A stretch of DNA of 64,000 nucleotides from Geothrix sp. (GTDB lineage Bacteria > Acidobacteriota > Holophagae > Holophagales > Holophagaceae): contig NZ_JAHRYQ010000001.1 in assembly GCF_020622065.1 (NCBI RefSeq), positions 1,798,001 through 1,862,000 on the forward strand, in the 5' to 3' direction. This document shows positions 1 to 64,000 of this stretch, in pieces. Position numbers and translations under genes: made by a program. Below the pieces are notes generated by a model that did no database searches, had not been told where the DNA came from, and saw only the letters and a list, made by a program, of their open reading frames with translations. Position 1 is the stretch's first letter, and each line of letters begins with the position of its first letter.

Positions 1-366
1 CCCGATGGCTTGGTGGCATGTGGAATAGGCGTTGAATGAGCGGGAGGTTCCTTGCGTAGCCGACATGCGTCGGTCAGCCCTTGCTTATTCCCACCTTCAT
101 GGATGTTCCATGGGATCCGCTTCATGCCGCCTCGGTGGTGCTTGAATGCGGTACCAGCCAGATCCTCAGCCTCGCAGGCTGGCTCATGTCCTTGAATCAA
201 TCACCATGCCTGAAGGCCTCTGGGGCCTCGGTCATGAGACGGCCCTCGCCAATTCCCTGGCCTCGATTTTCGGGAGGACATCATCTTCTATCCTCAGCCT
301 TGATCTTCGGTTTCAAGAATAGAATGGGACATCCCCGCGCCATGCACTCTTCCCGGGAGGTTCCCG
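1..366. other. Intergenic region upstream of iorA
   Basis: No convincing gene is seen here. The open frame that starts at 81 runs into iorA in another frame and has no recognisable protein features. A short CCGAC/GTCGG stem near 60-73 could end an upstream transcript. The last 15 bases carry the iorA ribosome site, GGGAGG at 355-360. Confidence 0.5.
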
Positions 367-843
367 ATGAACGCCACCGTCTCATTCACGCTGAACGGCA
401 AGCCAGTCACCGTCGCGAGTCCCCGTGATCGCATGCTGGTATGGGTTCTGCGCGACGAATTGGGGCTCACGGGCACCAAGGTGGGCTGCGAGGCCGGACT
501 CTGCGGAGCCTGCACCGTGCTCGTCGACTTCGAGGCGGTGCTCTCCTGCTCCACGCCACTGGGAGATGTGGCTGGGAAGTCGGTGCTCACCATCGAGGGC
601 CTGGCCCATGACGGGAAGCTGAATCCGGTTCAGGAAGCCTTCCAGGAGCACCACGCCTTCCAGTGCGGCTACTGCACCTCCGGGATGATCATGGCCGCCT
701 GGGCCTTCCTGAAGAAGAAACCCAAGGCCACGAGAACCGAGATCGTCGAGGCCATGGAGGGGAACATCTGCCGCTGCGGGGCCCATGTGAGGATCCTGGA
801 CGCGGTCGAATCGGCAGGCAAGGCCATGGGAGGTGTGCGATGA
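367..843 (+). CDS. iorA: (2Fe-2S)-binding small subunit of a molybdenum hydroxylase (IorA type)
   Basis: 158 aa electron-transfer subunit of the xanthine dehydrogenase/aldehyde oxidase family. It passes electrons from the molybdopterin subunit encoded next door to an acceptor. The N-terminal plant-type ferredoxin domain shows the cysteine set CEAGLCGAC (about residue 40). The C-terminal all-helical [2Fe-2S] domain shows CGYCTSGM (about 100) and GNICRCG (about 135). Length and order match the isoquinoline 1-oxidoreductase alpha subunit. The start is fixed by GGGAGG six bases upstream. Its TGA overlaps the ATG of the large subunit (ATGA), so the two are translationally coupled. The true substrate cannot be read from sequence; aldehydes or N-heterocycles are typical. 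Confidence 0.9.
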   Translation: MNATVSFTLNGKPVTVASPRDRMLVWVLRDELGLTGTKVGCEAGLCGACTVLVDFEAVLSCSTPLGDVAGKSVLTIEGLAHDGKLNPVQEAFQEHHAFQCGYCTSGMIMAAWAFLKKKPKATRTEIVEAMEGNICRCGAHVRILDAVESAGKAMGGVR

Positions 844-2936
844 GGCGCCGGGACTTCCTCCAGGGCGTCGCTACTGGCACGCTCACCTTCTTCTTCGCCA
901 CCCCCGCCGGGGCGGCGCCCATCGTGCCGACCCGACCCGGCACCTACCCCGAGGACTTCAATGCCTACCTGAAGATCTCGGCCGACGGCCGCGTGAGCTG
1001 CCTGGTGGGGAAGGTGGAGCTGGGGCAAGGTGCCATGACCGTTCTGGCGATGCTCGTCGCCGAGGAACTGGAGCTGGATCCCGCCCAGGTGGACATGATC
1101 CTGGGTGACACGGACCTTTGCCCCTGGGACATGCCCACCGGCGGCTCCCTCACCATGTGGCATACGGCCCCGGTCCTGCGGGGCGCCGCGGCAGAGGCGC
1201 GGGCCGTGCTCCTGCGCATGGCCTCCAAAGCCCTGGGCGCCCCGGTCTCAGACCTGGCTCTGAAGGATGGCGCCATCTGGGTGAAGGCGGTCCCCGCGCG
1301 CCGCACCACCTTTGGCGAGCTGGTCAAGGGTCGGAAGATGGAGCGGCACCTGGGCAAGGTCAAGCCCAAGCCCCTCTCGGACTGCACGCTGATCGGGCGC
1401 CGCGTCCCCCGCAAGGACGCCCTCGCCAAGGTCACCGGCGCCGCCAAGTATGCGGGCGATCTGCGCTTTCCCGGAACGCTCCACGCCTGCATCCTGCGGC
1501 CCCCGGCCCACGGCCTGGCCCTGACCACCGCTGACACGGCGGCCGCCGAACGGATTCCTGGCGTCCGCGTCGTGCGGGACAGCACCCTCCTGGCCGTGCT
1601 CCACCCTCAACCCGACACCGCCCGCAAGGCGCTCGCCCTCGTGAAGGGCACCTTCGAGGGGACCGAACCCGATGTGGACGATGTGCGGATCTATCAGCAC
1701 CTCGTGGACAAGGCAGCGCCCGGGCAGCGCGTGGTGATCTCCCGCGGCGACATCGCGGCGGGTGAGAAGCGGGCCGCCACCGTGGTGGAGGGGGAATACC
1801 GCAACGCCTACGAAAGCCACGCCACGCTCGAACCCCACACCTCCGTCGCCAAGTGGGAAGACGGCCGCATGACGGTCTGGGCCTCCACCCAGTCGCCCTT
1901 CGTCTTCCGCGACACCGTGGCCGAGGCTCTCAAGCTGGGCCCGGACAAAGTCCGCATCATCGCCCAGTTCGTGGGGGGCGGTTTCGGCGGCAAGCTCGTG
2001 GGCCCCGGGGCCATCGAGGCCGCCCGGATCGCCCGTCAGGTTCCCGGCGTGCCCATCCAGGTGGCCTGGAACCGTGAGGAGGATCTCTTCCTGGATGGCT
2101 ACCGGCCGGCCGCCGTGGTGAAGCTCCGCTCCGGCCTGGATGCGGGGCGCGGCGCCATCACCTTCTGGGACAGCAGCGTGGCCGGCGTCTCCCAGGGTGA
2201 GGCCGAGCTCGCCTACGAGATGCAGTCGAACCGGTACCAGGCCCCGGCGGTCCCCAACCTCCATCCCCTCAAGGTCGGCGCCTGGCGCGCCCCCAACGCC
2301 CACACCAACGCGTTCGCCCGGGAAAGCCAGCTGGATGCCCTGGCGGCCAAGGCCGGCCTGGATCCCGTGACCCTTCGTCGCCGCCTCATCACCGAGGCCC
2401 GCCTCCTGCGCCTCCTGGACTTGGCGGTGGAGACCTTCGGCTGGGAGCCCGCCCCCGGGCCCACGGGCCGGGGCATCGGACTGGCCTGCGGGGCCTGGCG
2501 CCAGGGCCTCGTGGTGGCCGTGGCCCAGGTGGCCGTGGACAAGACCACGGGCAAGGTCACGACGAAGCGCTTCCTCGAGGCCGTGGATGTGGGCCTGGTG
2601 GTGAACCCCGACGGGGCCCGCCAGCAGGTGGAGGGCGCCATCACCATGTGCATCGGACAGGCCCTCAGCGAGGAGATCCACTTCAAGGGTGGCCGCATCC
2701 TCGACAAGAACTTCGACACCTACCTGCTGCCCCGCTTCTCCGCCATCCCCCGCATCCAGGTGGTGTTCGCGGACAACGCCACCTCCGTCACCCAGGGCAT
2801 CGGCGAGCCCCCCGTCGTGCCCGTGGCCGCCGCCCTGGCCAACGCCGTGTTCGACGCCACCGGTGCGCGGGTCACCCATGTGCCGTTCACGCCCGAACGG
2901 GTCCTCGAGGCCCTGAAGCTCGTCCCTGCGAGCTGA
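840..2936 (+). CDS. iorB: Molybdopterin-binding large subunit, Tat-exported (IorB type)
   Basis: 698 aa catalytic subunit of the two-component molybdenum hydroxylase. The start at 840 overlaps the stop of the small subunit; the open frame extends upstream to 663 but that part lies inside iorA. The N-terminus MRRRDFLQG followed by a hydrophobic stretch ending AGAA is a twin-arginine signal, so the complex is probably exported folded with its partner. Molybdopterin contacts are visible: GGGFGGKL (about residue 378) and the C-terminal GIGEPP segment, whose Glu is the expected catalytic base. No cytochrome c subunit follows, unlike some periplasmic aldehyde dehydrogenases of this family. Substrate unknown. 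Confidence 0.9.
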   Translation: MRRRDFLQGVATGTLTFFFATPAGAAPIVPTRPGTYPEDFNAYLKISADGRVSCLVGKVELGQGAMTVLAMLVAEELELDPAQVDMILGDTDLCPWDMPTGGSLTMWHTAPVLRGAAAEARAVLLRMASKALGAPVSDLALKDGAIWVKAVPARRTTFGELVKGRKMERHLGKVKPKPLSDCTLIGRRVPRKDALAKVTGAAKYAGDLRFPGTLHACILRPPAHGLALTTADTAAAERIPGVRVVRDSTLLAVLHPQPDTARKALALVKGTFEGTEPDVDDVRIYQHLVDKAAPGQRVVISRGDIAAGEKRAATVVEGEYRNAYESHATLEPHTSVAKWEDGRMTVWASTQSPFVFRDTVAEALKLGPDKVRIIAQFVGGGFGGKLVGPGAIEAARIARQVPGVPIQVAWNREEDLFLDGYRPAAVVKLRSGLDAGRGAITFWDSSVAGVSQGEAELAYEMQSNRYQAPAVPNLHPLKVGAWRAPNAHTNAFARESQLDALAAKAGLDPVTLRRRLITEARLLRLLDLAVETFGWEPAPGPTGRGIGLACGAWRQGLVVAVAQVAVDKTTGKVTTKRFLEAVDVGLVVNPDGARQQVEGAITMCIGQALSEEIHFKGGRILDKNFDTYLLPRFSAIPRIQVVFADNATSVTQGIGEPPVVPVAAALANAVFDATGARVTHVPFTPERVLEALKLVPAS

Positions 2937-3117
2937 CACGATCCGGTGATTTCAGCGCCCGTTCCAGTCCCATTCCGGCCCACCCGGCAGACCCAGGTGC
3001 TCGCTGACTCTGCTTCCCAAATCAACGGTCCCGTTTTCAGGGAGGACATCAGAGCTGCACCCGCGAAAGGCCAGCAAAGGCGAGGGGAAGCGTCTCCCCG
3101 GTGTCCCATTCCTTGCT

Positions 3118-3135
3118 TTGCACCTCGATTGCACC
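3118..3135. repeat. Paired TTGCACC repeat, copy 1
   Basis: TTGCACC at 3118-3124 and again at 3129-3135, an 11-bp period or about one helical turn. The same arrangement recurs at 3402-3419 and 6011-6028. This copy lies 114 bp from the 3' end of the first tRNA-Arg. By analogy with lambda-type systems these could be arm-type recombinase binding sites; that is inference. Confidence 0.55.
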
Positions 3136-3202
3136 CGCCACGCTTTGAACGATCCACTTCGAGGCGAAGGGGCGGATGGCTTGAAAGATAGGTGGACGCA
3201 AG

Positions 3203-3235
3203 AAACCCCCGTCAGCACAAGGCTTCAGGGGGTTT
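3203..3235 (-). terminator. Terminator of tRNA-Arg copy 1
   Basis: Stem AAACCCCC (3203-3210) pairs with GGGGGTTT (3228-3235). Read on the minus strand it follows the tRNA and ends in TTTCTT. The matching hairpin after copy 2 keeps the pairing with a C/G swap on both arms, a compensatory change that supports a real RNA stem. Confidence 0.75.
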
Positions 3236-3249
3236 GCAGGTCTAGCGAG

Positions 3250-3326
3250 TGGTGGTCCCGGAGCGACTCGAACGCCCGACCCTCAGATTCGTAGTCTGAT
3301 GCTCTATCCAGCTGAGCTACGGGACC
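3250..3326 (-). tRNA. tRNA-Arg (anticodon ACG), copy 1, left boundary of island
   Basis: 77 nt including encoded CCA. Acceptor GGTCCCG pairs with CGGGACC, discriminator A. The anticodon loop CTACGAA gives ACG, which would be read as inosine after TadA editing. It is identical over all 77 bases to the copy at 6142-6218. This copy has its own promoter inside the island. Confidence 0.95.
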
Positions 3327-3341
3327 GCATTGAAAGAACCC

Positions 3342-3369
3342 TTTATATCACAGGGTTTACCCGACGCAA
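3342..3369 (-). promoter_or_regulatory. Sigma-70-like promoter of tRNA-Arg copy 1
   Basis: On the minus strand, -35 TTGCGT (3364-3369) and -10 TATAAA (3342-3347) are 16 bp apart. The -10 ends 15 bases before the tRNA 5' end. Copy 2 instead sits 17 bases after the GlpD-like gene, so the promoter belongs to the island side of copy 1. Confidence 0.6.
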
Positions 3370-3401
3370 CCACCCCACACCATGAGCCCCGACTCCACGA
3401 G

Positions 3402-3419
3402 TTGCACCTCTATTGCACC
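3402..3419. repeat. Paired TTGCACC repeat, copy 2
   Basis: TTGCACC at 3402-3408 and 3413-3419, again with an 11-bp period. It sits between tRNA copy 1 and the recombinase start codon, inside the island. It matches the copy at 6011-6028 over the full 18 bp. Confidence 0.55.
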
Positions 3420-3479
3420 TGGAGCCTCCAGCCGGTCAGTCGAAGTCCTCCCCTTCCCTCCCCATCCCCGGAGGGAAAC

Positions 3480-4196
3480 ATGGCTGGCTTCAAGAACGGG
3501 CTCCAGAAGGTCGGAGACGTTTACCACTATTGCTTCAGGATCAATCGGAAGCAGTTCAAGGGCAGCACACGCGCCCATGACCACCAGACGGCAAAGAAGA
3601 TCCTGGAGAGCAAACGCCAGGAAGCTCTCCTGGGTAAGCCGTCCGTCCAAAAGGAAGCCCCCGCCTTCGCCGCCCTCGTTGAGGACTGGCTTTCGACTCA
3701 TGCCCGAACCACCTCGACTGGTCACCTTCGAGGTGTAGAACACATCTCCCGAATCTGGTTGACGCCGCACATTGGCACCTACCGCATCGACCAAGTGACT
3801 CGCGGGATGATCCTCGAAACCCGATCCCGAATGCTGGAGGCGGGGAGATCCATGGCGACTGCGAACCACCTGCTCAGGGTGGTGAAACTGTTGTGGAATC
3901 ATGCAGTCGCCGCAGAATTCATTGAGTCGGTCCCCTTCAAGGTCAAACCGCTCCGGGTTCAGAAGAAGCCCCGACCGACAGTCCCTGCGTCGCGCGTCCC
4001 AGAGTTCCTTGCTGCCGTTGACGCCAAGAGTCATGCGCCTCAGATCGCCGTGATGCTCAAGGTCATGCTCGGGCTGCTGCTCATATCGAACGATGGATCG
4101 GTGAACCTCTTGCGGGAAGGAATGCTGCTCAGTTGCTCGAATCCTATGAGGTCCGCCTTAAGCAAGTGGCAGGTTACTCCTGGCAGCACGGTGTGA
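3480..4196 (+). pseudogene. Tyrosine recombinase (phage-type integrase), catalytic domain missing
   Basis: 238 aa in frame from ATG 3480, preceded by GGAGGG. An AP2-like/arm-binding N-terminus (YHYCFRINRKQFKGS region) and the SAM-like core-binding domain (about residues 55-190) are clear. They end at the start of the catalytic domain near 'PQIAVMLKVMLGL'. After about 4077 the homology stops: none of the Arg, His-x-x-Arg or Tyr active-site motifs follow, and the frame ends at 4196. Intact relatives are about 350-400 aa. The gene sits next to a tRNA and transcribes into the island, as integrases of tRNA-targeting elements do. An internal deletion probably removed the C-terminus. The protein should be inactive as a recombinase. 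Confidence 0.8.
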
Positions 4197-4363
4197 GCAC
4201 AAGCCCTATCCCGGGTGCTGAGTACGTCTGGGTAGAAGGTGAATATCATCTGATCTTCGCCTCACACTGCTCGACCGAAGTTGCATCAAAAATATGGAAG
4301 GGCGTATGCCGTCGTGCGCGGCGAGATCAAGGTCCATCGCTATTTGACGGGCTCGACACCTAA
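4079..4363 (+). pseudogene. 3' remnant of an unidentified gene fused to the integrase break
   Basis: From the point where integrase homology stops, a different frame reads through to a stop at 4363 with protein-like composition (AHIERWIGEPLAREG..., then LLESYEVRLKQVAGYSW...). A possible TTG start lies at 4133 but no ribosome site is seen. I do not recognise the family. It looks like the tail of another island gene joined by deletion. The frame may be chance. Confidence 0.3.
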
Positions 4364-4671
4364 CCGATGAGAGTAGGGCGTTGACGTTGCCGAGGGGTTC
4401 AGACTGTTTGCCCTAAGGTTGCAACGGACTTCTGATTAGGCAAAAAGGGCGTCAAATCACCGGGTTTTAGGGCAGCGGTGCTCGGGGTCTGACCCTGTTG
4501 ATTTTGGACCTCAATTTGTCAGGCGATCTGCGGAAAGAGATATCAAATCGTCGGCGCTAGAGGGCGGAGAGAAACTCTAATTTAAATATATTGTTATCAT
4601 CACTTGCGCGATCAATAGATGCTGCGAACTTTACTCCTGGGGACATTCGTTGCCCAACCCATGGAGACCCA
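4364..4671. other. Intergenic region of the island, AT-richer than its surroundings
   Basis: No gene recognised. GGGTC-T-GACCC at 4485-4495 is a short perfect dyad of the kind often seen at insertion-sequence or REP-like remnants. The segment 4576-4605 (AATTTAAATATATTG) is AT-rich and could carry the promoter of the glycosylase-like gene. Confidence 0.4.
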
Positions 4672-5361
4672 ATGGACCGCCGGACCCGATACGCCGAACT
4701 CGTTGCCCACAGAAAATCGCATCGCTTCCCCGATCTGCTGCTGAATCCTGCCGAGATCCGTGGCGGAGTATTCGACTCCCCACACCTCGGTCCGTGGACC
4801 TGCTGGCAGGGTGACATCAACGCTCAAGTAGTCATCGTCGGTCAGGATTGGGGAGACCTGCCTTACTTCCTCAGGAATGAGGGGCGTGATGATGAACGCG
4901 AGCAAACCTGCACGAACCTGAGATCCATGGCGCTTGCTGCCGGGTGGGATTTAGGCAGTCCTCGCAATCCCAAATCCCAACCCCTCTTCTTCACCAATGC
5001 CGTCCTCGGGATTCGAGCGGAGAAGGGCAAATCAGGCACCCCGCCCGCTGAATGGGTCGAAGACAGTCTTCCCTATCTAGCGGGGGTCCTTGGCATCGTC
5101 CAACCCCGTGCGGTGGTGTCGCTGGGGACAGCGGCATATCGTGCGACGAGATTGGCGCTTTACGGGCGAGGGCGGGATGCCCAGATCCCAATTGGTGCTC
5201 CTCTCGGTCAGGTCCACCAACTCGGTCCGATCCAACGCCCAGGGAAGCCTGTCTGGTTCCCCTTCTACCATTGCGGTCCCCTCGGACTGGTCAATCGGTC
5301 CCGAGAGTTGCAACTGGGAGATTGGCAGAGACTAGGCGCGTGGATATCTCAGAATGGATGA
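4672..5361 (+). CDS. Uracil-DNA glycosylase-superfamily protein (divergent)
   Basis: 229 aa from ATG 4672 (GGAG five bases upstream); an in-frame TTG at 4591 would give 256 aa. The segment VVIVGQDWGD (about residue 45) resembles motif 1 of the UDG fold (GQDPY/GExPG type). FFTNAVLGIR (about 105) fits the conserved NxV strand, and YHCGPLG near the C-terminus occupies the place of the HPS motif. The family normally excises deaminated or modified bases from DNA. The gene lies inside the tRNA island, 28 bp before an EVE/PUA-like gene, and its base composition is lower in GC than the chromosome around it, consistent with transfer. Catalytic activity and base specificity cannot be predicted. A role in defence against base-modified phage DNA is an inference. 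Confidence 0.6.
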   Translation: MDRRTRYAELVAHRKSHRFPDLLLNPAEIRGGVFDSPHLGPWTCWQGDINAQVVIVGQDWGDLPYFLRNEGRDDEREQTCTNLRSMALAAGWDLGSPRNPKSQPLFFTNAVLGIRAEKGKSGTPPAEWVEDSLPYLAGVLGIVQPRAVVSLGTAAYRATRLALYGRGRDAQIPIGAPLGQVHQLGPIQRPGKPVWFPFYHCGPLGLVNRSRELQLGDWQRLGAWISQNG

Positions 5362-5389
5362 TGGAAGTTACAACAGTCAGGAGACATCC

Positions 5390-5815
5390 ATGGAGTATTG
5401 GGTCCTCAACACCGACGAGGCGGAACTAGAGGGGCAAGGTGCAGATCGGAAAATGATCTCCAGATCATGCGTCGCCGCATGGGGCGAGAGATTCGGAGCA
5501 GAGGCAAAGCTAAGTCGTCCAGAAGAGGGGGACAAAGTATTCCTGTACAAGAAGGGGGTCGGGATCATCGCGAAGGCAACCTTCGACCACAGCGGACCCT
5601 ACCCCTCCAATGACATCTTCGGTATGCAACACAAGGGCGAGTTCAGTCGAAAGATTACCGACCTAAAGACAAGTCCGGTTCGCCCCCTGTCCTGTGCGGC
5701 GATCGAGTCAGAAACCGGCAGCAGCTTCCGTCCCTTACAGACCATATTCCGCATTAAGAATCCAGTGATCGCCCAGTTCCTCGATGACAGTTTCGAGGTG
5801 GCGAAGCAGAGGTAG
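5390..5815 (+). CDS. EVE/PUA-like domain protein (putative modified-base reader)
   Basis: 141 aa. ATG 5390 is chosen because AGGAG lies seven bases upstream; the frame is open back to 5354, which would overlap the preceding gene. The N-terminal YWVLNTDEAE and the strand DKVFLYKKGVGIIAKATF resemble the start and core beta-barrel of EVE/PUA-like domains, which bind modified bases in DNA or RNA. No catalytic motif is seen. It is co-directional with the glycosylase-like gene 28 bp upstream and almost certainly co-transcribed. The assignment rests on short similarity only; a fold prediction would settle it. Confidence 0.45.
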   Translation: MEYWVLNTDEAELEGQGADRKMISRSCVAAWGERFGAEAKLSRPEEGDKVFLYKKGVGIIAKATFDHSGPYPSNDIFGMQHKGEFSRKITDLKTSPVRPLSCAAIESETGSSFRPLQTIFRIKNPVIAQFLDDSFEVAKQR

Positions 5816-6010
5816 GTCCGGGGTCGGTTAGTAGGTGGACCACCCCTGCTAGTTTCGTCTCGGTCCTGGAGCAAGTCTCAAAAACCCCTCCCGGGGGGTG
5901 GGAGGCACGAGAGGAAGGGTTGGAAGCCTAACCGCCAACCCATTTGCACTCCCCGGCTACCGTCATCCAGCGCAAACCTAGCAACCATGCGGATTTAGAG
6001 CGATTTTCAC

Positions 6011-6028
6011 TTGCACCTCTATTGCACC
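6011..6028. repeat. Paired TTGCACC repeat, copy 3
   Basis: TTGCACC at 6011-6017 and 6022-6028. It ends 113 bp before tRNA copy 2, almost the same distance as copy 1 has from its tRNA, so both belong to the duplicated boundary unit. Confidence 0.55.
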
Positions 6029-6095
6029 TGACCTACATTGAACCTACAACTTCGAGGCGAAGTGGTGGATCTTCGACAAACCGGCTGAACATGGA

Positions 6096-6128
6096 AAAGC
6101 CCCGTCAGCACTAGGCTTCAGGGGCTTT
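6096..6128 (-). terminator. Terminator of tRNA-Arg copy 2
   Basis: AAAGCCCC (6096-6103) pairs with GGGGCTTT (6121-6128); on the minus strand the stem ends in a T run. The 17-base loop differs from copy 1 at only one position, while the stem carries a compensatory C-G to G-C swap. Confidence 0.8.
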
Positions 6129-6141
6129 GTATTTCGTTGAG

Positions 6142-6218
6142 TGGTGGTCCCGGAGCGACTCGAACGCCCGACCCTCAGATTCGTAGTCTGATGCTCTATC
6201 CAGCTGAGCTACGGGACC
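6142..6218 (-). tRNA. tRNA-Arg (anticodon ACG), copy 2, right boundary of island
   Basis: Identical in all 77 bases (CCA included) to the copy at 3250-3326. Its 5' end is 17 bases beyond the stop codon of the GlpD-like gene on the same strand, so it can be co-transcribed with it. That placement suggests this is the ancestral chromosomal 5' side of the attachment site. Confidence 0.95.
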
Positions 6219-6235
6219 GCACTGAAGAAATGATT

Positions 6236-7468
6236 CTACCGGATCTCCGCCGGCTGTCCATCCCAAAGCCTCAGAGGCTCGGTCCTGGAGGCTTCGCAGC
6301 TGATCCCGGTGAGGTCCGTGGCCAGCTGATCCATGAGGGCCCGGGCCGTGGTGAGCTTGCCGCCCAGCACGAGGGTGAGGTTCTGGAAGCGGGCATGCCG
6401 CTCCAGCACGGCCTCGCGGCTCAGGTGGGTGGTGGCTCCGCCCGCGGCCACCAGGGGCCGGACGCCCAGCTCCTCGGCGCGCACCGGCAGGCCCCGCCAG
6501 GGAATGGCCGGCAGGCAGGCTTCCAGGGCCTCGAACAGCTCGGCCCGCTCGGTCTCGACGATGGGCACCCATCCGTCGTCCACCTCCCGCTCCGTGGTGC
6601 CCACCTGGAGCCTCCCGTCCCGGGGAATCACGAAGAGGATGCGGCCCTTGGGCCGGCGGATGGCCCAGGGCCGCTCGCAGCCGGGGACCGCGTCGAACCA
6701 GAGGTGGATGCCGGATGACAGGCGCAGCCGCTTGCGGCTTTCCCCGAACCACTGGGCCATGGCACCGTCCGTCCAAGGCCCGAGCGCGAAGACCCAGCGG
6801 CGCGCGGTGAGCCGACGGGCCATCCCGTCCCTCCGGTCCCGCAAGCGCAGGGACTTCAGGCTGGTGCCGGCGTCCTCGAAGCCTTCCGGTTCGTGGAAGT
6901 CGAGGCGGAGCGCCGCGCTGGAGGCGGCGAGGTCCCGCGTCAACTCGCGATCCCAGGTCATGAGGTCGGCGTAGGCCGTGGCGCCGCCGAAGGGCCCCCG
7001 GGCGCTGCGGGGATCCGCCTCGAAGGCCGCCCGCGGCACATGGCCCAGGTGGAGAGCCGGCGGCCAACCTGGGCGCTCCGAACCCCAATGGTCGTAGAGC
7101 CCGATGCCGATCCGGTGGGCCAGGCCCTCCAGCCCGAACCGATGGGGCATCCAGAAGGCCTCCCAGCGACAGCGGTGGGGCGCGATGTGCGCCCAGGTGG
7201 CGCGTTCGGCAAGGCCCTCCCGCATCTGGCGGATGTCGCCCGTGAGCATGTAGCGGATGCCGCCGTGCAGCAGCTGGCTGGACCACTGGCTGGTGCCGCC
7301 ACCCACCTCGCCCTTGTCCACCAGCGCGCAGGATACACCCCGCAGCGTCAGCTCCCTGGCCAGCGCCGCGCCGTGGATGCCGGCGCCGAGAATGGCCACT
7401 TCCACTTCGAGCGCGGGGGGCAGGCCGCAGGTGCCTTGGGGTGGCGCGGGCCAGGGGCTGTCGGTCAT
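6236..7468 (-). CDS. GlpD-like FAD-dependent glycerol-3-phosphate dehydrogenase
   Basis: 410 aa. The Rossmann FAD site AILGAGIHGAALARE is at about residue 27. GTSQWSSQLLHGGIRY (about 60-75) is the diagnostic GlpD segment; the C-terminal part has GGKLTTARAL, equivalent to GGKWTTYR. The family oxidises glycerol 3-phosphate to dihydroxyacetone phosphate and feeds quinone at the membrane. At 410 aa it lacks the C-terminal cap domain of the usual 500-560 aa enzymes, so the substrate could differ. It is divergent from the MFS carrier (50 bp between starts), and tRNA-Arg copy 2 follows on the same strand. Confidence 0.75.
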   Translation of the reverse strand: MTDSPWPAPPQGTCGLPPALEVEVAILGAGIHGAALARELTLRGVSCALVDKGEVGGGTSQWSSQLLHGGIRYMLTGDIRQMREGLAERATWAHIAPHRCRWEAFWMPHRFGLEGLAHRIGIGLYDHWGSERPGWPPALHLGHVPRAAFEADPRSARGPFGGATAYADLMTWDRELTRDLAASSAALRLDFHEPEGFEDAGTSLKSLRLRDRRDGMARRLTARRWVFALGPWTDGAMAQWFGESRKRLRLSSGIHLWFDAVPGCERPWAIRRPKGRILFVIPRDGRLQVGTTEREVDDGWVPIVETERAELFEALEACLPAIPWRGLPVRAEELGVRPLVAAGGATTHLSREAVLERHARFQNLTLVLGGKLTTARALMDQLATDLTGISCEASRTEPLRLWDGQPAEIR

Positions 7469-7518
7469 GGGTACCTCAGAAGCAGTGTGCCGCGTCCCTG
7501 TGATTCAATGAAGCCACC

Positions 7519-8739
7519 ATGAACCTGACGCGCCTCCGTTCTGTCCTGAACCTCACCGTCCTGGTGGCTGCTCTCGGCTACTTCGTCGACATGTTCGACC
7601 TGCTGCTCTTTCCCATCGTGCGCCAGCCGAGCCTGACCGCCCTGGGCGTACCGCCCGGCCTGCAGATTGAGGTCGGCGCCAGCCTGCTGAACTGGCAGAT
7701 GGCGGGCATGCTGCTCGGCGGCATCTTCTGGGGCGTGCTGGGCGACAAGAAGGGGCGGCTCTCCACCCTCTTCGGGAGCATCGCCCTCTATTCCGTGGCG
7801 AACCTCGGCAACGCCTTCGTCCAGTCGGTGCCGGCCTATGCCATGTGGCGCTTCCTGGCGGGGCTGGGACTGGCAGGGGAACTGGGTGCCGCCGTCACCA
7901 TGGTCTCCGAGATCCTTCCCAAGGACCTTCGCGGCTACGGCACGGCCATCGTGGCGGCCGTGGGGATCTTCGGCGCCGTGACGGCCAAGCTGGTGGGGGA
8001 CTTCTTCCCCTGGCGCGTCACCTACGCCGTGGGCGGCGGCCTCGGCGTGGCCCTGCTCTTCCTGCGCGTGGGCATCCGCGAGAGCTTCATGTTCGCGAAG
8101 ACGCACGAGGCCACGGTGGCCCGCGGCGACTTCCTCAGCCTCTTCACGGACTGGGGCCGCCTGGGGCGCTATGTCCGCTGCATCCTCATCGGCCTGCCCA
8201 CCTGGTTCGTGGTGGGCATCCTCATCACCTTCTCCCCCGAGTTCGCCCCGGTGTTGAAGGTGACGGGCCCCGTGAGCGCGGGGACCGCGGTCGCCTTCTG
8301 CTACACAGGCATCACCCTCGGCAGCGTGCTGAGCGGCTTCCTGAGCCAGGCCTGCCACACCCGCAAGAAGGTGGTCGGCTGGTTCGTGGCCGCGGCCCTG
8401 GCGGGCGTCGGCGTCTACCTCACCGCCCGGGGCCTGACGCCGGGGCTCTTCTACCTGCTGGCGGGCTATCTGGGGCTGGCCACCGGCTACTGGGCGGTCT
8501 TCGTGACGGTGGCCGCCGAGCAGTTCGGCACCAACCTCCGGGCCACGGTCGCCACCACCGTGCCGAATTTTGTGCGTGGCGCTGTCCCCCTCATCACCGG
8601 CGGTTTCCTGGCCTTCCGGAGCTCTCTGGGCTTGGTGGGGTCCGCCTGGGCCGTGGGCCTCATCTGCTTCGCCCTGGCCTTCGGGGCCCTGTGGGGCCTG
8701 CCGGAAACCCACGGCCGGGACCTGGACTTCGTGGAATAG
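7519..8739 (+). CDS. MFS transporter
   Basis: 406 aa with about 12 hydrophobic segments. The cytoplasmic loop after TM2 has the MFS signature GVLGDKKGR (about residue 74). LGLAGELGAAVTMVSEILP in TM4-5 resembles the sugar/metabolite:H+ symporter group. The final LPETHGRDLDF matches the usual PETKG-type end after TM12. Substrate cannot be told. It is divergent from the GlpD-like gene and converges with the SDR gene that ends 10 bases further on. No strong Shine-Dalgarno is visible. Confidence 0.85.
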   Translation: MNLTRLRSVLNLTVLVAALGYFVDMFDLLLFPIVRQPSLTALGVPPGLQIEVGASLLNWQMAGMLLGGIFWGVLGDKKGRLSTLFGSIALYSVANLGNAFVQSVPAYAMWRFLAGLGLAGELGAAVTMVSEILPKDLRGYGTAIVAAVGIFGAVTAKLVGDFFPWRVTYAVGGGLGVALLFLRVGIRESFMFAKTHEATVARGDFLSLFTDWGRLGRYVRCILIGLPTWFVVGILITFSPEFAPVLKVTGPVSAGTAVAFCYTGITLGSVLSGFLSQACHTRKKVVGWFVAAALAGVGVYLTARGLTPGLFYLLAGYLGLATGYWAVFVTVAAEQFGTNLRATVATTVPNFVRGAVPLITGGFLAFRSSLGLVGSAWAVGLICFALAFGALWGLPETHGRDLDFVE

Positions 8740-8749
8740 CCAAGCGGGT

Positions 8750-9478
8750 CTAGTAGACGGCGTCCGCCCCGCCATCGATCGGGATCACGGTCCCGGTGGT
8801 CCACCCGCTCTCGCCGCCCAGCAGGTACGCGGCCAAGGCCGCCACCTCCGTTTCCGTGCCCAGGCGCTTCAGGGGATTCACGGTGGACAGCTCCGCGAGG
8901 TAGCCCGCGGGATCGGCGCTCGCGGCCAGGCGGGCCTCCACCATCGCCGTGCGGATGGGGCCCGGCGCGAGGGCGTTGCAGCGGATGCCCCTGGGCGCCC
9001 ACTCCAGGGCCAGCACCTTCGCCAGCATGTGGACGCCGGCCTTGGCCACGCTGTAGGCGGCGCTGTCGGGGATGGCCCGCAGGCCGATGTTGGACCCCAC
9101 CAGCACCACGCTGGCGCCATCCTTCAGCCTCGAGCCCAGATGGTGGGCCATGAGCCAGGGGCCGCGCAGGTTGGCGGCGATCATGGCGTCGAAATCCGAG
9201 ATCGAGGTGGATTCCACCGAGCCCGTCAGGAGATGGCCCGCGTTCAGGAACAATCCATCGAAGGTTGGGCAGTCCCTGGCGAAGGCCGCCACCGCCGCCT
9301 CGTCCGAATGGTCGAAGGCCGCGTGGAGCGCGTCCGGCAGGGTCTCCTGAAGGGCCTCAAGGCGGCGCCCCACCAGCACCAGGTCCGCCCCACGATCCTT
9401 GAACAGCCGGGCCGCCACCCGCCCGATGCCGCTCCCGGCACCCGTGACAAGGAGGCGCCTGCCCTGGAGGGCGCTCAA
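8750..9478 (-). CDS. SDR-family oxidoreductase
   Basis: 242 aa classical short-chain dehydrogenase/reductase. The NAD(P) motif GAGSGIG is at about residue 14. NAG occurs at about 80, and the catalytic set Ser (VGSNIG), Tyr and Lys (AAYSVAKAG, about 145) is intact. The C-terminal IPIDGGAD is typical of this family. The start is TTG at 9478, whose TTGA overlaps the TGA of the upstream DUF502 gene; the open frame continues further upstream only because it runs through that gene. It is the last gene of a four-gene operon with the YedF-like gene, pgsA and DUF502. Substrate unknown. Confidence 0.85.
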   Translation of the reverse strand: MSALQGRRLLVTGAGSGIGRVAARLFKDRGADLVLVGRRLEALQETLPDALHAAFDHSDEAAVAAFARDCPTFDGLFLNAGHLLTGSVESTSISDFDAMIAANLRGPWLMAHHLGSRLKDGASVVLVGSNIGLRAIPDSAAYSVAKAGVHMLAKVLALEWAPRGIRCNALAPGPIRTAMVEARLAASADPAGYLAELSTVNPLKRLGTETEVAALAAYLLGGESGWTTGTVIPIDGGADAVY

Positions 9479-10113
9479 GGCTGCTCCGGGGCCCGTCCGA
9501 TGGTGCGGGGAGCCCGGGCCGGCACCACCACACCACCGCTCACGGCCCAGGTCAGCGCCTGATCGGCGCTCAGATCCACCGGACGGACCTTCGTGGTCTC
9601 GATCATCACGACATAGCCCGAGGTCGGATTCGGGGCCGTGGGCACATAGACCGCCACCATGGATTCCCCGCCGGCCACGGCCCAGGAGCAGTCCCGATGG
9701 GCCACGAAGCCCAGCGTGAACGAGCCCGGGTGCGGCCACTCGACGAGGACCACCTCCTTGAAGCTGCCGCCCTGCCCCGACTGGATGGCCCCCATGAGCT
9801 GCCGTGTGGCCCCGTAGATGGTCTTGACCACGGGAACATGCATCATCAGCTCGTCCAGCCAGTCCAGCAGCTGGCGCCCCACGAAGTTGCCCACCAGGGC
9901 TCCCACCAGCAGGAGCAGCAGGCCCGTGGCGAGGGCCGAAAACAGCGCCAGCCCCCAGGTCGGGGGATCGGGAAGCTGGATCGCGTGGGCCAGCCAGGTC
10001 AGCGGCCCCCGGAAGATGCCCACCAGCGCGTTGAAGATGCCCTTGAGGATCCAGACGGTCACCACCAGGGGGAGCAGCGTAAACAGGCCGGCGACGAGGT
10101 ATTTGCGGATCAT
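9475..10113 (-). CDS. DUF502 family membrane protein
   Basis: 212 aa. Two N-terminal transmembrane segments (about 8-30 and 53-78) are followed by the characteristic DUF502 stretch HVPVVKTIYGATRQL (about 93) and a soluble C-terminal domain with a VAVYVPTAPNPTSGY strand. Function of the family is unknown; it is found in many Gram-negative bacteria and plant plastids. The ATG overlaps the stop of pgsA (ATGA) and its own stop overlaps the SDR start, so all three are translationally coupled, which points to a role at the membrane. Confidence 0.88.
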   Translation of the reverse strand: MIRKYLVAGLFTLLPLVVTVWILKGIFNALVGIFRGPLTWLAHAIQLPDPPTWGLALFSALATGLLLLLVGALVGNFVGRQLLDWLDELMMHVPVVKTIYGATRQLMGAIQSGQGGSFKEVVLVEWPHPGSFTLGFVAHRDCSWAVAGGESMVAVYVPTAPNPTSGYVVMIETTKVRPVDLSADQALTWAVSGGVVVPARAPRTIGRAPEQP

Positions 10114-10757
10114 TCAGAGTCCTTGTGCCCGGTGAGGCGGCCGTCTTCGGCCATGATGCGGGGTCCCACCACTTTCCAGAATCCGTGGAAGTACGACATC
10201 GCGCTCCAGATGGCCAGGATCACGGCGCCCCAGAGCAGCAGCACGCCCATGCCCCAGAAGAAGCTGTAGGGCCGGTTGAGCTGGATGAACAGGTGGAAGA
10301 TGTCCTTGTGGGTCCACTCGTAAAGCCAGTAGTCGAGGCGCGGACCGAGGATGAGGCAGGAGATGGCCGCCACCTGGAAACCCATCTTCCATTTCCCGAT
10401 GGTGCCCGCGGGGATGGTCATGCCCTCCTCGCTGGCAATGCCGCGCAGCCCGGTCACGGCGAACTCCCGGGCCAGGATGATGAAGGTCATCCACGCTGGA
10501 GCCAGATTCAGCTCCACCAGGGAGATCAGGGCGCCGGACACCAGCAGCTTGTCCGCCAGGGGATCGAGCAGCTTCCCCAGCGTGGTCACCTGTTTCCAGC
10601 GCCGGGCGAAGTAGCCGTCCAGGGCATCGGTGATGGAGGCGGCCCAGAAGACCAGTACGCCGATGACCTCGTGGTTGGTCACCTTGGTCATGAGGACCAC
10701 GACCAGGACCGGGACCATGAGGATCCGCGCAAGCGACAGGAGGTTGGGCAGGTTCAT
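10110..10757 (-). CDS. pgsA: CDP-diacylglycerol-glycerol-3-phosphate 3-phosphatidyltransferase
   Basis: 215 aa integral membrane enzyme making phosphatidylglycerol phosphate from CDP-diacylglycerol and glycerol 3-phosphate. The CDP-alcohol phosphotransferase signature is complete: DALDGYFARR, then GKLLDPLADK (about residues 52-78), giving the D-G-A-R-G-D-D metal-binding set. Four to six membrane segments. The N-terminus MNLPNLLSLARI is typical of PgsA. It follows the YedF-like gene by 35 bp and overlaps the DUF502 gene by 4 bp. Confidence 0.93.
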   Translation of the reverse strand: MNLPNLLSLARILMVPVLVVVLMTKVTNHEVIGVLVFWAASITDALDGYFARRWKQVTTLGKLLDPLADKLLVSGALISLVELNLAPAWMTFIILAREFAVTGLRGIASEEGMTIPAGTIGKWKMGFQVAAISCLILGPRLDYWLYEWTHKDIFHLFIQLNRPYSFFWGMGVLLLWGAVILAIWSAMSYFHGFWKVVGPRIMAEDGRLTGHKDSE

Positions 10758-10792
10758 GGCGGACGGTCAGCTCCGCTTCCAGCCTACCGCGA

Positions 10793-11410
10793 TTACAGGA
10801 CCGTGACCCCGCCGCGCGCCAGCAGCTTCTGCCAGACCGCATCCGCCATGAGCTCGAACCTATCGGCTCCGGTTCCATCCCCGATCCCTGTCCCCGCCCC
10901 CGCCCCCGCCCCCGCATGGGCGAGGCTCGCCGCGGAGACTCGCACGGGGATGCCCCGGGCCTGGAGTGTCTCGAAAGCTGCCACTGCCAGGGGATCCTCG
11001 AGCAGTTCCACGGCCTGGTGGGCGAGCCCAACCCAGGGCGTGCCCGAATCCAGGTGCGATAGGGTCTCCAGGAGCAGGCGCCGGCCCAGGGCCCGGTCCC
11101 CCGGCGCGAAGGCACTGCGGAGCAGGAGCACGGGCGGGAGGGCGGGCGGGGCCGGTGGCGGGGGGGCGCTGGCGGGAAGGGGAGACGGAACCGCCCCCGC
11201 GGCCACCAGCAGCTCCCACTGGGGGCCCTGCTGCACCAGCCGGGCCACGCGGCCCTGCTTCTCGAGAAAGCCGGCCACATTGATGCGCAGCATCTCGTCC
11301 TCGCCGAGAATGCGCAGAGGCACCCCGGGCTGTTCGGCCAGAAGCGAGCGCAATTCCAGCAGGGCCTGGAAGACCGTGACATCGAGCAGTTCGAGGGTGA
11401 GGATATCCAT
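10793..11410 (-). CDS. YedF-like protein (TusA-like plus DsrE-like domains) lacking the TusA cysteine
   Basis: 205 aa from ATG 11410; a TTG further upstream (11461) is possible but overlaps queG more. Residues 1-65 resemble a TusA/SirA fold. However, the position of the Cys-Pro motif reads LLDVTVFQ, with no cysteine. The C-terminal part (VLLLRSAFAPGDRALGRRLL, then GLAHQAVELLED) resembles DsrE-type domains of YedF, a selenium/sulfur-metabolism-associated protein. Between them is a proline-rich linker, and near the C-terminus an AGAGAGAG run encoded by tandem CCCCCG. A sulfur-transfer role is doubtful without the cysteine. First gene of the pgsA operon. Confidence 0.5.
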   Translation of the reverse strand: MDILTLELLDVTVFQALLELRSLLAEQPGVPLRILGEDEMLRINVAGFLEKQGRVARLVQQGPQWELLVAAGAVPSPLPASAPPPPAPPALPPVLLLRSAFAPGDRALGRRLLLETLSHLDSGTPWVGLAHQAVELLEDPLAVAAFETLQARGIPVRVSAASLAHAGAGAGAGTGIGDGTGADRFELMADAVWQKLLARGGVTVL

Positions 11411-11426
11411 GGGAGGTGGCCTTCGC

Positions 11427-12371
11427 GTGCCAGTTGAACACCCGGATCCACTGGCGTTCAAGGCCTGGCTTCGCTCCGAGGCCCTTTCCGCGGGTTTCGC
11501 CCGGGTGGGCTTCGCCGACAGCGGGCCCTTCGAGGCCGAGGGGGCGCACCTGGAGACCTGGTTCGCCCAGGGCCGGGGGGCCCTGCTGCCCTACTTGGAT
11601 CCCACCATGCTCTTGGATCCCCGGGCCTTATGGCCCCAAGCCCGCTCGGCCCTGGTGGGCTTCTTCCCCTACGCGCAGCCCGGGGCCATCCCGGGCGCGG
11701 CCCCGGACAGCCTGAAATTGAGCCGCTACCTGTGGGGACCCGACTACCACATGATCCTGAAGCCTCGGCTGGCCCGGCTGCTGGAGGCCGCCCAGACCCG
11801 ATGGCCGGACCTGGAGGGCCGCGTCTGTGTGGATACGGCGCCGCTGCTGGAGCGTCAGCTGGCGGCCCGAGCGGGCTTGGGCTGGCAGGGCAAGCACACC
11901 CTTCTCATCGCCGGCAAGGACGGCTCCTGGGGCTTCCTGGGCGTACTGCTGCTGTCCGTGGACCTGCCGCCGGATGCGCCCTTCCTGACCGAACAATGTG
12001 GGTCGTGCACGGCCTGTCTGGAGGCCTGCCCTTCCGGAGCCCTGGAGCCCTTCCGGCTGGATCCGGCCCGCTGCCTCACCACCTACACCATTGAAACCGA
12101 GGCCGAGCCCCCTCCTGACATCGCCACGGCCCTGGCCAGCAGCCGCTGGGCAGCGGGCTGCGACGCCTGCCAGGAGGTCTGCCCCTGGAACCGGGCGCCG
12201 GTCTGGGGCGATCCGGCCCTCTGGGGCGGCCCCAGCCCCCTCCACACCCGGGCTTCGGCGGACCTGCCCCGAGGCGCGGCCCAGTGGCGAAAGCTCACCC
12301 GGCGGACGGCCCTCCGGCGCGTCCGGGACCGCCATTGGCGGGCCACGCTGATCCGAATCCTCGGGGCCTGA
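11427..12371 (+). CDS. queG: Epoxyqueuosine reductase
   Basis: 314 aa cobalamin-dependent iron-sulfur enzyme for the last step of queuosine synthesis in tRNA. The C-terminal half has two [4Fe-4S] sites: CGSCTACLEACP (about residue 192) and CDACQEVCPWN (about 248). The N-terminal half has the conserved RYLWGPDYH and the catalytic VDTAPLLER region with Asp. The start is GTG 11427, preceded by GGGAGGTGG; the long upstream open frame is spurious. It is divergent from the YedF-like gene, with only 16 bp between start codons. The gene is normal in length. Confidence 0.93.
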   Translation: MPVEHPDPLAFKAWLRSEALSAGFARVGFADSGPFEAEGAHLETWFAQGRGALLPYLDPTMLLDPRALWPQARSALVGFFPYAQPGAIPGAAPDSLKLSRYLWGPDYHMILKPRLARLLEAAQTRWPDLEGRVCVDTAPLLERQLAARAGLGWQGKHTLLIAGKDGSWGFLGVLLLSVDLPPDAPFLTEQCGSCTACLEACPSGALEPFRLDPARCLTTYTIETEAEPPPDIATALASSRWAAGCDACQEVCPWNRAPVWGDPALWGGPSPLHTRASADLPRGAAQWRKLTRRTALRRVRDRHWRATLIRILGA

Positions 12372-12379
12372 TATTTTCA

Positions 12380-12408
12380 TTGGAAATGTTGGGTTTTTCC
12401 CATATAAA
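12380..12408 (+). promoter_or_regulatory. Promoter of speA
   Basis: -35 TTGGAA (12380-12385) and -10 TATAAA (12403-12408) with 17-bp spacing, starting nine bases after the queG stop. It lies 49 bp before the speA start. A CGGCCA/TGGCCG hairpin (12417-12432) sits in the 5' leader. Confidence 0.6.
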
Positions 12409-12456
12409 CGAACTTCCGGCCAAAGGTGGCCGCCCCGGTTTGAGGAGGCCCCTCGG

Positions 12457-14352
12457 ATGCCCATGAAGCACTGGACGGTCCAGGACGCCGTGACTTTGTA
12501 CGGCGTGAAGGAATGGGGGAGCGGCTACTTCGGCGTCAATGCCAAGGGCCATCTGGAAATCACCCCCACCAAGGACGAGTCCCTCAGTTGCGACGTCTAC
12601 GAGATCGTCCAGCATCTGAAGAAGAAGGGCATCCGCACTCCCGTGAACCTGCGCTTCCCGCAGGTGCTGGCCCACCGCGTCGTCGAGGTCAACGAGGCCT
12701 TCCGCCACGCCATCATCGAGTTCGGCTACGAGGGCGGCTACCAGGGCGTCTACCCCGTGAAGACCAACCAGACGAAGGAAGTGGTCGAGGAGATCATCCG
12801 GGCCGGGAACAAATATCACTACGGGCTGGAAGCCGGCTCCAAGCCCGAGCTCATGATCGCCCTCAGCCTGGACCTGCATCCCGAGGCCCTGGTCCTCTGC
12901 AACGGCTACAAGGACGAATCCTTCATCCGCATGGCCCTGCTGGCCCGCAAGGCCGGCCGCAAGGTGGTCATCACCGTCGAGAAGATGACGGAACTGCCGC
13001 TGATCCTGAAGGTGGCGAAGGAATTGAAAGTGGAGCCCCTCATCGGGCTGCGCGCCAAGCTCAACGCCCAGGGCAGTGGCAAGTGGGAGACCAGCGCCGG
13101 GGATCATGCGAAATTCGGCCTCACCACCCGCGAGATCCTCGACGCCATCGAAGTCCTGGAGAAGCGCGACCTGCTGGACAGCATCATCGAGCTGCACTTC
13201 CACATCGGCAGCCAGATCACGGACATCCGGAAGATCAAGTCGGCCATGAAGGAGGCCACCCGCATCTACGCCAAGCTCCGCAAGATGGGCGTGCCCATCC
13301 GCTACCTCAATGTCGGCGGCGGCCTCGGCGTGGACTACGATGGCAGCAAGACCACCTTCAGCAGCTCCATGAACTACACCATCGCCGAGTACGCAGCCGA
13401 TGTGGTCTACACCACCAAGGACATCTGCACCCAGGAGCAGGTGCCCATGCCGGACCTGCTCAGCGAGTCGGGCCGCGCCATCGTGGCCTACCACGAGGTG
13501 GTGGTGGTGGACATCATCGGCCTCATCGACACCACGCACACCAAGTACTCGGTGACCCTCACCGGGAACGAGCCCCAGATCCTCAAGGAGCTGGCCTACA
13601 CCCGGGACAACATCTCCGTGAAGAACTTCGCCGAGATGTACCACGATGCCATCACCCAGAAGGACGAACTGCTCACGCTCTTCAACCTGGGCTACCTGGG
13701 CCTCGAGGATCGCAGTAAGGGCGAAACCCTGTTCTGGGAGGTCTGCCGGAAACTCTCCCGCATCCTCAGCAGCAAGAGCCTGAAGTATGTGCCCGAGGAA
13801 TTCCAGGATCTCAACAAGAGCCTGGCGGACAAGCTCATCGCCAACTTCAGCATCTTCCAGTCCATGCCCGATCACTGGGCCATCGAGCAGCTCTTCCCCG
13901 TCATGCCCATCCACCGGCTGAAGGAGAAGCCCGCCCTGTCGGCCACCCTGTGCGACATCACCTGCGACAGCGACGGAAAGATGGAGAAGTTCATCGACCT
14001 GAAGGATGTCCGCGACGAGATCCCCTTCCACGAACCCCGGGGCGGCGAGGCCTACTATGTGGCCTTCTTCCTCACGGGCGCCTACCAGGACATCCTGGGC
14101 ATGCGGCACAACCTCTTCGGCGCGCCCAATGAGGCGCACATCGTGGTCCACGAGGACGACACCTTCAAGGTCCAGCACATCGTGAAGGGCGACACGGTGG
14201 ACCATGTCCTCCGCAGCGTCCACTACGATCCCGATGTACTCATCCAGGGGCCCCAGACCAAGCGCAAGGCCAGCGCCAAGAATGATGCCGCCGAGGCCCT
14301 CCGCGCCCTGCTGACGGAAGAGCGGAAGCTCCACACCTACTTGGAAATTTGA
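12457..14352 (+). CDS. speA: Biosynthetic arginine decarboxylase
   Basis: 631 aa PLP enzyme (fold type III) converting arginine to agmatine, the first step of putrescine/spermidine synthesis. The PLP lysine lies in YPVKTNQ (about residue 105). The substrate/PLP region reads HFHIGSQ (about 248) and GGGLGVDYDG (about 285), with SESGRAIVAYH near 345. Length matches bacterial SpeA (630-660 aa). GAGGAG lies upstream of ATG 12457. Transcribed alone from the promoter just after queG; no agmatinase or deiminase gene is in the window. Confidence 0.95.
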   Translation: MPMKHWTVQDAVTLYGVKEWGSGYFGVNAKGHLEITPTKDESLSCDVYEIVQHLKKKGIRTPVNLRFPQVLAHRVVEVNEAFRHAIIEFGYEGGYQGVYPVKTNQTKEVVEEIIRAGNKYHYGLEAGSKPELMIALSLDLHPEALVLCNGYKDESFIRMALLARKAGRKVVITVEKMTELPLILKVAKELKVEPLIGLRAKLNAQGSGKWETSAGDHAKFGLTTREILDAIEVLEKRDLLDSIIELHFHIGSQITDIRKIKSAMKEATRIYAKLRKMGVPIRYLNVGGGLGVDYDGSKTTFSSSMNYTIAEYAADVVYTTKDICTQEQVPMPDLLSESGRAIVAYHEVVVVDIIGLIDTTHTKYSVTLTGNEPQILKELAYTRDNISVKNFAEMYHDAITQKDELLTLFNLGYLGLEDRSKGETLFWEVCRKLSRILSSKSLKYVPEEFQDLNKSLADKLIANFSIFQSMPDHWAIEQLFPVMPIHRLKEKPALSATLCDITCDSDGKMEKFIDLKDVRDEIPFHEPRGGEAYYVAFFLTGAYQDILGMRHNLFGAPNEAHIVVHEDDTFKVQHIVKGDTVDHVLRSVHYDPDVLIQGPQTKRKASAKNDAAEALRALLTEERKLHTYLEI

Positions 14353-14356
14353 GCCT

Positions 14357-14836
14357 TCAATAGCGGACCTTGTCGGTCTTCCGGTCCCAGGCCCGGAAGA
14401 CTTCGAGGGCCTCGTCGCGCAGCAGCTGTTCCGCAGGGAGGCTCCGTTCCCCGGGGGGCAGCGCCACTTCATGGTAGAGCCACGCGTCGTCGAACTGGAT
14501 CGCCGCAGCGTCCGCGCGGCCGTTGGCGTACCAGAGGCGATCCAACCGCGCCCAGTAGATGGCGCCCAGGCACATGGGACAGGGCTCGCAGCTGGTGTAG
14601 ATCGCGCAGCCCCGCAGCTCGAAAGTCCCGAGCCGCGCACAGGCCGCGCGGATGGCCACCACCTCCGCGTGGGCCGTGGGATCGTGGCCGGAGGTCACCC
14701 GATTCCAGCCCTCGCCCACGATGGCGCCATCCTTCACGACGACCGCGCCGAAGGGGCCGCCCGCCCCCTCCTCCATGTGGATGCGGGAAAGCTCGATGGC
14801 CCGCCGCATGAACCTGGCATCGGCCTCCGTCTCCAT
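14357..14836 (-). CDS. guaD: Guanine deaminase (cytidine-deaminase fold)
   Basis: 159 aa zinc hydrolase converting guanine to xanthine. Zinc motifs are HAEVVAIRAA (about residue 56, catalytic Glu) and SCEPCPMCLGAIYWARL (about 86-102). The downstream IQFDDAWLYHE and the C-terminal FRAWDRKTDKVRY follow Bacillus-type GuaD (156 aa) closely, and this separates it from tRNA adenosine deaminases. It converges with speA (4 bp between stops). The DinB gene lies 40 bp upstream on the same strand and may be co-transcribed. Confidence 0.88.
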   Translation of the reverse strand: METEADARFMRRAIELSRIHMEEGAGGPFGAVVVKDGAIVGEGWNRVTSGHDPTAHAEVVAIRAACARLGTFELRGCAIYTSCEPCPMCLGAIYWARLDRLWYANGRADAAAIQFDDAWLYHEVALPPGERSLPAEQLLRDEALEVFRAWDRKTDKVRY

Positions 14837-14876
14837 GGCGCATCCCCCGAATAGGTCCGCACCATTGTCTCACCGC

Positions 14877-15359
14877 TCAAGAATCCCAGCGTGCCTCGGG
14901 CTTCTGCTTCCACAGCCAGATGATGTAGTCCACATTCTTCGGCGCCGCCCCCAGAGCCTTGAGGCAGGTCATGTTCTGCCCACGGTGGTGCTGGGTGTGC
15001 AGGCAGACCTGGACCAGCGCGTCCGTCACGGACACCAGGCAGGGCGGATCCGGGAACCAGGGCACCTGGACGATGCGAGCGAGCGAGGCGTCGTCCAGGC
15101 TGCGGCCCAGGGCCCGGAAGACCTCGTGGCTGGCCTGGCAGCGGAGCCATAGATCCCCGAAAGCAGGCAAGGGGCGCTCCTCCATGGGCACCCCTTCCCC
15201 CTTGAGGAGTTTCAGGAAGGCCTCCTGCACATCCACCAGGTGCCCCACCCGGGTGCGCAACTCGGAATCGTCGCGAACCTGTGACTTGCCCCAGGCATGA
15301 AAGAACATCGCATCCGCCCAGGCCTGGTGGCCGAGCAGATCCTTCAGCAGGCCGATCAT
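14877..15359 (-). CDS. DinB/YfiT-like metal-binding four-helix protein
   Basis: 160 aa. The predicted four-helix bundle carries the DinB-family histidines: LLGHQAWADAMFF at the N-terminus and CLHTQHHRGQNM near residue 128. Members include thiol transferases (bacillithiol or mycothiol type) and many proteins of unknown role. No partner domain. Upstream of guaD on the same strand; no functional link is evident. Confidence 0.8.
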   Translation of the reverse strand: MIGLLKDLLGHQAWADAMFFHAWGKSQVRDDSELRTRVGHLVDVQEAFLKLLKGEGVPMEERPLPAFGDLWLRCQASHEVFRALGRSLDDASLARIVQVPWFPDPPCLVSVTDALVQVCLHTQHHRGQNMTCLKALGAAPKNVDYIIWLWKQKPEARWDS

Positions 15360-15480
15360 GGTCCCTCCCGGGATGGTCGGATTCTAGCGAAAGAAACCTA
15401 CCGCAGGTCACCATCCTGTCCCAAACCCATCCGGTGGAACATGGAGACCACACCATCACCATTCCATCAGGGAGCTCGAT

Positions 15481-16368
15481 ATGGACATCCAGCACATCGG
15501 CATCGTCGGCTGCGGACTTATGGGCTCGGGCATCGCTCAGTGCGCCGTGGAGGCCGGCTACCAAATCTGGGTGAAGGAGGCCGACGAGCCGCTCCTCGCC
15601 AAAGGGCTGGCCCGCATCCAGGGCGCCTGGGAGCGCGCCGTGGCGAAGGGCAAGCTGACCGAAGACCAGAAGGCCGGCCTGGGCCGCCGCTTGAACGGCA
15701 CGACCACCTTCGCCGCCCTGGCAACCTGCGACCTGGTGGTGGAGGCCGTGCCGGAGCGCATGGACCTCAAGCTCCAGACCTTCGCAGAGCTGGACCGCGT
15801 GCTGGGCCCGGATGCCCTGCTCTGCACCAACACCTCCAGCCTCTCCGTGGCTCAGATCAGCCCGGCCCTCTCTCCACACCGGCTGGGCCGGCTGGCGGGC
15901 CTCCACTTCTTCAACCCCGTGCCCGTCATGCCCCTGGTGGAAGTCGTCCGTACCCTGGCCACGGGTGAAGACACCCTGGCCACCCTGCGGGCCTTTGTCG
16001 CCAAGCTCGGCAAGACTGCCGTCCTGGCGCCGGACGCCCCGGGGTTCGTGGTGAACCGCCTGCTGGTACCCTACCTGCTCGACGCCATGCGCTGCGCCGA
16101 GCAGAAGCTGGCCACGGTGGAGGACATTGACACGGGCATGAAGCTGGGTTGCGGCCACCCCATGGGACCGCTGCACCTGAGCGACTTCATCGGCCTCGAC
16201 ACCATGCAGAGCGTGGCCGAAGTGCTCTTCGAGGCCTTCGGGGAGCCCCGCTTCAAGGCCCCCTCGGTGTTGCGCCAGCTCGTCGCCGCCGGGCGCCTGG
16301 GCCGGAAGTCCGGCTCCGGCTTCTACCGCTGGGAGGGCGAGAAGCGGCAGGAAGCGCTGCCCCTGTAA
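15481..16368 (+). CDS. hbd: 3-hydroxybutyryl-CoA dehydrogenase
   Basis: 295 aa NAD(P)-dependent 3-hydroxyacyl-CoA dehydrogenase. The Rossmann motif GIVGCGLMGSGIAQ begins at residue 7. DLVVEAVPE (about 83), NTSSLS (about 118) and the catalytic His in GLHFFNPVPVM (about 140) are all present. The C-terminal dimer domain has GCGHPMGPLHLSDFIGLD. Length is that of the stand-alone butyrate/PHB-type enzyme. It may act in fatty acid oxidation or butyryl-CoA metabolism; no thiolase or crotonase is adjacent. ATG follows a GGGAG-like site. Confidence 0.93.
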   Translation: MDIQHIGIVGCGLMGSGIAQCAVEAGYQIWVKEADEPLLAKGLARIQGAWERAVAKGKLTEDQKAGLGRRLNGTTTFAALATCDLVVEAVPERMDLKLQTFAELDRVLGPDALLCTNTSSLSVAQISPALSPHRLGRLAGLHFFNPVPVMPLVEVVRTLATGEDTLATLRAFVAKLGKTAVLAPDAPGFVVNRLLVPYLLDAMRCAEQKLATVEDIDTGMKLGCGHPMGPLHLSDFIGLDTMQSVAEVLFEAFGEPRFKAPSVLRQLVAAGRLGRKSGSGFYRWEGEKRQEALPL

Positions 16369-16392
16369 CCCAACCGTTGTAGTCTGTCGGCC

Positions 16393-16743
16393 ATGCTGGA
16401 CCTGCTGCTCATTCCCGCCGCGATCCTCCTGGCCTTCGCGCTGCGCGCAGTGCGTCGAGGGGACCACCGCCTGCATGGCCACCTCATGGCGGCCACCGTG
16501 ACGGTGCTCCTCCTCCGGGTCGTCCTGCATCCCCGGGCTCTGGCCAGTCACCATCTCGCCCTGTGGCTGACCCTCCTGGTCGCGGCCGGGACGACCTTGC
16601 TCCTGGGCCGCGCCGCCCTGGCCTGGCGGGAGGGGCGCAGCGAGCGCGCTGCGATCCCGCGGGTCCACCGCACCGCCGGCGCCCTCACCCTCGCTTTGAC
16701 GGTCCTCACGCTGGCCGTGTGGTTCCTGCGGGACCGGCGCTGA
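16393..16743 (+). CDS. Small membrane protein, DUF420-like
   Basis: 116 aa with four predicted membrane helices. The spaced pattern of a His-rich first loop (GDHRLHGHLMAATV), a central ...ASHHLALW and a later VHRTAGALTLAL resembles DUF420 proteins, which are often linked to haem-copper oxidase biogenesis. The similarity is modest. It starts 25 bp after hbd. Its TGA directly abuts the purD stop from the other strand with no intervening base. Confidence 0.5.
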   Translation: MLDLLLIPAAILLAFALRAVRRGDHRLHGHLMAATVTVLLLRVVLHPRALASHHLALWLTLLVAAGTTLLLGRAALAWREGRSERAAIPRVHRTAGALTLALTVLTLAVWFLRDRR

Positions 16744-18048
16744 TCACCAGGGATCCTGAACGGTCTTCCCCGCCTCCGCGTGCTTCAGGGCCTTGAGGCC
16801 GATGTCGTGGCGCACCTGCATGCCGGGCCACTGGACCTGCGGCAGGGCGGTCTCGATGGCGGCCCGGGCCGTGGCCAGATCGGGCGCGGAGGTGGCCAGG
16901 TTCAGCACCCGGCCACCATGGGTCAGCCACTGTCCATCCTGCTTCCGGGTTCCCGCATGGATCACCGTGACGGCGGTGGGCGCGATGGAGATGGGCACGC
17001 CCTTCTTGGCCCCTTCCGGGTAATCCTCGGCGGCCAGCACCACCGTGATGGCCGTGTGGGGCTTGAGCTTGAGGTTGCGGGAGACGAGGCGGCCTTCGGC
17101 GACTTCCAGCAGCAGGGCCGTCAGATCCTCGTCCAGAAGCTGCATGAGCACCTGGGTTTCCGGGTCGCCGAAGCGCACATTGTACTCAAGCAGCTTCGGA
17201 CCTGCGGCCGTCCACATGACGCCGAGGAACAGCACGCCCCGGGCCTTGAGGCCATCGCGCTGCAGTCCCTTCACCGTCGGCTCCACCAGCACCGTGCGCA
17301 GGCGCTGGACATCCTCGGCCCGCAGGAAGGGGATGGGCCCGAAGGCCCCCATGCCGCCGGTGTTGGGACCCCGGTCGCCCTCGAAGATGCGCTTGTGGTC
17401 CTGGCAGGCGGGCAGCACCGCAAACGCGGCGTGATCGGCATCCACATCCACCAGCACATGCAGGGACAGCTCCATCCCCACCAGGGGCTCTTCGAAGACC
17501 ACCGTGCGGCTGGCCTCCCCGAACTGGCCGGCCATGAAGGCCCGGAAGGTGGCCAGGGCCTCGCGCTCGGTCTCGGCCAGCACCACGCCCTTCCCCGCCG
17601 CCAGGCCATCGGCCTTCAGCACGATGGGATAGCCGTGCGGCCAGGCGTGGATGAGGGCTTCCCCTTCGGCCTGATCGGTCACGGTCCAGCTGGCGGCGCA
17701 GGGAATGCCGTGCCGTTCCATGAAGGCCTTGGCCACCGCCTTGCTGCCTTCCAGCCTCGCCGTCTCGGCATCGTGCCCGAAAACCGGGATGCCCAGGGCC
17801 CGTACCGCGTCCGCCACGCCTGCCACCAGGGGCAGCTCCGGCCCGGCCACCACCAAGTCCGGGCGGTTTGCGGCACACCAGGCGGCCACGCCCCGGGCAT
17901 CTTCCAGATCCAAGTGGACGCAGGTACCCAGCTCTTCCAGGGCATCGCTCCCGGGGGCCGACACCAGCTCCACCAGCATCGGGGAGGCTTTCAGCTTCAG
18001 GGCCAGCGCGTGTTCCCGGCCGCCAGAGCCGAGGAGCAGGATCTTCAT
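16744..18048 (-). CDS. purD: Phosphoribosylamine-glycine ligase
   Basis: 434 aa ATP-grasp enzyme joining phosphoribosylamine and glycine in purine synthesis. The N-terminal MKILLLGSGGREHALA is diagnostic. The substrate region PELPLVAG is at about residue 75, the ATP-binding KADGLAAGKGV at about 145, DRGPNTGGMGAFGP at about 230, and LLEYNVRFGDPETQ at about 285. A GGAGG site lies upstream of ATG 18048. No other pur gene is adjacent. A highly structured leader precedes it (18087-18137). Confidence 0.96.
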   Translation of the reverse strand: MKILLLGSGGREHALALKLKASPMLVELVSAPGSDALEELGTCVHLDLEDARGVAAWCAANRPDLVVAGPELPLVAGVADAVRALGIPVFGHDAETARLEGSKAVAKAFMERHGIPCAASWTVTDQAEGEALIHAWPHGYPIVLKADGLAAGKGVVLAETEREALATFRAFMAGQFGEASRTVVFEEPLVGMELSLHVLVDVDADHAAFAVLPACQDHKRIFEGDRGPNTGGMGAFGPIPFLRAEDVQRLRTVLVEPTVKGLQRDGLKARGVLFLGVMWTAAGPKLLEYNVRFGDPETQVLMQLLDEDLTALLLEVAEGRLVSRNLKLKPHTAITVVLAAEDYPEGAKKGVPISIAPTAVTVIHAGTRKQDGQWLTHGGRVLNLATSAPDLATARAAIETALPQVQWPGMQVRHDIGLKALKHAEAGKTVQDPW

Positions 18049-18086
18049 ACCGCCTCCAGCCCTTCAGTATCCAGGAAAGGTCCCCA

Positions 18087-18137
18087 TCCCCGAAACCGGC
18101 GAACGCCGGCTGGCGGCCCTCTGGGCATTTTCGGGGA
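18087..18137 (-). ncRNA. Structured purD leader: candidate three-way-junction RNA
   Basis: Outer stem P1: TCCCCGAAA (18087-18095) pairs with TTTCGGGGA (18129-18137). Directly inside it are P2, CCGGC-4 nt-GCCGG (18096-18109), and P3, GCCC-TCT-GGGC around 18115-18126. The element ends 39 bp before the purD start and lies upstream of the tonB promoter, so on the minus strand it would be in the purD 5' leader. It matches no riboswitch class I can name; it could also be a terminator or a DNA-level repeat. Confidence 0.4.
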
Positions 18138-18179
18138 CGGAGACCTGCGTCACATCCGTCGCGCCCGAGCGGAAAACCG

Positions 18180-18208
18180 TTGACACCGGATCCGGTCGTC
18201 CCTAATTT
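18180..18208 (+). promoter_or_regulatory. Promoter of the tonB-receptor operon
   Basis: Consensus -35 TTGACA (18180-18185), 17-bp spacer and -10 TAATTT (18203-18208). The Fur-box-like dyad at 18217-18231 covers the expected transcription start. Confidence 0.7.
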
Positions 18209-18216
18209 ATCAATAT

Positions 18217-18231
18217 TGAGACTAAGTCTCA
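18217..18231. promoter_or_regulatory. Fur box (7-1-7 dyad) in front of tonB
   Basis: TGAGACT-A-AGTCTCA is a perfect 7-1-7 inverted repeat, the geometry of Fur operators. It lies 9 bp after the -10 box of the tonB promoter, and the operon encodes TonB and a siderophore receptor. Iron-bound Fur would block transcription here. Confidence 0.7.
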
Positions 18232-18246
18232 CTCTTGGAATGAGCC

Positions 18247-19041
18247 ATGCTCCAGACCCTCCCGATCCCTTTTGCCGCCCGGACCCAACCCGAGACCCGG
18301 GAACCCAAGCCCTCCCTGGAGGACCTGGTCTACCGGGCCAGCCTGGTCGCCTCCGATGCGCCCCTCCGCCGCGGGGACCGGAAGCGGGTGCTGGGGTTGA
18401 GCCTTGCCGTCTATGGTCTGCTCGGCGCGGCGGGCCTGATCCTCAGCGCCCGCTCAGCCACGGCGCTGATGGCGCCATCCAAGACCGTGACCATCAGCCT
18501 GCTGGAAGAAGCGCCCCTGCTGGCGCCACCGCCCCCTCCGGCGGGCGCCCAGGCCACCCGCAGCACCGGCCAGACCTCGACCACACCCCAGGAACCGCAG
18601 GTCGCCCCCGTTTCCACGCCCAGCTCGCCTGTGGAATCGTCCCTGCCCGCGAGTACCGTGCCGACTCAGGGCTCGGGCCCCGGCGTTCCCGGCGGCGTGG
18701 CTGGGGGTGTCGCCGGCGGAACGGTGGGCGGGGTCGTCGGGGGAACGGTCGGGGGCATCGTGCCGCCGCGCTTCGACGCGGCCTACCTGCAGAACCCCCC
18801 TCCCGATTACCCCTCGCTCTCCCGCCGCCTGGGGGAAGAGGGTCGGATCATCCTCCGGGTGCTGATCTCCCCCGAGGGCCTGCCCCGGGATATCCAGCTC
18901 CAGGCCAGCAGTGGCTTCCCCCGCCTGGACCAGGCGGCCCTCCAGACCGTGCGCCGATGGCGCTTCGCCCCCGCCATGCGCGGGGAGGAGCCCCTGGCGG
19001 CCTGGGTCCTCGTTCCCATCCGCTTCAACCTCGAGTCCTGA
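18247..19041 (+). CDS. tonB: TonB-family energy transducer
   Basis: 264 aa. A cytoplasmic N-terminus of about 48 residues precedes one membrane helix (about 49-70). A periplasmic Pro/Ser/Thr-rich and then Gly-Val-rich linker (repeated GGV/GGT units, about 150-175) leads to the TonB C-terminal domain (PDYPSLSRRLGEEGRIILRV to the end). It couples the proton-motive force, through ExbBD, to outer-membrane receptors. No exbBD genes are present. It sits directly under a Fur-type promoter, 62 bp upstream of the receptor gene. The unusually long cytoplasmic head is atypical of E. coli TonB. Confidence 0.88.
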   Translation: MLQTLPIPFAARTQPETREPKPSLEDLVYRASLVASDAPLRRGDRKRVLGLSLAVYGLLGAAGLILSARSATALMAPSKTVTISLLEEAPLLAPPPPPAGAQATRSTGQTSTTPQEPQVAPVSTPSSPVESSLPASTVPTQGSGPGVPGGVAGGVAGGTVGGVVGGTVGGIVPPRFDAAYLQNPPPDYPSLSRRLGEEGRIILRVLISPEGLPRDIQLQASSGFPRLDQAALQTVRRWRFAPAMRGEEPLAAWVLVPIRFNLES

Positions 19042-19103
19042 TCCCAGGATCCCGCGCCACCCACCGCCAACATCCCCAATCACCCGCCCCATCCGGAGCC
19101 ATC

Positions 19104-21236
19104 ATGCTTCTCGCCCGAGTTCTGCCTTGCGTCGCCGTCCTGTCCGCCCTGGGCCACCCCCCCGTCCGGGCCCAGGAACCCACCAAGTCGGACGCTCCCG
19201 CCCCCACCCTGTCCGAAGTGAAGGTGAAGGCCACCAAGGTCAAGCCGGAAACGCGTGAGTACCAGGCGGTGACGGTCCGCACCGCCACCAAGATCGAGGC
19301 CCCCCTCAAGGACATCCCCCAGACCGTGGATCAGGTGCCCGCGGCCCTGCTGAAGGATCAGGGGGCGCGCTCCCTCCAGGACGCCCTCAAGAATGTGCCG
19401 GGCGTGGGTTTCAGCAGCGGCGACGGGCAGCGCGACCAGGTGAGCATTCGCGGCTTCACGGCCATCGGCGACCAGTTCGTGGACGGCATCCGCGACGACG
19501 GGCTCTACTTCCGCGACCTCAGCAATGTCGAACGCGTCGAGGTGCTGAAGGGGCCCGCCTCCGTGCTTTACGGCCGCGGCTCTTCCGGCGGCATGATCAA
19601 CCGCATCACCAAGCAGCCAGACGGCCTCGCCCTCCGCGAGGTCGAGCTGACCGCCGGCACCTTGGGCCAGCGCCGCGGCAGCTTCGACCTGGGCGGGGCC
19701 GCGGCCGGGACCAACTACCGCGTGACCGGGGCCCTGGAGGATTCCGGTGGATTCCGCAACCAGTCCTTCCTGGAGCGCCAGGCCCTGGCGCCCTCCTTCG
19801 GCTGGCGATTCTCCAAGGACACCCGGCTCACCGTCCAGTTCGACTACCTGCGGGACAAGCGCGTCACGGATTTCGGTCTTCCCGGCCTCCTCAGCACGGG
19901 CCGCCCCGTGGAGGTCCCCCGCGAAACCTACTACGGATCCGCCAACGCCCGGAAGGACGACTACAGCCGGTCGGAAGTCTTCGGCACCACCGTCACCTTC
20001 GAGCACCGCTTCAGCTCCAGCCTCAGCCTCCGCAACGCCATGCGGGCCTACGACTTCGACCTGGACCGCCACAACACGCTGGTGGGCAGCGTGAACGAGG
20101 CCGCGGGGACGGTTTCCCTCACCCATGGGGATCTGCGCCGCCAGGAACGGGGCGTCTTCGATCAGCTGGAGCTGGTCCAGCGCCTCTCCACCGGCTCGAT
20201 CCACCACCAGCTGTTGTACGGACTGGAGATCGGCGTCCAGCGCAAGGGCGCCCGCAACTTCTCCTTCGCCAACGCCGTCACCGTCTCCCTCTACGACCCC
20301 GTCCTGAAGCCCCTGCCCGCCTTCAACTACGCGGTGCCCGCCGGCGACAGCCTGAGCCACCAGAAGAGCCTCAGCGGCTATGTGCAGGATCTCGTCGAGT
20401 TCACGCCGCAGTGGAAGGCCCTCGTCGGTGCGCGGTGGGACCGCTTCGACCAGTCCACCCAGGACTTCAAGATCTTCAAGACGCTGGAGCGCACCGATAC
20501 GGCCTGGAGTCCCCGCGCCGGGCTGGTCTTCCAGCCCACGGAGATCCAGTCCTACTACCTCTCCTTCAGCCGCAGCTTCCAGCCTTCCGCCGAGCTCCTG
20601 GCCCTGGCCGCGAACAACACGGCCATCGACCCCGAGCGCACCCGCAACTGGGAGCTGGGCGCCAAGTACGACCTCTTCGCAGGCAAGGGCGCGGCCACGG
20701 TGGCCCTCTTCAACCTCGAGCGCACGGGCATCAAGAGCACCGACCCCGCCAACCCCACCCTCCTCATCCCCGTGGGCACCCAGCGGACCAACGGCCTGGA
20801 AGCCAGCCTGGGCGGCGAGATCGCCGAGGGGTGGCGGATCCGCGCGGGCTATGCCCACCTGGACGGCCGCATCACCGGCTCCACACCCGGCACCAAGGTC
20901 AGCGGCGTGGCCATCGAAGGCCACCGCCCCAGCCTCACGCCCCTCGACAGCGGCAACCTCTGGATCAACTGGGACATCAACCCCGGCTGGGGCGCCGGCC
21001 TCGGCCTGAACACCTCCGGAGACCGGTTCGCCTCGAACAGCAACCTGGTGCGGCTGGGTTCCTACACCACCTTCGACGGGGCCGTCTATTACCGGACCAC
21101 CCGCTGGGATCTGGCCCTGAACCTGAAGAACCTCACCAACCGGAAGTACATCGCCGCCGGTCACGGGGCCAGCGACCTGCTGCTGGTCCCCGGGGCGCCC
21201 TTCAGCGCCGACCTCAGCCTGCGCCTGCGGCTCTAG
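19104..21236 (+). CDS. TonB-dependent siderophore receptor
   Basis: 710 aa outer-membrane beta-barrel. The start ATG 19104 is chosen because it opens a signal peptide ending PVRAQ; the open frame upstream is not protein-like. The plug domain (about 45-160) shows IPQTVDQVPAALL, SIRGF, DGIRDDG and VLKGPASVLYGRGSSGGMIN, typical of the FhuA/Fiu/FhuE group. The barrel ends with ...FSADLSLRLRL, a C-terminal beta signal. Ligand unknown: ferric siderophore is likely from the family and the Fur box. It is followed after 3 bp by a PepSY protein, which in many siderophore operons is thought to help iron release. Confidence 0.92.
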   Translation: MLLARVLPCVAVLSALGHPPVRAQEPTKSDAPAPTLSEVKVKATKVKPETREYQAVTVRTATKIEAPLKDIPQTVDQVPAALLKDQGARSLQDALKNVPGVGFSSGDGQRDQVSIRGFTAIGDQFVDGIRDDGLYFRDLSNVERVEVLKGPASVLYGRGSSGGMINRITKQPDGLALREVELTAGTLGQRRGSFDLGGAAAGTNYRVTGALEDSGGFRNQSFLERQALAPSFGWRFSKDTRLTVQFDYLRDKRVTDFGLPGLLSTGRPVEVPRETYYGSANARKDDYSRSEVFGTTVTFEHRFSSSLSLRNAMRAYDFDLDRHNTLVGSVNEAAGTVSLTHGDLRRQERGVFDQLELVQRLSTGSIHHQLLYGLEIGVQRKGARNFSFANAVTVSLYDPVLKPLPAFNYAVPAGDSLSHQKSLSGYVQDLVEFTPQWKALVGARWDRFDQSTQDFKIFKTLERTDTAWSPRAGLVFQPTEIQSYYLSFSRSFQPSAELLALAANNTAIDPERTRNWELGAKYDLFAGKGAATVALFNLERTGIKSTDPANPTLLIPVGTQRTNGLEASLGGEIAEGWRIRAGYAHLDGRITGSTPGTKVSGVAIEGHRPSLTPLDSGNLWINWDINPGWGAGLGLNTSGDRFASNSNLVRLGSYTTFDGAVYYRTTRWDLALNLKNLTNRKYIAAGHGASDLLLVPGAPFSADLSLRLRL

Positions 21237-21239
21237 CCG

Positions 21240-21857
21240 ATGACCCGCCCCCGCCGCTTCCTCGTCTGGCTTCGCAAGGTCCACGCCTGGGTGGGCCTGG
21301 CGGGCGCAGCCCTCGGCCTCCTCTTCGGAACCACCGGCTTTCTGCTGAACCATCGGGCGGTCCTGAAGGTTCCGGGAGGCCGCATCGAAACCGAGAGGAT
21401 CCAGCTGGAACTCACTGAAGCCCCGGCCTCACCCGAGTCCCTGGCCCGGGACCTGGCCCTCCGCTTCGGTTTCGCGCCCGAGCGGGCCCGCTGGCAGGTC
21501 CAGCCCGCGAAGCCGGTGCGGTTCAGTGGGGCTCCCGTCACCACGGCCGGCACCTGGACCATCCTCCTGGGCACCCACCGCCGCCAGGCCCGCGCCACCT
21601 ACCTGCCGGGCAACCGCACGGTGGATGTGGAGGCGCGCCGGGCCGACCTCGTCGGCACCCTCCAGCGCATGCACAAGTCCGATGCGGGTCACGCACCCTG
21701 GATCCTCCTCGCAGACGCCTTCGCGGGAGCCCTGGTCTTCCTCACCGTGAGCGGAACCCTGCTTTGGACCCGCCTTGCCGGTGAGAGGATGCTCGCCATC
21801 ACCCTGGCGGCGGGCGGCTTCCTGACCCTGATGCTGGTGGCCGCCCTGGCCTGGTAG
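21240..21857 (+). CDS. PepSY-associated membrane protein
   Basis: 205 aa. An N-terminal helix (RKVHAWVGLAGAALGLLFGTTGFLLNHR) is followed by a periplasmic domain of about 110 residues, a second helix with ...LQRMHKSDAGHAPWILLADAF preceding it, and a C-terminal helix. The spacing of RKxHxW at the start and the second HK/H segment is that of the PepSY-TM family, which includes ferric reductases tied to siderophore uptake. It is co-transcribed with the receptor (3 bp gap). A reductase role is inference. Confidence 0.75.
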   Translation: MTRPRRFLVWLRKVHAWVGLAGAALGLLFGTTGFLLNHRAVLKVPGGRIETERIQLELTEAPASPESLARDLALRFGFAPERARWQVQPAKPVRFSGAPVTTAGTWTILLGTHRRQARATYLPGNRTVDVEARRADLVGTLQRMHKSDAGHAPWILLADAFAGALVFLTVSGTLLWTRLAGERMLAITLAAGGFLTLMLVAALAW

Positions 21858-21885
21858 TTCCCACCTCCGGCTCGCCCCTGACGGG

Positions 21886-21942
21886 CGCCCCTTCGCCCGG
21901 CCACGGATCGGTTCGCCCCAGATCCGTGGCCCCGAAGGGGCG
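21886..21942. terminator. Long interrupted hairpin after the TonB-receptor operon
   Basis: Outer arms CGCCCCTTCG (21886-21895) and CGAAGGGGCG (21933-21942), then inner arms GGCCACGGATC (21899-21909) and GATCCGTGGCC (21921-21931), 21 paired bases in total. There is no T run, so it may act as a factor-dependent terminator, a processing site or a dispersed repeat. Confidence 0.5.
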
Positions 21943-22053
21943 TCCTGCGCATGTTGATCGGCGTCATCCCCGCCCGTCGGACCGCCGCTCCGGGCTCCCA
22001 TTCCACTCGCCGCTGGCGCTCCGGCTCCGGCGCCCTTCCCGTTCGGAGGCAAC

Positions 22054-22623
22054 ATGAACCGCATCTCGACATCCCTCGCTGTGGCCGTGGCGGCCTTCGC
22101 CGGCCTGACGCTCCAGGCCGAGGACTTCCAGCCGCTCATGAAGGCCACCCGCACCACCTGGCCCGAGAAGCAGCACATCGGCGTGATCTGCGACTACAAC
22201 GCCAGCCAGGCCCAGGTGATGGCCCTGGCGAAGGCCGCGGGCGAAGGCTCGCTGATCACTGTGGCGGACACCCGTCGGCCCGAGTATGCCGCCTCGGCGG
22301 CTCACCTGATCGCCAACCACAAGGCCGACTACCTGGTGCTGCTCCCCGGCGACCGCCCGTTCCGGGATGGTTCCTTCGGCGCCACCCTCGCCATCAGCCA
22401 GCTGGGCCTCCGGGGTGTGCCCGCCATCGGAACCACGGCCGTGGCCCTGAAGCAGGGCGCGGTGTTCAGCGTGGGTGATGGCACCCAGGGCGAAGTGCTC
22501 GTCACGGACCGCCTCATCGGCACCGTGGATGTGATCCTGCCCAACCGGGCCCTGGCCCAGAAGGCCTCCCTGGTACTCCGGCAGGAGGGCATGGCCACCA
22601 TCGCAGTGCACAGCGCCGAATGA
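22054..22623 (+). CDS. Secreted protein of unknown function
   Basis: 189 aa with a signal peptide ending about residue 22 (LTLQAED). The mature part has alternating strand/helix patterns (IGVICDYN, SLITVADTR, ADYLVLLPGD, GVPAIGTTAVAL), which resemble the Rossmann-like lobes of ABC-type periplasmic binding proteins, but only about one lobe long. The nearest recognisable label is an uncharacterised substrate-binding-like protein; I would not name a ligand. It lies 112 bp after the large hairpin and is probably its own transcript. Confidence 0.6.
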   Translation: MNRISTSLAVAVAAFAGLTLQAEDFQPLMKATRTTWPEKQHIGVICDYNASQAQVMALAKAAGEGSLITVADTRRPEYAASAAHLIANHKADYLVLLPGDRPFRDGSFGATLAISQLGLRGVPAIGTTAVALKQGAVFSVGDGTQGEVLVTDRLIGTVDVILPNRALAQKASLVLRQEGMATIAVHSAE

Positions 22624-22685
22624 CCCCACGACCCGTCTGCCACGGCCCGGCCCCCGCCGGGCCGTTCTCTTGGCCGGAATCAGGG

Positions 22686-23438
22686 TCAGAGCCACTCTCC
22701 GAACTGTTCGCGGTAGGTCCGGCTCAGGGTGAGGCGGGTGCCATCGCGCATGATCACCAGATGATCGCCGCCCGTCCAGGGCTGGAATTCCTTGATGCAG
22801 TCCAGGTTCACGATGGCCGAGCGGTGGATGCGGCGGAACTGGGCGGGATCCAGCCGGGTGAGCAGTCCCGACAAGGTCTGCCGCAGCAGGTGGGAAGTGC
22901 CCTCGACATGGAGGCGCACATAGTTGTCCTCGGCTTCTACCCATTGCAGGCCCGCGGTCTTCACCAGAATGTGGCGGTCGCCCTGCTTCACCAGCAGCCG
23001 GTCCACCCAGGGCCGCTCCTTCCGCAGGCCCGCCAGCAGGGCCTCCAGGTCGGGTCCACTCCCCCCGTCTTTCTGGGTGCACCAGCGGCGGGCCCGCTCC
23101 AAAGCCTGGTGGAAGCGCTCGGGCGAGAAGGGCTTGAGCAGGTAGTCAAGGGCGTGGACCTCGAAGGCCCGGAGCGCGTGCTGGTCATAGGCCGTGATGA
23201 AGAGGGTGGGTGGCATGCGGTCCGCCCCCACGGCCTCCACCACGCCGAAGCCGTCCAGCTCCGGCATCTGGATGTCGAGGAAGACCAGATCCGGCGCCAG
23301 GTCCTCGATGGCCTTCACAGCCGCAAGGCCATGAGCACATTCGGCGGCCACCTCGATGTCCGGCGCCTTCCGGAGCAGATGGCGGATGCGCTGCCGGGCC
23401 AGCGATTCGTCATCCACGATGAGGGCACGCAAGGTCAT
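22686..23438 (-). CDS. LytTR-family response regulator
   Basis: 250 aa. The receiver domain has acidic pair DDE (about residue 8), phospho-acceptor Asp in LVFLDIQMPELDG (about 53), and Lys in LLKPFSPERF (about 102). The C-terminal LytTR DNA-binding domain (about 145-250) has VEAEDNYVRLH and FRRIHRSAIVNLDCI. ATG 23438 overlaps the stop of the kinase gene (ATGA), so the pair is coupled. Targets unknown; LytTR regulators often control transporters or envelope functions. Confidence 0.93.
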   Translation of the reverse strand: MTLRALIVDDESLARQRIRHLLRKAPDIEVAAECAHGLAAVKAIEDLAPDLVFLDIQMPELDGFGVVEAVGADRMPPTLFITAYDQHALRAFEVHALDYLLKPFSPERFHQALERARRWCTQKDGGSGPDLEALLAGLRKERPWVDRLLVKQGDRHILVKTAGLQWVEAEDNYVRLHVEGTSHLLRQTLSGLLTRLDPAQFRRIHRSAIVNLDCIKEFQPWTGGDHLVIMRDGTRLTLSRTYREQFGEWL

Positions 23439-24520
23439 CCAACCTCCGGTCCCGGCTGATCCAGGGGAAGGCGCAACACCACGAGGGTACCCCGGCCCGG
23501 AGCGCCCAGCAGATCCAGTTGATGCCTGCCCTTGTAGAGCAGCCCCAGGCGAGCCCGGACATTGCCGAGGCCCACGCCCTCGCGGCCCGGCCTGAATCCC
23601 TCGCCGTCGTCCTGGACCTCGATCACCAGGCACTCGGAGTCGCGGTGGGCCCGCAGCTGCAGGGTGCCGCCCTGGGGACGGTCGGACAGGCCGTGCTTGA
23701 GAGCATTCTCCACCAGGGGTTGGAGGATGAAGCTGGGCACCCTCAGGTCCAGCAGATTGGGGGCGATGTCCACGCGGACCTGGAGGCGATCCTGGAAGCG
23801 CACCTGCTCGATGGCCAGGTAGGCCTGGATGAAGGCCAGCTCTTTGCGCAGCGTCACCAGCTGGTCGGGCGGGGCATCCAGGGTCATGCGCAGGAAATCC
23901 CCCAGGCGGCTGATCATGTCGTCCGCGCCCTCCGGATTGGCGTGGACCAGGGCGGAGATGGAGTTGAGCGTGTTGAAGAGGAAGTGGGGCTGGAGCTGCA
24001 TCCGGAGGGCCAGGTTCTGGGCTTCGGCAAAACGGGCCTCCAGCTTCGCGGCTTCCACCTCGCGGGCTTTGTATTTCCGGTAGATCCGCAGCCCATGGAA
24101 GGCGGCCACCACGGCCCACATGAAGAGGAGGTTCGTGTGGAAGTAGGCCCGGTAGAAGCGCGGGAGGCCCTTGAGGAACCTCGCGAGGTCGAGCGCCTTT
24201 CCCTGGTCCCAGGAATCCAGTCGGAGGGAGATGAGGTAGGCCACGAAGAGCCCCAGGGCGGCCACGACCACGCTGGCCAGCAGGTGCAGGGTCCAGGTCC
24301 GCCACTGGGACCAGGCGAAGGATTCAATGGGCCGCCGGTTGGCCAGCCAGATCAGGAAGAGGCCCAGCAGGCCCCAGGCCCCGTTCTGCAGCAGGTTCAT
24401 CACCACGATCCGGAGAACCGGGGCGGACGGGTACATGGCCAGGTCCCAGGTGGCCATGTAGAGCCCCATCAGGGCCCAGATGCCCCAGTACCAGCGCCAC
24501 TTCCCAACCGCGGGTTCCAT
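23435..24520 (-). CDS. LytS/YehU-type sensor histidine kinase
   Basis: 361 aa. Four predicted membrane helices (about 10-30, 38-60, 75-105, 128-150) act as the sensor. A short coiled linker leads to the His-kinase segment MQLQPHFLFNTLNSISAL (His about 190), the phosphorylated site of this family. The ATP-binding HATPase domain follows, with LQPLVENALKHG, DDGEGF and GVGLGNVRARL. No extracellular sensing domain of note. It forms the cognate pair with the LytTR regulator. Confidence 0.92.
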   Translation of the reverse strand: MEPAVGKWRWYWGIWALMGLYMATWDLAMYPSAPVLRIVVMNLLQNGAWGLLGLFLIWLANRRPIESFAWSQWRTWTLHLLASVVVAALGLFVAYLISLRLDSWDQGKALDLARFLKGLPRFYRAYFHTNLLFMWAVVAAFHGLRIYRKYKAREVEAAKLEARFAEAQNLALRMQLQPHFLFNTLNSISALVHANPEGADDMISRLGDFLRMTLDAPPDQLVTLRKELAFIQAYLAIEQVRFQDRLQVRVDIAPNLLDLRVPSFILQPLVENALKHGLSDRPQGGTLQLRAHRDSECLVIEVQDDGEGFRPGREGVGLGNVRARLGLLYKGRHQLDLLGAPGRGTLVVLRLPLDQPGPEVG

Positions 24521-24676
24521 GCCCCAAGCCTAGAGACACAAAGGAGTTCCCGCCAGCGGGCTGGGGCGAGCCGAGGCATTCCAGGGGCGATCTTCCACTC
24601 AGAGGTGATCAATCGGTCAGGAATGCCGATACGGATTCCCTCATCGGGAGTAGGATGGGCCCGCCGGGAGGTCACC

Positions 24677-25222
24677 ATGGCCACGATCACCCTGAACGGC
24701 AACCCCGTCCATACCTGCGGCGAGCTGCCCACCATCGGCTTCGCCACACCCCCGTTCACCCTCACCCGCACGGATCTCCGCGACATCACCAGCGTGGAGC
24801 TGGAGGGGAAGCGCATCGTGCTGAGCATCTTCCCCAGCCTGGACACGGCCACCTGCGCCCAGAGCATGCGGACCTTCAACGCCCTCGCGGCGGATCTGAG
24901 CGACGCGGTGCTGCTCTGCGTCTCCATGGACCTGCCCTTCGCCCTGGATCTCTTCTGCGGGACGGAGCGGCTGGAGCGGGCCGTACCCGTCTCCGCCTTC
25001 CGGCACCCGGATTTCGGGACCTCGTTCGGCGTCACCCTCGTGGACGGCCCACTGCGGGGCCTTCTGGCCCGGGCTGTCGTGGCGCTGGACGAGAACGGCA
25101 CCGTCGTCCACACCGAGCTGGTGTCCGAGCTCACGCATGAGCCGGACTACGACATGGCCATCCACGCCATCCGGAACCACCACCATCCCTGCCCGCAGGA
25201 TGCCCTCGAGACGACGGAATAG
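24677..25222 (+). CDS. tpx: Thiol peroxidase (Tpx-type peroxiredoxin)
   Basis: 181 aa atypical 2-Cys peroxiredoxin reducing hydroperoxides with thioredoxin. The peroxidatic Cys is in SLDTATCAQSMRTFN (about residue 60), with the threonine three residues before it; the resolving Cys is in LDLFCGTERL (about 95). FGVTLVDGPLRGLLARAV is the Tpx C-terminal signature. ATG 24677 is preceded by GGGAGG. Monocistronic; divergent from the kinase gene. Confidence 0.93.
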   Translation: MATITLNGNPVHTCGELPTIGFATPPFTLTRTDLRDITSVELEGKRIVLSIFPSLDTATCAQSMRTFNALAADLSDAVLLCVSMDLPFALDLFCGTERLERAVPVSAFRHPDFGTSFGVTLVDGPLRGLLARAVVALDENGTVVHTELVSELTHEPDYDMAIHAIRNHHHPCPQDALETTE

Positions 25223-25275
25223 AAATGACCGGCCGGAGCGCAACCGCCCCGGCCGGTCGTTTCGTTCGCTGGCCT

Positions 25276-25770
25276 TCAGGCGTTCGTCGCCATCAGCCGC
25301 GCGCGGGTGTAGGGGATGAGCCCGCCCGCATCCATGATGCCCTTGCGGGCGGCGGGCAGCTTCACCTGGTCGAAGGTTTTGCCGGTGGTCTTGTTGAGCA
25401 CCTGGTCCGCGGTGATCTCCAGGTCATCGCCCTCGCTGGCCTCGAGGCTGGGGCAGATCACCACCTGGAGGCCCAGGTTGATGCTGTTCTGCAGGAAGAT
25501 GCGCGAGATGCTCTTGGCCACGACGGCCACCTCGTGGCCCTTGAGGGTGGAGCAGGCCTGCTCCCGGCTGGAGCCGCAGCCGAAGTTCTCGCCGCCCACG
25601 ATGATCGATCCTGGCGGAAAGGCCTTGGCCTTGAGCTTGGCATTGAATTCGGTGCGGTCGAAGAAGGCGAACTGGGGGGTTTCCGTCGGCAGCACGGTGG
25701 CCATGAAGCGGCCCGGGTAGATGTCGTCCGTGCTGATGTCGTTCCCGAGCGTGATGATGACCTTGGCCAT
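25276..25770 (-). CDS. leuD: LeuD-like aconitase-family small subunit
   Basis: 164 aa small (swivel) subunit of a 3-isopropylmalate dehydratase-type enzyme. DISTDDIYPGRFM (about residue 11) and the substrate-binding GGENFGCGSSREQA (about 60) are intact. ATG 25770 has AGGAGCC upstream and follows leuC by one base. The residues after PGRFM differ from those of textbook LeuD, so a related hydroxy-dicarboxylate (homoaconitate, citramalate or dimethylmalate type) is possible. Last gene of the five-gene operon. Confidence 0.85.
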   Translation of the reverse strand: MAKVIITLGNDISTDDIYPGRFMATVLPTETPQFAFFDRTEFNAKLKAKAFPPGSIIVGGENFGCGSSREQACSTLKGHEVAVVAKSISRIFLQNSINLGLQVVICPSLEASEGDDLEITADQVLNKTTGKTFDQVKLPAARKGIMDAGGLIPYTRARLMATNA

Positions 25771-25771
25771 G

Positions 25772-27061
25772 TCAGGCTCCTTTCCGCGGATCGGTGATGA
25801 CGCCGGTGATCGCCGAGGCCGCGGCCACCACCGGGCTGCAGAGGTAGACCTCACCCGTGGGGTTCCCCATGCGGCCCTTGAAGTTGCGGTTCGTGGTGCT
25901 CAGGGCGACTTCATGATCGCCCAAAGCGCCCTCGTGCACGCCCAGGCAGGGCCCGCACCCGGAGTTCATCACCACGGCGCCCGCCTTCATGAAGTCGTGG
26001 ATGTAGCCCATGTCCAGGGCCTTCGCGAAGATCTTGCTCGAGGCCGGGAACACCAGCATGCGGGTGCCCTCCGCCACCTTCTTGCCCCGCAGAATGGCGG
26101 CGGCATCCGCCAGATCATCCAGGCGGCCATTGGTGCAGCTGCCGATGACGATCTGCTGGACCTTGGTGCCAACCACATGATCGATGGACTTCACATTGTC
26201 CACCATGTGGGGGCAGGCGATCTGGGGCGCGAGGGAGGAGACATCGATCTCCACGGTCTGAACATAGGTGGCATCCGCATCCGGCGTCGTGCAGGAGATG
26301 GCTTCCGTGACACCCGCCTCCTCCCGGAGGTAGCGCACGGTCTCCTCGTCGCCGGGCACGATGCCCGAAGTGGCCCCGGCTTCTACGCTCATGTTGCAGA
26401 TGGCGATGCGGCCGCTGGTGCTCATCTTCCGGATGGTCTCGCCGTGGAATTCCAGCACCTTGTAGTTGGCGCCCTGGGCGGTGAGCTTGCCGATCAGGTG
26501 GAGGATGAGGTCCTTGGGGCCGACCAGGGGCGGAAACTCGCCCTTCACCACCACCTTGATGGTGGCGGGCACTTCGATGTTCACAGCGATGCCCAGGCTC
26601 CAGGCCGAGGCCATCTCCGTGGCGCCCACGCCGAAGCTGAAGGCGCCCAGGGCCCCGTGGCTGGTGGTGTGGGAATCCGTGCCCAGCACCACGAAGCCGG
26701 GCCGCACATAGCCGTACTCGGGGAGGATCTGGTGGCAGATGCCGCCCACATCGCCGCGCACATCGTGGAACTTGGTGATGCCGTTGGCTGCCACGAAGCC
26801 GCGGATCTTCTTGTGGTTGGTGGCGGTCTTGGGGGATTCAGCCGGTACCCGGTGGTCGAAGATGATGGCGATGCGGGAGGGGTCCCACACCTTCGCCGGA
26901 CGGCCGGTTCCCTCGAACACCTCCATGAACTGGTTGATCACCAGCGCCGCGTTTTCATGCGACATGGCGAGGTCGACCTTCGGTTCGACCACATCCCCCA
27001 CCTTCACGGAGGCCTGCCCCGCTGCGCGGGCCAGGATCTTTTCGACGACGGTCATGCCCAT
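25772..27061 (-). CDS. leuC: LeuC-like aconitase-family large subunit
   Basis: 429 aa [4Fe-4S] subunit, of the shorter 'archaeal/clostridial' LeuC type. Cluster cysteines are in GSCTNGRLDDL (about residue 300) and NSGCGPCLGVHEG (about 358-368); the substrate segment GTDSHTTSHGALGAFSFGVGATE is at about 130. With LeuD it would move a hydroxyl group between adjacent carbons by dehydration and rehydration. It starts at ATG 27061 with GAGGAGG, 10 bp after the CoA-transferase gene. No leuA or genuine leucine gene set is adjacent, so pathway membership is open. Confidence 0.88.
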   Translation of the reverse strand: MGMTVVEKILARAAGQASVKVGDVVEPKVDLAMSHENAALVINQFMEVFEGTGRPAKVWDPSRIAIIFDHRVPAESPKTATNHKKIRGFVAANGITKFHDVRGDVGGICHQILPEYGYVRPGFVVLGTDSHTTSHGALGAFSFGVGATEMASAWSLGIAVNIEVPATIKVVVKGEFPPLVGPKDLILHLIGKLTAQGANYKVLEFHGETIRKMSTSGRIAICNMSVEAGATSGIVPGDEETVRYLREEAGVTEAISCTTPDADATYVQTVEIDVSSLAPQIACPHMVDNVKSIDHVVGTKVQQIVIGSCTNGRLDDLADAAAILRGKKVAEGTRMLVFPASSKIFAKALDMGYIHDFMKAGAVVMNSGCGPCLGVHEGALGDHEVALSTTNRNFKGRMGNPTGEVYLCSPVVAAASAITGVITDPRKGA

Positions 27062-27071
27062 GGGAACCTCC

Positions 27072-28271
27072 TCAGATGATGCCTTTGGATTTCAATTCGG
27101 CCAGTTCGCCTTCGCCCAGGCCCAGGTGCCCGTAGACCAGGGCATTGTGCTCGCCCAGCGCCGGCGGAGGGGCCTCCACCTCGCCCGGGGTCTTCTCGAA
27201 AAGGGCCGTGAGGCCGAAGACTTCCACCTCACCCACGCCCGCCACTGCCACCTTCTGGAGCACCTTCCGGTGCTGCACCTGAGGCTGCCTCAGGGCGTCT
27301 TCCAGGCTCAGGATGTCACCGCTGGGCACATCCTTCGCGTTCAAGGCCTCCACCCAGAAAGCGGTCGCTTTCTGCACCAGCCGGGCCTCCAGAAGCGGCG
27401 TCAGTTCCCGCCGGTTCTTCTTCCGGGTATCGCGCTCCTGGAAGCGGGGATCCGTCTTCAGCTCGGGCACCTCCAGCACCTCGCAGACGGCCTCCCACTG
27501 TTCCTGCTTGTTGGCCGCGATGTTGATGTGGCCATCCTGCGTCCGGAAGGTGCCGCTGGGCGCCGCCGTGAAGTTGTCGTTGCCCATGAGGACCGGCTGT
27601 TCGCCGCCGATCAGCAGGTTGGCCGCCACCCAGCCCATGAGCGGCATGATGCTGTCGAGCAGCGCGATGTCGATGGCCTGCCCCTGCCCCGTGCGCTCCC
27701 GGTGGAAGAGGGCCGCCATCACGGCAAAGGCCGCGTTCAGGCCGCCCACGGTGTCGCAGACGGGAAAGCCCGTGCGCAGGGGGTTCAGGCGCTCATCGCC
27801 GTTCACCGCCATCTCGCCGGATAGACCTTGGATGATCTGGTCGTAGGCGGGCTTGAGCGCGTCGGGGCCGGTCTGGCCAAAGCCGGAGATGGCGCAATAG
27901 ATGAGCCGGGGGTTGAGCTCCGCCAGCGTCTTGTAGCCCAACCCCAGACGATCCATGACGCCCGGCCGGAAGTTCTCCACCACCACATCCGCATCTTTCA
28001 CCAGCTTCCGGAAGATCTCTTTGCCTTCCGGGGACTTGGTATTGAGCGTGATGGACTTCTTGTTGCAGTTCTGGGCCAGGAAGCTGGTGCCCATGAGCTT
28101 CTTGTTCAGGTCGGGAACGATGCCCAGCTTCCGGGCCAGGTCGCCGTCCTTGGGATTCTCCACCTTGATGACTTCGGCCCCCAGCAGGGCCAGATGGAGC
28201 GTGGTGAAGGGTCCGGACAACACATTCGTGAGATCCAGGACCTTGATGCCTTCGAGGATCTTCCTGCTCAT
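27072..28271 (-). CDS. CaiB/BaiF-type CoA-transferase
   Basis: 399 aa class III CoA-transferase. The N-terminal EGIKVLDLTNVLSGPFTTLHLALLGAEVIKVE is typical. The catalytic Asp lies in PVCDTVGGLNAAFAVMAALF (about residue 170). The region NPRLIYCAISGFGQTGPDALKPAYD matches the substrate lid. The family transfers CoA between carboxylic acids. The start at 28271 overlaps the lyase gene stop (ATGA). Coupled to the lyase, it probably activates the acid that the lyase then splits. Confidence 0.9.
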   Translation of the reverse strand: MSRKILEGIKVLDLTNVLSGPFTTLHLALLGAEVIKVENPKDGDLARKLGIVPDLNKKLMGTSFLAQNCNKKSITLNTKSPEGKEIFRKLVKDADVVVENFRPGVMDRLGLGYKTLAELNPRLIYCAISGFGQTGPDALKPAYDQIIQGLSGEMAVNGDERLNPLRTGFPVCDTVGGLNAAFAVMAALFHRERTGQGQAIDIALLDSIMPLMGWVAANLLIGGEQPVLMGNDNFTAAPSGTFRTQDGHINIAANKQEQWEAVCEVLEVPELKTDPRFQERDTRKKNRRELTPLLEARLVQKATAFWVEALNAKDVPSGDILSLEDALRQPQVQHRKVLQKVAVAGVGEVEVFGLTALFEKTPGEVEAPPPALGEHNALVYGHLGLGEGELAELKSKGII

Positions 28272-29176
28272 GCCGTCACCTTTGCAGCGAGAGGTCCGGT
28301 TCGGTAGACGCAGCCGGGCAGTTCCCGGCCGAAGTGGGCGGCGACATCCTTCGTCACCCCGATGAGGGCCGCGAGGTCGATGTCCATGCGCTGGCCCGTT
28401 CGCTGGAGGCCATGGACAAGGTCCTCCGTGGCCACATTGCCGGCCGCCACCTTGGTGAAGGGGCAGCCGCCGAGCCCGCCGAAGCTGGTCTCGATGGCCC
28501 GGGCCCCGGCTTCCATGGCGGCGTAGACGCTGGCCATGCCCAGGCCGTAGGTGTTGTGGATGTGCGCCGTGATTTCGGCGGCGGGGTCCAGGCCCAGGGC
28601 CTTCTGGACATAGCGCCGCACCTGGGCCGGATGGGCATGGCCCGCCGTATCCGCCAGGCTGATGGAGGTCAGCCCGGCCTCCAGGTAGGCGGCCACGATG
28701 CCCAGGACCCGAGCCTCGTCGATGGGACCTTCGAAGCCGCAACCGAAGGCGCTCTGCACGCTCACCTGCACCTTCCGCCCGGCCTTGCGGGCTTCCAGGG
28801 CGGTGGCGATGATGCGGCGCGTGGCGTCCTCCGTGCCCATGCCGGTGTTCTTGCGGCTGTGGGTCTCGGAGGCGGACACGCCCATGCAGATGAGTGGTAC
28901 ACCCACCTCCAGGGCCCGCTCCAGGCCCTTCTCGTTGAGCACCAGGCCCGACAGCAGGGCCCGGTGGGGCTCCCGGCCGAGGATGCGGAACAGCTCATCC
29001 GTGTCGGCCATCTGGGGCATCTTGTCGCCCCGCACGAAGGAACCCACCTGGACGATGTCCACGCCCGAATCCGCGGTGCGGCGGATCCAGTCGAGTTTCG
29101 TTTCCGTTGGTACGACCACGCTTTCAGCCTGGAGACCGTCGCGGGGGCCAACTTCATGGATGAGGATGTTGTTCAT
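28268..29176 (-). CDS. HMG-CoA lyase-like (DRE-TIM) acyl-CoA lyase
   Basis: 302 aa TIM-barrel metallolyase. HEVGPRDGLQ (residues 7-16) is the metal/substrate motif. HIHNTYGLG carries metal-binding His residues (about 213), and GGLGGCPFTKVAAGN (about 243) contains the catalytic Cys loop. In classical HMG-CoA lyase that loop reads GGCPYAxGASGN, so the variation suggests a different 3-hydroxyacyl-CoA substrate. The reaction would be retro-Claisen cleavage to acetyl-CoA or propionyl-CoA and a keto acid. Second gene of the operon. Confidence 0.85.
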   Translation of the reverse strand: MNNILIHEVGPRDGLQAESVVVPTETKLDWIRRTADSGVDIVQVGSFVRGDKMPQMADTDELFRILGREPHRALLSGLVLNEKGLERALEVGVPLICMGVSASETHSRKNTGMGTEDATRRIIATALEARKAGRKVQVSVQSAFGCGFEGPIDEARVLGIVAAYLEAGLTSISLADTAGHAHPAQVRRYVQKALGLDPAAEITAHIHNTYGLGMASVYAAMEAGARAIETSFGGLGGCPFTKVAAGNVATEDLVHGLQRTGQRMDIDLAALIGVTKDVAAHFGRELPGCVYRTGPLAAKVTA

Positions 29177-29195
29177 GGAAGAGCTCTCTTCTTTA

Positions 29196-29249
29196 ACCGC
29201 AGAGGGCGCAGAGGAAAACGCCGGGGCATTTCCATGCGCCCTCTGCGGT
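29196..29249. repeat. 15-bp inverted repeat between the dehydrogenase and lyase genes
   Basis: ACCGCAGAGGGCGCA (29196-29210) is the exact reverse complement of TGCGCCCTCTGCGGT (29235-29249), with a 24-base spacer. It fills the 79-bp gap in the operon. It could be an attenuator, an mRNA stabiliser or one copy of a dispersed GCAGAGG-type genomic repeat. Confidence 0.65.
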
Positions 29250-29255
29250 CACCCA

Positions 29256-30374
29256 TCAAAGTTTCCGAGCGATCGCCTCGCCCATGTCGAGCGTGGTGGC
29301 CTTGCCGCCCATGTCGTAGGTGCGGACCTGGCCTTCGGCGATGACGGCGGCGGTGGCGGCCTCGAGGCGGGCGCCCTTCTCGGTCTCGCCCAGCCAATCC
29401 AGCATCATCTTGGCGGCCAGAATGGTGGCGATGGGGTTCACTTTGTACTGGCCGGCGTACTTCGGCGCGCTGCCATGGCTGGGTTCGAACACGGCCAGCT
29501 TCTCGCCGATGTTCCCCGAGCAGCCGAAGCCAAGCCCGCCCACCATCTGGGCGGCGAGGTCGCTGACGATGTCGCCGAAGAGGTTCGTGGCCACCATGAC
29601 GCCGTAGTTCTTGGGGTTCTTGAGCATCCACATGGTGATGGCATCGACATTGGCATCATCCATCGCGATGCCCGGGTACTCCTTGGCGATGCGCTTGCCG
29701 GTCTCCAGGAACATGCCTTCGGTGGCCCGCACCACATTGGCCTTGTGGATGACCGTGACCTTGGGATAGCCGAATTTTTTCGCGTACTCGAAGGCCGCGC
29801 GGATGATGCGGTCGCATCCCTTCTGGGTGTTCACCTTGCAGGTGATGGCGAACTGGTCGCCGGGAATCTCCGCGAAGTGGGCGAAGGGCTTGCTGAGCTT
29901 CTTCAGGGTTGCCTTCAGCTCGTCAGGGACAGGGCTGAATTCCACGCCGGCGTAGAGATCCTCGGTGTTCTCGCGGAAGATCACCATGTCGATGTCTTCC
30001 TTGTAGTTCAGGGGGTTGCCCGCATAGGCCTTGCAGGGTCGCAGGCAGGTGTAGAGGTCGAACATCTGCCGCATGCGGACGATGGGGCTGCGGTAAATGA
30101 GCCCCTTCCCCTTCAATTCCGGCACCAGCTCGGCCTCGGCGTCCTTCACGGGCTTGGAGGTGATGGCGCCGAACATGGCGGCGTGGCTGTTCTTCAGCAA
30201 ATCGATGGTGCGCTGGGGGAAGGATTCACCTTCCTTGCACCAGAACTCCCAGCCGATGTCGCCGTGCGTGTACTTCGCATCGAATTTCAGGGCATCCAGG
30301 CAGATCTTGGCGGCCTCCATGACCTCGACGCCCACGCCGTCACCGGGCAACCAGGCGATGTTGAACTGGCTCAT
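29256..30374 (-). CDS. Isocitrate/isopropylmalate dehydrogenase-family enzyme
   Basis: 372 aa NAD(P)-dependent beta-decarboxylating dehydrogenase. WLPGDGVGVEVMEAA starts the fold. The substrate arginines are in RSPIVRMRQMFDLYTCLRP (about 95-112), YAGVEF at about 142, the catalytic Lys in VIHKANVV (about 205), and the metal Asp in TNLFGDIVSDLAAQ (about 262). The substrate loop does not clearly match LeuB or Icd, so it may oxidise another 2-hydroxy-3-substituted succinate. First gene of the operon; ATG 30374 has GGAG upstream. Confidence 0.85.
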   Translation of the reverse strand: MSQFNIAWLPGDGVGVEVMEAAKICLDALKFDAKYTHGDIGWEFWCKEGESFPQRTIDLLKNSHAAMFGAITSKPVKDAEAELVPELKGKGLIYRSPIVRMRQMFDLYTCLRPCKAYAGNPLNYKEDIDMVIFRENTEDLYAGVEFSPVPDELKATLKKLSKPFAHFAEIPGDQFAITCKVNTQKGCDRIIRAAFEYAKKFGYPKVTVIHKANVVRATEGMFLETGKRIAKEYPGIAMDDANVDAITMWMLKNPKNYGVMVATNLFGDIVSDLAAQMVGGLGFGCSGNIGEKLAVFEPSHGSAPKYAGQYKVNPIATILAAKMMLDWLGETEKGARLEAATAAVIAEGQVRTYDMGGKATTLDMGEAIARKL

Positions 30375-30651
30375 GTTCAGACTCCTGCAGGAAGGGGACT
30401 GGGGCTGCGGTGCGCTCCCGCACCAGACCCGCCAATCATGACCTCCCCGTTAAGTTTGAGCCCGGACAGCCATCACAAAACCCCCAGAAATCGCCTGATC
30501 CGGGAACAACCCCCGACAAAGTGTCAAACCCTCCACCAGCCGCCCTCAAGATCCAGGCGGCGCCGGGACGGAATTGAAGGTTTAACCCCAGGAGCCTCGG
30601 AGAGCGGAAAAGACATCTCTGCGGTTCATGTTTCCCCGCTTTCAGCGCCGC

Positions 30652-33450
30652 CTACTTGCAGGCCAGCCAGTTGTCGCCGGTGCGGACTTCTGCCGCCAGC
30701 TTCACGCCCAGGGCACCCAGGTCGTCGGCGCCTTCCATGGCATCCTTCAAGAGGGCGGCGGCCTGGTCCACTTCTTCCGGTGGCGCCTCCATCAAGAGTT
30801 CGTCATGGACCTGGAGCAGCAGCCTGGCCCGGAGGCCCGAGGCCTGGAGGCTGCGGTGCAGGCGCACCATGGCCCGGCGCATGAGGTCGGCGGCGGTGCC
30901 CTGGACGATGGTGTTCACAGCTTCCCGCAGTCCCTGGGCCTGGAACTGCTTGTTGGGGCTCTCCAACTCGGGGATCCGGCGGATGCGACCCCAGTGGGTG
31001 CGGACAAGGCCTTCGGCCAGGGCCCGCTCCTTGGCGCCCTCGATCCAGGCGGCCACCTTCGGCATGCGCTCGAAGTAGCGCTCGATAAAGGCCTTGGCCT
31101 CCTTCTGGCTGACGCCGATGTTGGCGGCGAGGGCGAAGGCCCCCTGCCCGTAGAGCAAGCCGAAGTTGACCGCCTTGGAGGCGCTGCGCTGGTCGGAGGT
31201 GACGGTCTCCATGGGCACACCGAAGACTTCGGAAGCCGTCCGGCGGTGAATGTCCTCGCCCGCGGCGAAGGCGCCCAGCAGCACGGGATCGTCGGCCAGG
31301 GCCGCCACCACCCGCAGTTCGATCTGGCTGTAGTCCGCGTCCAGCAGGACCCAACCGGGCTCGGGCACGAAAGCCCCGCGGATGGCCCGACCCTCCTCGG
31401 TGCGGATGGGGATGTTCTGCAGGTTGGGGTCGCTGGAGGCCAGCCGCCCCGAGGCCACGGCCGCCTGGTGCAGGCGCGTGTGCACGCGCTTCGTCACGGG
31501 GTTCACCATCTGCGGCAGGGCTTCTACATAGGTGCCCAGCAGCTTCACCATCTGGCGGTGCCGCAGCAGCTCGCTGGCAATCTCCGCGCCCTGCGCCTTG
31601 GCCAATTCCTGCAGCACATCCTCGTCGGTGCTGGGCGCCTTGGTCTTGCCCGTGTACTTCACGGGCTTGTAGCCCAGCTTGCCGAAGAGGATCGCCCCCA
31701 GCTGGGTGGGGCTGTTCAGGTTGAAGGGCTCGCCTGCGAGTTCGATGACACGGGCCTGGGCGCGTTCACGCTCGCCGTGCATGCGCACAGCGAGCTGGGA
31801 AAGGACATTCAAATCCAGACGAACGCCATGGCCTTCGAGCGCCGCCAGAACATCCACCAGCGGCAGGTCCACCTCTTCGTAGAGGCGCTTCATCCGGTCG
31901 TCGGTGAGCTTCGCCCGCAGCTTGTCGCAGAGCTGCAGGGCCAGATCCGCATCCTCGGCGGCGTACTGCACCGCCTGCTCGAACCCCGCCTCATCGAAGC
32001 GCTTCTGGCTCTTCCCCTTCCCCACCACCGCCTCGAAGGCGATGGGCTTCACATCGAGCAGCCGCACGGACAGGTCATCCAGGTTGTGGCGGACGCCGCT
32101 CTCCAGCAGGAAGCTCAGCACCATGCTGTCGTCCGCCAGTCCCGCCACCGGCAGGCCGTGACGGGCCAGCACCTGCAAATCGTACTTCAGGTTCTGGCCG
32201 CATTTCCCGACGGAGGCATCTGCCAGCAGCGGCGCAAGGACGCGCCGGGCCCCCTCGAAGGGCACATTGCGGGGATCCAGGTGGGGTGCCAGTTCCGCGA
32301 AGAAGGCCACCGGATCGCCCTGCAGGTCCAACAGCGACTCGGGCAGGCCCGAGTCCGGCAGCAGGCCCGGCAGGGAGCCTTCCGTGTCCGCAGTGGCGGG
32401 CTTCAGATGGGCCAGCGGCACATAGAGCCCCTCGTTGGGGGCCCAGGCCAAGCTCAGCCCCACCAGGTGCCCCCGCGTGGGGTCGATGCTCGTGGTCTCC
32501 GTATCGAGGCCGAAGCGGCCGGCCGCGCGGCAGGCCGCCACGGCCGCCTCGAGGTCCGCCAGGGTGGAGGCGGCCCGGTAGGTCCGCGCGCTGCCCGCCT
32601 GCTCGGCGCTCTGCGTGAACTCCTTGGTGAGGGTCTGGAAGCCCAGGGCCTTGAAGGTCTCCCGGGCCTTGGCCTCGTCCACGCCGGGATAGGCGAGATC
32701 CCGGGGATGCAGCGAGAGGTGGAGGTCGGTCACCACGGTCACCAGGCGCCGGGTGAGGTCCAGCCACGCGGAGGCCGCCTCCAACCCCTCCCGCTGCTTG
32801 GGCTTCAGGTCCGCCTTGGCGGCGATCACGCCGTCCAGGCTGCCGAACTTCTCCAGCAGCAGGGCCGCCCCCTTCTCGCCGATGCCCGGCACGCCCTTCA
32901 CATTGTCGGAGGCATCCCCCACCAGGCTCAGGAAGTCCACCACCTGCTCGGGCCACACACCCATGCGGGTCTTCACACCCTCGCGGTCGTGCCAGATCTC
33001 GCCATCCTTGGTATTCAGCACCTGGATGCGCAGCCCGTCGTCCACCAGCTGCAGCAGATCCTTGTCGGGGCTGACGATGACCGCGGGAAGGCCCAGGGCC
33101 GCGGATTCCCGGGCCAGGGTGCCCATGACATCGTCCGCCTCGTAGCCGTGCAGTTCCACGATGGGGATGTTCAACGCCTCCACCAGCTGCCGGATCATGG
33201 GGATCTGCGGTCGCAGGTCCTCGGGCATGGCGTCGCGGTTGGCCTTGTATTCGGGATAGATCTCGTGCCGGAAGGTGGGCTCCGGCGTGTCGAACACACA
33301 GGCGATGTGGGTGGGCTTGTGCTTCTCCAGCAGCTGCAGCACCAGCCGCGTGAAGGTGTAGGCCGCCCCGTTCTTCAGCCGGGGATTGGCGAAATAGGCC
33401 CTGAAAATGAAGGCAAAGGTGTCGATCAGATAAAGGCGATCCTCAGCCAC
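30652..33450 (-). CDS. polA: DNA polymerase I
   Basis: 932 aa. The 5'-3' exonuclease domain (1-about 290) has LYLIDTFAFIFRAYFA and EADDVMGTLA. The proofreading 3'-5' exonuclease (about 310-500) keeps the acidic residues (LDTETTSID), so unlike many PolA it should be active. The polymerase domain (about 520-932) shows motif A LDADYSQIELRV, motif B RSASKAVNFGLLYG and motif C LLLQVHDELLMEA. The start codon is GTG (33448-33450) with GGGAGG seven bases upstream. A short upstream ORF overlaps it. Confidence 0.97.
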   Translation of the reverse strand: MAEDRLYLIDTFAFIFRAYFANPRLKNGAAYTFTRLVLQLLEKHKPTHIACVFDTPEPTFRHEIYPEYKANRDAMPEDLRPQIPMIRQLVEALNIPIVELHGYEADDVMGTLARESAALGLPAVIVSPDKDLLQLVDDGLRIQVLNTKDGEIWHDREGVKTRMGVWPEQVVDFLSLVGDASDNVKGVPGIGEKGAALLLEKFGSLDGVIAAKADLKPKQREGLEAASAWLDLTRRLVTVVTDLHLSLHPRDLAYPGVDEAKARETFKALGFQTLTKEFTQSAEQAGSARTYRAASTLADLEAAVAACRAAGRFGLDTETTSIDPTRGHLVGLSLAWAPNEGLYVPLAHLKPATADTEGSLPGLLPDSGLPESLLDLQGDPVAFFAELAPHLDPRNVPFEGARRVLAPLLADASVGKCGQNLKYDLQVLARHGLPVAGLADDSMVLSFLLESGVRHNLDDLSVRLLDVKPIAFEAVVGKGKSQKRFDEAGFEQAVQYAAEDADLALQLCDKLRAKLTDDRMKRLYEEVDLPLVDVLAALEGHGVRLDLNVLSQLAVRMHGERERAQARVIELAGEPFNLNSPTQLGAILFGKLGYKPVKYTGKTKAPSTDEDVLQELAKAQGAEIASELLRHRQMVKLLGTYVEALPQMVNPVTKRVHTRLHQAAVASGRLASSDPNLQNIPIRTEEGRAIRGAFVPEPGWVLLDADYSQIELRVVAALADDPVLLGAFAAGEDIHRRTASEVFGVPMETVTSDQRSASKAVNFGLLYGQGAFALAANIGVSQKEAKAFIERYFERMPKVAAWIEGAKERALAEGLVRTHWGRIRRIPELESPNKQFQAQGLREAVNTIVQGTAADLMRRAMVRLHRSLQASGLRARLLLQVHDELLMEAPPEEVDQAAALLKDAMEGADDLGALGVKLAAEVRTGDNWLACK

Positions 33451-33553
33451 GGCCCACCTCCCTGTTCAACGGCGAGGTCTCGCGCATCCCCGAAGCGGAT
33501 GCCGAGAAAATGAAGGCGAAGGTCTCGATGAGGCGAAGGTGGTCGTCGGGCAT
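33443..33553 (-). pseudogene. Duplicated fragment of the polA N-terminus, or uORF overlapping polA
   Basis: A 36-codon frame from ATG 33553 begins MPDDHLRLIETFAFIF, a near copy of the polA start MAEDRLYLIDTFAFIF (11 of 16 identical). It then diverges and ends at TGA 33443-33445, five bases inside polA. Preceded by a G run. It may be the scar of a partial tandem duplication, or may work as a leader ORF coupled to polA. Confidence 0.6.
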
Positions 33554-33646
33554 CCCCCCAGTCTGGCAGGCCCCGCCGGGATTCATGCTTCCCCCAGAGT
33601 GGACGATCTCTACAGGTGTAGCCGTTCTCCTCCGAAGGAGGCTCTT

Positions 33647-34102
33647 GTGCACGCTGGGAATGCATGGATTCCGGCCATTCTCTGCATGGCCGCGCCGCCC
33701 CTCTTGGCCCAGGACCAGCCGGCCAGGGCCCTGTCCCTGGTGAAGGAGGCGGTGGCGTTCGCCAAACGCCACGGGAGAGAGGCCTTGCTGAGGGAGATCA
33801 ACCACGGCCAGGGCCGGTTCCATGTGAAAAGCGGAGATGAGCTCTACATCTTCGTCTACGATCTGCAGGGCGTCTGCCAGGCCATCGGCTTCCAGAGCCA
33901 GATGGTGGGCACGAACCGGATCGGCCTGCGGGACCCCGATGGGAAGCATTTCCTCCGGGACATGATCGCCGTCGCCCGGGCCAAGGGCAGTGGCTGGGTG
34001 GACTACAAATACCCCCACCCCGGGACGGGCAAAGTCAGGACCAAAGTCTCATATGTGGAGCTGATGGAAGGCTGGGTCATCGGCTGTGGTGCCTATAAAT
34101 AG
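33647..34102 (+). CDS. Secreted single-Cache-domain protein (paralogue 1)
   Basis: 151 aa. GTG 33647 is chosen because AAGGAGG lies five bases upstream and it opens a signal peptide (about 22 residues, ending LLAQ). The mature part is a Cache-like sensor domain: ALSLVKEAVAFAKRHGREALLREIN, GRFHVKSGDELYIFVYDLQG, and GWVDYKYPHPGTGKV...WVIGCGAYK. Such domains bind small ligands, usually at the front of kinases or chemoreceptors. Here the domain stands alone, with no transmembrane or signalling part, so it may be a periplasmic binding partner. Its paralogue follows 87 bp downstream. Confidence 0.75.
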   Translation: MHAGNAWIPAILCMAAPPLLAQDQPARALSLVKEAVAFAKRHGREALLREINHGQGRFHVKSGDELYIFVYDLQGVCQAIGFQSQMVGTNRIGLRDPDGKHFLRDMIAVARAKGSGWVDYKYPHPGTGKVRTKVSYVELMEGWVIGCGAYK

Positions 34103-34189
34103 ATTTTAAATGAGAGCTTAAGGTAGTTTGAACTCCGGCCGATGAATGGGAGGGAAAGAGTCCCTGTTTGCTTGAGAAGGAGATTGCCC

Positions 34190-34654
34190 ATGAGCATCCA
34201 CCCGCGCCGCCTGCTGGCCCTGCCCGCTGCCCTCGTGATCACCACCGCCCTGCTTGCTCAGCCTGCAGAGCGTCCCAAGGCCGAAGCCATGGTGAAGGAG
34301 GGCATCGCCTTCCTGAAGGCCAACGGGAAGGAGGCCTTCCTGGCCGAGGTCCACAAGCCCCAGGGCCGGTTCCATGTGAAGCAGGGCGGGACCCTGTATC
34401 TCTTCGTCTATGACCTCAAGGGCGTGGTGCTGGCCCACGGGGCCCGGGCCAACCTCCTCGGCGTCAACCGCTGGAATGTGAAGGACCCGGACGGCGTCTA
34501 CAACATCCAGGAGATCATCAAGACCGGCCAGAAGAAAGGCGGCGGCTGGGCCGACATGAAGGTCGAGAATCCCGCCACGGGCAAGGTCGAGAACAAGACC
34601 TCGTTCTGCCTGGCGGAAGGCGGCATCGTCGTCGGCTGCGGCATCTACAAGTAG
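34190..34654 (+). CDS. Secreted single-Cache-domain protein (paralogue 2)
   Basis: 154 aa from ATG 34190 (AAGGAG upstream), with a signal peptide ending TALLAQ. It shares the whole layout of its neighbour: MVKEGIAFLKANGKEAFLAEV, GRFHVKQGGTLYLFVYDLKG and GWADMKVENPATGKV, ending VVGCGIYK. The pair clearly arose by tandem duplication. Both keep a Cys near the C-terminus (GCG). No chemotaxis or kinase gene is nearby. The SDR gene converges two bases beyond the stop. Confidence 0.78.
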   Translation: MSIHPRRLLALPAALVITTALLAQPAERPKAEAMVKEGIAFLKANGKEAFLAEVHKPQGRFHVKQGGTLYLFVYDLKGVVLAHGARANLLGVNRWNVKDPDGVYNIQEIIKTGQKKGGGWADMKVENPATGKVENKTSFCLAEGGIVVGCGIYK

Positions 34655-34655
34655 G

Positions 34656-35480
34656 TCAATCCAGGCCGTACTGGCGGCGCAGCAGGCCCTCCCACCAGGC
34701 GACTGGCAGGAGGGCCTTCAGCTTGGCCACCCAGAAGGCGTCCCGGCCGACGACCACCCGGCGCGGGGGATGCACGGCATTCAAGGCGTGAAGCAGCTTG
34801 CGGGCACAGTCTTCCGCGTCCATGGCGAACCGCTCGGCCTGCCCCTTCCGCAGGGCCAGGTAGCGGCCGATGACGGCCTCGTACCGGGTGCCCCGGGCCC
34901 GCTCCGGCAGATCCCCCCAGGCCGTGGCGAGGGTCTCGCGGAAGGCCGTGCGGATGGCGCCCGGTTCCACCAGCACCACCGCCACTTCCCGGCCCACCTC
35001 CAGGCGCAGGCTCTCCGCCAGGGCCACCACGGCATGCTTGGAGGCGTTGTAGGGGCCCGCCAGTGGGATGGACAGGCGCCCCAGCATGGAGGCCACCTGC
35101 AGGATCCGCGCGCCGGGCTGGCGCCGCAGCAACGGCAGGAAGGCGTTGGTCACCCGGTGGAGGCCGATCACATTGGTCTCGAATTGCGCCCGGAGTTCCT
35201 CGGGACGGAGGAGTTCCAGGGGGCCCACCTGGCCGTAGCCGGCATTGTTCACGAGGGCCTTCAGGCGCAGGTCGGCGCAGGCCGCAGCCGCCAGCGCGAC
35301 GCTCGCGTCCTCGGTGACATCCAGGGAAAGAACGCGCAGGTCCTCGCCGGGCGGCAGGTCCGCCAGCGACTCTGGCTTCCGGGCCGTGGCCACCACGCCC
35401 CAGCCCGCCTGACGGCAGAGCGGGACCAGGGCCCGCCCGATGCCCGTCGAACACCCTGTGATGAGAACCCAGTTCCGCAT
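34656..35480 (-). CDS. SDR-family oxidoreductase
   Basis: 274 aa. Cofactor motif TGCSTGIGRAL (residue 8), NNAGYG (about 82), Ser in VASMLG (about 132), catalytic Tyr-Lys in GPYNASKHAV (about 143-150). The tail is longer than in minimal SDRs and ends VAWWEGLLRRQYGLD, with a hydrophobic patch, as in retinol/sterol-dehydrogenase-like members that associate with membranes. The start at 35480 is followed directly by the signature; the longer open frame is spurious. Substrate unknown. Confidence 0.85.
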   Translation of the reverse strand: MRNWVLITGCSTGIGRALVPLCRQAGWGVVATARKPESLADLPPGEDLRVLSLDVTEDASVALAAAACADLRLKALVNNAGYGQVGPLELLRPEELRAQFETNVIGLHRVTNAFLPLLRRQPGARILQVASMLGRLSIPLAGPYNASKHAVVALAESLRLEVGREVAVVLVEPGAIRTAFRETLATAWGDLPERARGTRYEAVIGRYLALRKGQAERFAMDAEDCARKLLHALNAVHPPRRVVVGRDAFWVAKLKALLPVAWWEGLLRRQYGLD

Positions 35481-35497
35481 CCATTCATCTTTCCACA

Positions 35498-35539
35498 CAC
35501 CAGCAGAACGGGGCGCGAGCGCGCCCCGTTCTGCTGGTG
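35498..35539. terminator. 19-bp perfect hairpin between the SDR gene and the small secreted protein gene
   Basis: CACCAGCAGAACGGGGCGC (35498-35516), loop GAGC, then the exact complement to 35539. It lies just after the stop of the 35555-35860 gene on the minus strand, so it is probably that gene's terminator, though no T run follows. Confidence 0.65.
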
Positions 35540-35554
35540 CCGCCTCCGGCGGAG

Positions 35555-35860
35555 CTACTTCTTCTTGGTGGCCGGGGCCTTGGCCGCTTCCTTCTTGGCG
35601 CCGCCCTTGCTCTCGATCTTGGTGGCCACCTGCTTGTAGGTGACGGTCACCTTGTCGCCGGCCTTGAGGGCATCCTTCCCGGCCGTGCCGCCGTCGGTGT
35701 AGAAGCGCCATTCCTCCTTGCCGAGGTCCAGGGTGAAGCTGTCGGCGGCGACTTCCTTCACCGTGCCGGTCTTCTGGTAGCTGGCGGCAGCGGCGGCCCA
35801 GCCGAGGGCGGCGCCGAGCACGGCCGTGGCCGACAGGATGGCAAGCGACTTCATGCGCAT
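35555..35860 (-). CDS. Small secreted protein with lysine-rich tail
   Basis: 101 aa from ATG 35860 (AAGGAGAG upstream). A signal peptide (MRMKSLAILSATAVLGAALGW) is followed by a small beta-rich domain (YQKTGTVKEVAADSFTLDLGKEEWRFYTD, GDKVTVTYKQVATKIE) like a one-domain OB or SH3-type barrel. The tail KGGAKKEAAKAPATKKK is strongly basic and probably unstructured, perhaps binding nucleic acid or anionic polymer. Family not recognised. Followed by the strong hairpin. Confidence 0.6.
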   Translation of the reverse strand: MRMKSLAILSATAVLGAALGWAAAAASYQKTGTVKEVAADSFTLDLGKEEWRFYTDGGTAGKDALKAGDKVTVTYKQVATKIESKGGAKKEAAKAPATKKK

Positions 35861-35919
35861 GGGGCTCTCCTTTGGAAAAGGTGCCCCAAGGCTAGCAGCC
35901 TCTCCGGGGTTGACAAGCA

Positions 35920-37644
35920 CTACACCAGCGCCAGCAATCCGACGAGGTAGAAGCTCAGGTCGACACTCAACTCGAAGCGGTGTTTCCCGGTCGTGAAGCG
36001 TTCGTGATAGAGCCAGAGGTACAGCACTGGATAGGCCGCGCAGATCACCAGCACCACGGCCACGGCCAGGGGATGCCCTCCCTGCTGGCGGCTGTCGAAG
36101 GTGAGCCAGAGCGTGCCCGCCAGCAGCGAGCCGAGGAGGCCCACCAGCACCACCTTCGTGGCCATCTTGCCCATGAGGATCGGCAGGGTCTCCTTGCCCA
36201 CGATCTGGTCATTCTGCATGTCCCGGATCTCGTAGATCACCGTGCGGACGAAGGCCAGGACGCCCACCAGGAAGACGGCTGCGAAGGCGCGGAGATCCCA
36301 GGCGCGCCCCTCCTGCCAGACCGGCATGACGACCGCGACCGTGGCCAGGGCCAGGGCCACCACCACATCCTTGGAACCCGGTATGTTCCGCAGGCTCAGG
36401 ATCCGCCTGCCGACCTGGAACCGCTGCTTGTAGGCGGCACCCACCAGCGAGGCCCCCGCCGCCACGGCCAGGGCCTTCAGCCCCTGGCTGGCCGCCAGGC
36501 CGAGGGTCGCGACCAGGGCCGCTCCGGCCGAGGCCAGCAGGGCGATCCGGTTGCGCTGCAGGAACCGGGCCCGGGCCGGTCCCTTGGCGCCGAGGCCCAG
36601 TGGATCCAGAAACGGGGTGAGGAGGTACATGGCCAGCACATAGGTCGCGGCCAGCACCGGATAGCGCCATCCCAGGGGCAGGCCCAACCACTTATGCACG
36701 CCCAGGGTCATGAGGCCGGCGCCCATCGCCAGCAGCGAGGAACTGCCGAAGGCGGCCTGGGCGAAGCTGCGCCAGCGGCTGGGGCCATCCCCCAGCTGCT
36801 CCAGAACATCCACGACCTCGTCCACCAGCCAGGTGGGCGTGGAGGCGCCCGCCAGCACGCCCACGGTTTCGCGGCCCGTGAAGGCGCTGAGGTCCAGCTC
36901 CGCGGCGGTCTCCACATACTGCACCGGCTTGCCGTAGTGGTGGGCCAGCTCGGCCAGGTGCTTCGTGTTGCTGGAGGCCTTGCCCCCCACGACGATCACC
37001 GTGTCCACGGTGCGGGCCAGTTCCTTGGCCTCGTCCTGCCGCATCCAGGTGTCTTCACAGATGGTGTTCTCGAAGACCGCATCGCCCGCGCGGGTGCGGA
37101 TGTAATCCGAGATCGCGTGGTAGTCCTTCACCGTGAAGGTCGTCTGCGCCACCACCAGCACCTTCTTCAGCTGGTCATCCGTCAGCGCCTGGGCCTCGGC
37201 CATGTTCGCGACGATGACGGAGCCGCTCTCTGCGAAGCTGCGATGCGCCACGCTCTCGGCGTGCCCGTGGCTGCCCAGGATCACCGTGAAGTAGCCCTTG
37301 GGGCTCCACTTCTTGATCTTGTGGTGGACCTTGGCCACCTCGGGACAGGTGGCATTGACGATCTTCACTTCGCCCCGCGCCTGGCGCTCCTTGAGCCCCC
37401 GCAGGTCCTGGATGGGAATGCCGTGGGCCCGGATCACCACCGTGCCGTTCTGCACTTTGTCAGGCGTCTCGGCCACAGCCACGCCCCGCTTGCCGATGAG
37501 ATCCAGGGCCTGCGGGTTGTGGATGAGCGGACCCAGGGTCTGGACGGCGCGGCCGTCGTTGCGGACCGAGGCCTCCAGCACCGCGTCCATGGCGCGTTTC
37601 ACGCCCCAGCAGAAACCCGCGGTCTTGGCGACGATCACCTTCAT
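35920..37644 (-). CDS. ispH: IspH fused to a UbiA-like prenyltransferase domain
   Basis: 574 aa. Residues 1-about 285 are a complete 4-hydroxy-3-methylbut-2-enyl diphosphate reductase, the last MEP-pathway enzyme. The three cluster cysteines (GFCWGVKRAMD, NATCPEVAKVHH, NTICEDTWMRQ), GHAE, LIHN and SSNT are all present. Residues about 290-574 form about eight membrane helices resembling UbiA prenyltransferases: YEIRDMQNDQIVGKETLPILMGK fits the second Asp-rich motif, but no NDxxDxxxD first motif is seen. The fusion would couple isoprenoid precursor formation to membrane prenyl transfer, or anchor IspH at the membrane; activity of the second half is uncertain. Confidence 0.88.
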   Translation of the reverse strand: MKVIVAKTAGFCWGVKRAMDAVLEASVRNDGRAVQTLGPLIHNPQALDLIGKRGVAVAETPDKVQNGTVVIRAHGIPIQDLRGLKERQARGEVKIVNATCPEVAKVHHKIKKWSPKGYFTVILGSHGHAESVAHRSFAESGSVIVANMAEAQALTDDQLKKVLVVAQTTFTVKDYHAISDYIRTRAGDAVFENTICEDTWMRQDEAKELARTVDTVIVVGGKASSNTKHLAELAHHYGKPVQYVETAAELDLSAFTGRETVGVLAGASTPTWLVDEVVDVLEQLGDGPSRWRSFAQAAFGSSSLLAMGAGLMTLGVHKWLGLPLGWRYPVLAATYVLAMYLLTPFLDPLGLGAKGPARARFLQRNRIALLASAGAALVATLGLAASQGLKALAVAAGASLVGAAYKQRFQVGRRILSLRNIPGSKDVVVALALATVAVVMPVWQEGRAWDLRAFAAVFLVGVLAFVRTVIYEIRDMQNDQIVGKETLPILMGKMATKVVLVGLLGSLLAGTLWLTFDSRQQGGHPLAVAVVLVICAAYPVLYLWLYHERFTTGKHRFELSVDLSFYLVGLLALV

Positions 37645-37974
37645 GGCAGCCCCACAATCCTGACCACATTGGTCAAGTTATTCATCATAGCGCAGAGGCG
37701 GGAACAAGGGCTCGATCTCAGGGTTCCCGCCTCGGAAATTATTCATTACCCATGAATCATCATTAACTGGAACCCCGATGCCTCCGGGAGTAGAGTCTCG
37801 TCGGCCCCTGTGGTGGTCCAGATGGATGCGGCTTCCTCTCGACGAACAGGCAGGATGGCGGCCCCTCAGCCCGTCCGGGAGGGCCGTGAGCACCCGCCCA
37901 TGCGCCCTCCCTGTGAACCAGCCCCCGCCTGAGGGCGGGCCGGCCACGCATGCCCCAGACCAAGGAGAACCGAC
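37645..37974. promoter_or_regulatory. Divergent intergenic region between ispH-ubiA and the hydrogenase operon
   Basis: 330 bp without a gene. A hairpin with 11-bp arms (GAGGCGGGAAC 37695-37705 with GTTCCCGCCTC 37723-37733) lies toward ispH. An AT-rich stretch follows with the dyad ATTCAT-N5-ATGAAT (about 37741-37757), a plausible control site for the hyd promoter. No Rex-type TTGTTAA site is seen. AAGGAG (37962-37967) is the hydC ribosome site. Confidence 0.45.
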
Positions 37975-38496
37975 ATGCTGATGACGGAGCGCGAATTCCT
38001 GGCGGCGGAAATCCAGAACCTGGTCGACAAGTACGGCCGCCAGCGCACCTCCCTGGTGCCCATCCTCCAGGAGGTGAAGCGCAAGTACCACAAGATCGAC
38101 AGCTATGCCATGCAGGTCACGGCCGACCTGCTCGGCATCCATCCGGTGGAAGTGAACAGCGTCGTGTCCTTCTATGCCTTCCTCGGCGACCGCCCCCAGG
38201 GCCGCTATGTGATCCGCCTCTGCCGCACCATCTCCTGCGACATGGCGGGAAAGGCCCGGGTCATGCGGCAGCTCGAGAATGATCTGGGCATCTTCTTCGG
38301 GCAGACGACGCCGGACGGGAAATTCACCCTGGAATGGGCCAACTGCATCGGCATGTGCGACCAGGGGCCCGCCCTGCTGGTGAACGAGCGCGTCTTCACC
38401 CGCGTCACCCCGGAATCCGTGCACGCCATCCTCGAGGAGTGCCGCCGGGCCTTCGGACAGCACGCCACGGAACGGAAGGAGGTTCACCTCGCATGA
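37975..38496 (+). CDS. hydC: NADH-dependent hydrogenase, NuoE-like subunit HydC
   Basis: 173 aa thioredoxin-like [2Fe-2S] protein. Cluster ligands are CRTISC (about residue 82) and CIGMC (about 123), the C-x4-C and C-x3-C spacing of NuoE/HndA. It passes electrons between the NADH module and the hydrogenase subunit. The start is ATG 37975 with AAGGAG seven bases upstream. First gene of hydCBA; its stop overlaps the next ATG (ATGA). Confidence 0.92.
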   Translation: MLMTEREFLAAEIQNLVDKYGRQRTSLVPILQEVKRKYHKIDSYAMQVTADLLGIHPVEVNSVVSFYAFLGDRPQGRYVIRLCRTISCDMAGKARVMRQLENDLGIFFGQTTPDGKFTLEWANCIGMCDQGPALLVNERVFTRVTPESVHAILEECRRAFGQHATERKEVHLA

Positions 38497-39674
38497 GCCA
38501 GATTCCGACCTTCAGCCACATGCCCCCAGACATCGGCCTGCAGCGGGCCCTGGGACGGACCCCGGCGGAGATCGTCCAGGAGATCACCGCCTCCGGATTG
38601 AAGGGCCGCGGCGGCGCCGGGTTCTCCACCGGCACCAAGTGGGCCCTGGCGGCCGAAGCGCCCTCCGACCAGAAGTTCATCCTCTGCAACGCGGATGAAG
38701 GCGAACCGGGGACCTTCAAGGATCGCGTGATCCTCCAGGAACACGCGGACCTGGTCTTCGAAGGCATGACCATCGCCGCGCTCGCCGTCGGAGCGAAAGA
38801 AGGGATCCTCTTCCTCCGGGGCGAGTACACCTACCTGCGCGCCCACCTCGAAGCCGTCCTGCAGCAGCGCCGGAGCCGGCACCTGCTGGGGGAGGACATC
38901 CTCGGCTTCCAGCCGGGGTTCGACATCCGCATCTTCATGGGGGCCGGCGCCTACATCTGCGGCGAGGAGACCGGTCTGATCGAGTGCCTCGAAGGGTTCC
39001 GCGGCGAGCCGAGGAACCGGCCGCCCTACCCCGTCCACCAGGGCTTCCTGGATCGTCCCTCGGTCGTCAACAATGTGGAGACCCTGGCCTGGGCGGCCTG
39101 CATCCTGCAAAAGGGGGCGGCGTGGTTCCGGAAGGTCGGAACCGAGATGAGCACGGGCATCAAAATCTTCAGCATCTCGGGCGACTGCGAACGGCCGGGC
39201 GTCTTTGAGTTTCCCATGGGCATCACCGTCAAGGAGCTGCTCCGGAATGTGGGCGGGGAGAACGCCCGGGCCGTCCAGATCGGGGGCGCTTCGGGCCAGT
39301 GCATCCCGGCCTCGCAGTTCGATCGGGCCATCGCCTTCGAGGACATCCCGACGGGTGGGTCCGTGATCGTCTTCGGCCCCCAGCGGGACATGCTGGATGT
39401 CATCGAGAACTTCCTCGGCTTCTTCGCCGACGAGTCCTGCGGCCAGTGCACGCCCTGCCGACTCGGGAATCGGAAGCTGCTGGAGGGCGTGAAGATGCTC
39501 AAGGCGGGCACCTGCTCCATGGCCTACCTCAATGAGCTCTGCGCCCTCGGCGAGACCATGATGATCGCCTCCAAATGCGGGCTCGGGCAGAGCAGTCCCT
39601 GCGCCTTCCTCTCCGTGGTCCGCAACTTCCGGGAGGAACTCATGGGACGCGCCCACCCCCTGGTCCACGCGTGA
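38493..39674 (+). CDS. hydB: NADH-dependent hydrogenase, NuoF-like subunit HydB (short form)
   Basis: 393 aa flavoprotein. FMN/NADH sites are GLKGRGGAGFSTGTKW (about residue 36) and NADEGEPGTFKDR (about 66); GAYICGEETGLIECLEG is at about 150. The N3-type [4Fe-4S] ligands are SCGQCTPCRLG (about 315) plus a later Cys. It contains only the NuoF core: the N-terminal thioredoxin-like [2Fe-2S] domain and the C-terminal double-[4Fe-4S] ferredoxin domain of the roughly 600 aa electron-bifurcating HydB are absent. This favours a simple NADH-linked hydrogenase. Confidence 0.92.
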   Translation: MSQIPTFSHMPPDIGLQRALGRTPAEIVQEITASGLKGRGGAGFSTGTKWALAAEAPSDQKFILCNADEGEPGTFKDRVILQEHADLVFEGMTIAALAVGAKEGILFLRGEYTYLRAHLEAVLQQRRSRHLLGEDILGFQPGFDIRIFMGAGAYICGEETGLIECLEGFRGEPRNRPPYPVHQGFLDRPSVVNNVETLAWAACILQKGAAWFRKVGTEMSTGIKIFSISGDCERPGVFEFPMGITVKELLRNVGGENARAVQIGGASGQCIPASQFDRAIAFEDIPTGGSVIVFGPQRDMLDVIENFLGFFADESCGQCTPCRLGNRKLLEGVKMLKAGTCSMAYLNELCALGETMMIASKCGLGQSSPCAFLSVVRNFREELMGRAHPLVHA

Positions 39675-39691
39675 GTGAAGGGGAATCGACC

Positions 39692-41614
39692 ATGACCGAA
39701 GCCACCGTCTCTGAGCGCCCCCGCCGGGCCCCGGCCAGTCAGCAGAACCAGAACGCCCCACCCCCCGGCCCCCTGGGCAGCGAAGCTGAAGTCGCCCTCA
39801 CGCTCGACGGGCAGGAGGTGAAGGTGCCTGTCGGGACCAGCATCCTCGAGGCGGCGCGGAAGCTGGGAACCCACATCCCCACCCTGTGCCACCACCCGGA
39901 TCTCTGCGTGGCCGGCGTCTGCCGGATCTGCTCCGTCGAGGTCGAGGGCCTGCGCGCGCTCCAGGCGGCCTGCACCTTCCCGGTGACGGCTCCCATCCAG
40001 GTCAGGACCCATTCCAAGAAGGTCCGGCTGGCCCGGCGCCACATCGTCGATCTCCTGTTGAGCGACCACTATGGCGACTGCTACGCCTGCCGGAGAAACA
40101 ACAACTGCGAACTCCAGGATCTGGCCCGGGAATACGGCGTGGACATGTTCCGATTCGGCCACCCTGAGCGGCCCCGCCATGAGATCGACGGATCCTCCTA
40201 CTCGGTGGTCCGCGACAACAACAAGTGCGTGATGTGCCGCCGATGCGTCCGCACCTGCATCGACCTCCAGGAGGTGGGCGCCATCGAGGTGCTGGGACGG
40301 TCGGATCACAGCCACATCGCCCCGTACCTCGGCAAGCCGCTGGGCGATGTCGTCTGCATCAACTGCGGGCAGTGCATCAACCGCTGCCCCACCGGCGCGC
40401 TCCATGCCCAGGACTACACAGACGAGGTCTGGGCCGCCATCGACGACCCGGGCAAGCATGTGGTGATCCAGACCGCGCCCAGCCCGCGCGCCGCCATCGG
40501 GGAATGCTTCGGCCTCCCCGCAGGGCACGCCCTCACCTTTGAGCTCAACACGGCCCTGAAGCGCGCCGGGTTCGACAGGGTCTTCGACACCAACTTCACG
40601 GCGGACCTCACGATCCTCGAGGAGGGCACGGAACTCCTGATCCGGCTGAAGAAAGTACTGCTACAGGAGGAATCCGTCGCCCTGCCCCAGTTCACGAGCT
40701 GCAGCCCCGGCTGGGTGAAATACCTCGAGCACTTCTATCCCGAGTACATCCCGAACCTCTCCACCGCCAAGAGTCCGCAGCAGATGTTCGGCGCCATCAT
40801 CAAGACCTACTACGCCCGGACCCATCACATCCCCGCCGAGGACATCGTCACCGTGGCCCTGATGCCCTGCTCGGCCAAGAAGTTCGAATGCAACCGGCCC
40901 GAGATGGACGCCAGCGGCTTCAAGGATGTGGACTACGGCCTCACCACCCGGGAGCTGGCCAAGATGATCCGCGAGTCCGGCATCCGGCTCCCGGACATGC
41001 CGAAGACCGGGTTCGACGCGCCCTTCGGGACCGCCACCGGCTCCGGCGTGATCTTCGGCGCCACCGGAGGCGTCATGGAGGCGGCCCTCCGCTCGGTCCT
41101 CGAACTGGTGTCCGGCGTCAAGGTGGAGGATCTCTTCGCCCATGCCGACATCAAGCCTGTCCGGGGTTTCGAGGGCATCCGCTATGCGGAGATCCCGATT
41201 CCGGAGGTGGGGCCCGTCCCGGCGATCCTCGCGGACCATTTCTCGAGCTGGGAGTTCCTCCGGGGGGCCACGCTGAAGGTCGCGGTGGCCCACGGCACGG
41301 CCAACGCGAAGAAAGTCATGGAGGACATCAAGGCGGGCGGCCTCTTCAGCCAGTGCCATTTCATCGAGTTCATGGGGTGCCCGGGCGGATGCATCGGCGG
41401 GGGCGGCCAGCCCATCCCCACCTCGCCCGAGATCCGGGAAGCCCGGGCCAGGGCCATCTACGCCGAGGATTCCGCCTATCCGATCCGCAAATCCCACGAG
41501 AACCCGGATGTCCTGAGGATCTATTCCGAGTTCCTGAAGGAAGGGCCCTGCGGCACCAGAAGCCACCGCCTGCTCCACACGCACTACACGGAGCGGGGGA
41601 AATACATCGAATAG
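39692..41614 (+). CDS. hydA: [FeFe] hydrogenase catalytic subunit HydA
   Basis: 640 aa. N-terminal [2Fe-2S] domain (CHHPDLCVAGVCRIC, about residue 66). A His-Cys [4Fe-4S] segment (DHYGDCYACRRNNNCELQ, about 127) follows, then two [4Fe-4S] sites (CVMCRRCVRTC and CINCGQCINRCP, about 178-235). H-cluster motifs are L1 TSCSPGW (about 335), L2 MPCSAKKFE (about 391) and L3 FMGCPGGCIGGGGQP (about 560). The C-terminal small-subunit-like domain ends HRLLHTHYTERGKYIE. The second Cys of the usual TSCCPGW is Ser. ATG 39692 has GAAGGGG upstream. The maturases HydEFG are not in the window. Confidence 0.95.
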   Translation: MTEATVSERPRRAPASQQNQNAPPPGPLGSEAEVALTLDGQEVKVPVGTSILEAARKLGTHIPTLCHHPDLCVAGVCRICSVEVEGLRALQAACTFPVTAPIQVRTHSKKVRLARRHIVDLLLSDHYGDCYACRRNNNCELQDLAREYGVDMFRFGHPERPRHEIDGSSYSVVRDNNKCVMCRRCVRTCIDLQEVGAIEVLGRSDHSHIAPYLGKPLGDVVCINCGQCINRCPTGALHAQDYTDEVWAAIDDPGKHVVIQTAPSPRAAIGECFGLPAGHALTFELNTALKRAGFDRVFDTNFTADLTILEEGTELLIRLKKVLLQEESVALPQFTSCSPGWVKYLEHFYPEYIPNLSTAKSPQQMFGAIIKTYYARTHHIPAEDIVTVALMPCSAKKFECNRPEMDASGFKDVDYGLTTRELAKMIRESGIRLPDMPKTGFDAPFGTATGSGVIFGATGGVMEAALRSVLELVSGVKVEDLFAHADIKPVRGFEGIRYAEIPIPEVGPVPAILADHFSSWEFLRGATLKVAVAHGTANAKKVMEDIKAGGLFSQCHFIEFMGCPGGCIGGGGQPIPTSPEIREARARAIYAEDSAYPIRKSHENPDVLRIYSEFLKEGPCGTRSHRLLHTHYTERGKYIE

Positions 41615-41625
41615 AACCGGGGGCC

Positions 41626-42537
41626 CTATTTCTTGGCGGGCACCTGGATCATGGGCGTGGCGCCCCCCATGGGGGTGATGATCAGGTTGCCCTTGGCCCC
41701 AATGTCCCGCAGGGCCTGGATGCGCTGGTACTCGATGATCTGGGGCGTCAGGCTCTGGCTCACGATCTGCTGGGCCCGGGCCTGACCTTCGGCTTCGATG
41801 CGTTTGCGCTCCGCCTCCTGCTTCTCCTTCTGCAGGACGAAGGCCATCTTCTGGGCGTCCTGGTCGGCACTGATCTTGTCGTTGATGGACTTGGTGATCT
41901 GGTCCGGCAGGATGACATTGCGGAGCAGCATCTGCTCCAGGGTGATGCCCCGGCCTTCAAAGGCGGCCCGAAGGGTCTTGGACACCTGATCCACGAAGGC
42001 TTGGCGCTTGGAGGTGTACAGCTCCGTGGCGGAGAGACTGGCGGCGGCATCCCGCAGGCTGGCCCGGATCTCGCTGCGCACGATGCGCGCCTCCACATCC
42101 GGTCCGATGGTCCGGTAGATCTCCGGCAGGCGGGCCTGCTGCAGCGAGTAGAAGATGGTGGCATCCAGCTTCACGGTGAGGCCGTCGCTGCTGATGACGG
42201 AGATGGAATCGTCGCCCTTGTGCTGTCCCTCGTCTGACACGGTCGACATCGTGTAGTTCCGGGTGCGGACCTCCATCTCCACCACCTGGGCGAAGGGGTT
42301 GATGAAGTGGAGGCCCGAGGGCAGCGGCTCGGGGTTCACCTTGCCGAACAGCACCTGGATGCCCGCCTGCCCCGGGGGCACCACCACGGCCATGGAGGCC
42401 AGGAACATGACCGCCCCGAGCCCCAGGCCGATCCATTGCAGAATGGCCAGACGGGCCGACAGGGGGAATTCCACCTTGGTCTTCCATCGCCAGGCCAGAA
42501 CACCAACCACGAGCAGTAGGACGGCGATGAGAACCAC
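41626..42537 (-). CDS. Prohibitin/SPFH-family membrane protein
   Basis: 303 aa. Two N-terminal membrane helices (about 2-16 and 30-52) precede a band-7 domain (VPPGQAGIQVLFGKV, LPSGLHFINPFAQVVEMEVRTRNYTM, ...RNVILPDQITKSI). A charged coiled-coil stretch (AFVLQKEKQEAERKRIEAEGQARAQQI) and a small C-terminal tail follow. Such proteins form large membrane rings that organise proteases or microdomains. The start is GTG 42537 with GGAGGT upstream. It converges with hydA (11 bp apart). No FtsH gene nearby. Confidence 0.9.
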   Translation of the reverse strand: MVLIAVLLLVVGVLAWRWKTKVEFPLSARLAILQWIGLGLGAVMFLASMAVVVPPGQAGIQVLFGKVNPEPLPSGLHFINPFAQVVEMEVRTRNYTMSTVSDEGQHKGDDSISVISSDGLTVKLDATIFYSLQQARLPEIYRTIGPDVEARIVRSEIRASLRDAAASLSATELYTSKRQAFVDQVSKTLRAAFEGRGITLEQMLLRNVILPDQITKSINDKISADQDAQKMAFVLQKEKQEAERKRIEAEGQARAQQIVSQSLTPQIIEYQRIQALRDIGAKGNLIITPMGGATPMIQVPAKK

Positions 42538-42670
42538 AATGCACCTCCAAGGCGAGTCAGGTTAACAGGCCTGCTTGACGCCACCCGCCGGCGCGCCCGG
42601 TACCTGGCGCGGCGAGGCCCCCGCCTTCCAGCAGGGGCCCCGGTTTGTGCAGCGTTGGTGTGGCGTCGGA

Positions 42671-44902
42671 TCAGTCTTCGACCACCGCGAACGCGGGGGC
42701 CGCGTCCGTGGCCTCGCGGACCGGCCGGGTCTCCTCGGCGGTCCTCCAGCCCCAGGCGCCGATGACAGCCTTGAAGGTGAAGATGATCACGGCGAGGGCG
42801 CCGAGACCGAAGAGGGTATCCCCGGGGACGCGCATCCAGGTGAACGCACGCATGAGGGGGCTCTGCACCACCTCGGCGCTACGGGCGTACCAGGTGCCGT
42901 GTTCGAGGCTCTGCGCCATCTGGTAGAAGCCGCTGGGCACCAGCGAGAACGCCAGCATCATGACGAGGCCCAGGTTCAGGCCCCAGAAGCCGTACTTCAG
43001 CCACTTCTCATCCCAGGCCTTGTCCGGCGTCATGCCGCGCAGGGCGAAGAGCATGAGCGAGATGGCGAGGAAGCCGTAGACGCCGAAGAGGGCGGCATGG
43101 CTGTGGATGGGCGTGGTGTTGAGCCCCTGGCCGAAGTAGAGCACCGAGGGCGGGTTGATGAGCATGCCGAAGACGCCGGCGCCCAGCAGGTTCCAGAAGC
43201 AGACCGCCGCGAAGTACTTGAACGGCCACTCGTAGCCGCTGCCCAGGGCGCGGCCGGCCTTCAGGCTCATGGCGATCTCGAAGCCCACGATGGTGAGGGG
43301 CACGATCTCCAGGGCGCTGAACACGGAGCCCAGGGCCGCGATGGAGGCCGGGGAGCCCGTGTAGTAGAGGTGGTGGAAGGTGCCGATGACGCCGCTGCCC
43401 AGGAACAGGCCCATGGACAGGCTCACAGCGCGGAGCGCGGTGCCTTCGCGCAGCAGGCCCATGCGGGTGGAGAGCAGCGCGATGGCGACGGTGGCGAAGA
43501 CCTCGAAGAAGCCCTCCACCCAGAGGTGGACCACCCACCAGCGCCAGTACTCGGCCATGGCGATGTGGGTCTCGCGGGTGTACATGAAGCCCGCGGAGTA
43601 GAAGAGCGGGATGGCGATGGCCGAGAGCACGAAGAGCTTGAGCAGGCCCAGGCGGCCCTTCTCCCCCTTCAGCGCGGGCAGCAGGGACCGGAGCACCAGC
43701 ACCAGCCAGATGACCATGCCCGCCGTCAGCAGGATCTGCCAGAGGCGGCCCAGTTCCACATATTCATAGCCCTGGTGGCCCAACATGAAGGAACCGGACA
43801 GCTTGCCCAGGATGGCCTGGTGGGCGCCGGCCAGCGCGCCGACCACCACCACCACGAGGGCACCGAGCAGGCCGGCCACGCCGAGCCACTGGCCCTTGGG
43901 CTCCTTGGCGCTGAGCTTGGGGCCCAGGTAGAGGCCCGTGGCCAGCCAGCAGGTGGCGATCCAGAAGACCGCCAGCTGGAGGTGCCAGGTGCGAGAGGCC
44001 GCATAGGGCAGGATGCGCGACAGATCCAATCCGTAGAGGCCGTTGCCTTCCACCGCATCATGGGCCGTCATGACGCCCATGCCGATCTGCACCAGGAACA
44101 GGGCCATGGCCACCGCGAAGTAGAGGGCAGACCAGCGCTGGCTGGGCGTGGCCGGGGCGGGTGGGATGGGCTTGGGGTCGGGGAACTCCTCCGCAGGCTG
44201 GTGGGCGTGGTGCCACACCATGAGACCCACCCCCAGGATCAGCAGGATGATCGACAGGATGCTCCAGAGGTGGCTGATGGGCGTGATGGCGTTGCCCACC
44301 AGGGGCTCCTGGGGCCAGTTCTGGGTGTAGCTGTGATCCGCACCGGGACGCCGGGCCGCAGCAGCCCAGGCGGTCCACAGCCAGAAGTCGGCCACGCGCT
44401 CACCTTCCTCCAAGGTGGGGATCCATCGAGCGGGAATGGCGGCGCCCTTGTCGCCCTCCACCGCGACCTTCGCCAGTTCAGCGCGGGCCTGAAGGTAGGC
44501 CTTGGCCTGCGCCGCGTTCAGCGTCAGGGTGCCGGTGGATGATTCATACCTGTTGCTCTGAAATATGGATATGGTGCTGGCCTTGGCATCGGCGGCGGAG
44601 ACACCCTGGACCTTCACCCCCTCGAGGGTGTGCGCGGCCCACTGGTGCAGGGCCTTCGCCGACCAGTCAGGTGCCAGGTAAGCACCGTGACCCCAGATGG
44701 ATCCGATGTGCTGGCCACCGTGTCCCAGGTAGCTGACCTGGCCTTCGAGGATCTGCCCCGGGCCCACCAGCTGGGTGCCATCCTCGGCCACCACGCGCTG
44801 CGGGATGGGCGGGGCATTCTGGGCGATCTGCCGCCCTCCCAGGCCCAACACGCCAAAGCCCGCGAGGAGCACCAGCAACACCAGCCACCACCTTGCCTTC
44901 AT
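42671..44902 (-). CDS. norB: Quinol-dependent nitric oxide reductase (qNOR)
   Basis: 743 aa. An N-terminal helix and periplasmic domain of about 210 residues (WGHGAYLAPDWSAKALHQWA...) takes the place of the cytochrome c subunit; this fusion defines qNOR. About 13 membrane helices follow with the haem-copper-oxidase-like core (HLWVEGFFEVFATV, HSHAALFGVYGF). It reduces 2 NO to N2O with quinol, for detoxification or denitrification. ATG 44902 is chosen because GGAGG lies five bases upstream; an in-frame ATG at 44914 is less likely. A 16-bp motif shared with the DUF438 promoter lies 75 bp upstream. Confidence 0.95.
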   Translation of the reverse strand: MKARWWLVLLVLLAGFGVLGLGGRQIAQNAPPIPQRVVAEDGTQLVGPGQILEGQVSYLGHGGQHIGSIWGHGAYLAPDWSAKALHQWAAHTLEGVKVQGVSAADAKASTISIFQSNRYESSTGTLTLNAAQAKAYLQARAELAKVAVEGDKGAAIPARWIPTLEEGERVADFWLWTAWAAAARRPGADHSYTQNWPQEPLVGNAITPISHLWSILSIILLILGVGLMVWHHAHQPAEEFPDPKPIPPAPATPSQRWSALYFAVAMALFLVQIGMGVMTAHDAVEGNGLYGLDLSRILPYAASRTWHLQLAVFWIATCWLATGLYLGPKLSAKEPKGQWLGVAGLLGALVVVVVGALAGAHQAILGKLSGSFMLGHQGYEYVELGRLWQILLTAGMVIWLVLVLRSLLPALKGEKGRLGLLKLFVLSAIAIPLFYSAGFMYTRETHIAMAEYWRWWVVHLWVEGFFEVFATVAIALLSTRMGLLREGTALRAVSLSMGLFLGSGVIGTFHHLYYTGSPASIAALGSVFSALEIVPLTIVGFEIAMSLKAGRALGSGYEWPFKYFAAVCFWNLLGAGVFGMLINPPSVLYFGQGLNTTPIHSHAALFGVYGFLAISLMLFALRGMTPDKAWDEKWLKYGFWGLNLGLVMMLAFSLVPSGFYQMAQSLEHGTWYARSAEVVQSPLMRAFTWMRVPGDTLFGLGALAVIIFTFKAVIGAWGWRTAEETRPVREATDAAPAFAVVED

Positions 44903-44976
44903 CGAAGCCTCCATCTCGCGCGCTCACCGGGCGCCGGGAAGCAGTGTTCCACAATTTTCCATATTTAGGACCATGT

Positions 44977-44992
44977 ATTCTTAATTGTGATC
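44977..44992 (-). promoter_or_regulatory. Shared motif upstream of norB (candidate NO-responsive operator)
   Basis: On the minus strand this reads GATCACAATTAAGAAT and differs by one base from GATCACATTTAAGAAT at 50622-50637. Both sit 60-75 bp before NO-related genes and inside AT-rich promoter DNA. A CACAATT/AATTGTG inverted pair (44950-44956 and 44983-44989) also brackets this promoter. Confidence 0.5.
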
Positions 44993-45113
44993 TCGGACAC
45001 GCACCTTCCAGCCCGGGCGCCCATCGGGCCCTGGCAAAACCTCTGGCCCCGGGGCCGGGATTCCAAGTACCTTGGCTTTGGTTCCCCTGATCTCTGAAAG
45101 GGATTTCTAGCCC

Positions 45114-45554
45114 ATGGCCCATCCCGCCCTTCTGCCCGTCGTCCTCACCTGCAACACGGACCTGCGCTTCATCGACCTCATTCAGGTGGTGGGCGCGGAA
45201 TTCTTGAAGCACCTCAGCTTCAGCCAGGAGGATGGCGAGCGTCTTTGGCTGGCGATCCAGGAGGGCATCGCCAACGCCATGCGCCATGGGAACAAGCTGG
45301 TCAAGGACAAGCCCGTGAAGGTGACCTTCACGCCCAAGGTAGATCGTTTCGAGATCCGGATCGAGGATCGCGGCCCGGGCGTGGATCTGGAGGCCCTGCC
45401 CGACCCGAACCTGCCCGAGAACCTGCTCAAGCCTGGTGGCCGCGGCGTCTTCTTCATGCGGCAGGTCATGGACGAGGTGCACATGGAGCGCCATCCGCAG
45501 GGATCGACCCTGGTGCTGGTGAAGGCCCGCAAGGTCCGCGAGCCCCATCCGTGA
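45114..45554 (+). CDS. RsbW-like ATP-binding protein (anti-sigma-type serine kinase)
   Basis: 146 aa GHKL ATPase domain on its own. N-box LAIQEGIANAMRHGN (about residue 45); G1 box DRGPGVDLE (about 85); G2 region GGRGVFFMRQVMDEV (about 108). This layout is that of RsbW/SpoIIAB proteins, which phosphorylate an anti-sigma antagonist. No partner sigma factor or antagonist is adjacent, so it may belong to a dispersed switch. Its stop overlaps the GTG of the transporter gene (GTGA). Confidence 0.85.
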   Translation: MAHPALLPVVLTCNTDLRFIDLIQVVGAEFLKHLSFSQEDGERLWLAIQEGIANAMRHGNKLVKDKPVKVTFTPKVDRFEIRIEDRGPGVDLEALPDPNLPENLLKPGGRGVFFMRQVMDEVHMERHPQGSTLVLVKARKVREPHP

Positions 45555-46186
45555 ATTCGGGCCCGAACCAGGTGGACTGGCGCCGCCGGGCCCTTTGGCT
45601 CTCCGCCCTGACCATCGGGTACAACCTGGCGGAAGGACTCGTCTCCATGGCCTTCGGCTGGGCGGACGATTCGGTGGCCCTCTTCGGCTTCGGCGCCGAC
45701 AGCTTCATCGAGGTGGCCTCAGCCCTGCTGGTGCTGTGGAAGCTACTGGATCACGGCAACCTTGAGCGTGAGCGCAAGGCCACCCGGAGCATCGGCTGGC
45801 TGTTCCTGGCCCTGGCCCTGGGCATCGCCGGAGGGGCCCTCCTCCAGCTCACGACCCGCGTCCATCCACCCACCACCCTGCCGGGCCTGGTCATCTCGGC
45901 CCTGTCCCTGACCTTCATGGTCTTCCTGTGGCGCGCGAAGCTCCGGGTGGCCCGGGCCCTGGACAGCGCCACCGTGGAGGCCGATGCGGCCTGCAGCCTG
46001 GCCTGCATCCAGCTGTCCGTGGTCCTCTTCGCCGGCAGCCTGCTGTTCCTGCTCCTGCCCGCCCTCTGGTGGGTGGATGCCGCCGCGGCGCTGGGCCTGG
46101 CGCTGCTCATCGGGAAGGAGGGCCTCGGCATGATCCGCGCGGCCCGGAGCGCGGCCTTCACCGGCGGCTGCGGTTGCGGGCACTGA
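45551..46186 (+). CDS. Cation-efflux-like membrane protein
   Basis: 211 aa with about six hydrophobic helices. TIGYNLAEGLVSMAFGWADDSVALFGFGADSFIE (about residues 18-50) matches the first two helices of cation diffusion facilitators, including the acidic metal-binding D/D pattern. ATVEADAACSLACIQ (about 138) occupies the second metal site region. The cytoplasmic C-terminal domain of CDF proteins is missing, and the chain ends in CGCGH, a possible metal hook. The start GTG 45551 overlaps the kinase stop. Metal unknown. Confidence 0.75.
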   Translation: MNSGPNQVDWRRRALWLSALTIGYNLAEGLVSMAFGWADDSVALFGFGADSFIEVASALLVLWKLLDHGNLERERKATRSIGWLFLALALGIAGGALLQLTTRVHPPTTLPGLVISALSLTFMVFLWRAKLRVARALDSATVEADAACSLACIQLSVVLFAGSLLFLLLPALWWVDAAAALGLALLIGKEGLGMIRAARSAAFTGGCGCGH

Positions 46187-46192
46187 CCGTGG

Positions 46193-46522
46193 CTACGGAT
46201 GGGCCTCTGGATTGAGCACGCCGCACTCGGCCGGAATCCGGACATAGAACACGGAGAGGCCCTCGCGCTCGATGGAGGCCAGCAGGCGGTCCGCCTCCTC
46301 GTCCGAGGCCATGAACGAGACTTCCACCGGCAGGTCCCCCGCCAGCTCGATGAAGTGGTCCGCGTGGATGAGGCCGTGGCGGCCGAACCCGGCGATGGCC
46401 TTCACGGCCGAGCCCCCCTTCAGCCCCAGCCCGCGGGCGTGCTTCAACAGCCACTCGTAGACCAGGATCCCGTGCCGGGTGCGGTCCTCCTGGACATAGA
46501 AGATCAGATAGGTGCCTCTCAT
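46193..46522 (-). CDS. DUF190 family protein
   Basis: 109 aa small alpha/beta protein (PII-like fold expected). YLIFYVQEDRTRHGILVYEWLLKHA and GLKGGSAVKAIAGFGRHG are the family's conserved blocks. It is co-transcribed with crcB: its ATG comes 9 bp after the crcB stop, with GAGGAGG lying across that stop. DUF190 genes commonly accompany crcB and may regulate fluoride export. It is under the same fluoride riboswitch. Confidence 0.9.
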   Translation of the reverse strand: MRGTYLIFYVQEDRTRHGILVYEWLLKHARGLGLKGGSAVKAIAGFGRHGLIHADHFIELAGDLPVEVSFMASDEEADRLLASIEREGLSVFYVRIPAECGVLNPEAHP

Positions 46523-46531
46523 GACGCCTCC

Positions 46532-46918
46532 TCAGGCTTTCACGAAGACCTTGACCGTCAGCAGGCCCAGCAGCGTCATGGACAGGGAACCCGCCAGGTG
46601 GATCGCCATGTGGCCGGCAGCCCAGGCGTATTCTCCGCGGGTCAGGAGGTGCACCGCCTCGGCGGAAAAGGTCGAGAAGGTGGTGAGCCCCCCCAGAAAC
46701 CCCGTGATGATGAGGAGCCTTGCTTCGGGCGCCAAGCCCGGGTGCTGGGCGAACACGGCGACGGCCACGCCCACAAGGTAGCCCCCCAGCAGGTTCGCCG
46801 CCACCGTACCCAGGGGAAGGCTCGGCACCAGGGGATTCAGCAGCGCGCCAAGGCCCCAGCGCAGCCAAGCCCCGAGCGCCGCGCCCACGCCGACCGCGAG
46901 AAAAGAATGAACGCCCAT
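46532..46918 (-). CDS. crcB: Fluoride channel CrcB (Fluc)
   Basis: 128 aa with four membrane helices, forming a dual-topology dimeric fluoride channel. [12 protein letters not shown] (about 10), the Asn-bearing [16 protein letters not shown] (about 38), and the conserved Phe/Thr segment [16 protein letters not shown] (about 72-87) are all present. ATG 46918 is preceded by GGAGG, which a hairpin can mask. Directly downstream of a fluoride riboswitch. Confidence 0.95.
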
Positions 46919-46988
46919 GCCTGTGTCCTCCAGGATCCACAGGCGTCATCAGCCATCCAGGCGGTTATGGGGCGGACGCCATCGCCGG
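46919..46988 (-). promoter_or_regulatory. Fluoride riboswitch (crcB motif) with SD-masking hairpin
   Basis: On the minus strand, the blocks GGCGATGGCGTCCGCC (46971-46986), AACCGCC and GGCTGATGACGCCT (around 46943-46967) match the crcB RNA consensus in order. The last block runs into GCCTGTG (46938-46944), which can instead pair with CACAGGC (46919-46925) and enclose the GGAGG ribosome site. Ligand binding would favour the aptamer fold and free translation of crcB. Confidence 0.92.
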
Positions 46989-46998
46989 AATCAGCCTA

Positions 46999-47913
46999 TC
47001 ACTTGGCCAGGTCGCCTGCCTTCACGAAGCGCACCAGCCCCTTGCTGCGCGCCACGAGTTTCTCGAGGGCCTCCACGGTCTCGGGGTAGATGTGGCCGAT
47101 GATGAGGACTGAGCCGTCCTTCTCCGCCAGCTTGATGGCCCGGTCCCACTGTTTCTCCATCTCGGGGAAGGCCTTGTCGTCATCCAGGAAGACGCGCCGC
47201 TGGACCGTGGGGATGCCCAGCTTCTCCGCCACATCGAAGGCCACGCTGTCCTTCTCCGTGCGGCTGTCCACGAAGAAATACTTCCGGGCCTTGATCTCCT
47301 GGAGCACCCAGCCCATGCGCAGGCGGTCCGGCGTGATGCGGCTGCCCATGTGGTTGTTCACGCCCACGCGGTGGGGGACTTCCTCCAGGGCCATGCGCAC
47401 CCGGCGGCGGACCTCCGCTTCGGGCAGGTTGTAGAGGATGGCGTTGGGCCCGGGATCACGGCTGGGGCCGGGGTAGCCGATGGGCTCCATGGGCAGATGC
47501 AGCATCACCTCTTTGCCCAGGCGATAGGCGATGTCGGCGCTCACCCGCGTGTGCTCCTGGTAGGGCAGGACCGCCACGCTGAAGGCCACGGGCAGGCTGC
47601 ACAGCCGCGTCACCAGTTCCGGCTGCACATAGCCGAGGTCGTCGATCACCAGGGCCAGCACCGGCAGGGGGCGCGCAGGCTCCGGGCTCGGGGGCTTGGT
47701 GGCTTCCGGGGCGGGGGTCACCTTGGGCTCGGCACTTTTCTTCTCGGGCTTTTTGGGCTCGGGCTTCGGGGCCTCCCGCTTGGCCGGGGCCTCCCGCTTG
47801 CCGCACCCCTGCTGGCCCAGCAACAGGCCCACGCCCAGGCCCAGCAGCAGCGTGAAGGCCCCCCAGGCCACCAGGGCCAGGGTGGAGGTGCGCTTCCCCT
47901 TCCCTCGGGCCAA
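46999..47913 (-). CDS. Divergent polysaccharide deacetylase (YibQ-like)
   Basis: 304 aa. A short N-terminal membrane anchor (about 12-33) and a Lys/Pro/Glu-rich linker (about 40-80) precede the YibQ-like domain: LALVIDDLGYVQPELV (about 86), EVMLHLPMEP (about 135), GVNNHMGSRIT (about 183), and FFVDSRTEKDSVA. These conserve the Asp and His positions of the deacetylase metal site. The start is TTG 47913, immediately after the TAG of the S41 gene, so it depends on coupling. It is commonly found with S41 peptidases and EnvC in envelope operons. Confidence 0.85.
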   Translation of the reverse strand: MARGKGKRTSTLALVAWGAFTLLLGLGVGLLLGQQGCGKREAPAKREAPKPEPKKPEKKSAEPKVTPAPEATKPPSPEPARPLPVLALVIDDLGYVQPELVTRLCSLPVAFSVAVLPYQEHTRVSADIAYRLGKEVMLHLPMEPIGYPGPSRDPGPNAILYNLPEAEVRRRVRMALEEVPHRVGVNNHMGSRITPDRLRMGWVLQEIKARKYFFVDSRTEKDSVAFDVAEKLGIPTVQRRVFLDDDKAFPEMEKQWDRAIKLAEKDGSVLIIGHIYPETVEALEKLVARSKGLVRFVKAGDLAK

Positions 47914-49083
47914 CTAGGAGGCCTTCGCGACGGGCTTGGCAGCGGGCGGCGGCGCCTGGAGGGCGGTCAGCACCTTGGCCAGCGCATCGTCCGCATCGGC
48001 GAGCCGCAGCACCTGATCCGGCGCCACGCCCTGGCGATCGAGCTTTTCACCGCCCGCGCCGAGCCAGCGGCGGGAGACCAGTTCCACGGCCCCGCCCTGC
48101 TTCAGTGGGAAACGGCTCCGCTCGACGCCCAGGCCCAGGGTCTTCTCGCCGAAAGCCTTCGCACCGCCCTTCTTCAGGCATGCGGCGAGGGCCTCGGAGG
48201 CACCGAGCGTGGAGCGGCCCATCAGCAGCGCCAGGCGCGCGAAGGGCGCGCCGGAGCCGACCACCGCCACCGGACGATCGGGCTTACCGGCCTCCTGGAG
48301 GGTGCCGAAGGTCTCCTTGGCCCCCAGGAGGCCGGCCACGGCCGCCGCTTCTTCCATCGATCCCTTGGCGCACTGGCGCAGGTCCAGCACCAGCGTCTGG
48401 CTGCGGTCCACGGAAGCCAGGAGTTTCTTCAGCTCTTCGGCGCGACCGGGAGCCAGGTCGGGCAGGGTCAGCAGCGTCGCGCCGGCGCCCTGCTTGAGGA
48501 TCGCGGGGGCCGCTGCGAGGCGCTGCCGATGGAGCGTGGTCTTGGCCAGGTCGCCCGTGGCGTTGGAATAGCGGTAGAGATCCAGCGTCGAGCCCTCCTC
48601 GCCACGCAGGCGGCGTTCCAGCGCCCAAGAACTGAGTCGGCCCACCGAATCCCCATCGACCTTGCGGATCACATCTCCCGCCTGGATGCCAGCCTTGGCC
48701 GCGGGTCCGCCAGGCACCACCGCCAACACCGTGGCATAGAGGTTGCCGCGCTTCATCACTGTGAGCCCGGCCTCGGCGGGGCCGGGATCCGGCAGGCGCA
48801 GATCCTCCGCCGACAAGTAGGCATTCAAAGGGTGGGATCGCTCGAGCACGGCCTGGACACCGCCGGAGACGACCTTCTCCATGTCCGGGGCATCCACATA
48901 GTTCTGCTGCACCAGGGCCAGCACATCCTGGATATCGGACAGGCCCGCGAGCGGATCCTGCGGCACGGGCCTGCCCCCGGGCTTGGCCACCACCTTGGGC
49001 GGCGTGCCCTGCTGGAGCACCGGCAAGGTGAACGCAGTCACGAGGGGAAGCGAGAAGACGGAGAGCCAGGTGCGGGCGTGCAT
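47914..49083 (-). CDS. S41 (C-terminal processing) peptidase-like protein without catalytic Ser/Lys
   Basis: 389 aa with a signal peptide (about 1-25), a short helical lead, a PDZ domain (VPGGPAAKAGIQAGDVIRKVDG, about 128) and an S41 fold. The place of the active-site loop (normally GSASASE) reads STLGASE, with Gly where the nucleophile Ser should be. The later GERTFGKG-type segment reads GEKTLGLG, with Leu for the general-base Lys. It should be a non-proteolytic scaffold, perhaps controlling the YibQ-like protein or murein hydrolases. Confidence 0.8.
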   Translation of the reverse strand: MHARTWLSVFSLPLVTAFTLPVLQQGTPPKVVAKPGGRPVPQDPLAGLSDIQDVLALVQQNYVDAPDMEKVVSGGVQAVLERSHPLNAYLSAEDLRLPDPGPAEAGLTVMKRGNLYATVLAVVPGGPAAKAGIQAGDVIRKVDGDSVGRLSSWALERRLRGEEGSTLDLYRYSNATGDLAKTTLHRQRLAAAPAILKQGAGATLLTLPDLAPGRAEELKKLLASVDRSQTLVLDLRQCAKGSMEEAAAVAGLLGAKETFGTLQEAGKPDRPVAVVGSGAPFARLALLMGRSTLGASEALAACLKKGGAKAFGEKTLGLGVERSRFPLKQGGAVELVSRRWLGAGGEKLDRQGVAPDQVLRLADADDALAKVLTALQAPPPAAKPVAKAS

Positions 49084-49116
49084 GGCCTCAGTGTAGGGGC
49101 TTATTCCGCCCGGCGG

Positions 49117-49434
49117 CTACGCCTTCAGATCGAGGGTGGCCTTCAGGCGCTCGTCTTCGGCTTTCAGGACCTTGAGGTTGGCCTTGTACATGAGGTCGAA
49201 GCCCATGCCCTGCACCGCTTCCGAGGCCAGATCCACATTCGAGGCGCCGGGGACTCCCGGGGCCTGATCCTCGGGCGCGCCCTGCACCCGGACGCCGCCA
49301 CCGGGTTCGGCCACGAAGGCCACCCGTTTCGCCCGGAAGCCATCGGACTGGATGTTGGCCACATTGTTCGCCTGCACGGCCAACCCCGCGCTGGCCGCGC
49401 GCAGTCCCGAGAGGGCGATGCCAAATCCATCCAT
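49117..49434 (-). CDS. Minimal FlgC-like flagellar rod-type protein
   Basis: 105 aa. The N-terminal ALSGLRAASAGLAVQANNVANIQSDGF is the flagellar basal-body rod motif. The C-terminal NVDLASEAVQGMGFDLMYKANLKVLKAEDERLKATL matches the rod C-terminal helix. The middle is about 40 residues, shorter than in FlgC (about 135-140 aa). No other flagellar gene is in the window; it is flanked by ddl and the S41-like gene on the same strand. It may be a distant flagellar component or a rod relic with another use. Confidence 0.75.
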   Translation of the reverse strand: MDGFGIALSGLRAASAGLAVQANNVANIQSDGFRAKRVAFVAEPGGGVRVQGAPEDQAPGVPGASNVDLASEAVQGMGFDLMYKANLKVLKAEDERLKATLDLKA

Positions 49435-49459
49435 GGAGCTGGTATCGGCCAGACCCGCC

Positions 49460-50557
49460 CTAACCTTGAGCGCCCCGGAACCAGTCGCTGCCGGACTGGA
49501 ACCCCTTCTGCTTGACCACGATCTGGGCGTGCCGGGCCAGAGCCAGGTCGATGAGCCGGGTCAGCAGGTCCGCATAGGGCACGCCGCTGGCCGCCATCAT
49601 CTTGGGATACATGGAGATGCTGGTGAACCCCGGGATGAAGTTCAGCTCGTTGAGGAAGACCCGCCCCGTGAGCCGCTCCAGGAAGAAATCCACCCGCGCC
49701 ATGCCGTAGCCATCCGAGGCCGCGAAAGCCCTGGCCGCCAGCTTGCGCACCAGGTCGGCCAGTTCCTCGGGGATGTTCGCGGGGATCTCCGTGCGGCTCT
49801 TGCCGTGGAGGTACTTGTCCTCGAAGGTGTAGAACTCGTCGGCCACGATCACTTCGCCCGGCTGCGATACCTGGGGCTCGTCGCCCCCCAGCACCGCCAC
49901 CTCGATCTCGCGGACATCCAGCCCCTGCTCCACCAGCACCCGGCGATCGAAGGTGAAGGCCCGATCCAGGGCCGCCGGCAGGTCTTCGGCGCGCTTCACC
50001 TTCTCCACGCCGATGCTGCTGCCCAGGTTGGCAGGCTTCACGAAGAGGGGCAGGCCGAGTTTGGCGCATTCCGCGAGGCAGACCGCGGCTTCGCGCTGCC
50101 ACCGCTCCTCCGTGAGCCCCACATAGGGCACCACGGGCAGGCCTTCCGATTCCCAGAGGCGCTTGGTGATCCACTTGTCCATGCCTGCGGCCATCGCCAG
50201 CAGCCCCGCCCCCGTGTAGGGCCGGTGCAGCAGCTCCAGGTAGCCCTGGATCTGGCCATCCTCGCCTCCCGCGCCGTGCAGGGCATTGAAGAAGACATCC
50301 GGCAGCGGCGAGGCCTCCGCGCCTTTCTCCAAGGGCAGGAAGGGGTGGTCGCTCCGCTCCGGCAGCTCGCCCGCCGCCAGCCGAGCAAAGGGATCGCCGA
50401 GGACGGCCCACACGCCATTGCGGGCGATGCCCATGGGCCGCACCTGGAACCGCACCGAATCCAGGTGTTCGGCGATGGCCCGGGCCGTGACGATGGAGAC
50501 TTCGTGTTCGGGGGATTCCCCGCCGAAGAGAAGGCCGACGCTCAGTTTCTCGCTCAT
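49460..50557 (-). CDS. ddl: D-alanine-D-alanine ligase family enzyme (Phe variant)
   Basis: 365 aa ATP-grasp ligase for the peptidoglycan terminus. FGGESPEHEVSIVTA starts the fold; LHGAGGEDGQIQGYLE (about 95), FVKPANLGSSIGV (about 175), MARVDFFL (about 300) and NELNFIPGFTSISMYPKM (about 320) are conserved. In the omega loop the usual FYxYxxKY reads FYTFEDKY: the Tyr equivalent to E. coli DdlB Tyr216 is Phe. That change is known to favour D-Ala-D-lactate formation. The genes downstream are envelope-related. Confidence 0.93.
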   Translation of the reverse strand: MSEKLSVGLLFGGESPEHEVSIVTARAIAEHLDSVRFQVRPMGIARNGVWAVLGDPFARLAAGELPERSDHPFLPLEKGAEASPLPDVFFNALHGAGGEDGQIQGYLELLHRPYTGAGLLAMAAGMDKWITKRLWESEGLPVVPYVGLTEERWQREAAVCLAECAKLGLPLFVKPANLGSSIGVEKVKRAEDLPAALDRAFTFDRRVLVEQGLDVREIEVAVLGGDEPQVSQPGEVIVADEFYTFEDKYLHGKSRTEIPANIPEELADLVRKLAARAFAASDGYGMARVDFFLERLTGRVFLNELNFIPGFTSISMYPKMMAASGVPYADLLTRLIDLALARHAQIVVKQKGFQSGSDWFRGAQG

Positions 50558-50621
50558 GGTCCCACTTTAGCACTCGGTCACGGCCCCTCTCGGGCCGGGG
50601 ATCCAGGTCTGGAACGACGCA

Positions 50622-50637
50622 GATCACATTTAAGAAT
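50622..50637 (+). promoter_or_regulatory. Shared motif upstream of the DUF438 operon (candidate NO-responsive operator)
   Basis: GATCACATTTAAGAAT, 62 bp before the start at 50700, one base different from the motif upstream of norB (44977-44992, minus). The AT-rich stretch that follows (TTGATTTATTTACTATG) probably holds the -10 region. Confidence 0.5.
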
Positions 50638-50699
50638 TGTTGATTTATTTACTATGTTATTTCTTCTTCCCGGGGATGGCCCCCCGACGGGAAGACACC

Positions 50700-51947
50700 A
50701 TGAGCGAACTCCTCAACAACCGGGAACACCGGATCGCCACCCTCAAGGAGGTCATCCTCCACCTGCACCGGGGTGAGGCGCCCGAGCAGGTGAAGGGGCG
50801 CCTCGCCCAGCTGGTGGGTGAGGTGGATGCCAGTGAGATCGCCGCCATGGAGCAGTCCCTCATGGCCGACGGCATGAGCCCCGAGGAGGTGAAGTCCATG
50901 TGCGACCTCCACGCGGAGGTGCTCCAGGACACCGTGACGCAGCCCAAGGCCCAGGCGCTGCCTGCGGGGCATCCCGTGGACACCTTCCGCCGGGAGAACC
51001 GGGCTGTGGAAAGCGCCATCGGCACCGCCCGGGAGCAGGTTGCGGCCCTGGAGTCCGTGGCGGACCAGGCCTACCCGACCACCGAGCGACTGGCCGTGCT
51101 GGGGGCCTTCAACGCCCTCATGGATGTGGACAAGCACTACCAGCGCAAGGAGCACCTGGTCTTCTCCGTCCTGGAGCGCCACGGCAACACCGGCCCTTCC
51201 AAGGTCATGTGGGCCAAGGACGACGAGGTGCGCGACCTCCTCAAAGGGGCCATCGAAGTGCTGCGGGAGGAGAGCCTCAGCGGCGCTGAGTTGAAGATCC
51301 TCGTCCCCACGGTGCTGCGTCCCGCCCTGGCCGCGCTGGAATCCATGATCTACAAGGAGGAGACCATCCTGCTGCCCATGTGCCTGGGCCTCTTCACCGA
51401 GGAGGAATGGGGCGAGGTCTGGCGGGACAGCCCGCGCTATGGCTGGTGCCTGGTGGAGCCCGCCGCGGGCTACGCGCCGCCCGTAGCCACCCTCCCCGAG
51501 GATCCCATCCACCTGCCCGAGGCCTCGGCCGTGGCCTTCCCCAGCGGCTCCCTCAGCTTCCAGCAGCTCATCGGCATCTTCTCCTCGCTGCCCGTGGACA
51601 TCACCTTCGTGGACGCGAACGACCGCGTGGCCTTCTTCAGCGAGGGGCCCGACCGGGTCTTCGCCCGCAGCCGCACCATCCTGGGCCGCGAAGTGAAGCA
51701 CTGCCACCCACCCAAGAGCGTGGATGTGGTGGAGCGCATCCTCAGCGACTTCAAGGCTGGCCGCCAGACCGTGGCGGAATTCTGGATCCAGATGCAGGGA
51801 AAGTTCATCCACATCCGCTACTTCGCTGTGCGCGACGAGGCCGGGGCCTACCTGGGCACCCTCGAGGTGACCCAGGACCTCACGCGCCTGCGGGCCCTGG
51901 AGGGGGATCGCCGCCTGCTCGAATACGACGCCCCGGCCCAGGCCTGA
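50700..51947 (+). CDS. DUF438-hemerythrin-PAS protein
   Basis: 415 aa. Residues 1-about 75 are DUF438 (NREHRIATLKEVILHLHRGE...). About 95-230 is a hemerythrin HHE domain (HPVDTFRRENRAVE, DKHYQRKEHLVF, YKEETILLPMCLGLF), a di-iron site for O2 or NO. About 285-405 is a PAS-like domain (FSSLPVDITFVDANDRVAFFSEGPDRVF, HCHPPKSVDVVERIL, IRYFAVRDEAGAYLGTLEVTQD). There is no kinase or output domain. The family is linked to nitrosative stress and [Fe-S] repair. ATG 50700; co-transcribed with the next gene, 7 bp after. Confidence 0.9.
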   Translation: MSELLNNREHRIATLKEVILHLHRGEAPEQVKGRLAQLVGEVDASEIAAMEQSLMADGMSPEEVKSMCDLHAEVLQDTVTQPKAQALPAGHPVDTFRRENRAVESAIGTAREQVAALESVADQAYPTTERLAVLGAFNALMDVDKHYQRKEHLVFSVLERHGNTGPSKVMWAKDDEVRDLLKGAIEVLREESLSGAELKILVPTVLRPALAALESMIYKEETILLPMCLGLFTEEEWGEVWRDSPRYGWCLVEPAAGYAPPVATLPEDPIHLPEASAVAFPSGSLSFQQLIGIFSSLPVDITFVDANDRVAFFSEGPDRVFARSRTILGREVKHCHPPKSVDVVERILSDFKAGRQTVAEFWIQMQGKFIHIRYFAVRDEAGAYLGTLEVTQDLTRLRALEGDRRLLEYDAPAQA

Positions 51948-51954
51948 GGCCCCC

Positions 51955-52467
51955 ATGAACATCACGCCCGAAACGAAGATCGGCGCCTTCCTTGAGGCCC
52001 ACCCCGAGCTGCAGGAGGCCCTCATCGCGCGGGTTCCCGAGTTCGCCAAGCTGCGGAACCCCATCCTCCGCAGGACGGTGGCGAAGCTGGCCACCGTGGA
52101 GCAGGCGGCCCGCGTCGCGGGCCTCCCCACCGCGGAGCTCGTGCGCTTCCTCCGGGAGCTGACCGGCGAAACCACAGCAACCCCCGGCCGGGCCGACGAG
52201 ATCCCGGTTGAGGATCCCCGGCCCGAGTGGGCGCAACCTGCCTCCGTGCGCTCCACCCTGGATGCCGATGGGTTGCTGGCGGCGGGCGAGCACCCTCTGG
52301 CCCGCACCCGCCGGGCCCTGCTGACCCTGGCGCCCGGCGAGGCGCTGCAGCTCCTGAGCCCCTTCCGCCCGGAACCCCTGCTGGAGCAGTTCCGACAGGA
52401 GGGCCTTCCCTGCTGGTGCGAGGCCGAGGGCATGGGCCGCTTCCGCACCTGGATCCTCAAACGCTGA
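51955..52467 (+). CDS. DUF1858-DUF2249 protein
   Basis: 170 aa. The N-terminal DUF1858 (ITPETKIGAFLEAHPELQEALIARVPEFAKL...) resembles the ScdA/RIC N-terminal domain of di-iron repair proteins. The C-terminal DUF2249 (VRSTLDADGLLAAGEHPL..LLTLAPGEALQLLSPFRPEPLLEQFRQEGL) is a TusA-like fold. Both domains turn up beside hemerythrin and NO-reductase genes. It is 7 bp after the DUF438 gene. The likely role is NO or redox stress handling at the cytosolic face; no catalytic residues can be named. Confidence 0.88.
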   Translation: MNITPETKIGAFLEAHPELQEALIARVPEFAKLRNPILRRTVAKLATVEQAARVAGLPTAELVRFLRELTGETTATPGRADEIPVEDPRPEWAQPASVRSTLDADGLLAAGEHPLARTRRALLTLAPGEALQLLSPFRPEPLLEQFRQEGLPCWCEAEGMGRFRTWILKR

Positions 52468-52544
52468 GGCAGGCCGGAGGGACCTTTGATCCTGGGGCCA
52501 GCCCGGATGCGCTAGGCTGATTCCCCATCCTTGTCGGAGTGACC

Positions 52545-53027
52545 GTGCGGTCGGCCATTTATCCAGGCTCCTTTGATCCCGTGACCCTCGGTCACTGGGA
52601 CCTCATCCAGCGGGCGGCGAAGCTCGTGGACCGGCTCGTGGTGGCCGTCCTCCACAACCCCGCCAAGTCCCCCGCCTTCAGCGTGGATGAACGGGTCGCC
52701 ATGCTGAAGGAACTCACGGCCACCCTGCCCCAGGTGGAAGTGACCACCTTCCATGGCCTGCTGGTGGACTTCGCCAAGGCGCAGAACGCCCAGTTCATCA
52801 TCCGGGGCGTGAGGGCCTTCAGCGATTTCGAATACGAGTTCCAGATGGCTCTCATGAATCGGAAGCTGGCCCCGGAGCTGGAGACCGTCTTCCTCATGCC
52901 CAAGGAAAAGTACAGCGCCGTGAGCAGCCGCTTCGTCCGTGAGATCGGCAGCATGGGCGGCAACTTGTCGGAACTGGTGCCCGAGATCCTGCGGACCCGC
53001 ATCTCGGAGCGGCTCCTCAAGGGGTAG
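52545..53027 (+). CDS. coaD: Phosphopantetheine adenylyltransferase
   Basis: 160 aa nucleotidyltransferase making dephospho-CoA from 4'-phosphopantetheine and ATP. AIYPGSFDPVTLGHWDLI is the (H/T)xGH-containing N-terminal motif; IIRGVRAFSDFEYEFQMALMNRKL and AVSSRFVREIGSMGG are family blocks. GTG 52545 is chosen because GGAG is five bases upstream and the protein then begins like other CoaD; GTG 52539 would add two residues. Single-gene unit ending in a strong hairpin. Confidence 0.95.
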   Translation: MRSAIYPGSFDPVTLGHWDLIQRAAKLVDRLVVAVLHNPAKSPAFSVDERVAMLKELTATLPQVEVTTFHGLLVDFAKAQNAQFIIRGVRAFSDFEYEFQMALMNRKLAPELETVFLMPKEKYSAVSSRFVREIGSMGGNLSELVPEILRTRISERLLKG

Positions 53028-53064
53028 AAGCCGAGGGGGCGGCCGGGGCCGCCCCCTCGGCTTC
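53027..53064. terminator. Bidirectional terminator hairpin between coaD and the cytochrome gene
   Basis: A perfect stem of about 17 bp: GAAGCCGAGGGGGCGGC (53027-53043) pairs with 53048-53064 across a 4-base loop. It begins at the last base of the coaD stop and ends two bases before the cytochrome stop, so it can serve both converging genes. Confidence 0.75.
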
Positions 53065-53065
53065 C

Positions 53066-55843
53066 TCATTTGAAGGTCATGTGGACCACCCGCACATCAG
53101 CGATCTTGCCGGCGGAATGGCAGAGGAAGCACTGCTCCTGCCGCACGAACTTGCCCCCGGCGGTGACGCTGGCACGGCTGCCGTAGAAGGTGCCGCCGTT
53201 GGTCTGCATGTGCGCGATGGCCAGGGAGCTGTCGTGGCAGTTGGAGCAGGCGGCCACATACGGGGAGTTCACCAGGGTGGTGCCTGCGGCCGCGGTGGTG
53301 GCGCCGGTGTTGGCGTTGTAGCTGAAGCCGGTCCCGAAGGCGAAGCCTGAACCGAAGGCCGCCGCGTAGGGGGACCAGTAGACACCGGGGATCGGCTCGC
53401 TGCCCGTGACGACCACATTCACCGGCGTGGGGACCGTGCCGGTGGCGACGGTGGTCCAGAGCAGGTCCGGCAGCTCGCCCGCATTGGTGGAGAGGCCGAA
53501 GTCGTAGGTGCCGGGAAGGTGGCAGGCCTCGCAGTTGTTCAGAACGCCCGGATAGGTGGTCTTCCAGTAGGTATCACCCGCGGAGGCTTCCCAGGAGAAC
53601 TTGGCCTGCCGCTTGCCCGCGCCGTGGATGGCGTGGACGAAGTCCTTCATGTTCACGCCCCAGCCGTTGTTCACCCGCTGGCCGTTGTGGCAGAACTCGC
53701 AGGTCTGGGGATCGTTGCGCTGGCCCGCATGGAAGGCCTTGGTGGTGAACACGCCCATGGCGCCGTGGCAGTCCAGGCACTTCGCGTTCGCCACGATGGT
53801 GCGTCGGGCGGTGTTCGCGGGCCCCGTGGTCGTGCTTCCGGCGTTGAGCGGGAAACCGGCAGGCAGGGTCCCGCTGATGACCTTCGAGACATTGGGGGCC
53901 GGCACGCTGAGGCCGCCCTGCCCTGTTCCCGGCGAGCCCGCGACCCGCGGGATATAGGGGTATCCGGGCACATTGGTCTGGGTCAGGGGCTGGGTGAGCG
54001 TCAGGGCGTAGGTGTAGCCGATGCCCCCCGTGACCATCCCGGCGCTGGTGGGGATGTTCACGCCGGTCATGGTCAGCGTGTAGTAGCCGCTCGCATCCGG
54101 AGTGGCGCTCAGGGTGCCCTGGGCCGAGGCCGCCAGGGCCGCCCCGCCCATGTCCAGGTTGTCGCCGCGCCAGATGTTCTTGAGGTAGGTGCTGGCGGTG
54201 GCGTTCCAGTCTGCCGGATTGGCGATGCCGTCCTGGGGCACGGAGAAGGCGATGTAGAAGCTGGGGCCTCCCACGAAGTTGTCCATCATCTCCGTGACGG
54301 AGCCCGCAGCGTAGGTGTTGAAGACCACGGGCGCGCCATCCTTGAGGAACCGGAAGGTGAAGACCGGCTTGGCGGCGGCGTTGAGGGTCACGCTCTTCAG
54401 ATCCCAGGTCACCTTGCTGGCCCCGGGAGGCAGGTTGTTGAGGAACGCTCCGACGAACGACGCGTTGGTGTTGTTGTTGGTCCCGCCCGTATTCCAGATG
54501 TTGGCGGGATCCGGTGGCACCACGGGCAGGTGGTTGAGCTTGACGCCCGCGGCCCCGTGGCAGCTGGAGCAGTTGACATCCGAGGTGGCCGCGCCTCCGG
54601 CATGGTTGGCGCCAGTCGTCCAATCCACGCGGTCATGGCACCCGCCGCAGGCGAAGCGGCTGGGATTGTTGAACCAGTTGTCGCCCTGCGGCGTGGTTGC
54701 GCTGGCGCTGTGGCACTTCACGCAGTTGCGGTGATCCTGGGGATAGGTGACCTCGTTGAACCCGATGCCGCCATAGGCGTAGCCGGTCTTGGTCAGTTCC
54801 TCCCCCATGTGGATCCGGTGGATGAAGGAGGGGAAGTCGCCCGATGCGTGGCCGTTGAGCTTGCCCGTCTCGCCGGACACCGTGATGGCGGTCACCGTGG
54901 CTTCGGCCCGCCCGTACTTGCGCTGATCGTTGTGGCAGATCACGCAGTAGCGGGTGTCCTGGCGACCGCTGCCGTGGAACTCGAACTTGGCATGGCAGCT
55001 GAAGCAGGACGACACATCGACGATCTCCCGCTGCTCGTTGGCGGCCGTGACCGCGGCACCCGTGGCGGGGATGAAGTCATAGGCTGCGTTGGCCGGATTC
55101 AGGATGGGTACCGAAACGACACCGCTGTTGAAGGCATCCGGGGTGTTGGTGCCCGTGCCACGAGCGGTACCGCCGACGAATACGGTCAGGCGGTGCGTCA
55201 GGTTGGGGTTGTAACTCACATCGCCCAGGTCGGCCTTGATGTTGGCGCCTGTGTAGGTCGCGGCATCCAGCAGGGCCTGGGTCTGGGTGATGTCCCGGCG
55301 GAAGGTGTAGCGGTAGGAGCCGTCGCCATTGTCGACCAGGGTTCCGATGTTGTCCGTGGTGGGCCGGGTGGGAACCCAGGTCGCGGGCGCCGCGGCCGTC
55401 GGGTTGGCAGTCACGATGTAATTGACCCAGATGCTCGGGCTTCCATTGGCGCCGGGCACCAGCTTGGCGAGCCCGAAGGCCATGTTGGCATAGCTGGCGA
55501 AGGCCGCCGAGGAGGCCTGGCTCTTGAACCCGAGGCCCTTGACCGGCACATTGTGGCCGTCGGTGACGGTGAAGGTCACCACCGGCGGAGAGCTGATCTG
55601 CATGCTGGTGACCGTGGCCTTGAGGGTCAGGGCGCCCCACTCGTCGGGCGTGTAGGTGGTGGCATCGATGGCGTATCCCGCGCCCGGCGCGCCGTTGGAA
55701 CCGTCGGACCCGTTGGTGCCATTGGTCCCGTTCGTTCCGTTGAGGCCGTTCTGTCCGGCCGATCCCCTGCATCCGGCGATCGCCAGGGTGAGGGAGACCG
55801 CCACGGCCAGACCCCAGAACCCCTTGCGTGTGACGGGTTTCAT
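53066..55843 (-). CDS. OmcA/MtrC-family decaheme c-type cytochrome, lipoprotein
   Basis: 925 aa outer-surface electron carrier. ATG 55843 has AAAGGAGG upstream. The signal peptide ends in the lipobox LAIAGC. A collagen-like stretch of Gly-x-Asn/Gly-x-x repeats follows (GTNGTNGTNGSDG), then beta-rich domains. Ten CxxCH haem sites are present in two groups of five: CFSCH, CVICH, CVKCH, CGGCH, CSSCH, then CLDCH, CEFCH, CEACH, CSNCH, CFLCH. This is the MtrC/OmcA pattern, used to pass electrons to Fe(III), Mn(IV) or electrodes. No MtrA/B-type partner is in the window. The promoter region is AT-rich. Confidence 0.93.
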   Translation of the reverse strand: MKPVTRKGFWGLAVAVSLTLAIAGCRGSAGQNGLNGTNGTNGTNGSDGSNGAPGAGYAIDATTYTPDEWGALTLKATVTSMQISSPPVVTFTVTDGHNVPVKGLGFKSQASSAAFASYANMAFGLAKLVPGANGSPSIWVNYIVTANPTAAAPATWVPTRPTTDNIGTLVDNGDGSYRYTFRRDITQTQALLDAATYTGANIKADLGDVSYNPNLTHRLTVFVGGTARGTGTNTPDAFNSGVVSVPILNPANAAYDFIPATGAAVTAANEQREIVDVSSCFSCHAKFEFHGSGRQDTRYCVICHNDQRKYGRAEATVTAITVSGETGKLNGHASGDFPSFIHRIHMGEELTKTGYAYGGIGFNEVTYPQDHRNCVKCHSASATTPQGDNWFNNPSRFACGGCHDRVDWTTGANHAGGAATSDVNCSSCHGAAGVKLNHLPVVPPDPANIWNTGGTNNNTNASFVGAFLNNLPPGASKVTWDLKSVTLNAAAKPVFTFRFLKDGAPVVFNTYAAGSVTEMMDNFVGGPSFYIAFSVPQDGIANPADWNATASTYLKNIWRGDNLDMGGAALAASAQGTLSATPDASGYYTLTMTGVNIPTSAGMVTGGIGYTYALTLTQPLTQTNVPGYPYIPRVAGSPGTGQGGLSVPAPNVSKVISGTLPAGFPLNAGSTTTGPANTARRTIVANAKCLDCHGAMGVFTTKAFHAGQRNDPQTCEFCHNGQRVNNGWGVNMKDFVHAIHGAGKRQAKFSWEASAGDTYWKTTYPGVLNNCEACHLPGTYDFGLSTNAGELPDLLWTTVATGTVPTPVNVVVTGSEPIPGVYWSPYAAAFGSGFAFGTGFSYNANTGATTAAAGTTLVNSPYVAACSNCHDSSLAIAHMQTNGGTFYGSRASVTAGGKFVRQEQCFLCHSAGKIADVRVVHMTFK

Positions 55844-56115
55844 ACGACCTCCTTTGGACATGGCTGATGTTGCTGCATGGCTTGACGGGAACTCTCGAGG
55901 GTCGAAGCTGCGACCTGGATCGGTTGGAATCGCAGATTGCTAATTTAATTAATATTATTAATATCAATACTTAAATCAATCGTACGACATGATAGAACCT
56001 CTCTGATCCGAGACCTGGACCGGCTTCAGGTGGCATTGAAACTTAATTTAGGCTTTATGGAACCGGGCGGAAGCCCCCCCGGTGAAATAACGGCACCTCC
56101 CTGGGGGGAGCGCCT
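55844..56115. promoter_or_regulatory. AT-rich promoter region of the decaheme cytochrome
   Basis: About 272 bp without a gene between the cytochrome start and the recG end. The block 55937-55982 is almost pure A/T, with nested palindromes (ATTAATATTATTAAT). On the minus strand TTGATT followed 17 bp later by AATATT is a possible promoter. A hairpin with CCCC/GGGG arms near 56070-56110 probably ends recG. Confidence 0.45.
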
Positions 56116-58200
56116 TCAGCTGATCTCCGCCAGCCTCAGCCGGACCTGTTCCCGCTTCAGCCAGGCTGCCTGCGCGTCGCTGAGGCCCAGGGCCAGGGTG
56201 CGGTCGGCGGCCTCCCGGCAGCGGGCCAGGAGGCGACGGTCCCGCACCAGATCGGCCACCTGGAACTGAGGAAGCCCCGCCTGGCGCACACCGAAGAACT
56301 CTCCGGGCCCCCGCAGTTCCAGATCGCGCTGGGCGATGCGGAAGCCATCCTGGGTCTCCACCAGCGTCTGCAGCCGTTCGGTCTCGGAACCGCTGATCAT
56401 GAGGAAGTGGCTGCGGTGGGCGCCGCGGCCCACCCGGCCCCGCAACTGGTGGAGCTGGCTCAGGCCGAAGCGCTCGGCGTGATCCACCACCATCACCGTG
56501 GCGTTGGGCACATCCACCCCCACCTCGATGACCGTCGTGGCCAGGAGGATCTTCGCCTCGCCCGCCACGAAGCGCCCCATGCGGGCCGCCATCTCGTCAG
56601 CCTTCAGGCGGCCATGGACCACCTCGATCCCCTCGTCGGGGAAGATGCTTCGCAGCAGGGCCTCCATGGCCTGGATGTCGCGCAACTGCACTTTGCCTTC
56701 ATCGGAGGGATCGATGCTGGGGCTCACCACGAAGGCCTGGCGGCCCTCGGCCAGCTCGCGGCGCACCTGCTCCCAGGCCCGCTCGGCGGCGTCCGGCTTG
56801 TGCAGCTTGGTGGTGATGGGCTGGCGGCCCGGCGGCAGCTCATCCAGCACGCTCTGGTCCAGATCGCCGAAGACCGCCAGGGCGAGCGAGCGCGGGATGG
56901 GCGTGGCGCTCATCACCAGCCAGTGGGGGTCGCCCCCCTTCTCCTTCAGGGCCTCCCGCTGCTTCACCCCGAAGCGGTGCTGCTCGTCCACCACCACCAG
57001 CTGCAGCCGATGGAAGGCGACCGTCTCCTGGAACAGCGCGTGGGTGCCGACCACATAGCGGGCCTCGCCGCTGGCGATGCGGGCGAGCGCAGCCCGCTTC
57101 TCCGCCGCCTTCATGCCGCCCAGCAGCAGTTGAAGAGAATCGGCCCGGTCGCCCAGGTAGCGCCGGAAGCTGGCGGCGTGCTGGCGGGCCAGCACTTCCG
57201 TCGGCACCAGCAGCGCCCCCTGCCCTCCGGTCTCCGCGACCATCGCCATCGACAGCAAAGCCACCAGCGTCTTGCCGCTGCCCACATCGCCCTGGAGCAG
57301 GCGGTTCATGACACGGCCCGAGGTGAGGTCGGCCACGATGTCCTTGAAGGCCCGCCGCTGGGCCCCGGTCAGCCGGAAGGGGAGGAACGACCTGAGGCGC
57401 TCGCGCAGCTCGGGCGAAGTGGGCACCACCAGGCCCTGGCGCTTGAGGCGGCCGGCCCGGCGCAGGGCCACGCCCAGCGAAAAGGCGAAGAGCTCCTCGG
57501 CGGCCAGCCGCTGATGGGCCGGTGAGTCGCCGGATTCCAGCAGCGCGGGATCGCTGTCGTCGGGTGGATCATGCAGCAGGCGGAAGGCGGCCAGGGGCTC
57601 AGGAAGGTCCCTGGACAGCTCCAGCGGCAGCCATTCTTCCGGCGGATGGGCCCGCCCTAGAGCCTCCTGGGCCAGCTTCTGGCGGACCCGCCCCGTGAGC
57701 GGCCCCAGCTTCCGGTACAGGGGGAGGTAGCGCCGGACCCAGCCGATGTCCTCCTCCCGGCCCATCTGCTCGAACTGTGGCCCTCGCATCTCCAGGCCGT
57801 GGCGACCCACGAAGAGTGAGCCGAAGGCCAGCACGCGGTCGCCCACCTTGAGCGCACGCGCCAGGTAGGGCTGGTTGAACCAAATCAGGCGCAGGGTGCC
57901 GGTCCCATCGTCGAGCAGCGCCTCGGTGAGGGCCATGCGCTGCACCCGCGTGGTGCTCTGCCGCAGGTCGCGCACAGTGCCCAGCACCGTCACCAGGCCG
58001 GGGTCCGCCGCTTCGAAGCCCCGCATCTCGAGGCTGCCCAGGGGTCGCAGGCTGCCGCGGTCCACATAGCGGTAGGGCAGGCTCCACAGCAGGTCGCGCA
58101 GGCTGTCGATGCCGGCTTCCTGCAGCGCGGCCGCCCGCGCCGGTCCCAGGCCCCGGAGGACCGTGACCTTGGACGACAGGGGGAGCGGGGCAAGCGACAT
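56116..58200 (-). CDS. recG: ATP-dependent DNA helicase RecG
   Basis: 694 aa from ATG 58200; an adjacent in-frame GTG at 58203 would add one residue. The N-terminal wedge/OB domain (about 1-250) handles branched DNA. Helicase motifs: I GDVGSGKTLVAL (about 300), II VVDEQHRFGV (about 400, DEQH variant of DEAH), III MSATPIPRSLAL (about 432), VI QLRGRVGRGAHRSHF (about 590). It reverses stalled forks and processes Holliday junctions. The upstream DUF1835-like gene lies 10 bp away on the same strand. Confidence 0.95.
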   Translation of the reverse strand: MSLAPLPLSSKVTVLRGLGPARAAALQEAGIDSLRDLLWSLPYRYVDRGSLRPLGSLEMRGFEAADPGLVTVLGTVRDLRQSTTRVQRMALTEALLDDGTGTLRLIWFNQPYLARALKVGDRVLAFGSLFVGRHGLEMRGPQFEQMGREEDIGWVRRYLPLYRKLGPLTGRVRQKLAQEALGRAHPPEEWLPLELSRDLPEPLAAFRLLHDPPDDSDPALLESGDSPAHQRLAAEELFAFSLGVALRRAGRLKRQGLVVPTSPELRERLRSFLPFRLTGAQRRAFKDIVADLTSGRVMNRLLQGDVGSGKTLVALLSMAMVAETGGQGALLVPTEVLARQHAASFRRYLGDRADSLQLLLGGMKAAEKRAALARIASGEARYVVGTHALFQETVAFHRLQLVVVDEQHRFGVKQREALKEKGGDPHWLVMSATPIPRSLALAVFGDLDQSVLDELPPGRQPITTKLHKPDAAERAWEQVRRELAEGRQAFVVSPSIDPSDEGKVQLRDIQAMEALLRSIFPDEGIEVVHGRLKADEMAARMGRFVAGEAKILLATTVIEVGVDVPNATVMVVDHAERFGLSQLHQLRGRVGRGAHRSHFLMISGSETERLQTLVETQDGFRIAQRDLELRGPGEFFGVRQAGLPQFQVADLVRDRRLLARCREAADRTLALGLSDAQAAWLKREQVRLRLAEIS

Positions 58201-58210
58201 CACGGAAGGT

Positions 58211-58921
58211 TCAGCCTAGCCGTACCCCCATCGCATCCACCATCTTCGCGACGACGAGATCGCCGTACCAGGCGCCGTGGCGCGGGTCCTCCAGCTTCCG
58301 GAGTTCCACCAGAAGGCTGGGCAGGTCCCGCACGCCCTGGGCCACCAGGCCCTGGAGCTGCCGCCGGGTACGGCCGGGACCCACCGCCGGGTGGTCTTCC
58401 GCCAGGCGCGCCAAGGCCGGGGCCAGGTGGGGAAGGCTCGGGATCCGACAGCCGCCCAGGGCCCCCCATCCTCCCTCGAGGAAGCGGATCCAGAGGTCCC
58501 GGGCCGCTTCGATGACTGCGCCGTCCATCAGCATCCGCTGGGCGAACAGCGGTGGCAGCGCCGTGGGCGGCAGCTGGCCCACGCTGCGATCCAGCAGCAC
58601 CAGATCCGGCAGGGTGTCGCCGGGCAGCTCTGCCAGCACCCAGAGCAGGCAGGCCTGCTCCCAGGGATCGGGACCGAACCAAAGTACGGGTTCGGGGGCG
58701 CGGGCCGGATTCTGGGGCGCGCCGAGCCCCCGCGTCTCCGGCCCGGTGACGCCCCACCAGGCCGCCCGGAGAACCGGAAGGTGCGCGGGATCCGAGGTCC
58801 AGGGACCCACGGCGGGGGAGTCCCGCCACACCTGGAGGGCTCCGGGCAGGCCGGAGCGCCGATGCACGGCGGCGGAGACATCCCCGCAGTGGAGATGGAT
58901 CAGACCTTCGTGGGAAGCCAC
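58211..58921 (-). CDS. DUF1835-like protein
   Basis: 236 aa. The N-terminus LIHLHCGDVSAAVHRRSGLPGALQVWRD and the later LWFGPDPWEQACLLWVLAEL follow the DUF1835 pattern (GD-S...G-PG...W-D, then LWFexDxxdQ). DLVLLDRSVGQLPP fits the central strand. The C-terminal third (SLPHLAPALARLAEDHPAVGPGRTRRQLQGLVAQGV) is helical. Function unknown. It lies directly upstream of recG, 10 bp between stop and start, so the two are probably co-transcribed. Confidence 0.7.
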   Translation of the reverse strand: MASHEGLIHLHCGDVSAAVHRRSGLPGALQVWRDSPAVGPWTSDPAHLPVLRAAWWGVTGPETRGLGAPQNPARAPEPVLWFGPDPWEQACLLWVLAELPGDTLPDLVLLDRSVGQLPPTALPPLFAQRMLMDGAVIEAARDLWIRFLEGGWGALGGCRIPSLPHLAPALARLAEDHPAVGPGRTRRQLQGLVAQGVRDLPSLLVELRKLEDPRHGAWYGDLVVAKMVDAMGVRLG

Positions 58922-59024
58922 GCGTCCGCCGCCGTCAGGTCCACCATGGGTCGCTCCAGAATGAAACCCAGCATACGACCCGGACGAACTGGATCAATCC
59001 TGCATTTTTATCTTCTTTTTCACA

Positions 59025-60239
59025 TCAACGAGAGGCGCCCATGGCCATCCCGGCCATGGCTTTGGCCAGGGCCTGCTCCAGATCGGCCCAGAGGTCCTCG
59101 GGGCCTTCCAGCCCCACGGACAGCCGCATGAGCGACTGGGAGACGCCGCTGTGCTCCCGGGCCTCCGCGTCCACCACGCGGTGGGTGAGCGCCGCCGGAT
59201 GCTGGATCAGCGTATCGACGCTGCCCAGGGAGACGGCGGGCGTCATGAGCTTCACCTCGGCCATCACGATGGCGGCGGCCTCAAAGCCGCCCTTCAACTC
59301 GAAGGCCATGAGGGAACCGGGCCCCTTCATCTGGCGGCCCAGGAGGCCCTTGGGGTCCTGCCCCTGGAGGCCGGGGAAGTGCACGGCGGAGACGGCAGGG
59401 TGCTTGGCCAGCCGCTCGGCGATGACCTTGGCGCCTTCCTGCTGGGCACGCACCCGCAGGGGCAGCGTGGGGAGGCTGCGATGCAGCAGGTAGGCGGCCA
59501 GCGGGTGCAGCACATTGCCCGTGATGACGCGCACCTTGCGCAGCTCCGTGGCCCAGTCGTTGTTGGTGGCCACGAGGCCCGCCAGCACATCGCCATGGCC
59601 ACCCAGGAACTTGGTGGCGCTGTGGAGCACCAGCGTCGCGCCCTGCTTGATGGGGTTCTGCAGGATGGGGGTGGCGAAGGTGTTGTCCACCAGCACGGGC
59701 ACCTTGCCTGCCTGGCGGACCACATCCTCCAGGTCCACCATGGCCAGGGTGGGGTTGGCGGGGGTTTCCACGATCACCATGGCGGTCTCGGGGCGGATGG
59801 CGGCGGCGATGCCATCCGCCTCGGCCCAGCTCACCTCCAGGCCCAGCATGCCCGAGGCCAGCAGGTGATCCGTGCCGCCATAGAGGGGGCGCACGGCCAC
59901 GATATGGCCACCCCGCTGCTTGGCAGCCATGAGGCAGGCCGTCACCGCGGCCATGCCGGAACCGAAGGCCACGCATTCCTCCGCGCCTTCAAGCTGGGCC
60001 AGGCCCTGCTCATACCGGGCCACCGTGGGGTTGTAGAGGCGGGAGTAGACGGGGCTGCCGATGGGCAGGCCCCCCATGGCCATGGCTTCGAGGCTGCGAC
60101 CACCCTCATCCAGATTCTGCACGGGATAGGTGCTGCTGAGGTCGATGGGCATGGCGTGGATGCCCTGCTCGTGCAGCACTTCACGGCCGGTATGGACGGC
60201 CTGGGTTTCCAGCGAGGTCGAGGCGATGGGCTTGGACAT
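59025..60239 (-). CDS. Cys/Met-metabolism PLP enzyme (cystathionine gamma-synthase/lyase type)
   Basis: 404 aa fold-type-I PLP enzyme. SRLYNPTVARYEQGLAQLEGAE (about 65), FGSGMAAV (about 92), VDNTFATPILQNP (about 183) and the PLP lysine in HSATKFLGGHGDVLAG (about 205) are intact; VSLGSVDTLIQHPA (about 340) is the C-terminal signature. Sequence alone does not separate synthase, gamma-lyase and O-acetylhomoserine sulfhydrylase. ATG 60239 has AGGAG upstream. A divergent Lrp-family regulator 78 bp away argues for amino-acid degradation, e.g. methionine gamma-lyase. Confidence 0.85.
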   Translation of the reverse strand: MSKPIASTSLETQAVHTGREVLHEQGIHAMPIDLSSTYPVQNLDEGGRSLEAMAMGGLPIGSPVYSRLYNPTVARYEQGLAQLEGAEECVAFGSGMAAVTACLMAAKQRGGHIVAVRPLYGGTDHLLASGMLGLEVSWAEADGIAAAIRPETAMVIVETPANPTLAMVDLEDVVRQAGKVPVLVDNTFATPILQNPIKQGATLVLHSATKFLGGHGDVLAGLVATNNDWATELRKVRVITGNVLHPLAAYLLHRSLPTLPLRVRAQQEGAKVIAERLAKHPAVSAVHFPGLQGQDPKGLLGRQMKGPGSLMAFELKGGFEAAAIVMAEVKLMTPAVSLGSVDTLIQHPAALTHRVVDAEAREHSGVSQSLMRLSVGLEGPEDLWADLEQALAKAMAGMAMGASR

Positions 60240-60272
60240 GGGGATGCTCCTGTCCCCAATGTAGGTTTCAAT

Positions 60273-60316
60273 AATTCGGCAATCTCCCGAATTTATTTCG
60301 TGGAATGATGTCATTC
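60273..60316. promoter_or_regulatory. Candidate Lrp-type operators in the divergent promoter
   Basis: AATTCGG-N7-CCGAATT (60273-60293) is a perfect 7-bp dyad. GAATGA-TG-TCATTC (60303-60316) is a second one directly in front of the ATG at 60317. Both lie between the PLP-enzyme gene and the Lrp gene, the place where an Lrp-family protein would control itself and its neighbour. Confidence 0.45.
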
Positions 60317-60781
60317 ATGAATCTTGACCGAATCGACTGCGACATTCTGAACCTCTTACAGAAGGATGCTCGGCTATCCAACAAGGAACTGGCTGCCGCC
60401 GTGGGTCTGGCACCATCCTCCTGCCTGGCCCGCGTGCAGCACCTGCGCTCCGAAGGGGTCCTCCGGGGCGCCCACGCCGAGGTGGATCCCGAGGCGCTCG
60501 GCGTCGGCCTCCAGGCCCTCATCGCCGTGCAGCTGCGCCAGCACAGCCGGTCCCAGGTGAAGGCCTTCTGGAAACATGTCCTGGGGCTTCCGGAAGTGCT
60601 GGCGGTCTTCCATGTGGCCGGCACGCACGACTTCCAGGTGCATGTGGCCGTGCGGGATGCCCATCACCTGCGGGACCTGGCCCTGGATGCCTTCACCACG
60701 CGGCCCGAGGTGGCCCACATCCAGACCAGCCTCATCTTCGAGTGGGCCAAGGGCCAGGTGATGCCGAACTACCGGGCCTGA
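60317..60781 (+). CDS. Lrp/AsnC-family transcriptional regulator
   Basis: 154 aa from ATG 60317; ATG 60305 and 60308 in the same frame would add up to four residues, and no start has a clear ribosome site. The N-terminal winged helix-turn-helix reads LDRIDCDILNLLQKDARLSNKELAAAVGLAPSSCLARVQHLRSEGVL. The C-terminal RAM domain (about 65-150) has VLAVFHVAGTHDFQVHVAV, the amino-acid-sensing fold. The divergent target is the transsulfuration-type gene. Its end overlaps the HxlR gene by 13 bp (convergent). Confidence 0.92.
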   Translation: MNLDRIDCDILNLLQKDARLSNKELAAAVGLAPSSCLARVQHLRSEGVLRGAHAEVDPEALGVGLQALIAVQLRQHSRSQVKAFWKHVLGLPEVLAVFHVAGTHDFQVHVAVRDAHHLRDLALDAFTTRPEVAHIQTSLIFEWAKGQVMPNYRA

Positions 60782-61104
60782 GCGTCCGGATCGACGATCT
60801 CGGTCCCCCACTGGGTGACGGCCTCCACCACCTGGCGGAAGCCCTCTCCCTTGCAGGTGAGTTCGTACTCCACCCTCACCGGGGTGGTGGGCAGGACGCG
60901 GCGCACCAGCAGGCCCTGACATTCCAGTTCCTTCAGCCGGGCCGAGAGTACCTTCTCGCCGATGCCCTGCACCCGGGTGACCAGCTCATTGAAGCGCAGC
61001 GGCCCCTCCTGGAGGATCCACAGGATTTGACCCGTCCAGGGTTTGGCCAGCACATCGATGGCCATGCGGAAACAGCGGCAGCGATCAGTCTCAGGGAGGT
61101 CCAT
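60769..61104 (-). CDS. HxlR-family transcriptional regulator
   Basis: 111 aa winged-helix regulator. CFRMAIDVLAKPWTGQILWILQEGPLRFNEL is the HxlR signature, with the redox-suspect Cys pair CRC at residues 8-10. VLSARLKELECQGLLVRRV is the recognition/wing region. ATG 61104 is chosen over an upstream TTG/ATG because HxlR proteins start shortly before that Cys. HxlR members sense quinones, aldehydes or thiol stress and usually control a divergent neighbour, here the DUF3187 gene. Confidence 0.88.
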   Translation of the reverse strand: MDLPETDRCRCFRMAIDVLAKPWTGQILWILQEGPLRFNELVTRVQGIGEKVLSARLKELECQGLLVRRVLPTTPVRVEYELTCKGEGFRQVVEAVTQWGTEIVDPDAQAR

Positions 61105-61158
61105 GGATCGTCCACGACCCAGGGTGGGTCCCCTAAAAGCTATCTCAAAGAAAGTCAC

Positions 61159-61187
61159 TTGACAAGGGGAAGTCCGTTGCTCATTAT
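61159..61187 (+). promoter_or_regulatory. Promoter of the DUF3187 gene
   Basis: -35 TTGACA (61159-61164) and -10 CATTAT (61182-61187), spacer 17 bp. It leaves a leader of about 125 bases before the start at 61320. Confidence 0.55.
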
Positions 61188-61319
61188 TGCTTTCATAGGG
61201 AAATAGGCTTCCCGAAAGAAAGCACGCGCCGGCGCCTCCGGCATCTGAGTTCAGTCACCGCCTGGGCCTCGGCCCAGCAGGGGCGGGTCTGCCCGCTCGC
61301 CATCCCCCAGGAGTTCCCC

Positions 61320-62390
61320 ATGCGCGCCATGCTCGCGCTGGCCCTCGGCCTGTCCCTCCAGGCCCAGGACACGGCCTATCCCGAGATGGGCCCCCTGCCC
61401 ACCCGCAACATGTTCACCCTCCTCCAGGCCCCCATGACCTACCAGCCCCAGGCGCCCCGCCCCATCGGCGCCGGGCACTGGCAGGCGACCCTCACCCATG
61501 TGCGGGCCAATGTCTTCGAGTTCTCAGACTTGATCAAAGAGCGGCCCCCCTCCTGGTTCCAGGGCCGCCACCGCATGGATCGCGCCTCCCTGGAAGCCCT
61601 GGCCGCCGAGTATCCCAACGCCCCCTTCGTGTTCTATTTCGACGAGGAGATCGCCCGGACGACCCTCCAGGTCCGGCACGGCCTCACGGATCGCACGGAT
61701 GTCTGGATCGAACTGCCCGCGGAACGCCATGGAGGCGGGGATCTGGATAGCCCCATCGAGACCTTCCACAAGGCCTTGGGCTTCGCCCAGTGGGGTCGCA
61801 CCGAAGTGGCCCGCAACCAGGCTGTGGTGGCCACCATCCGCCACGGACGGTTGGAGTTCGTGCGGGAGGGCTCGCAGCCGACCCGCCTTCAGGATCCGCT
61901 CCTGGGCGTGATTCACCAGATCCACCAAGGCGAGGCCACGGGCTTGAGCGCCACCTTCACCGTCAAGCCGCCGCTGGTGACCACCTACGGATCCTACAAG
62001 GCCGGATGGGACCTCGAGGGCGGCCTGAGCGGGTGGTGGGACTTCACTCCCACCCAGACCCTCTACGCCGGGGCCGCCTACACCCACCGGGGGCGCGGCA
62101 ACGAGGCCTACAACGATCTGGATTACACCTCGGACCTGGGGGCCCACCTCACCTGGCAGGGACGGCGGAATCGGGCCGTGCAGCCCTTCGTCCAGCTCTA
62201 CTTCCTAAGTGGGTTCAGCACGCCTCGGCCCTTCGCCAAACTCCACGAGGGCAGCCTTCAGCATGATCTGGGCGTGCATGTCCACCTTGACCGCCGCGCC
62301 ACCCTGACCTTCCGCTACATCAACAACATCACCCACCATGAAAACACCGACGACGCCTCCTTCGCGGGCAGCCTCACCTGGCGGTTCTGA
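61320..62390 (+). CDS. DUF3187-like outer-membrane protein
   Basis: 356 aa. A short signal peptide (ALALGLSLQAQD) is followed by an NMFTLLQAPMTYQPQAP segment. The rest is alternating beta strands with aromatic ends (HWQATLTHVRANVFEF, YAGAAYTHRGRGNEAYN, PFVQLYFLSGFSTPRPF, ASFAGSLTWRF). The C-terminal Phe and amphipathic strand are a barrel-insertion signal. The family is of unknown function. Regulated possibly by the divergent HxlR gene. Its 3' end overlaps the DUF1697 gene by 17 bp. Confidence 0.75.
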   Translation: MRAMLALALGLSLQAQDTAYPEMGPLPTRNMFTLLQAPMTYQPQAPRPIGAGHWQATLTHVRANVFEFSDLIKERPPSWFQGRHRMDRASLEALAAEYPNAPFVFYFDEEIARTTLQVRHGLTDRTDVWIELPAERHGGGDLDSPIETFHKALGFAQWGRTEVARNQAVVATIRHGRLEFVREGSQPTRLQDPLLGVIHQIHQGEATGLSATFTVKPPLVTTYGSYKAGWDLEGGLSGWWDFTPTQTLYAGAAYTHRGRGNEAYNDLDYTSDLGAHLTWQGRRNRAVQPFVQLYFLSGFSTPRPFAKLHEGSLQHDLGVHVHLDRRATLTFRYINNITHHENTDDASFAGSLTWRF

Positions 62391-62925
62391 GCCCCGCCTT
62401 CGCCGCCAGCCGTTGCAAAGTATTGAACCCGCGGAAGGTCGCCCGCACTCCGAGGGCCCGCTCGAAGACCGCGTTCGAGAAGGTGGATTCGCTCTGCTTC
62501 ATCCGGCAGAGCCACCAGACCTCACGGCCGCGGACCTGGAAGTCATCGACCGGTGTCCGCAAGGCCGCGAGCGCCGCTGCTTCAGCCGGCCCCAGCGGCG
62601 CCTTGAGGAAGGCCACATTCATCGCCTTCGCCGCCGCCTGATCGGCTTCTCCAAACGGACAGCCTGCCACCAGGGACGCCAGTTCGCCCTCGGAACGGAG
62701 GAAGACGATCACCTCGTACCCCAGGGCCTCCTCCAGGCCCGCTTCCAGGCGCTTGGTAAGGGTGGCCTCGCCTTCCCGGCCAGCCTCGAAAAACAGGTTC
62801 CCGCTGGCGATGAAGGTCTCGACGCCCCGGAGCCCGAAGCCCTCGAACAGGTCCCGCAGCTTCGTCATGGTGACCGTGTGGCCACCCACATTGATGGCGC
62901 GGAGGAAGGCGAAGGTCTTCCGCAT
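62374..62925 (-). CDS. DUF1697 family protein
   Basis: 183 aa. FAFLRAINVGGHTVTMTKLRDLFEGFGLRGVETFIASGNLFFEA is the family's N-terminal block (INVGG and ASGNxxF). VIVFLRSEGELASLV and the C-terminal TFRGFNTLQRLA are also typical (TxRNxxTxxKL). Cytoplasmic, no known activity. It is 8 bp downstream of the truncated gene at the window edge and probably in its operon. Confidence 0.9.
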   Translation of the reverse strand: MRKTFAFLRAINVGGHTVTMTKLRDLFEGFGLRGVETFIASGNLFFEAGREGEATLTKRLEAGLEEALGYEVIVFLRSEGELASLVAGCPFGEADQAAAKAMNVAFLKAPLGPAEAAALAALRTPVDDFQVRGREVWWLCRMKQSESTFSNAVFERALGVRATFRGFNTLQRLAAKAGLRTAR

Positions 62926-62933
62926 CCCAGCCC

Positions 62934-64000
62934 CTATCGGCCCTGCCCCAGGGCGCCCCACTGGGCCGCCAGGTGGGGCTGGCCGCACCGCAGGGCCAGG
63001 GACTCCGCCCGCTTCGGCAGGCCCGTCCAGGGATGTTCAGAGAACCGGCTGCGCACCAGGTCATCGGCCAGCCCCGTATCCCCAAGCCGGATCAGAGCCT
63101 CCACCAGCGGCTCCAAGGTGCCGCGCCAGTAGTCCCCGGTCTCCGTGACCTCCTGGATTTTGCCGTCCCTCTTGAACACGAATTCCGTCTTTCCCTGCGC
63201 CGCTTCCCAGAGCTTGTTGGATTCAATCTGGGGGAGCAGCAGGTCCCGGATGGCCATCCAGTCCTTCCGCTGGCGGGCATCCTTCACATAGGCGTCGCGC
63301 ACGGGATAGGGCGGCCACGCCAGGGGGGAGTAGGTCGGCAACGGAACCAAGGTGTCCAGAAGGGGGCGGATCGGCTTTCCCCCATCGGTCCGCGTCAGTC
63401 CCAGCCAGATCTGCCAGAGGTTCCAGGTCCCGGGGTTGCGCGCCAGGGCCCGCTCCACTTCGGGGATCACGGCCCGGCTCATGCTTCGCATGAGGGGGCT
63501 GTGGACCGCCGTCTCGTCGGGCACGATGGACCAATTCGTCATTTCGAGCCAGTCTCCGCTGCGGAAGGTCCGCCCCAGCAGGTCAGCCAGTTCCCCCCAG
63601 ATGGCCCGGTCCTCCTCCGGCTCCAGCTGAACCGGCGGTTTCTCTTCCTGCGAGTCCTGCGCCTTGGCCTCCTCTTTCGCCTCCCGCTCCCGTTGGAACT
63701 GGGCGAAGTCGAACGGCTCATCTGCCGACCGGAGGGGATCCACCTTCCCGCCGGTGCGCACCAGCGTCCGCTTCGCGGCCCTGGACCGCAGCTCCGCGCA
63801 CAGGGCCTGCCGCGCCTCGAGGTGCTCCGGGTTGCGCCGCGCGAACTCCCTCAGAATCTGGATGGTGGAGCGGATGCCGCTTTCCTCGACGGCCTTGGCC
63901 AACGCCTTGGCCTCAGGAACGCCGCCCCCCGTGGCCACCACCCGCGGCCCCGCGCCGAACAGCACCCATTGGGGACGGGGCCCTGCCAGGTATTTCTGCC
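62934..64000 (-). CDS. Large protein of unknown function, 5' end outside the window
   Basis: At least 355 codons. The frame stays open through the right edge (PQWVLFGAGPRVVATGGG precedes the first GTG inside the window), so the start lies beyond 64000. The visible part is mostly helical: ...EESGIRSTIQILREFARRNPEHLEARQALCAEL resembles tetratricopeptide-like repeats. A charged stretch (REREAKEEAKAQDSQEEK) and further helix-rich text with many Trp follow (NPGTWNLWQIWLGL). I do not recognise the family. Co-transcribed with DUF1697. Confidence 0.6.
   Translation of the reverse strand, partial: QKYLAGPRPQWVLFGAGPRVVATGGGVPEAKALAKAVEESGIRSTIQILREFARRNPEHLEARQALCAELRSRAAKRTLVRTGGKVDPLRSADEPFDFAQFQREREAKEEAKAQDSQEEKPPVQLEPEEDRAIWGELADLLGRTFRSGDWLEMTNWSIVPDETAVHSPLMRSMSRAVIPEVERALARNPGTWNLWQIWLGLTRTDGGKPIRPLLDTLVPLPTYSPLAWPPYPVRDAYVKDARQRKDWMAIRDLLLPQIESNKLWEAAQGKTEFVFKRDGKIQEVTETGDYWRGTLEPLVEALIRLGDTGLADDLVRSRFSEHPWTGLPKRAESLALRCGQPHLAAQWGALGQGR

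Follow-up and report, generated by a model that had tools for sequence, protein, structure and literature searches.

A window of 64,000 nucleotides from a Geothrix sp. genome (contig NZ_JAHRYQ010000001.1, positions 1,798,001 to 1,862,000) carries a real DNA glycosylase of the UDG superfamily in a mobile tRNA island; the enzyme belongs to a rare clade that appears distinct from the named UDG families, and its role is probably antiviral. A gene for an EVE-like protein follows on the same strand. Both genes lie where a preliminary description of this DNA had placed them, and their coordinates are collected with the other features of the island in Table 1.

Table 1. Features of the tRNA island in window coordinates
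Feature	Position	Strand	Evidence
Direct repeat of 217 bp, left copy (element end and tRNA)	3118..3334		82.6% identity to 6011-6226
tRNA-Arg(acg), second copy, left end	3250..3326	-	ARAGORN; alignment
Truncated phage-type integrase, central domain only	3330..4196	+	Phage_int_M, E 1.6e-6
20-bp direct repeat, near both island ends; possible arm-type integrase site	3402..3421 and 6011..6030, identical		Self-comparison
UDG-superfamily DNA glycosylase, GQDWG clade, 229 aa	4672..5361	+	Pfam, model, Foldseek, VIA, alignments
Shine-Dalgarno-like AGGAG, six bases before ATG 5390	5379..5383	+	Read from sequence
EVE-like protein of 141 aa (PUA superfamily), putative reader of modified bases or accessory protein	5390..5815	+	Relatives; weak Pfam EVE; hhalign
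Direct repeat, right copy (element end and tRNA)	6011..6226		82.6% identity to 3118-3334
tRNA-Arg(acg), right end, presumed integration target	6142..6218	-	ARAGORN

The first gene encodes a protein with a UDG fold

The assignment of the first gene (ATG at 4672, stop at 5361) to the UDG superfamily is borne out by family profile, model and structural comparison. Pfam PF03167 scores just above its cut-off (E 2.2e-5; 25.0 bits against 24.3), and an AlphaFold2 model built from seven sequences is confident (pLDDT 81.6, pTM 0.84). The top Foldseek match of this model is 1l9g (E 2.4e-6), and the best 50 of the 54 matches at E <= 0.001 are all UDG-superfamily proteins. VIA-align places 4zby, a family 4 UDG from Sulfolobus tokodaii, at the top of its list (Z 16.5, rmsd 3.0, 183 residues); two of the 50 rows listed are otherwise named, namely 3ikb, an unnamed S. 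mutans protein (Z 12.6), and 9qhs, a phage polymerase (Z 12.3). A profile of ten relatives searched against the PDB reached 4zbx at E 2.8e-11.

The short motifs on which the preliminary description had drawn are present in the translation as GQDWGD (57-62), TNAV (108-111) and YHCG (199-202), and they are not chance occurrences, since they are conserved among relatives. Compared with its nearest relative (62% identical) over 225 codons, the gene differs at 70, 49 and 140 first, second and third codon positions, with dS sites saturated; the gene is under purifying selection.

The glycosylase belongs to a rare clade with an unusual motif A

In the published family definitions, family 4 has the motif A GE(A/G)PG and family 1 has the motif A GQDPY and the motif B HPSPLS (PMC10359453). 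Membership in family 4 (UDGa) was rejected for GQDWG as motif A, in family 1 (Ung) for GQDWG and HCGPLG in place of GQDPY and HPSPLS, and in UdgX for its own differing motif A, GEQPG. With the NCBIfam type-4 UDG model, whose cut-off is 250 bits, the window protein scored 13.5, and three relatives scored 33.6, 36.2 and 51.2 bits with the family 4 model, against a cut-off of 125.3. Family 4 and UdgX are nonetheless the closest in fold, and they share TNAV and, with most clade members, a four-cysteine pattern; the clade differs from them in GQDWG as opposed to GE(A/G)PG or GEQPG and in Asp or Asn at the position of the stacking Phe, and the window protein also lacks the four cysteines.

Motif table and tree comprise 13 clade proteins, among which P0001, L009 and L051 are SPbeta-like near copies and L011 is truncated. 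The motif table omits L050 and L016, near copies of L049 and of the SPbeta-like rows, as well as L014 and L015, which match over about 50 residues only and were used in the partner test described below. GQD is kept in all 13 proteins, GQDWG in 12 (L037 has GQDFS) and TN in all 13, and the motif B His is found in 12 of the 12 proteins that reach that site. The motif A of the clade begins like that of family 1 (GQD) and ends in Gly like that of other families, with Trp replacing the usual Pro. In the alignment with the S. tokodaii family 4 enzyme, N109 pairs with N82 of that protein and position 74 with its stacking Phe55; at position 74, 11 of the 13 clade proteins have Asp or Asn, L013 has Pro and L037 has Glu. 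Eleven of the 13 also keep the four cysteines, which follow the Fe-S cluster pattern of family 4; all four are absent from the window protein and its 62% identical relative. These two are sisters in an unrooted FastTree phylogeny (support 1.000), in which the host's other UDG and four Bacillales proteins with an (A/G)EAPG-type motif A (L078, L079, L081 and L083, serving as outgroup) split from the GQD proteins with support 1.000 as well. As judged from these alignments, the clade is distinct and carries its own motif A on a family-4-like scaffold.

The motif A is (A/G)EAPG in L078, L079, L081, L082 and L083, and that of L080 lies outside the alignment. These Bacillales frames (L078-L083; genomes G477, G475, G657, G474 and G582) are 308-387 aa long and have an N-terminal extension before the UDG domain; G477 holds two copies of such a frame about 15 kb apart.

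The clade is rare and patchy. Relatives occur in Planctomycetes, Bacillus, Fictibacillus, Flavobacteriales, Acidobacteria, phage SPR and viral contigs, some of them SPbeta-like. Among 396 Acidobacteriota genomes there are four full-length members, including that of the window and that of G057. Some UDG match was obtained in 108 of the 396; the weak matches in 104 of these (E 2e-12 to 1e-3) lie mainly at profile positions from about 100 on, often over about 60 positions, and with this partial profile coverage they are probably other UDGs and were not counted. The order of Fictibacillus has one close member in 299 genomes, six of which matched at E <= 1e-15 (the five further genomes, at E 2e-16 to 4e-20, were not counted as members), and the phylum of L007 has one member in 294. 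Both of these members are the sources of query rows, and both listings were restricted to E <= 1e-15.

Base recognition and published antiviral glycosylases

In E. coli UDG, D64 activates water, Y66 shuts the pocket to C5 groups and N123 reads uracil. By analogy, D59 would be the water activator of the window protein, G61 would leave the C5 side open and N109 would read a uracil-type face.

That glycosylases act in phage defence, as the preliminary description stated, is in print for other UDG-superfamily members, including one whose operon also encodes a PUA-superfamily protein (PMC11078745, PMC13160076). Brig1 is an alpha-glucosyl-hmC DNA glycosylase that gave immunity on its own (PMC11078745). 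Like the window protein it is of the UDG superfamily and has 4ZBY as its best structural match, and it acts as a single enzyme and occurs in defence islands (PMC11078745). Brig3-BapA is an operon of a 5hmC glycosylase and an ASCH-type glucosyl hydrolase that form no stable complex; BapA strips glucose from glucosyl-5hmC; it is built of two barrels and, since a residue Q252 is named, is at least 252 residues long (PMC13160076). The gene order resembles that of the window in that a PUA/ASCH-superfamily protein comes after a UDG-superfamily glycosylase, whereas the Brig3 and BapA genes overlap (PMC13160076) and the likely start of the second window gene is 28 bp downstream. EVE and ASCH have been placed in one PUA/ASCH superfamily (PMC7641849, the main text of which does not mention "glycosylase"), and UDG is among the abbreviations in the DefensePredictor figure of predicted systems. 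Base-excising defence with a PUA-type partner has thus been published, and the window pair is possibly a variant of it.

The residue that reads the base is given as Glu147 for Brig1 (PMC11078745; PMC13160076 writes Q147 where PMC11078745 has E147) and as Asp127 for Brig3 (PMC13160076). This acidic residue, which may not define the Brig group, is not found in the window protein, where Asn109 stands at the position within the TN common to all 13 clade proteins. The difference points to a base of the uracil type and not of the cytosine type; with the Brig residues taken from published descriptions and not from sequences, it favours uracil or a C5-modified uracil or thymine over hmC as the predicted substrate. 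The altered stacking position and the GQDWG pocket count against a firm call. Phages with modified thymine are the reported target of Brig2 (PMC13160076; PMC13216743, which cites a preprint by Getz et al.), and by that description it would share a thymine- or uracil-type target with the window glycosylase.

A mobile island between two tRNA-Arg genes

The tRNA island of the preliminary description is real: it has a tRNA-Arg gene at both ends, a G+C content of 0.567 against 0.67 for the window, and it was not seen beside that tRNA in the four relatives read. The tRNA and the right flank are kept in these same-genus genomes (G018, G017, G013 and G025), and window positions 1-6136, the tRNA excepted, found no match at E <= 1e-5 in the 8.4 to 10.0 kb read from them beyond the tRNA, on the side away from the right flank. 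The right-flank query matched somewhere in 47 of 47 genus genomes, in some at tRNA genes only, and these four were read.

At both ends, the 217-bp repeat includes about 130 bp that adjoin the tRNA. They found no significant match in what was read of the four relatives, a pattern suggestive of two elements having integrated in turn at a single tRNA locus, with the body of the left one lost or unrecognised. The integrase was searched for a catalytic domain and none was found. The two genes had been described as the only intact cargo of the island, and this is consistent with the four ORFs scanned between the tRNA copies, where a family was obtained only for the UDG and the truncated integrase.

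The broken integrase, and the missing cysteines that most of the clade keeps, could be taken to mean that both genes are decaying remnants without function. We consider this highly improbable: both reading frames are intact, the glycosylase gene is under purifying selection, and an intact relative in a well-kept island lacks the same cysteines.

The second gene encodes a probable EVE-like protein

The second gene starts 28 bp beyond the stop codon of the first. With another possible ATG, at 5354, as its start it would overlap the UDG gene by 8 bp. The common strand and close spacing of the two genes fit co-transcription. A promoter consensus scan found 0 sites, with 0.7 expected by chance.

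The second protein has no match of its own in four family libraries, Pfam EVE included. Its relatives are enterobacterial plasmid proteins (27.4% identical, five records), and a search from one of these returned 147 plasmid records; among the 40 rows listed, 18 carry a ribbon-helix-helix annotation. Phages gave no match, and neither did viral contigs with the second protein as a single query. With the alignment of the second family as query, the viral contigs yielded one true locus, L052 (L070 is the same contig); another viral match, L069, is most likely due to chance, as it covers 27 residues of a short frame overlapping a 483-aa ORF. Four other weak matches of the second protein came from Acidobacteriota (E 0.002-0.009), two of them with stops. 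The viral protein (L052:3386-4399, 337 aa) joins a nuclease-like N-terminus to a domain of the second-protein type (30% identity). The N-terminus found no library match and is called nuclease-like from a PD..ELK pattern seen by reading; the protein is possibly a modification-dependent nuclease.

Pfam EVE matched two of six scanned relatives (E about 0.004; 17.6 bits against a cut-off of 23) and none of the other four, and hhalign against five true EVE proteins gave 52% for the domain alignment (44 columns) and 27% for the full-length one (22 columns). The core of the second family, GDxVFLYxxGxGI(I/V)A, resembles the EVE (PF01878) core GDxVLxYHS..GIxG, whereas the EVE segment WDGVRNYQARN is not recognisable in it and the Pfam score stays below the cut-off. 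A structure model from two rows (the window protein and the viral L052 domain) reached a pLDDT of 42. None of the three matches in a PDB profile search with the second family was significant (HPr proteins at E 0.16 and 0.2; 2p5d, a UPF0310 protein, at E 0.4); UPF0310 is an EVE family. The EVE label of the preliminary description therefore holds as a likeness between families, and the protein itself, with no match of its own and a model of low confidence, is likely EVE-like at that level only.

Since the Brig3 partner BapA, an ASCH-type member of the PUA superfamily, takes glucose off glucosyl-5hmC (PMC13160076), the second protein could likewise be a demodifying enzyme, trimming a hypermodified base to a form that the glycosylase can remove. 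This is very unlikely: BapA, with its two barrels (PMC13160076), is larger than the 141 aa found here, and the relatives of the second protein look like binding modules, given the ribbon-helix-helix annotations among the plasmid rows and the one nuclease-like fusion.

The gene pair is a single observation

To look for the second gene elsewhere, we ran the second-family profile against the six-frame ORFs of 17 other clade loci. About 13 of these are distinct, as there is overlap or near identity within L006/L010, within L049/L050 and among four SPbeta-like loci. The profile recovers the window gene and L052 in this search, and no partner was found, the best other match being at E 0.9. Ten genomes with the glycosylase (9 distinct, since G445 and G057 appear to be one MAG) gave no partner match at E <= 0.01 in a search without a positive control. 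The nearest relative (G057/L006) does not have a partner gene either. Conserved pairing elsewhere, to which the preliminary description had looked as its test, was thus not found at any of the 17 loci or in any of the 10 genomes, and the pair is a single observation. Within the limited literature set searched, no paper joined a uracil-DNA glycosylase and an EVE domain.

These counts support an alternative in which the glycosylase is antiviral alone, like Brig1, which sufficed for immunity by itself (PMC11078745), and the EVE-like gene is independent cargo, for example a regulator or part of a decayed system; the decay of the island, with its truncated integrase, would suit this as well. We regard it as somewhat unlikely in view of the 28-bp spacing and the ribosome site of the second gene, the position of the two genes as the only recognised intact ones in the island, and the example of Brig3-BapA, which shows that such operons can cooperate (PMC13160076).

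Clade relatives occur in a defence island and in temperate phages

The nearest relative (G057/L006) is flanked by HsdM-HsdS-SIR2(PDC-S65)-HsdR on one side and by a 208-aa protein, a caspase and ThsB-TIR on the other, making this one clear defence island that holds a clade member. The island spans L006:1863-12776 and consists of a type I RM system with an embedded PDC-S65 SIR2, followed by the caspase and ThsB-TIR. At L036, an Mrr_cat nuclease gene (L036:74-1619) on the same strand ends 64 or 85 bp before a possible ATG of the glycosylase; PADLOC does not list this gene. A Fic protein (PDC-S04/SoFic-like, weakly AbiEi-like) lies about 1.6 kb downstream at L012, with an HTH gene 3.3 kb upstream, and in the SPbeta-like phages the clade gene sits among small unknown genes. 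No defence genes were recognised among the proteins scanned at L007 (one), L013 (one), L008 (two) and L037 (two); one scanned neighbour at L008 is an LXG-EndoU toxin, and the other neighbours at L037 look housekeeping by reading. With 24 different neighbour proteins scanned, and L011 and L049 left out, this survey is a sketch and not a statistic. The phage-defence setting proposed in the preliminary description gains support from the defence island of the nearest relative and from the SPbeta-like phage relatives.

The host has another, stronger UDG (C2:698736, 139 bits) with the family 4 motif GEGPG, so ordinary uracil repair does not depend on the island copy. A reading of the glycosylase as a repair or element-maintenance enzyme, which would take uracil out of element, phage or host DNA and have no antiviral role, is consistent with a fold closest to the family 4 repair UDGs, with the retention of N109, with its presence in temperate phages, which might themselves profit from it, and with the loci that have no recognised defence neighbours. 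The UDG already present in the host, the rare and patchy occurrence of the clade, the defence island around the nearest relative and a pocket unlike that of repair UDGs argue against it, and we hold it to be unlikely.

Proposed function of the island genes

The UDG fold, the conserved active-site positions, the mobile context and the defence context of the nearest relative are observed; catalysis, the substrate, an antiviral role and any cooperation of the two proteins are inferred. In the reading that we tentatively favour as possible, the first gene would encode an active monofunctional DNA glycosylase, a mobile antiviral enzyme that flips out and removes a uracil-type base (uracil, or a C5-modified uracil or thymine) from invading DNA, and the abasic sites left behind would block replication. 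The second gene, probably co-transcribed, would supply an EVE-like protein that binds a modified base or modified DNA and may help the glycosylase find its target. This two-part mechanism of recognition and excision is a hypothesis drawn from one operon. Its more specific form is doubtful: here the EVE-like protein would read C5-modified uracil or thymine in phage DNA and recruit a GQDWG-clade glycosylase that has lost its presumed Fe-S cluster in this lineage.

The antiviral view is supported by the defence island, the Mrr_cat gene at L036, the SPbeta-like phages, the rarity of the clade and the host's own UDG, as well as by the L052 fusion of the second-protein domain to a nuclease-like region and by the Brig precedents. 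It is weakened by a pairing seen only here, by L007, L008, L013 and L037 with their lack of recognised defence neighbours, by the differing pocket, by PADLOC, which lists neither island protein, and by the weak EVE assignment. In summary, the UDG fold and the mobile island of the preliminary description stand, conserved pairing, which it had set as a test, was not found at the loci and genomes searched, and its EVE label is retained at family level.

Base excision is a recent addition to antiviral defence and has few characterised members. A separate clade with an Asn reader, an unusual motif A and a lineage without the cluster cysteines would enlarge the range of bases open to attack in phage DNA. 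As Bacillus SPbeta-like phages carry the clade gene, phages with hmU or uracil DNA offer a simple means of testing it.
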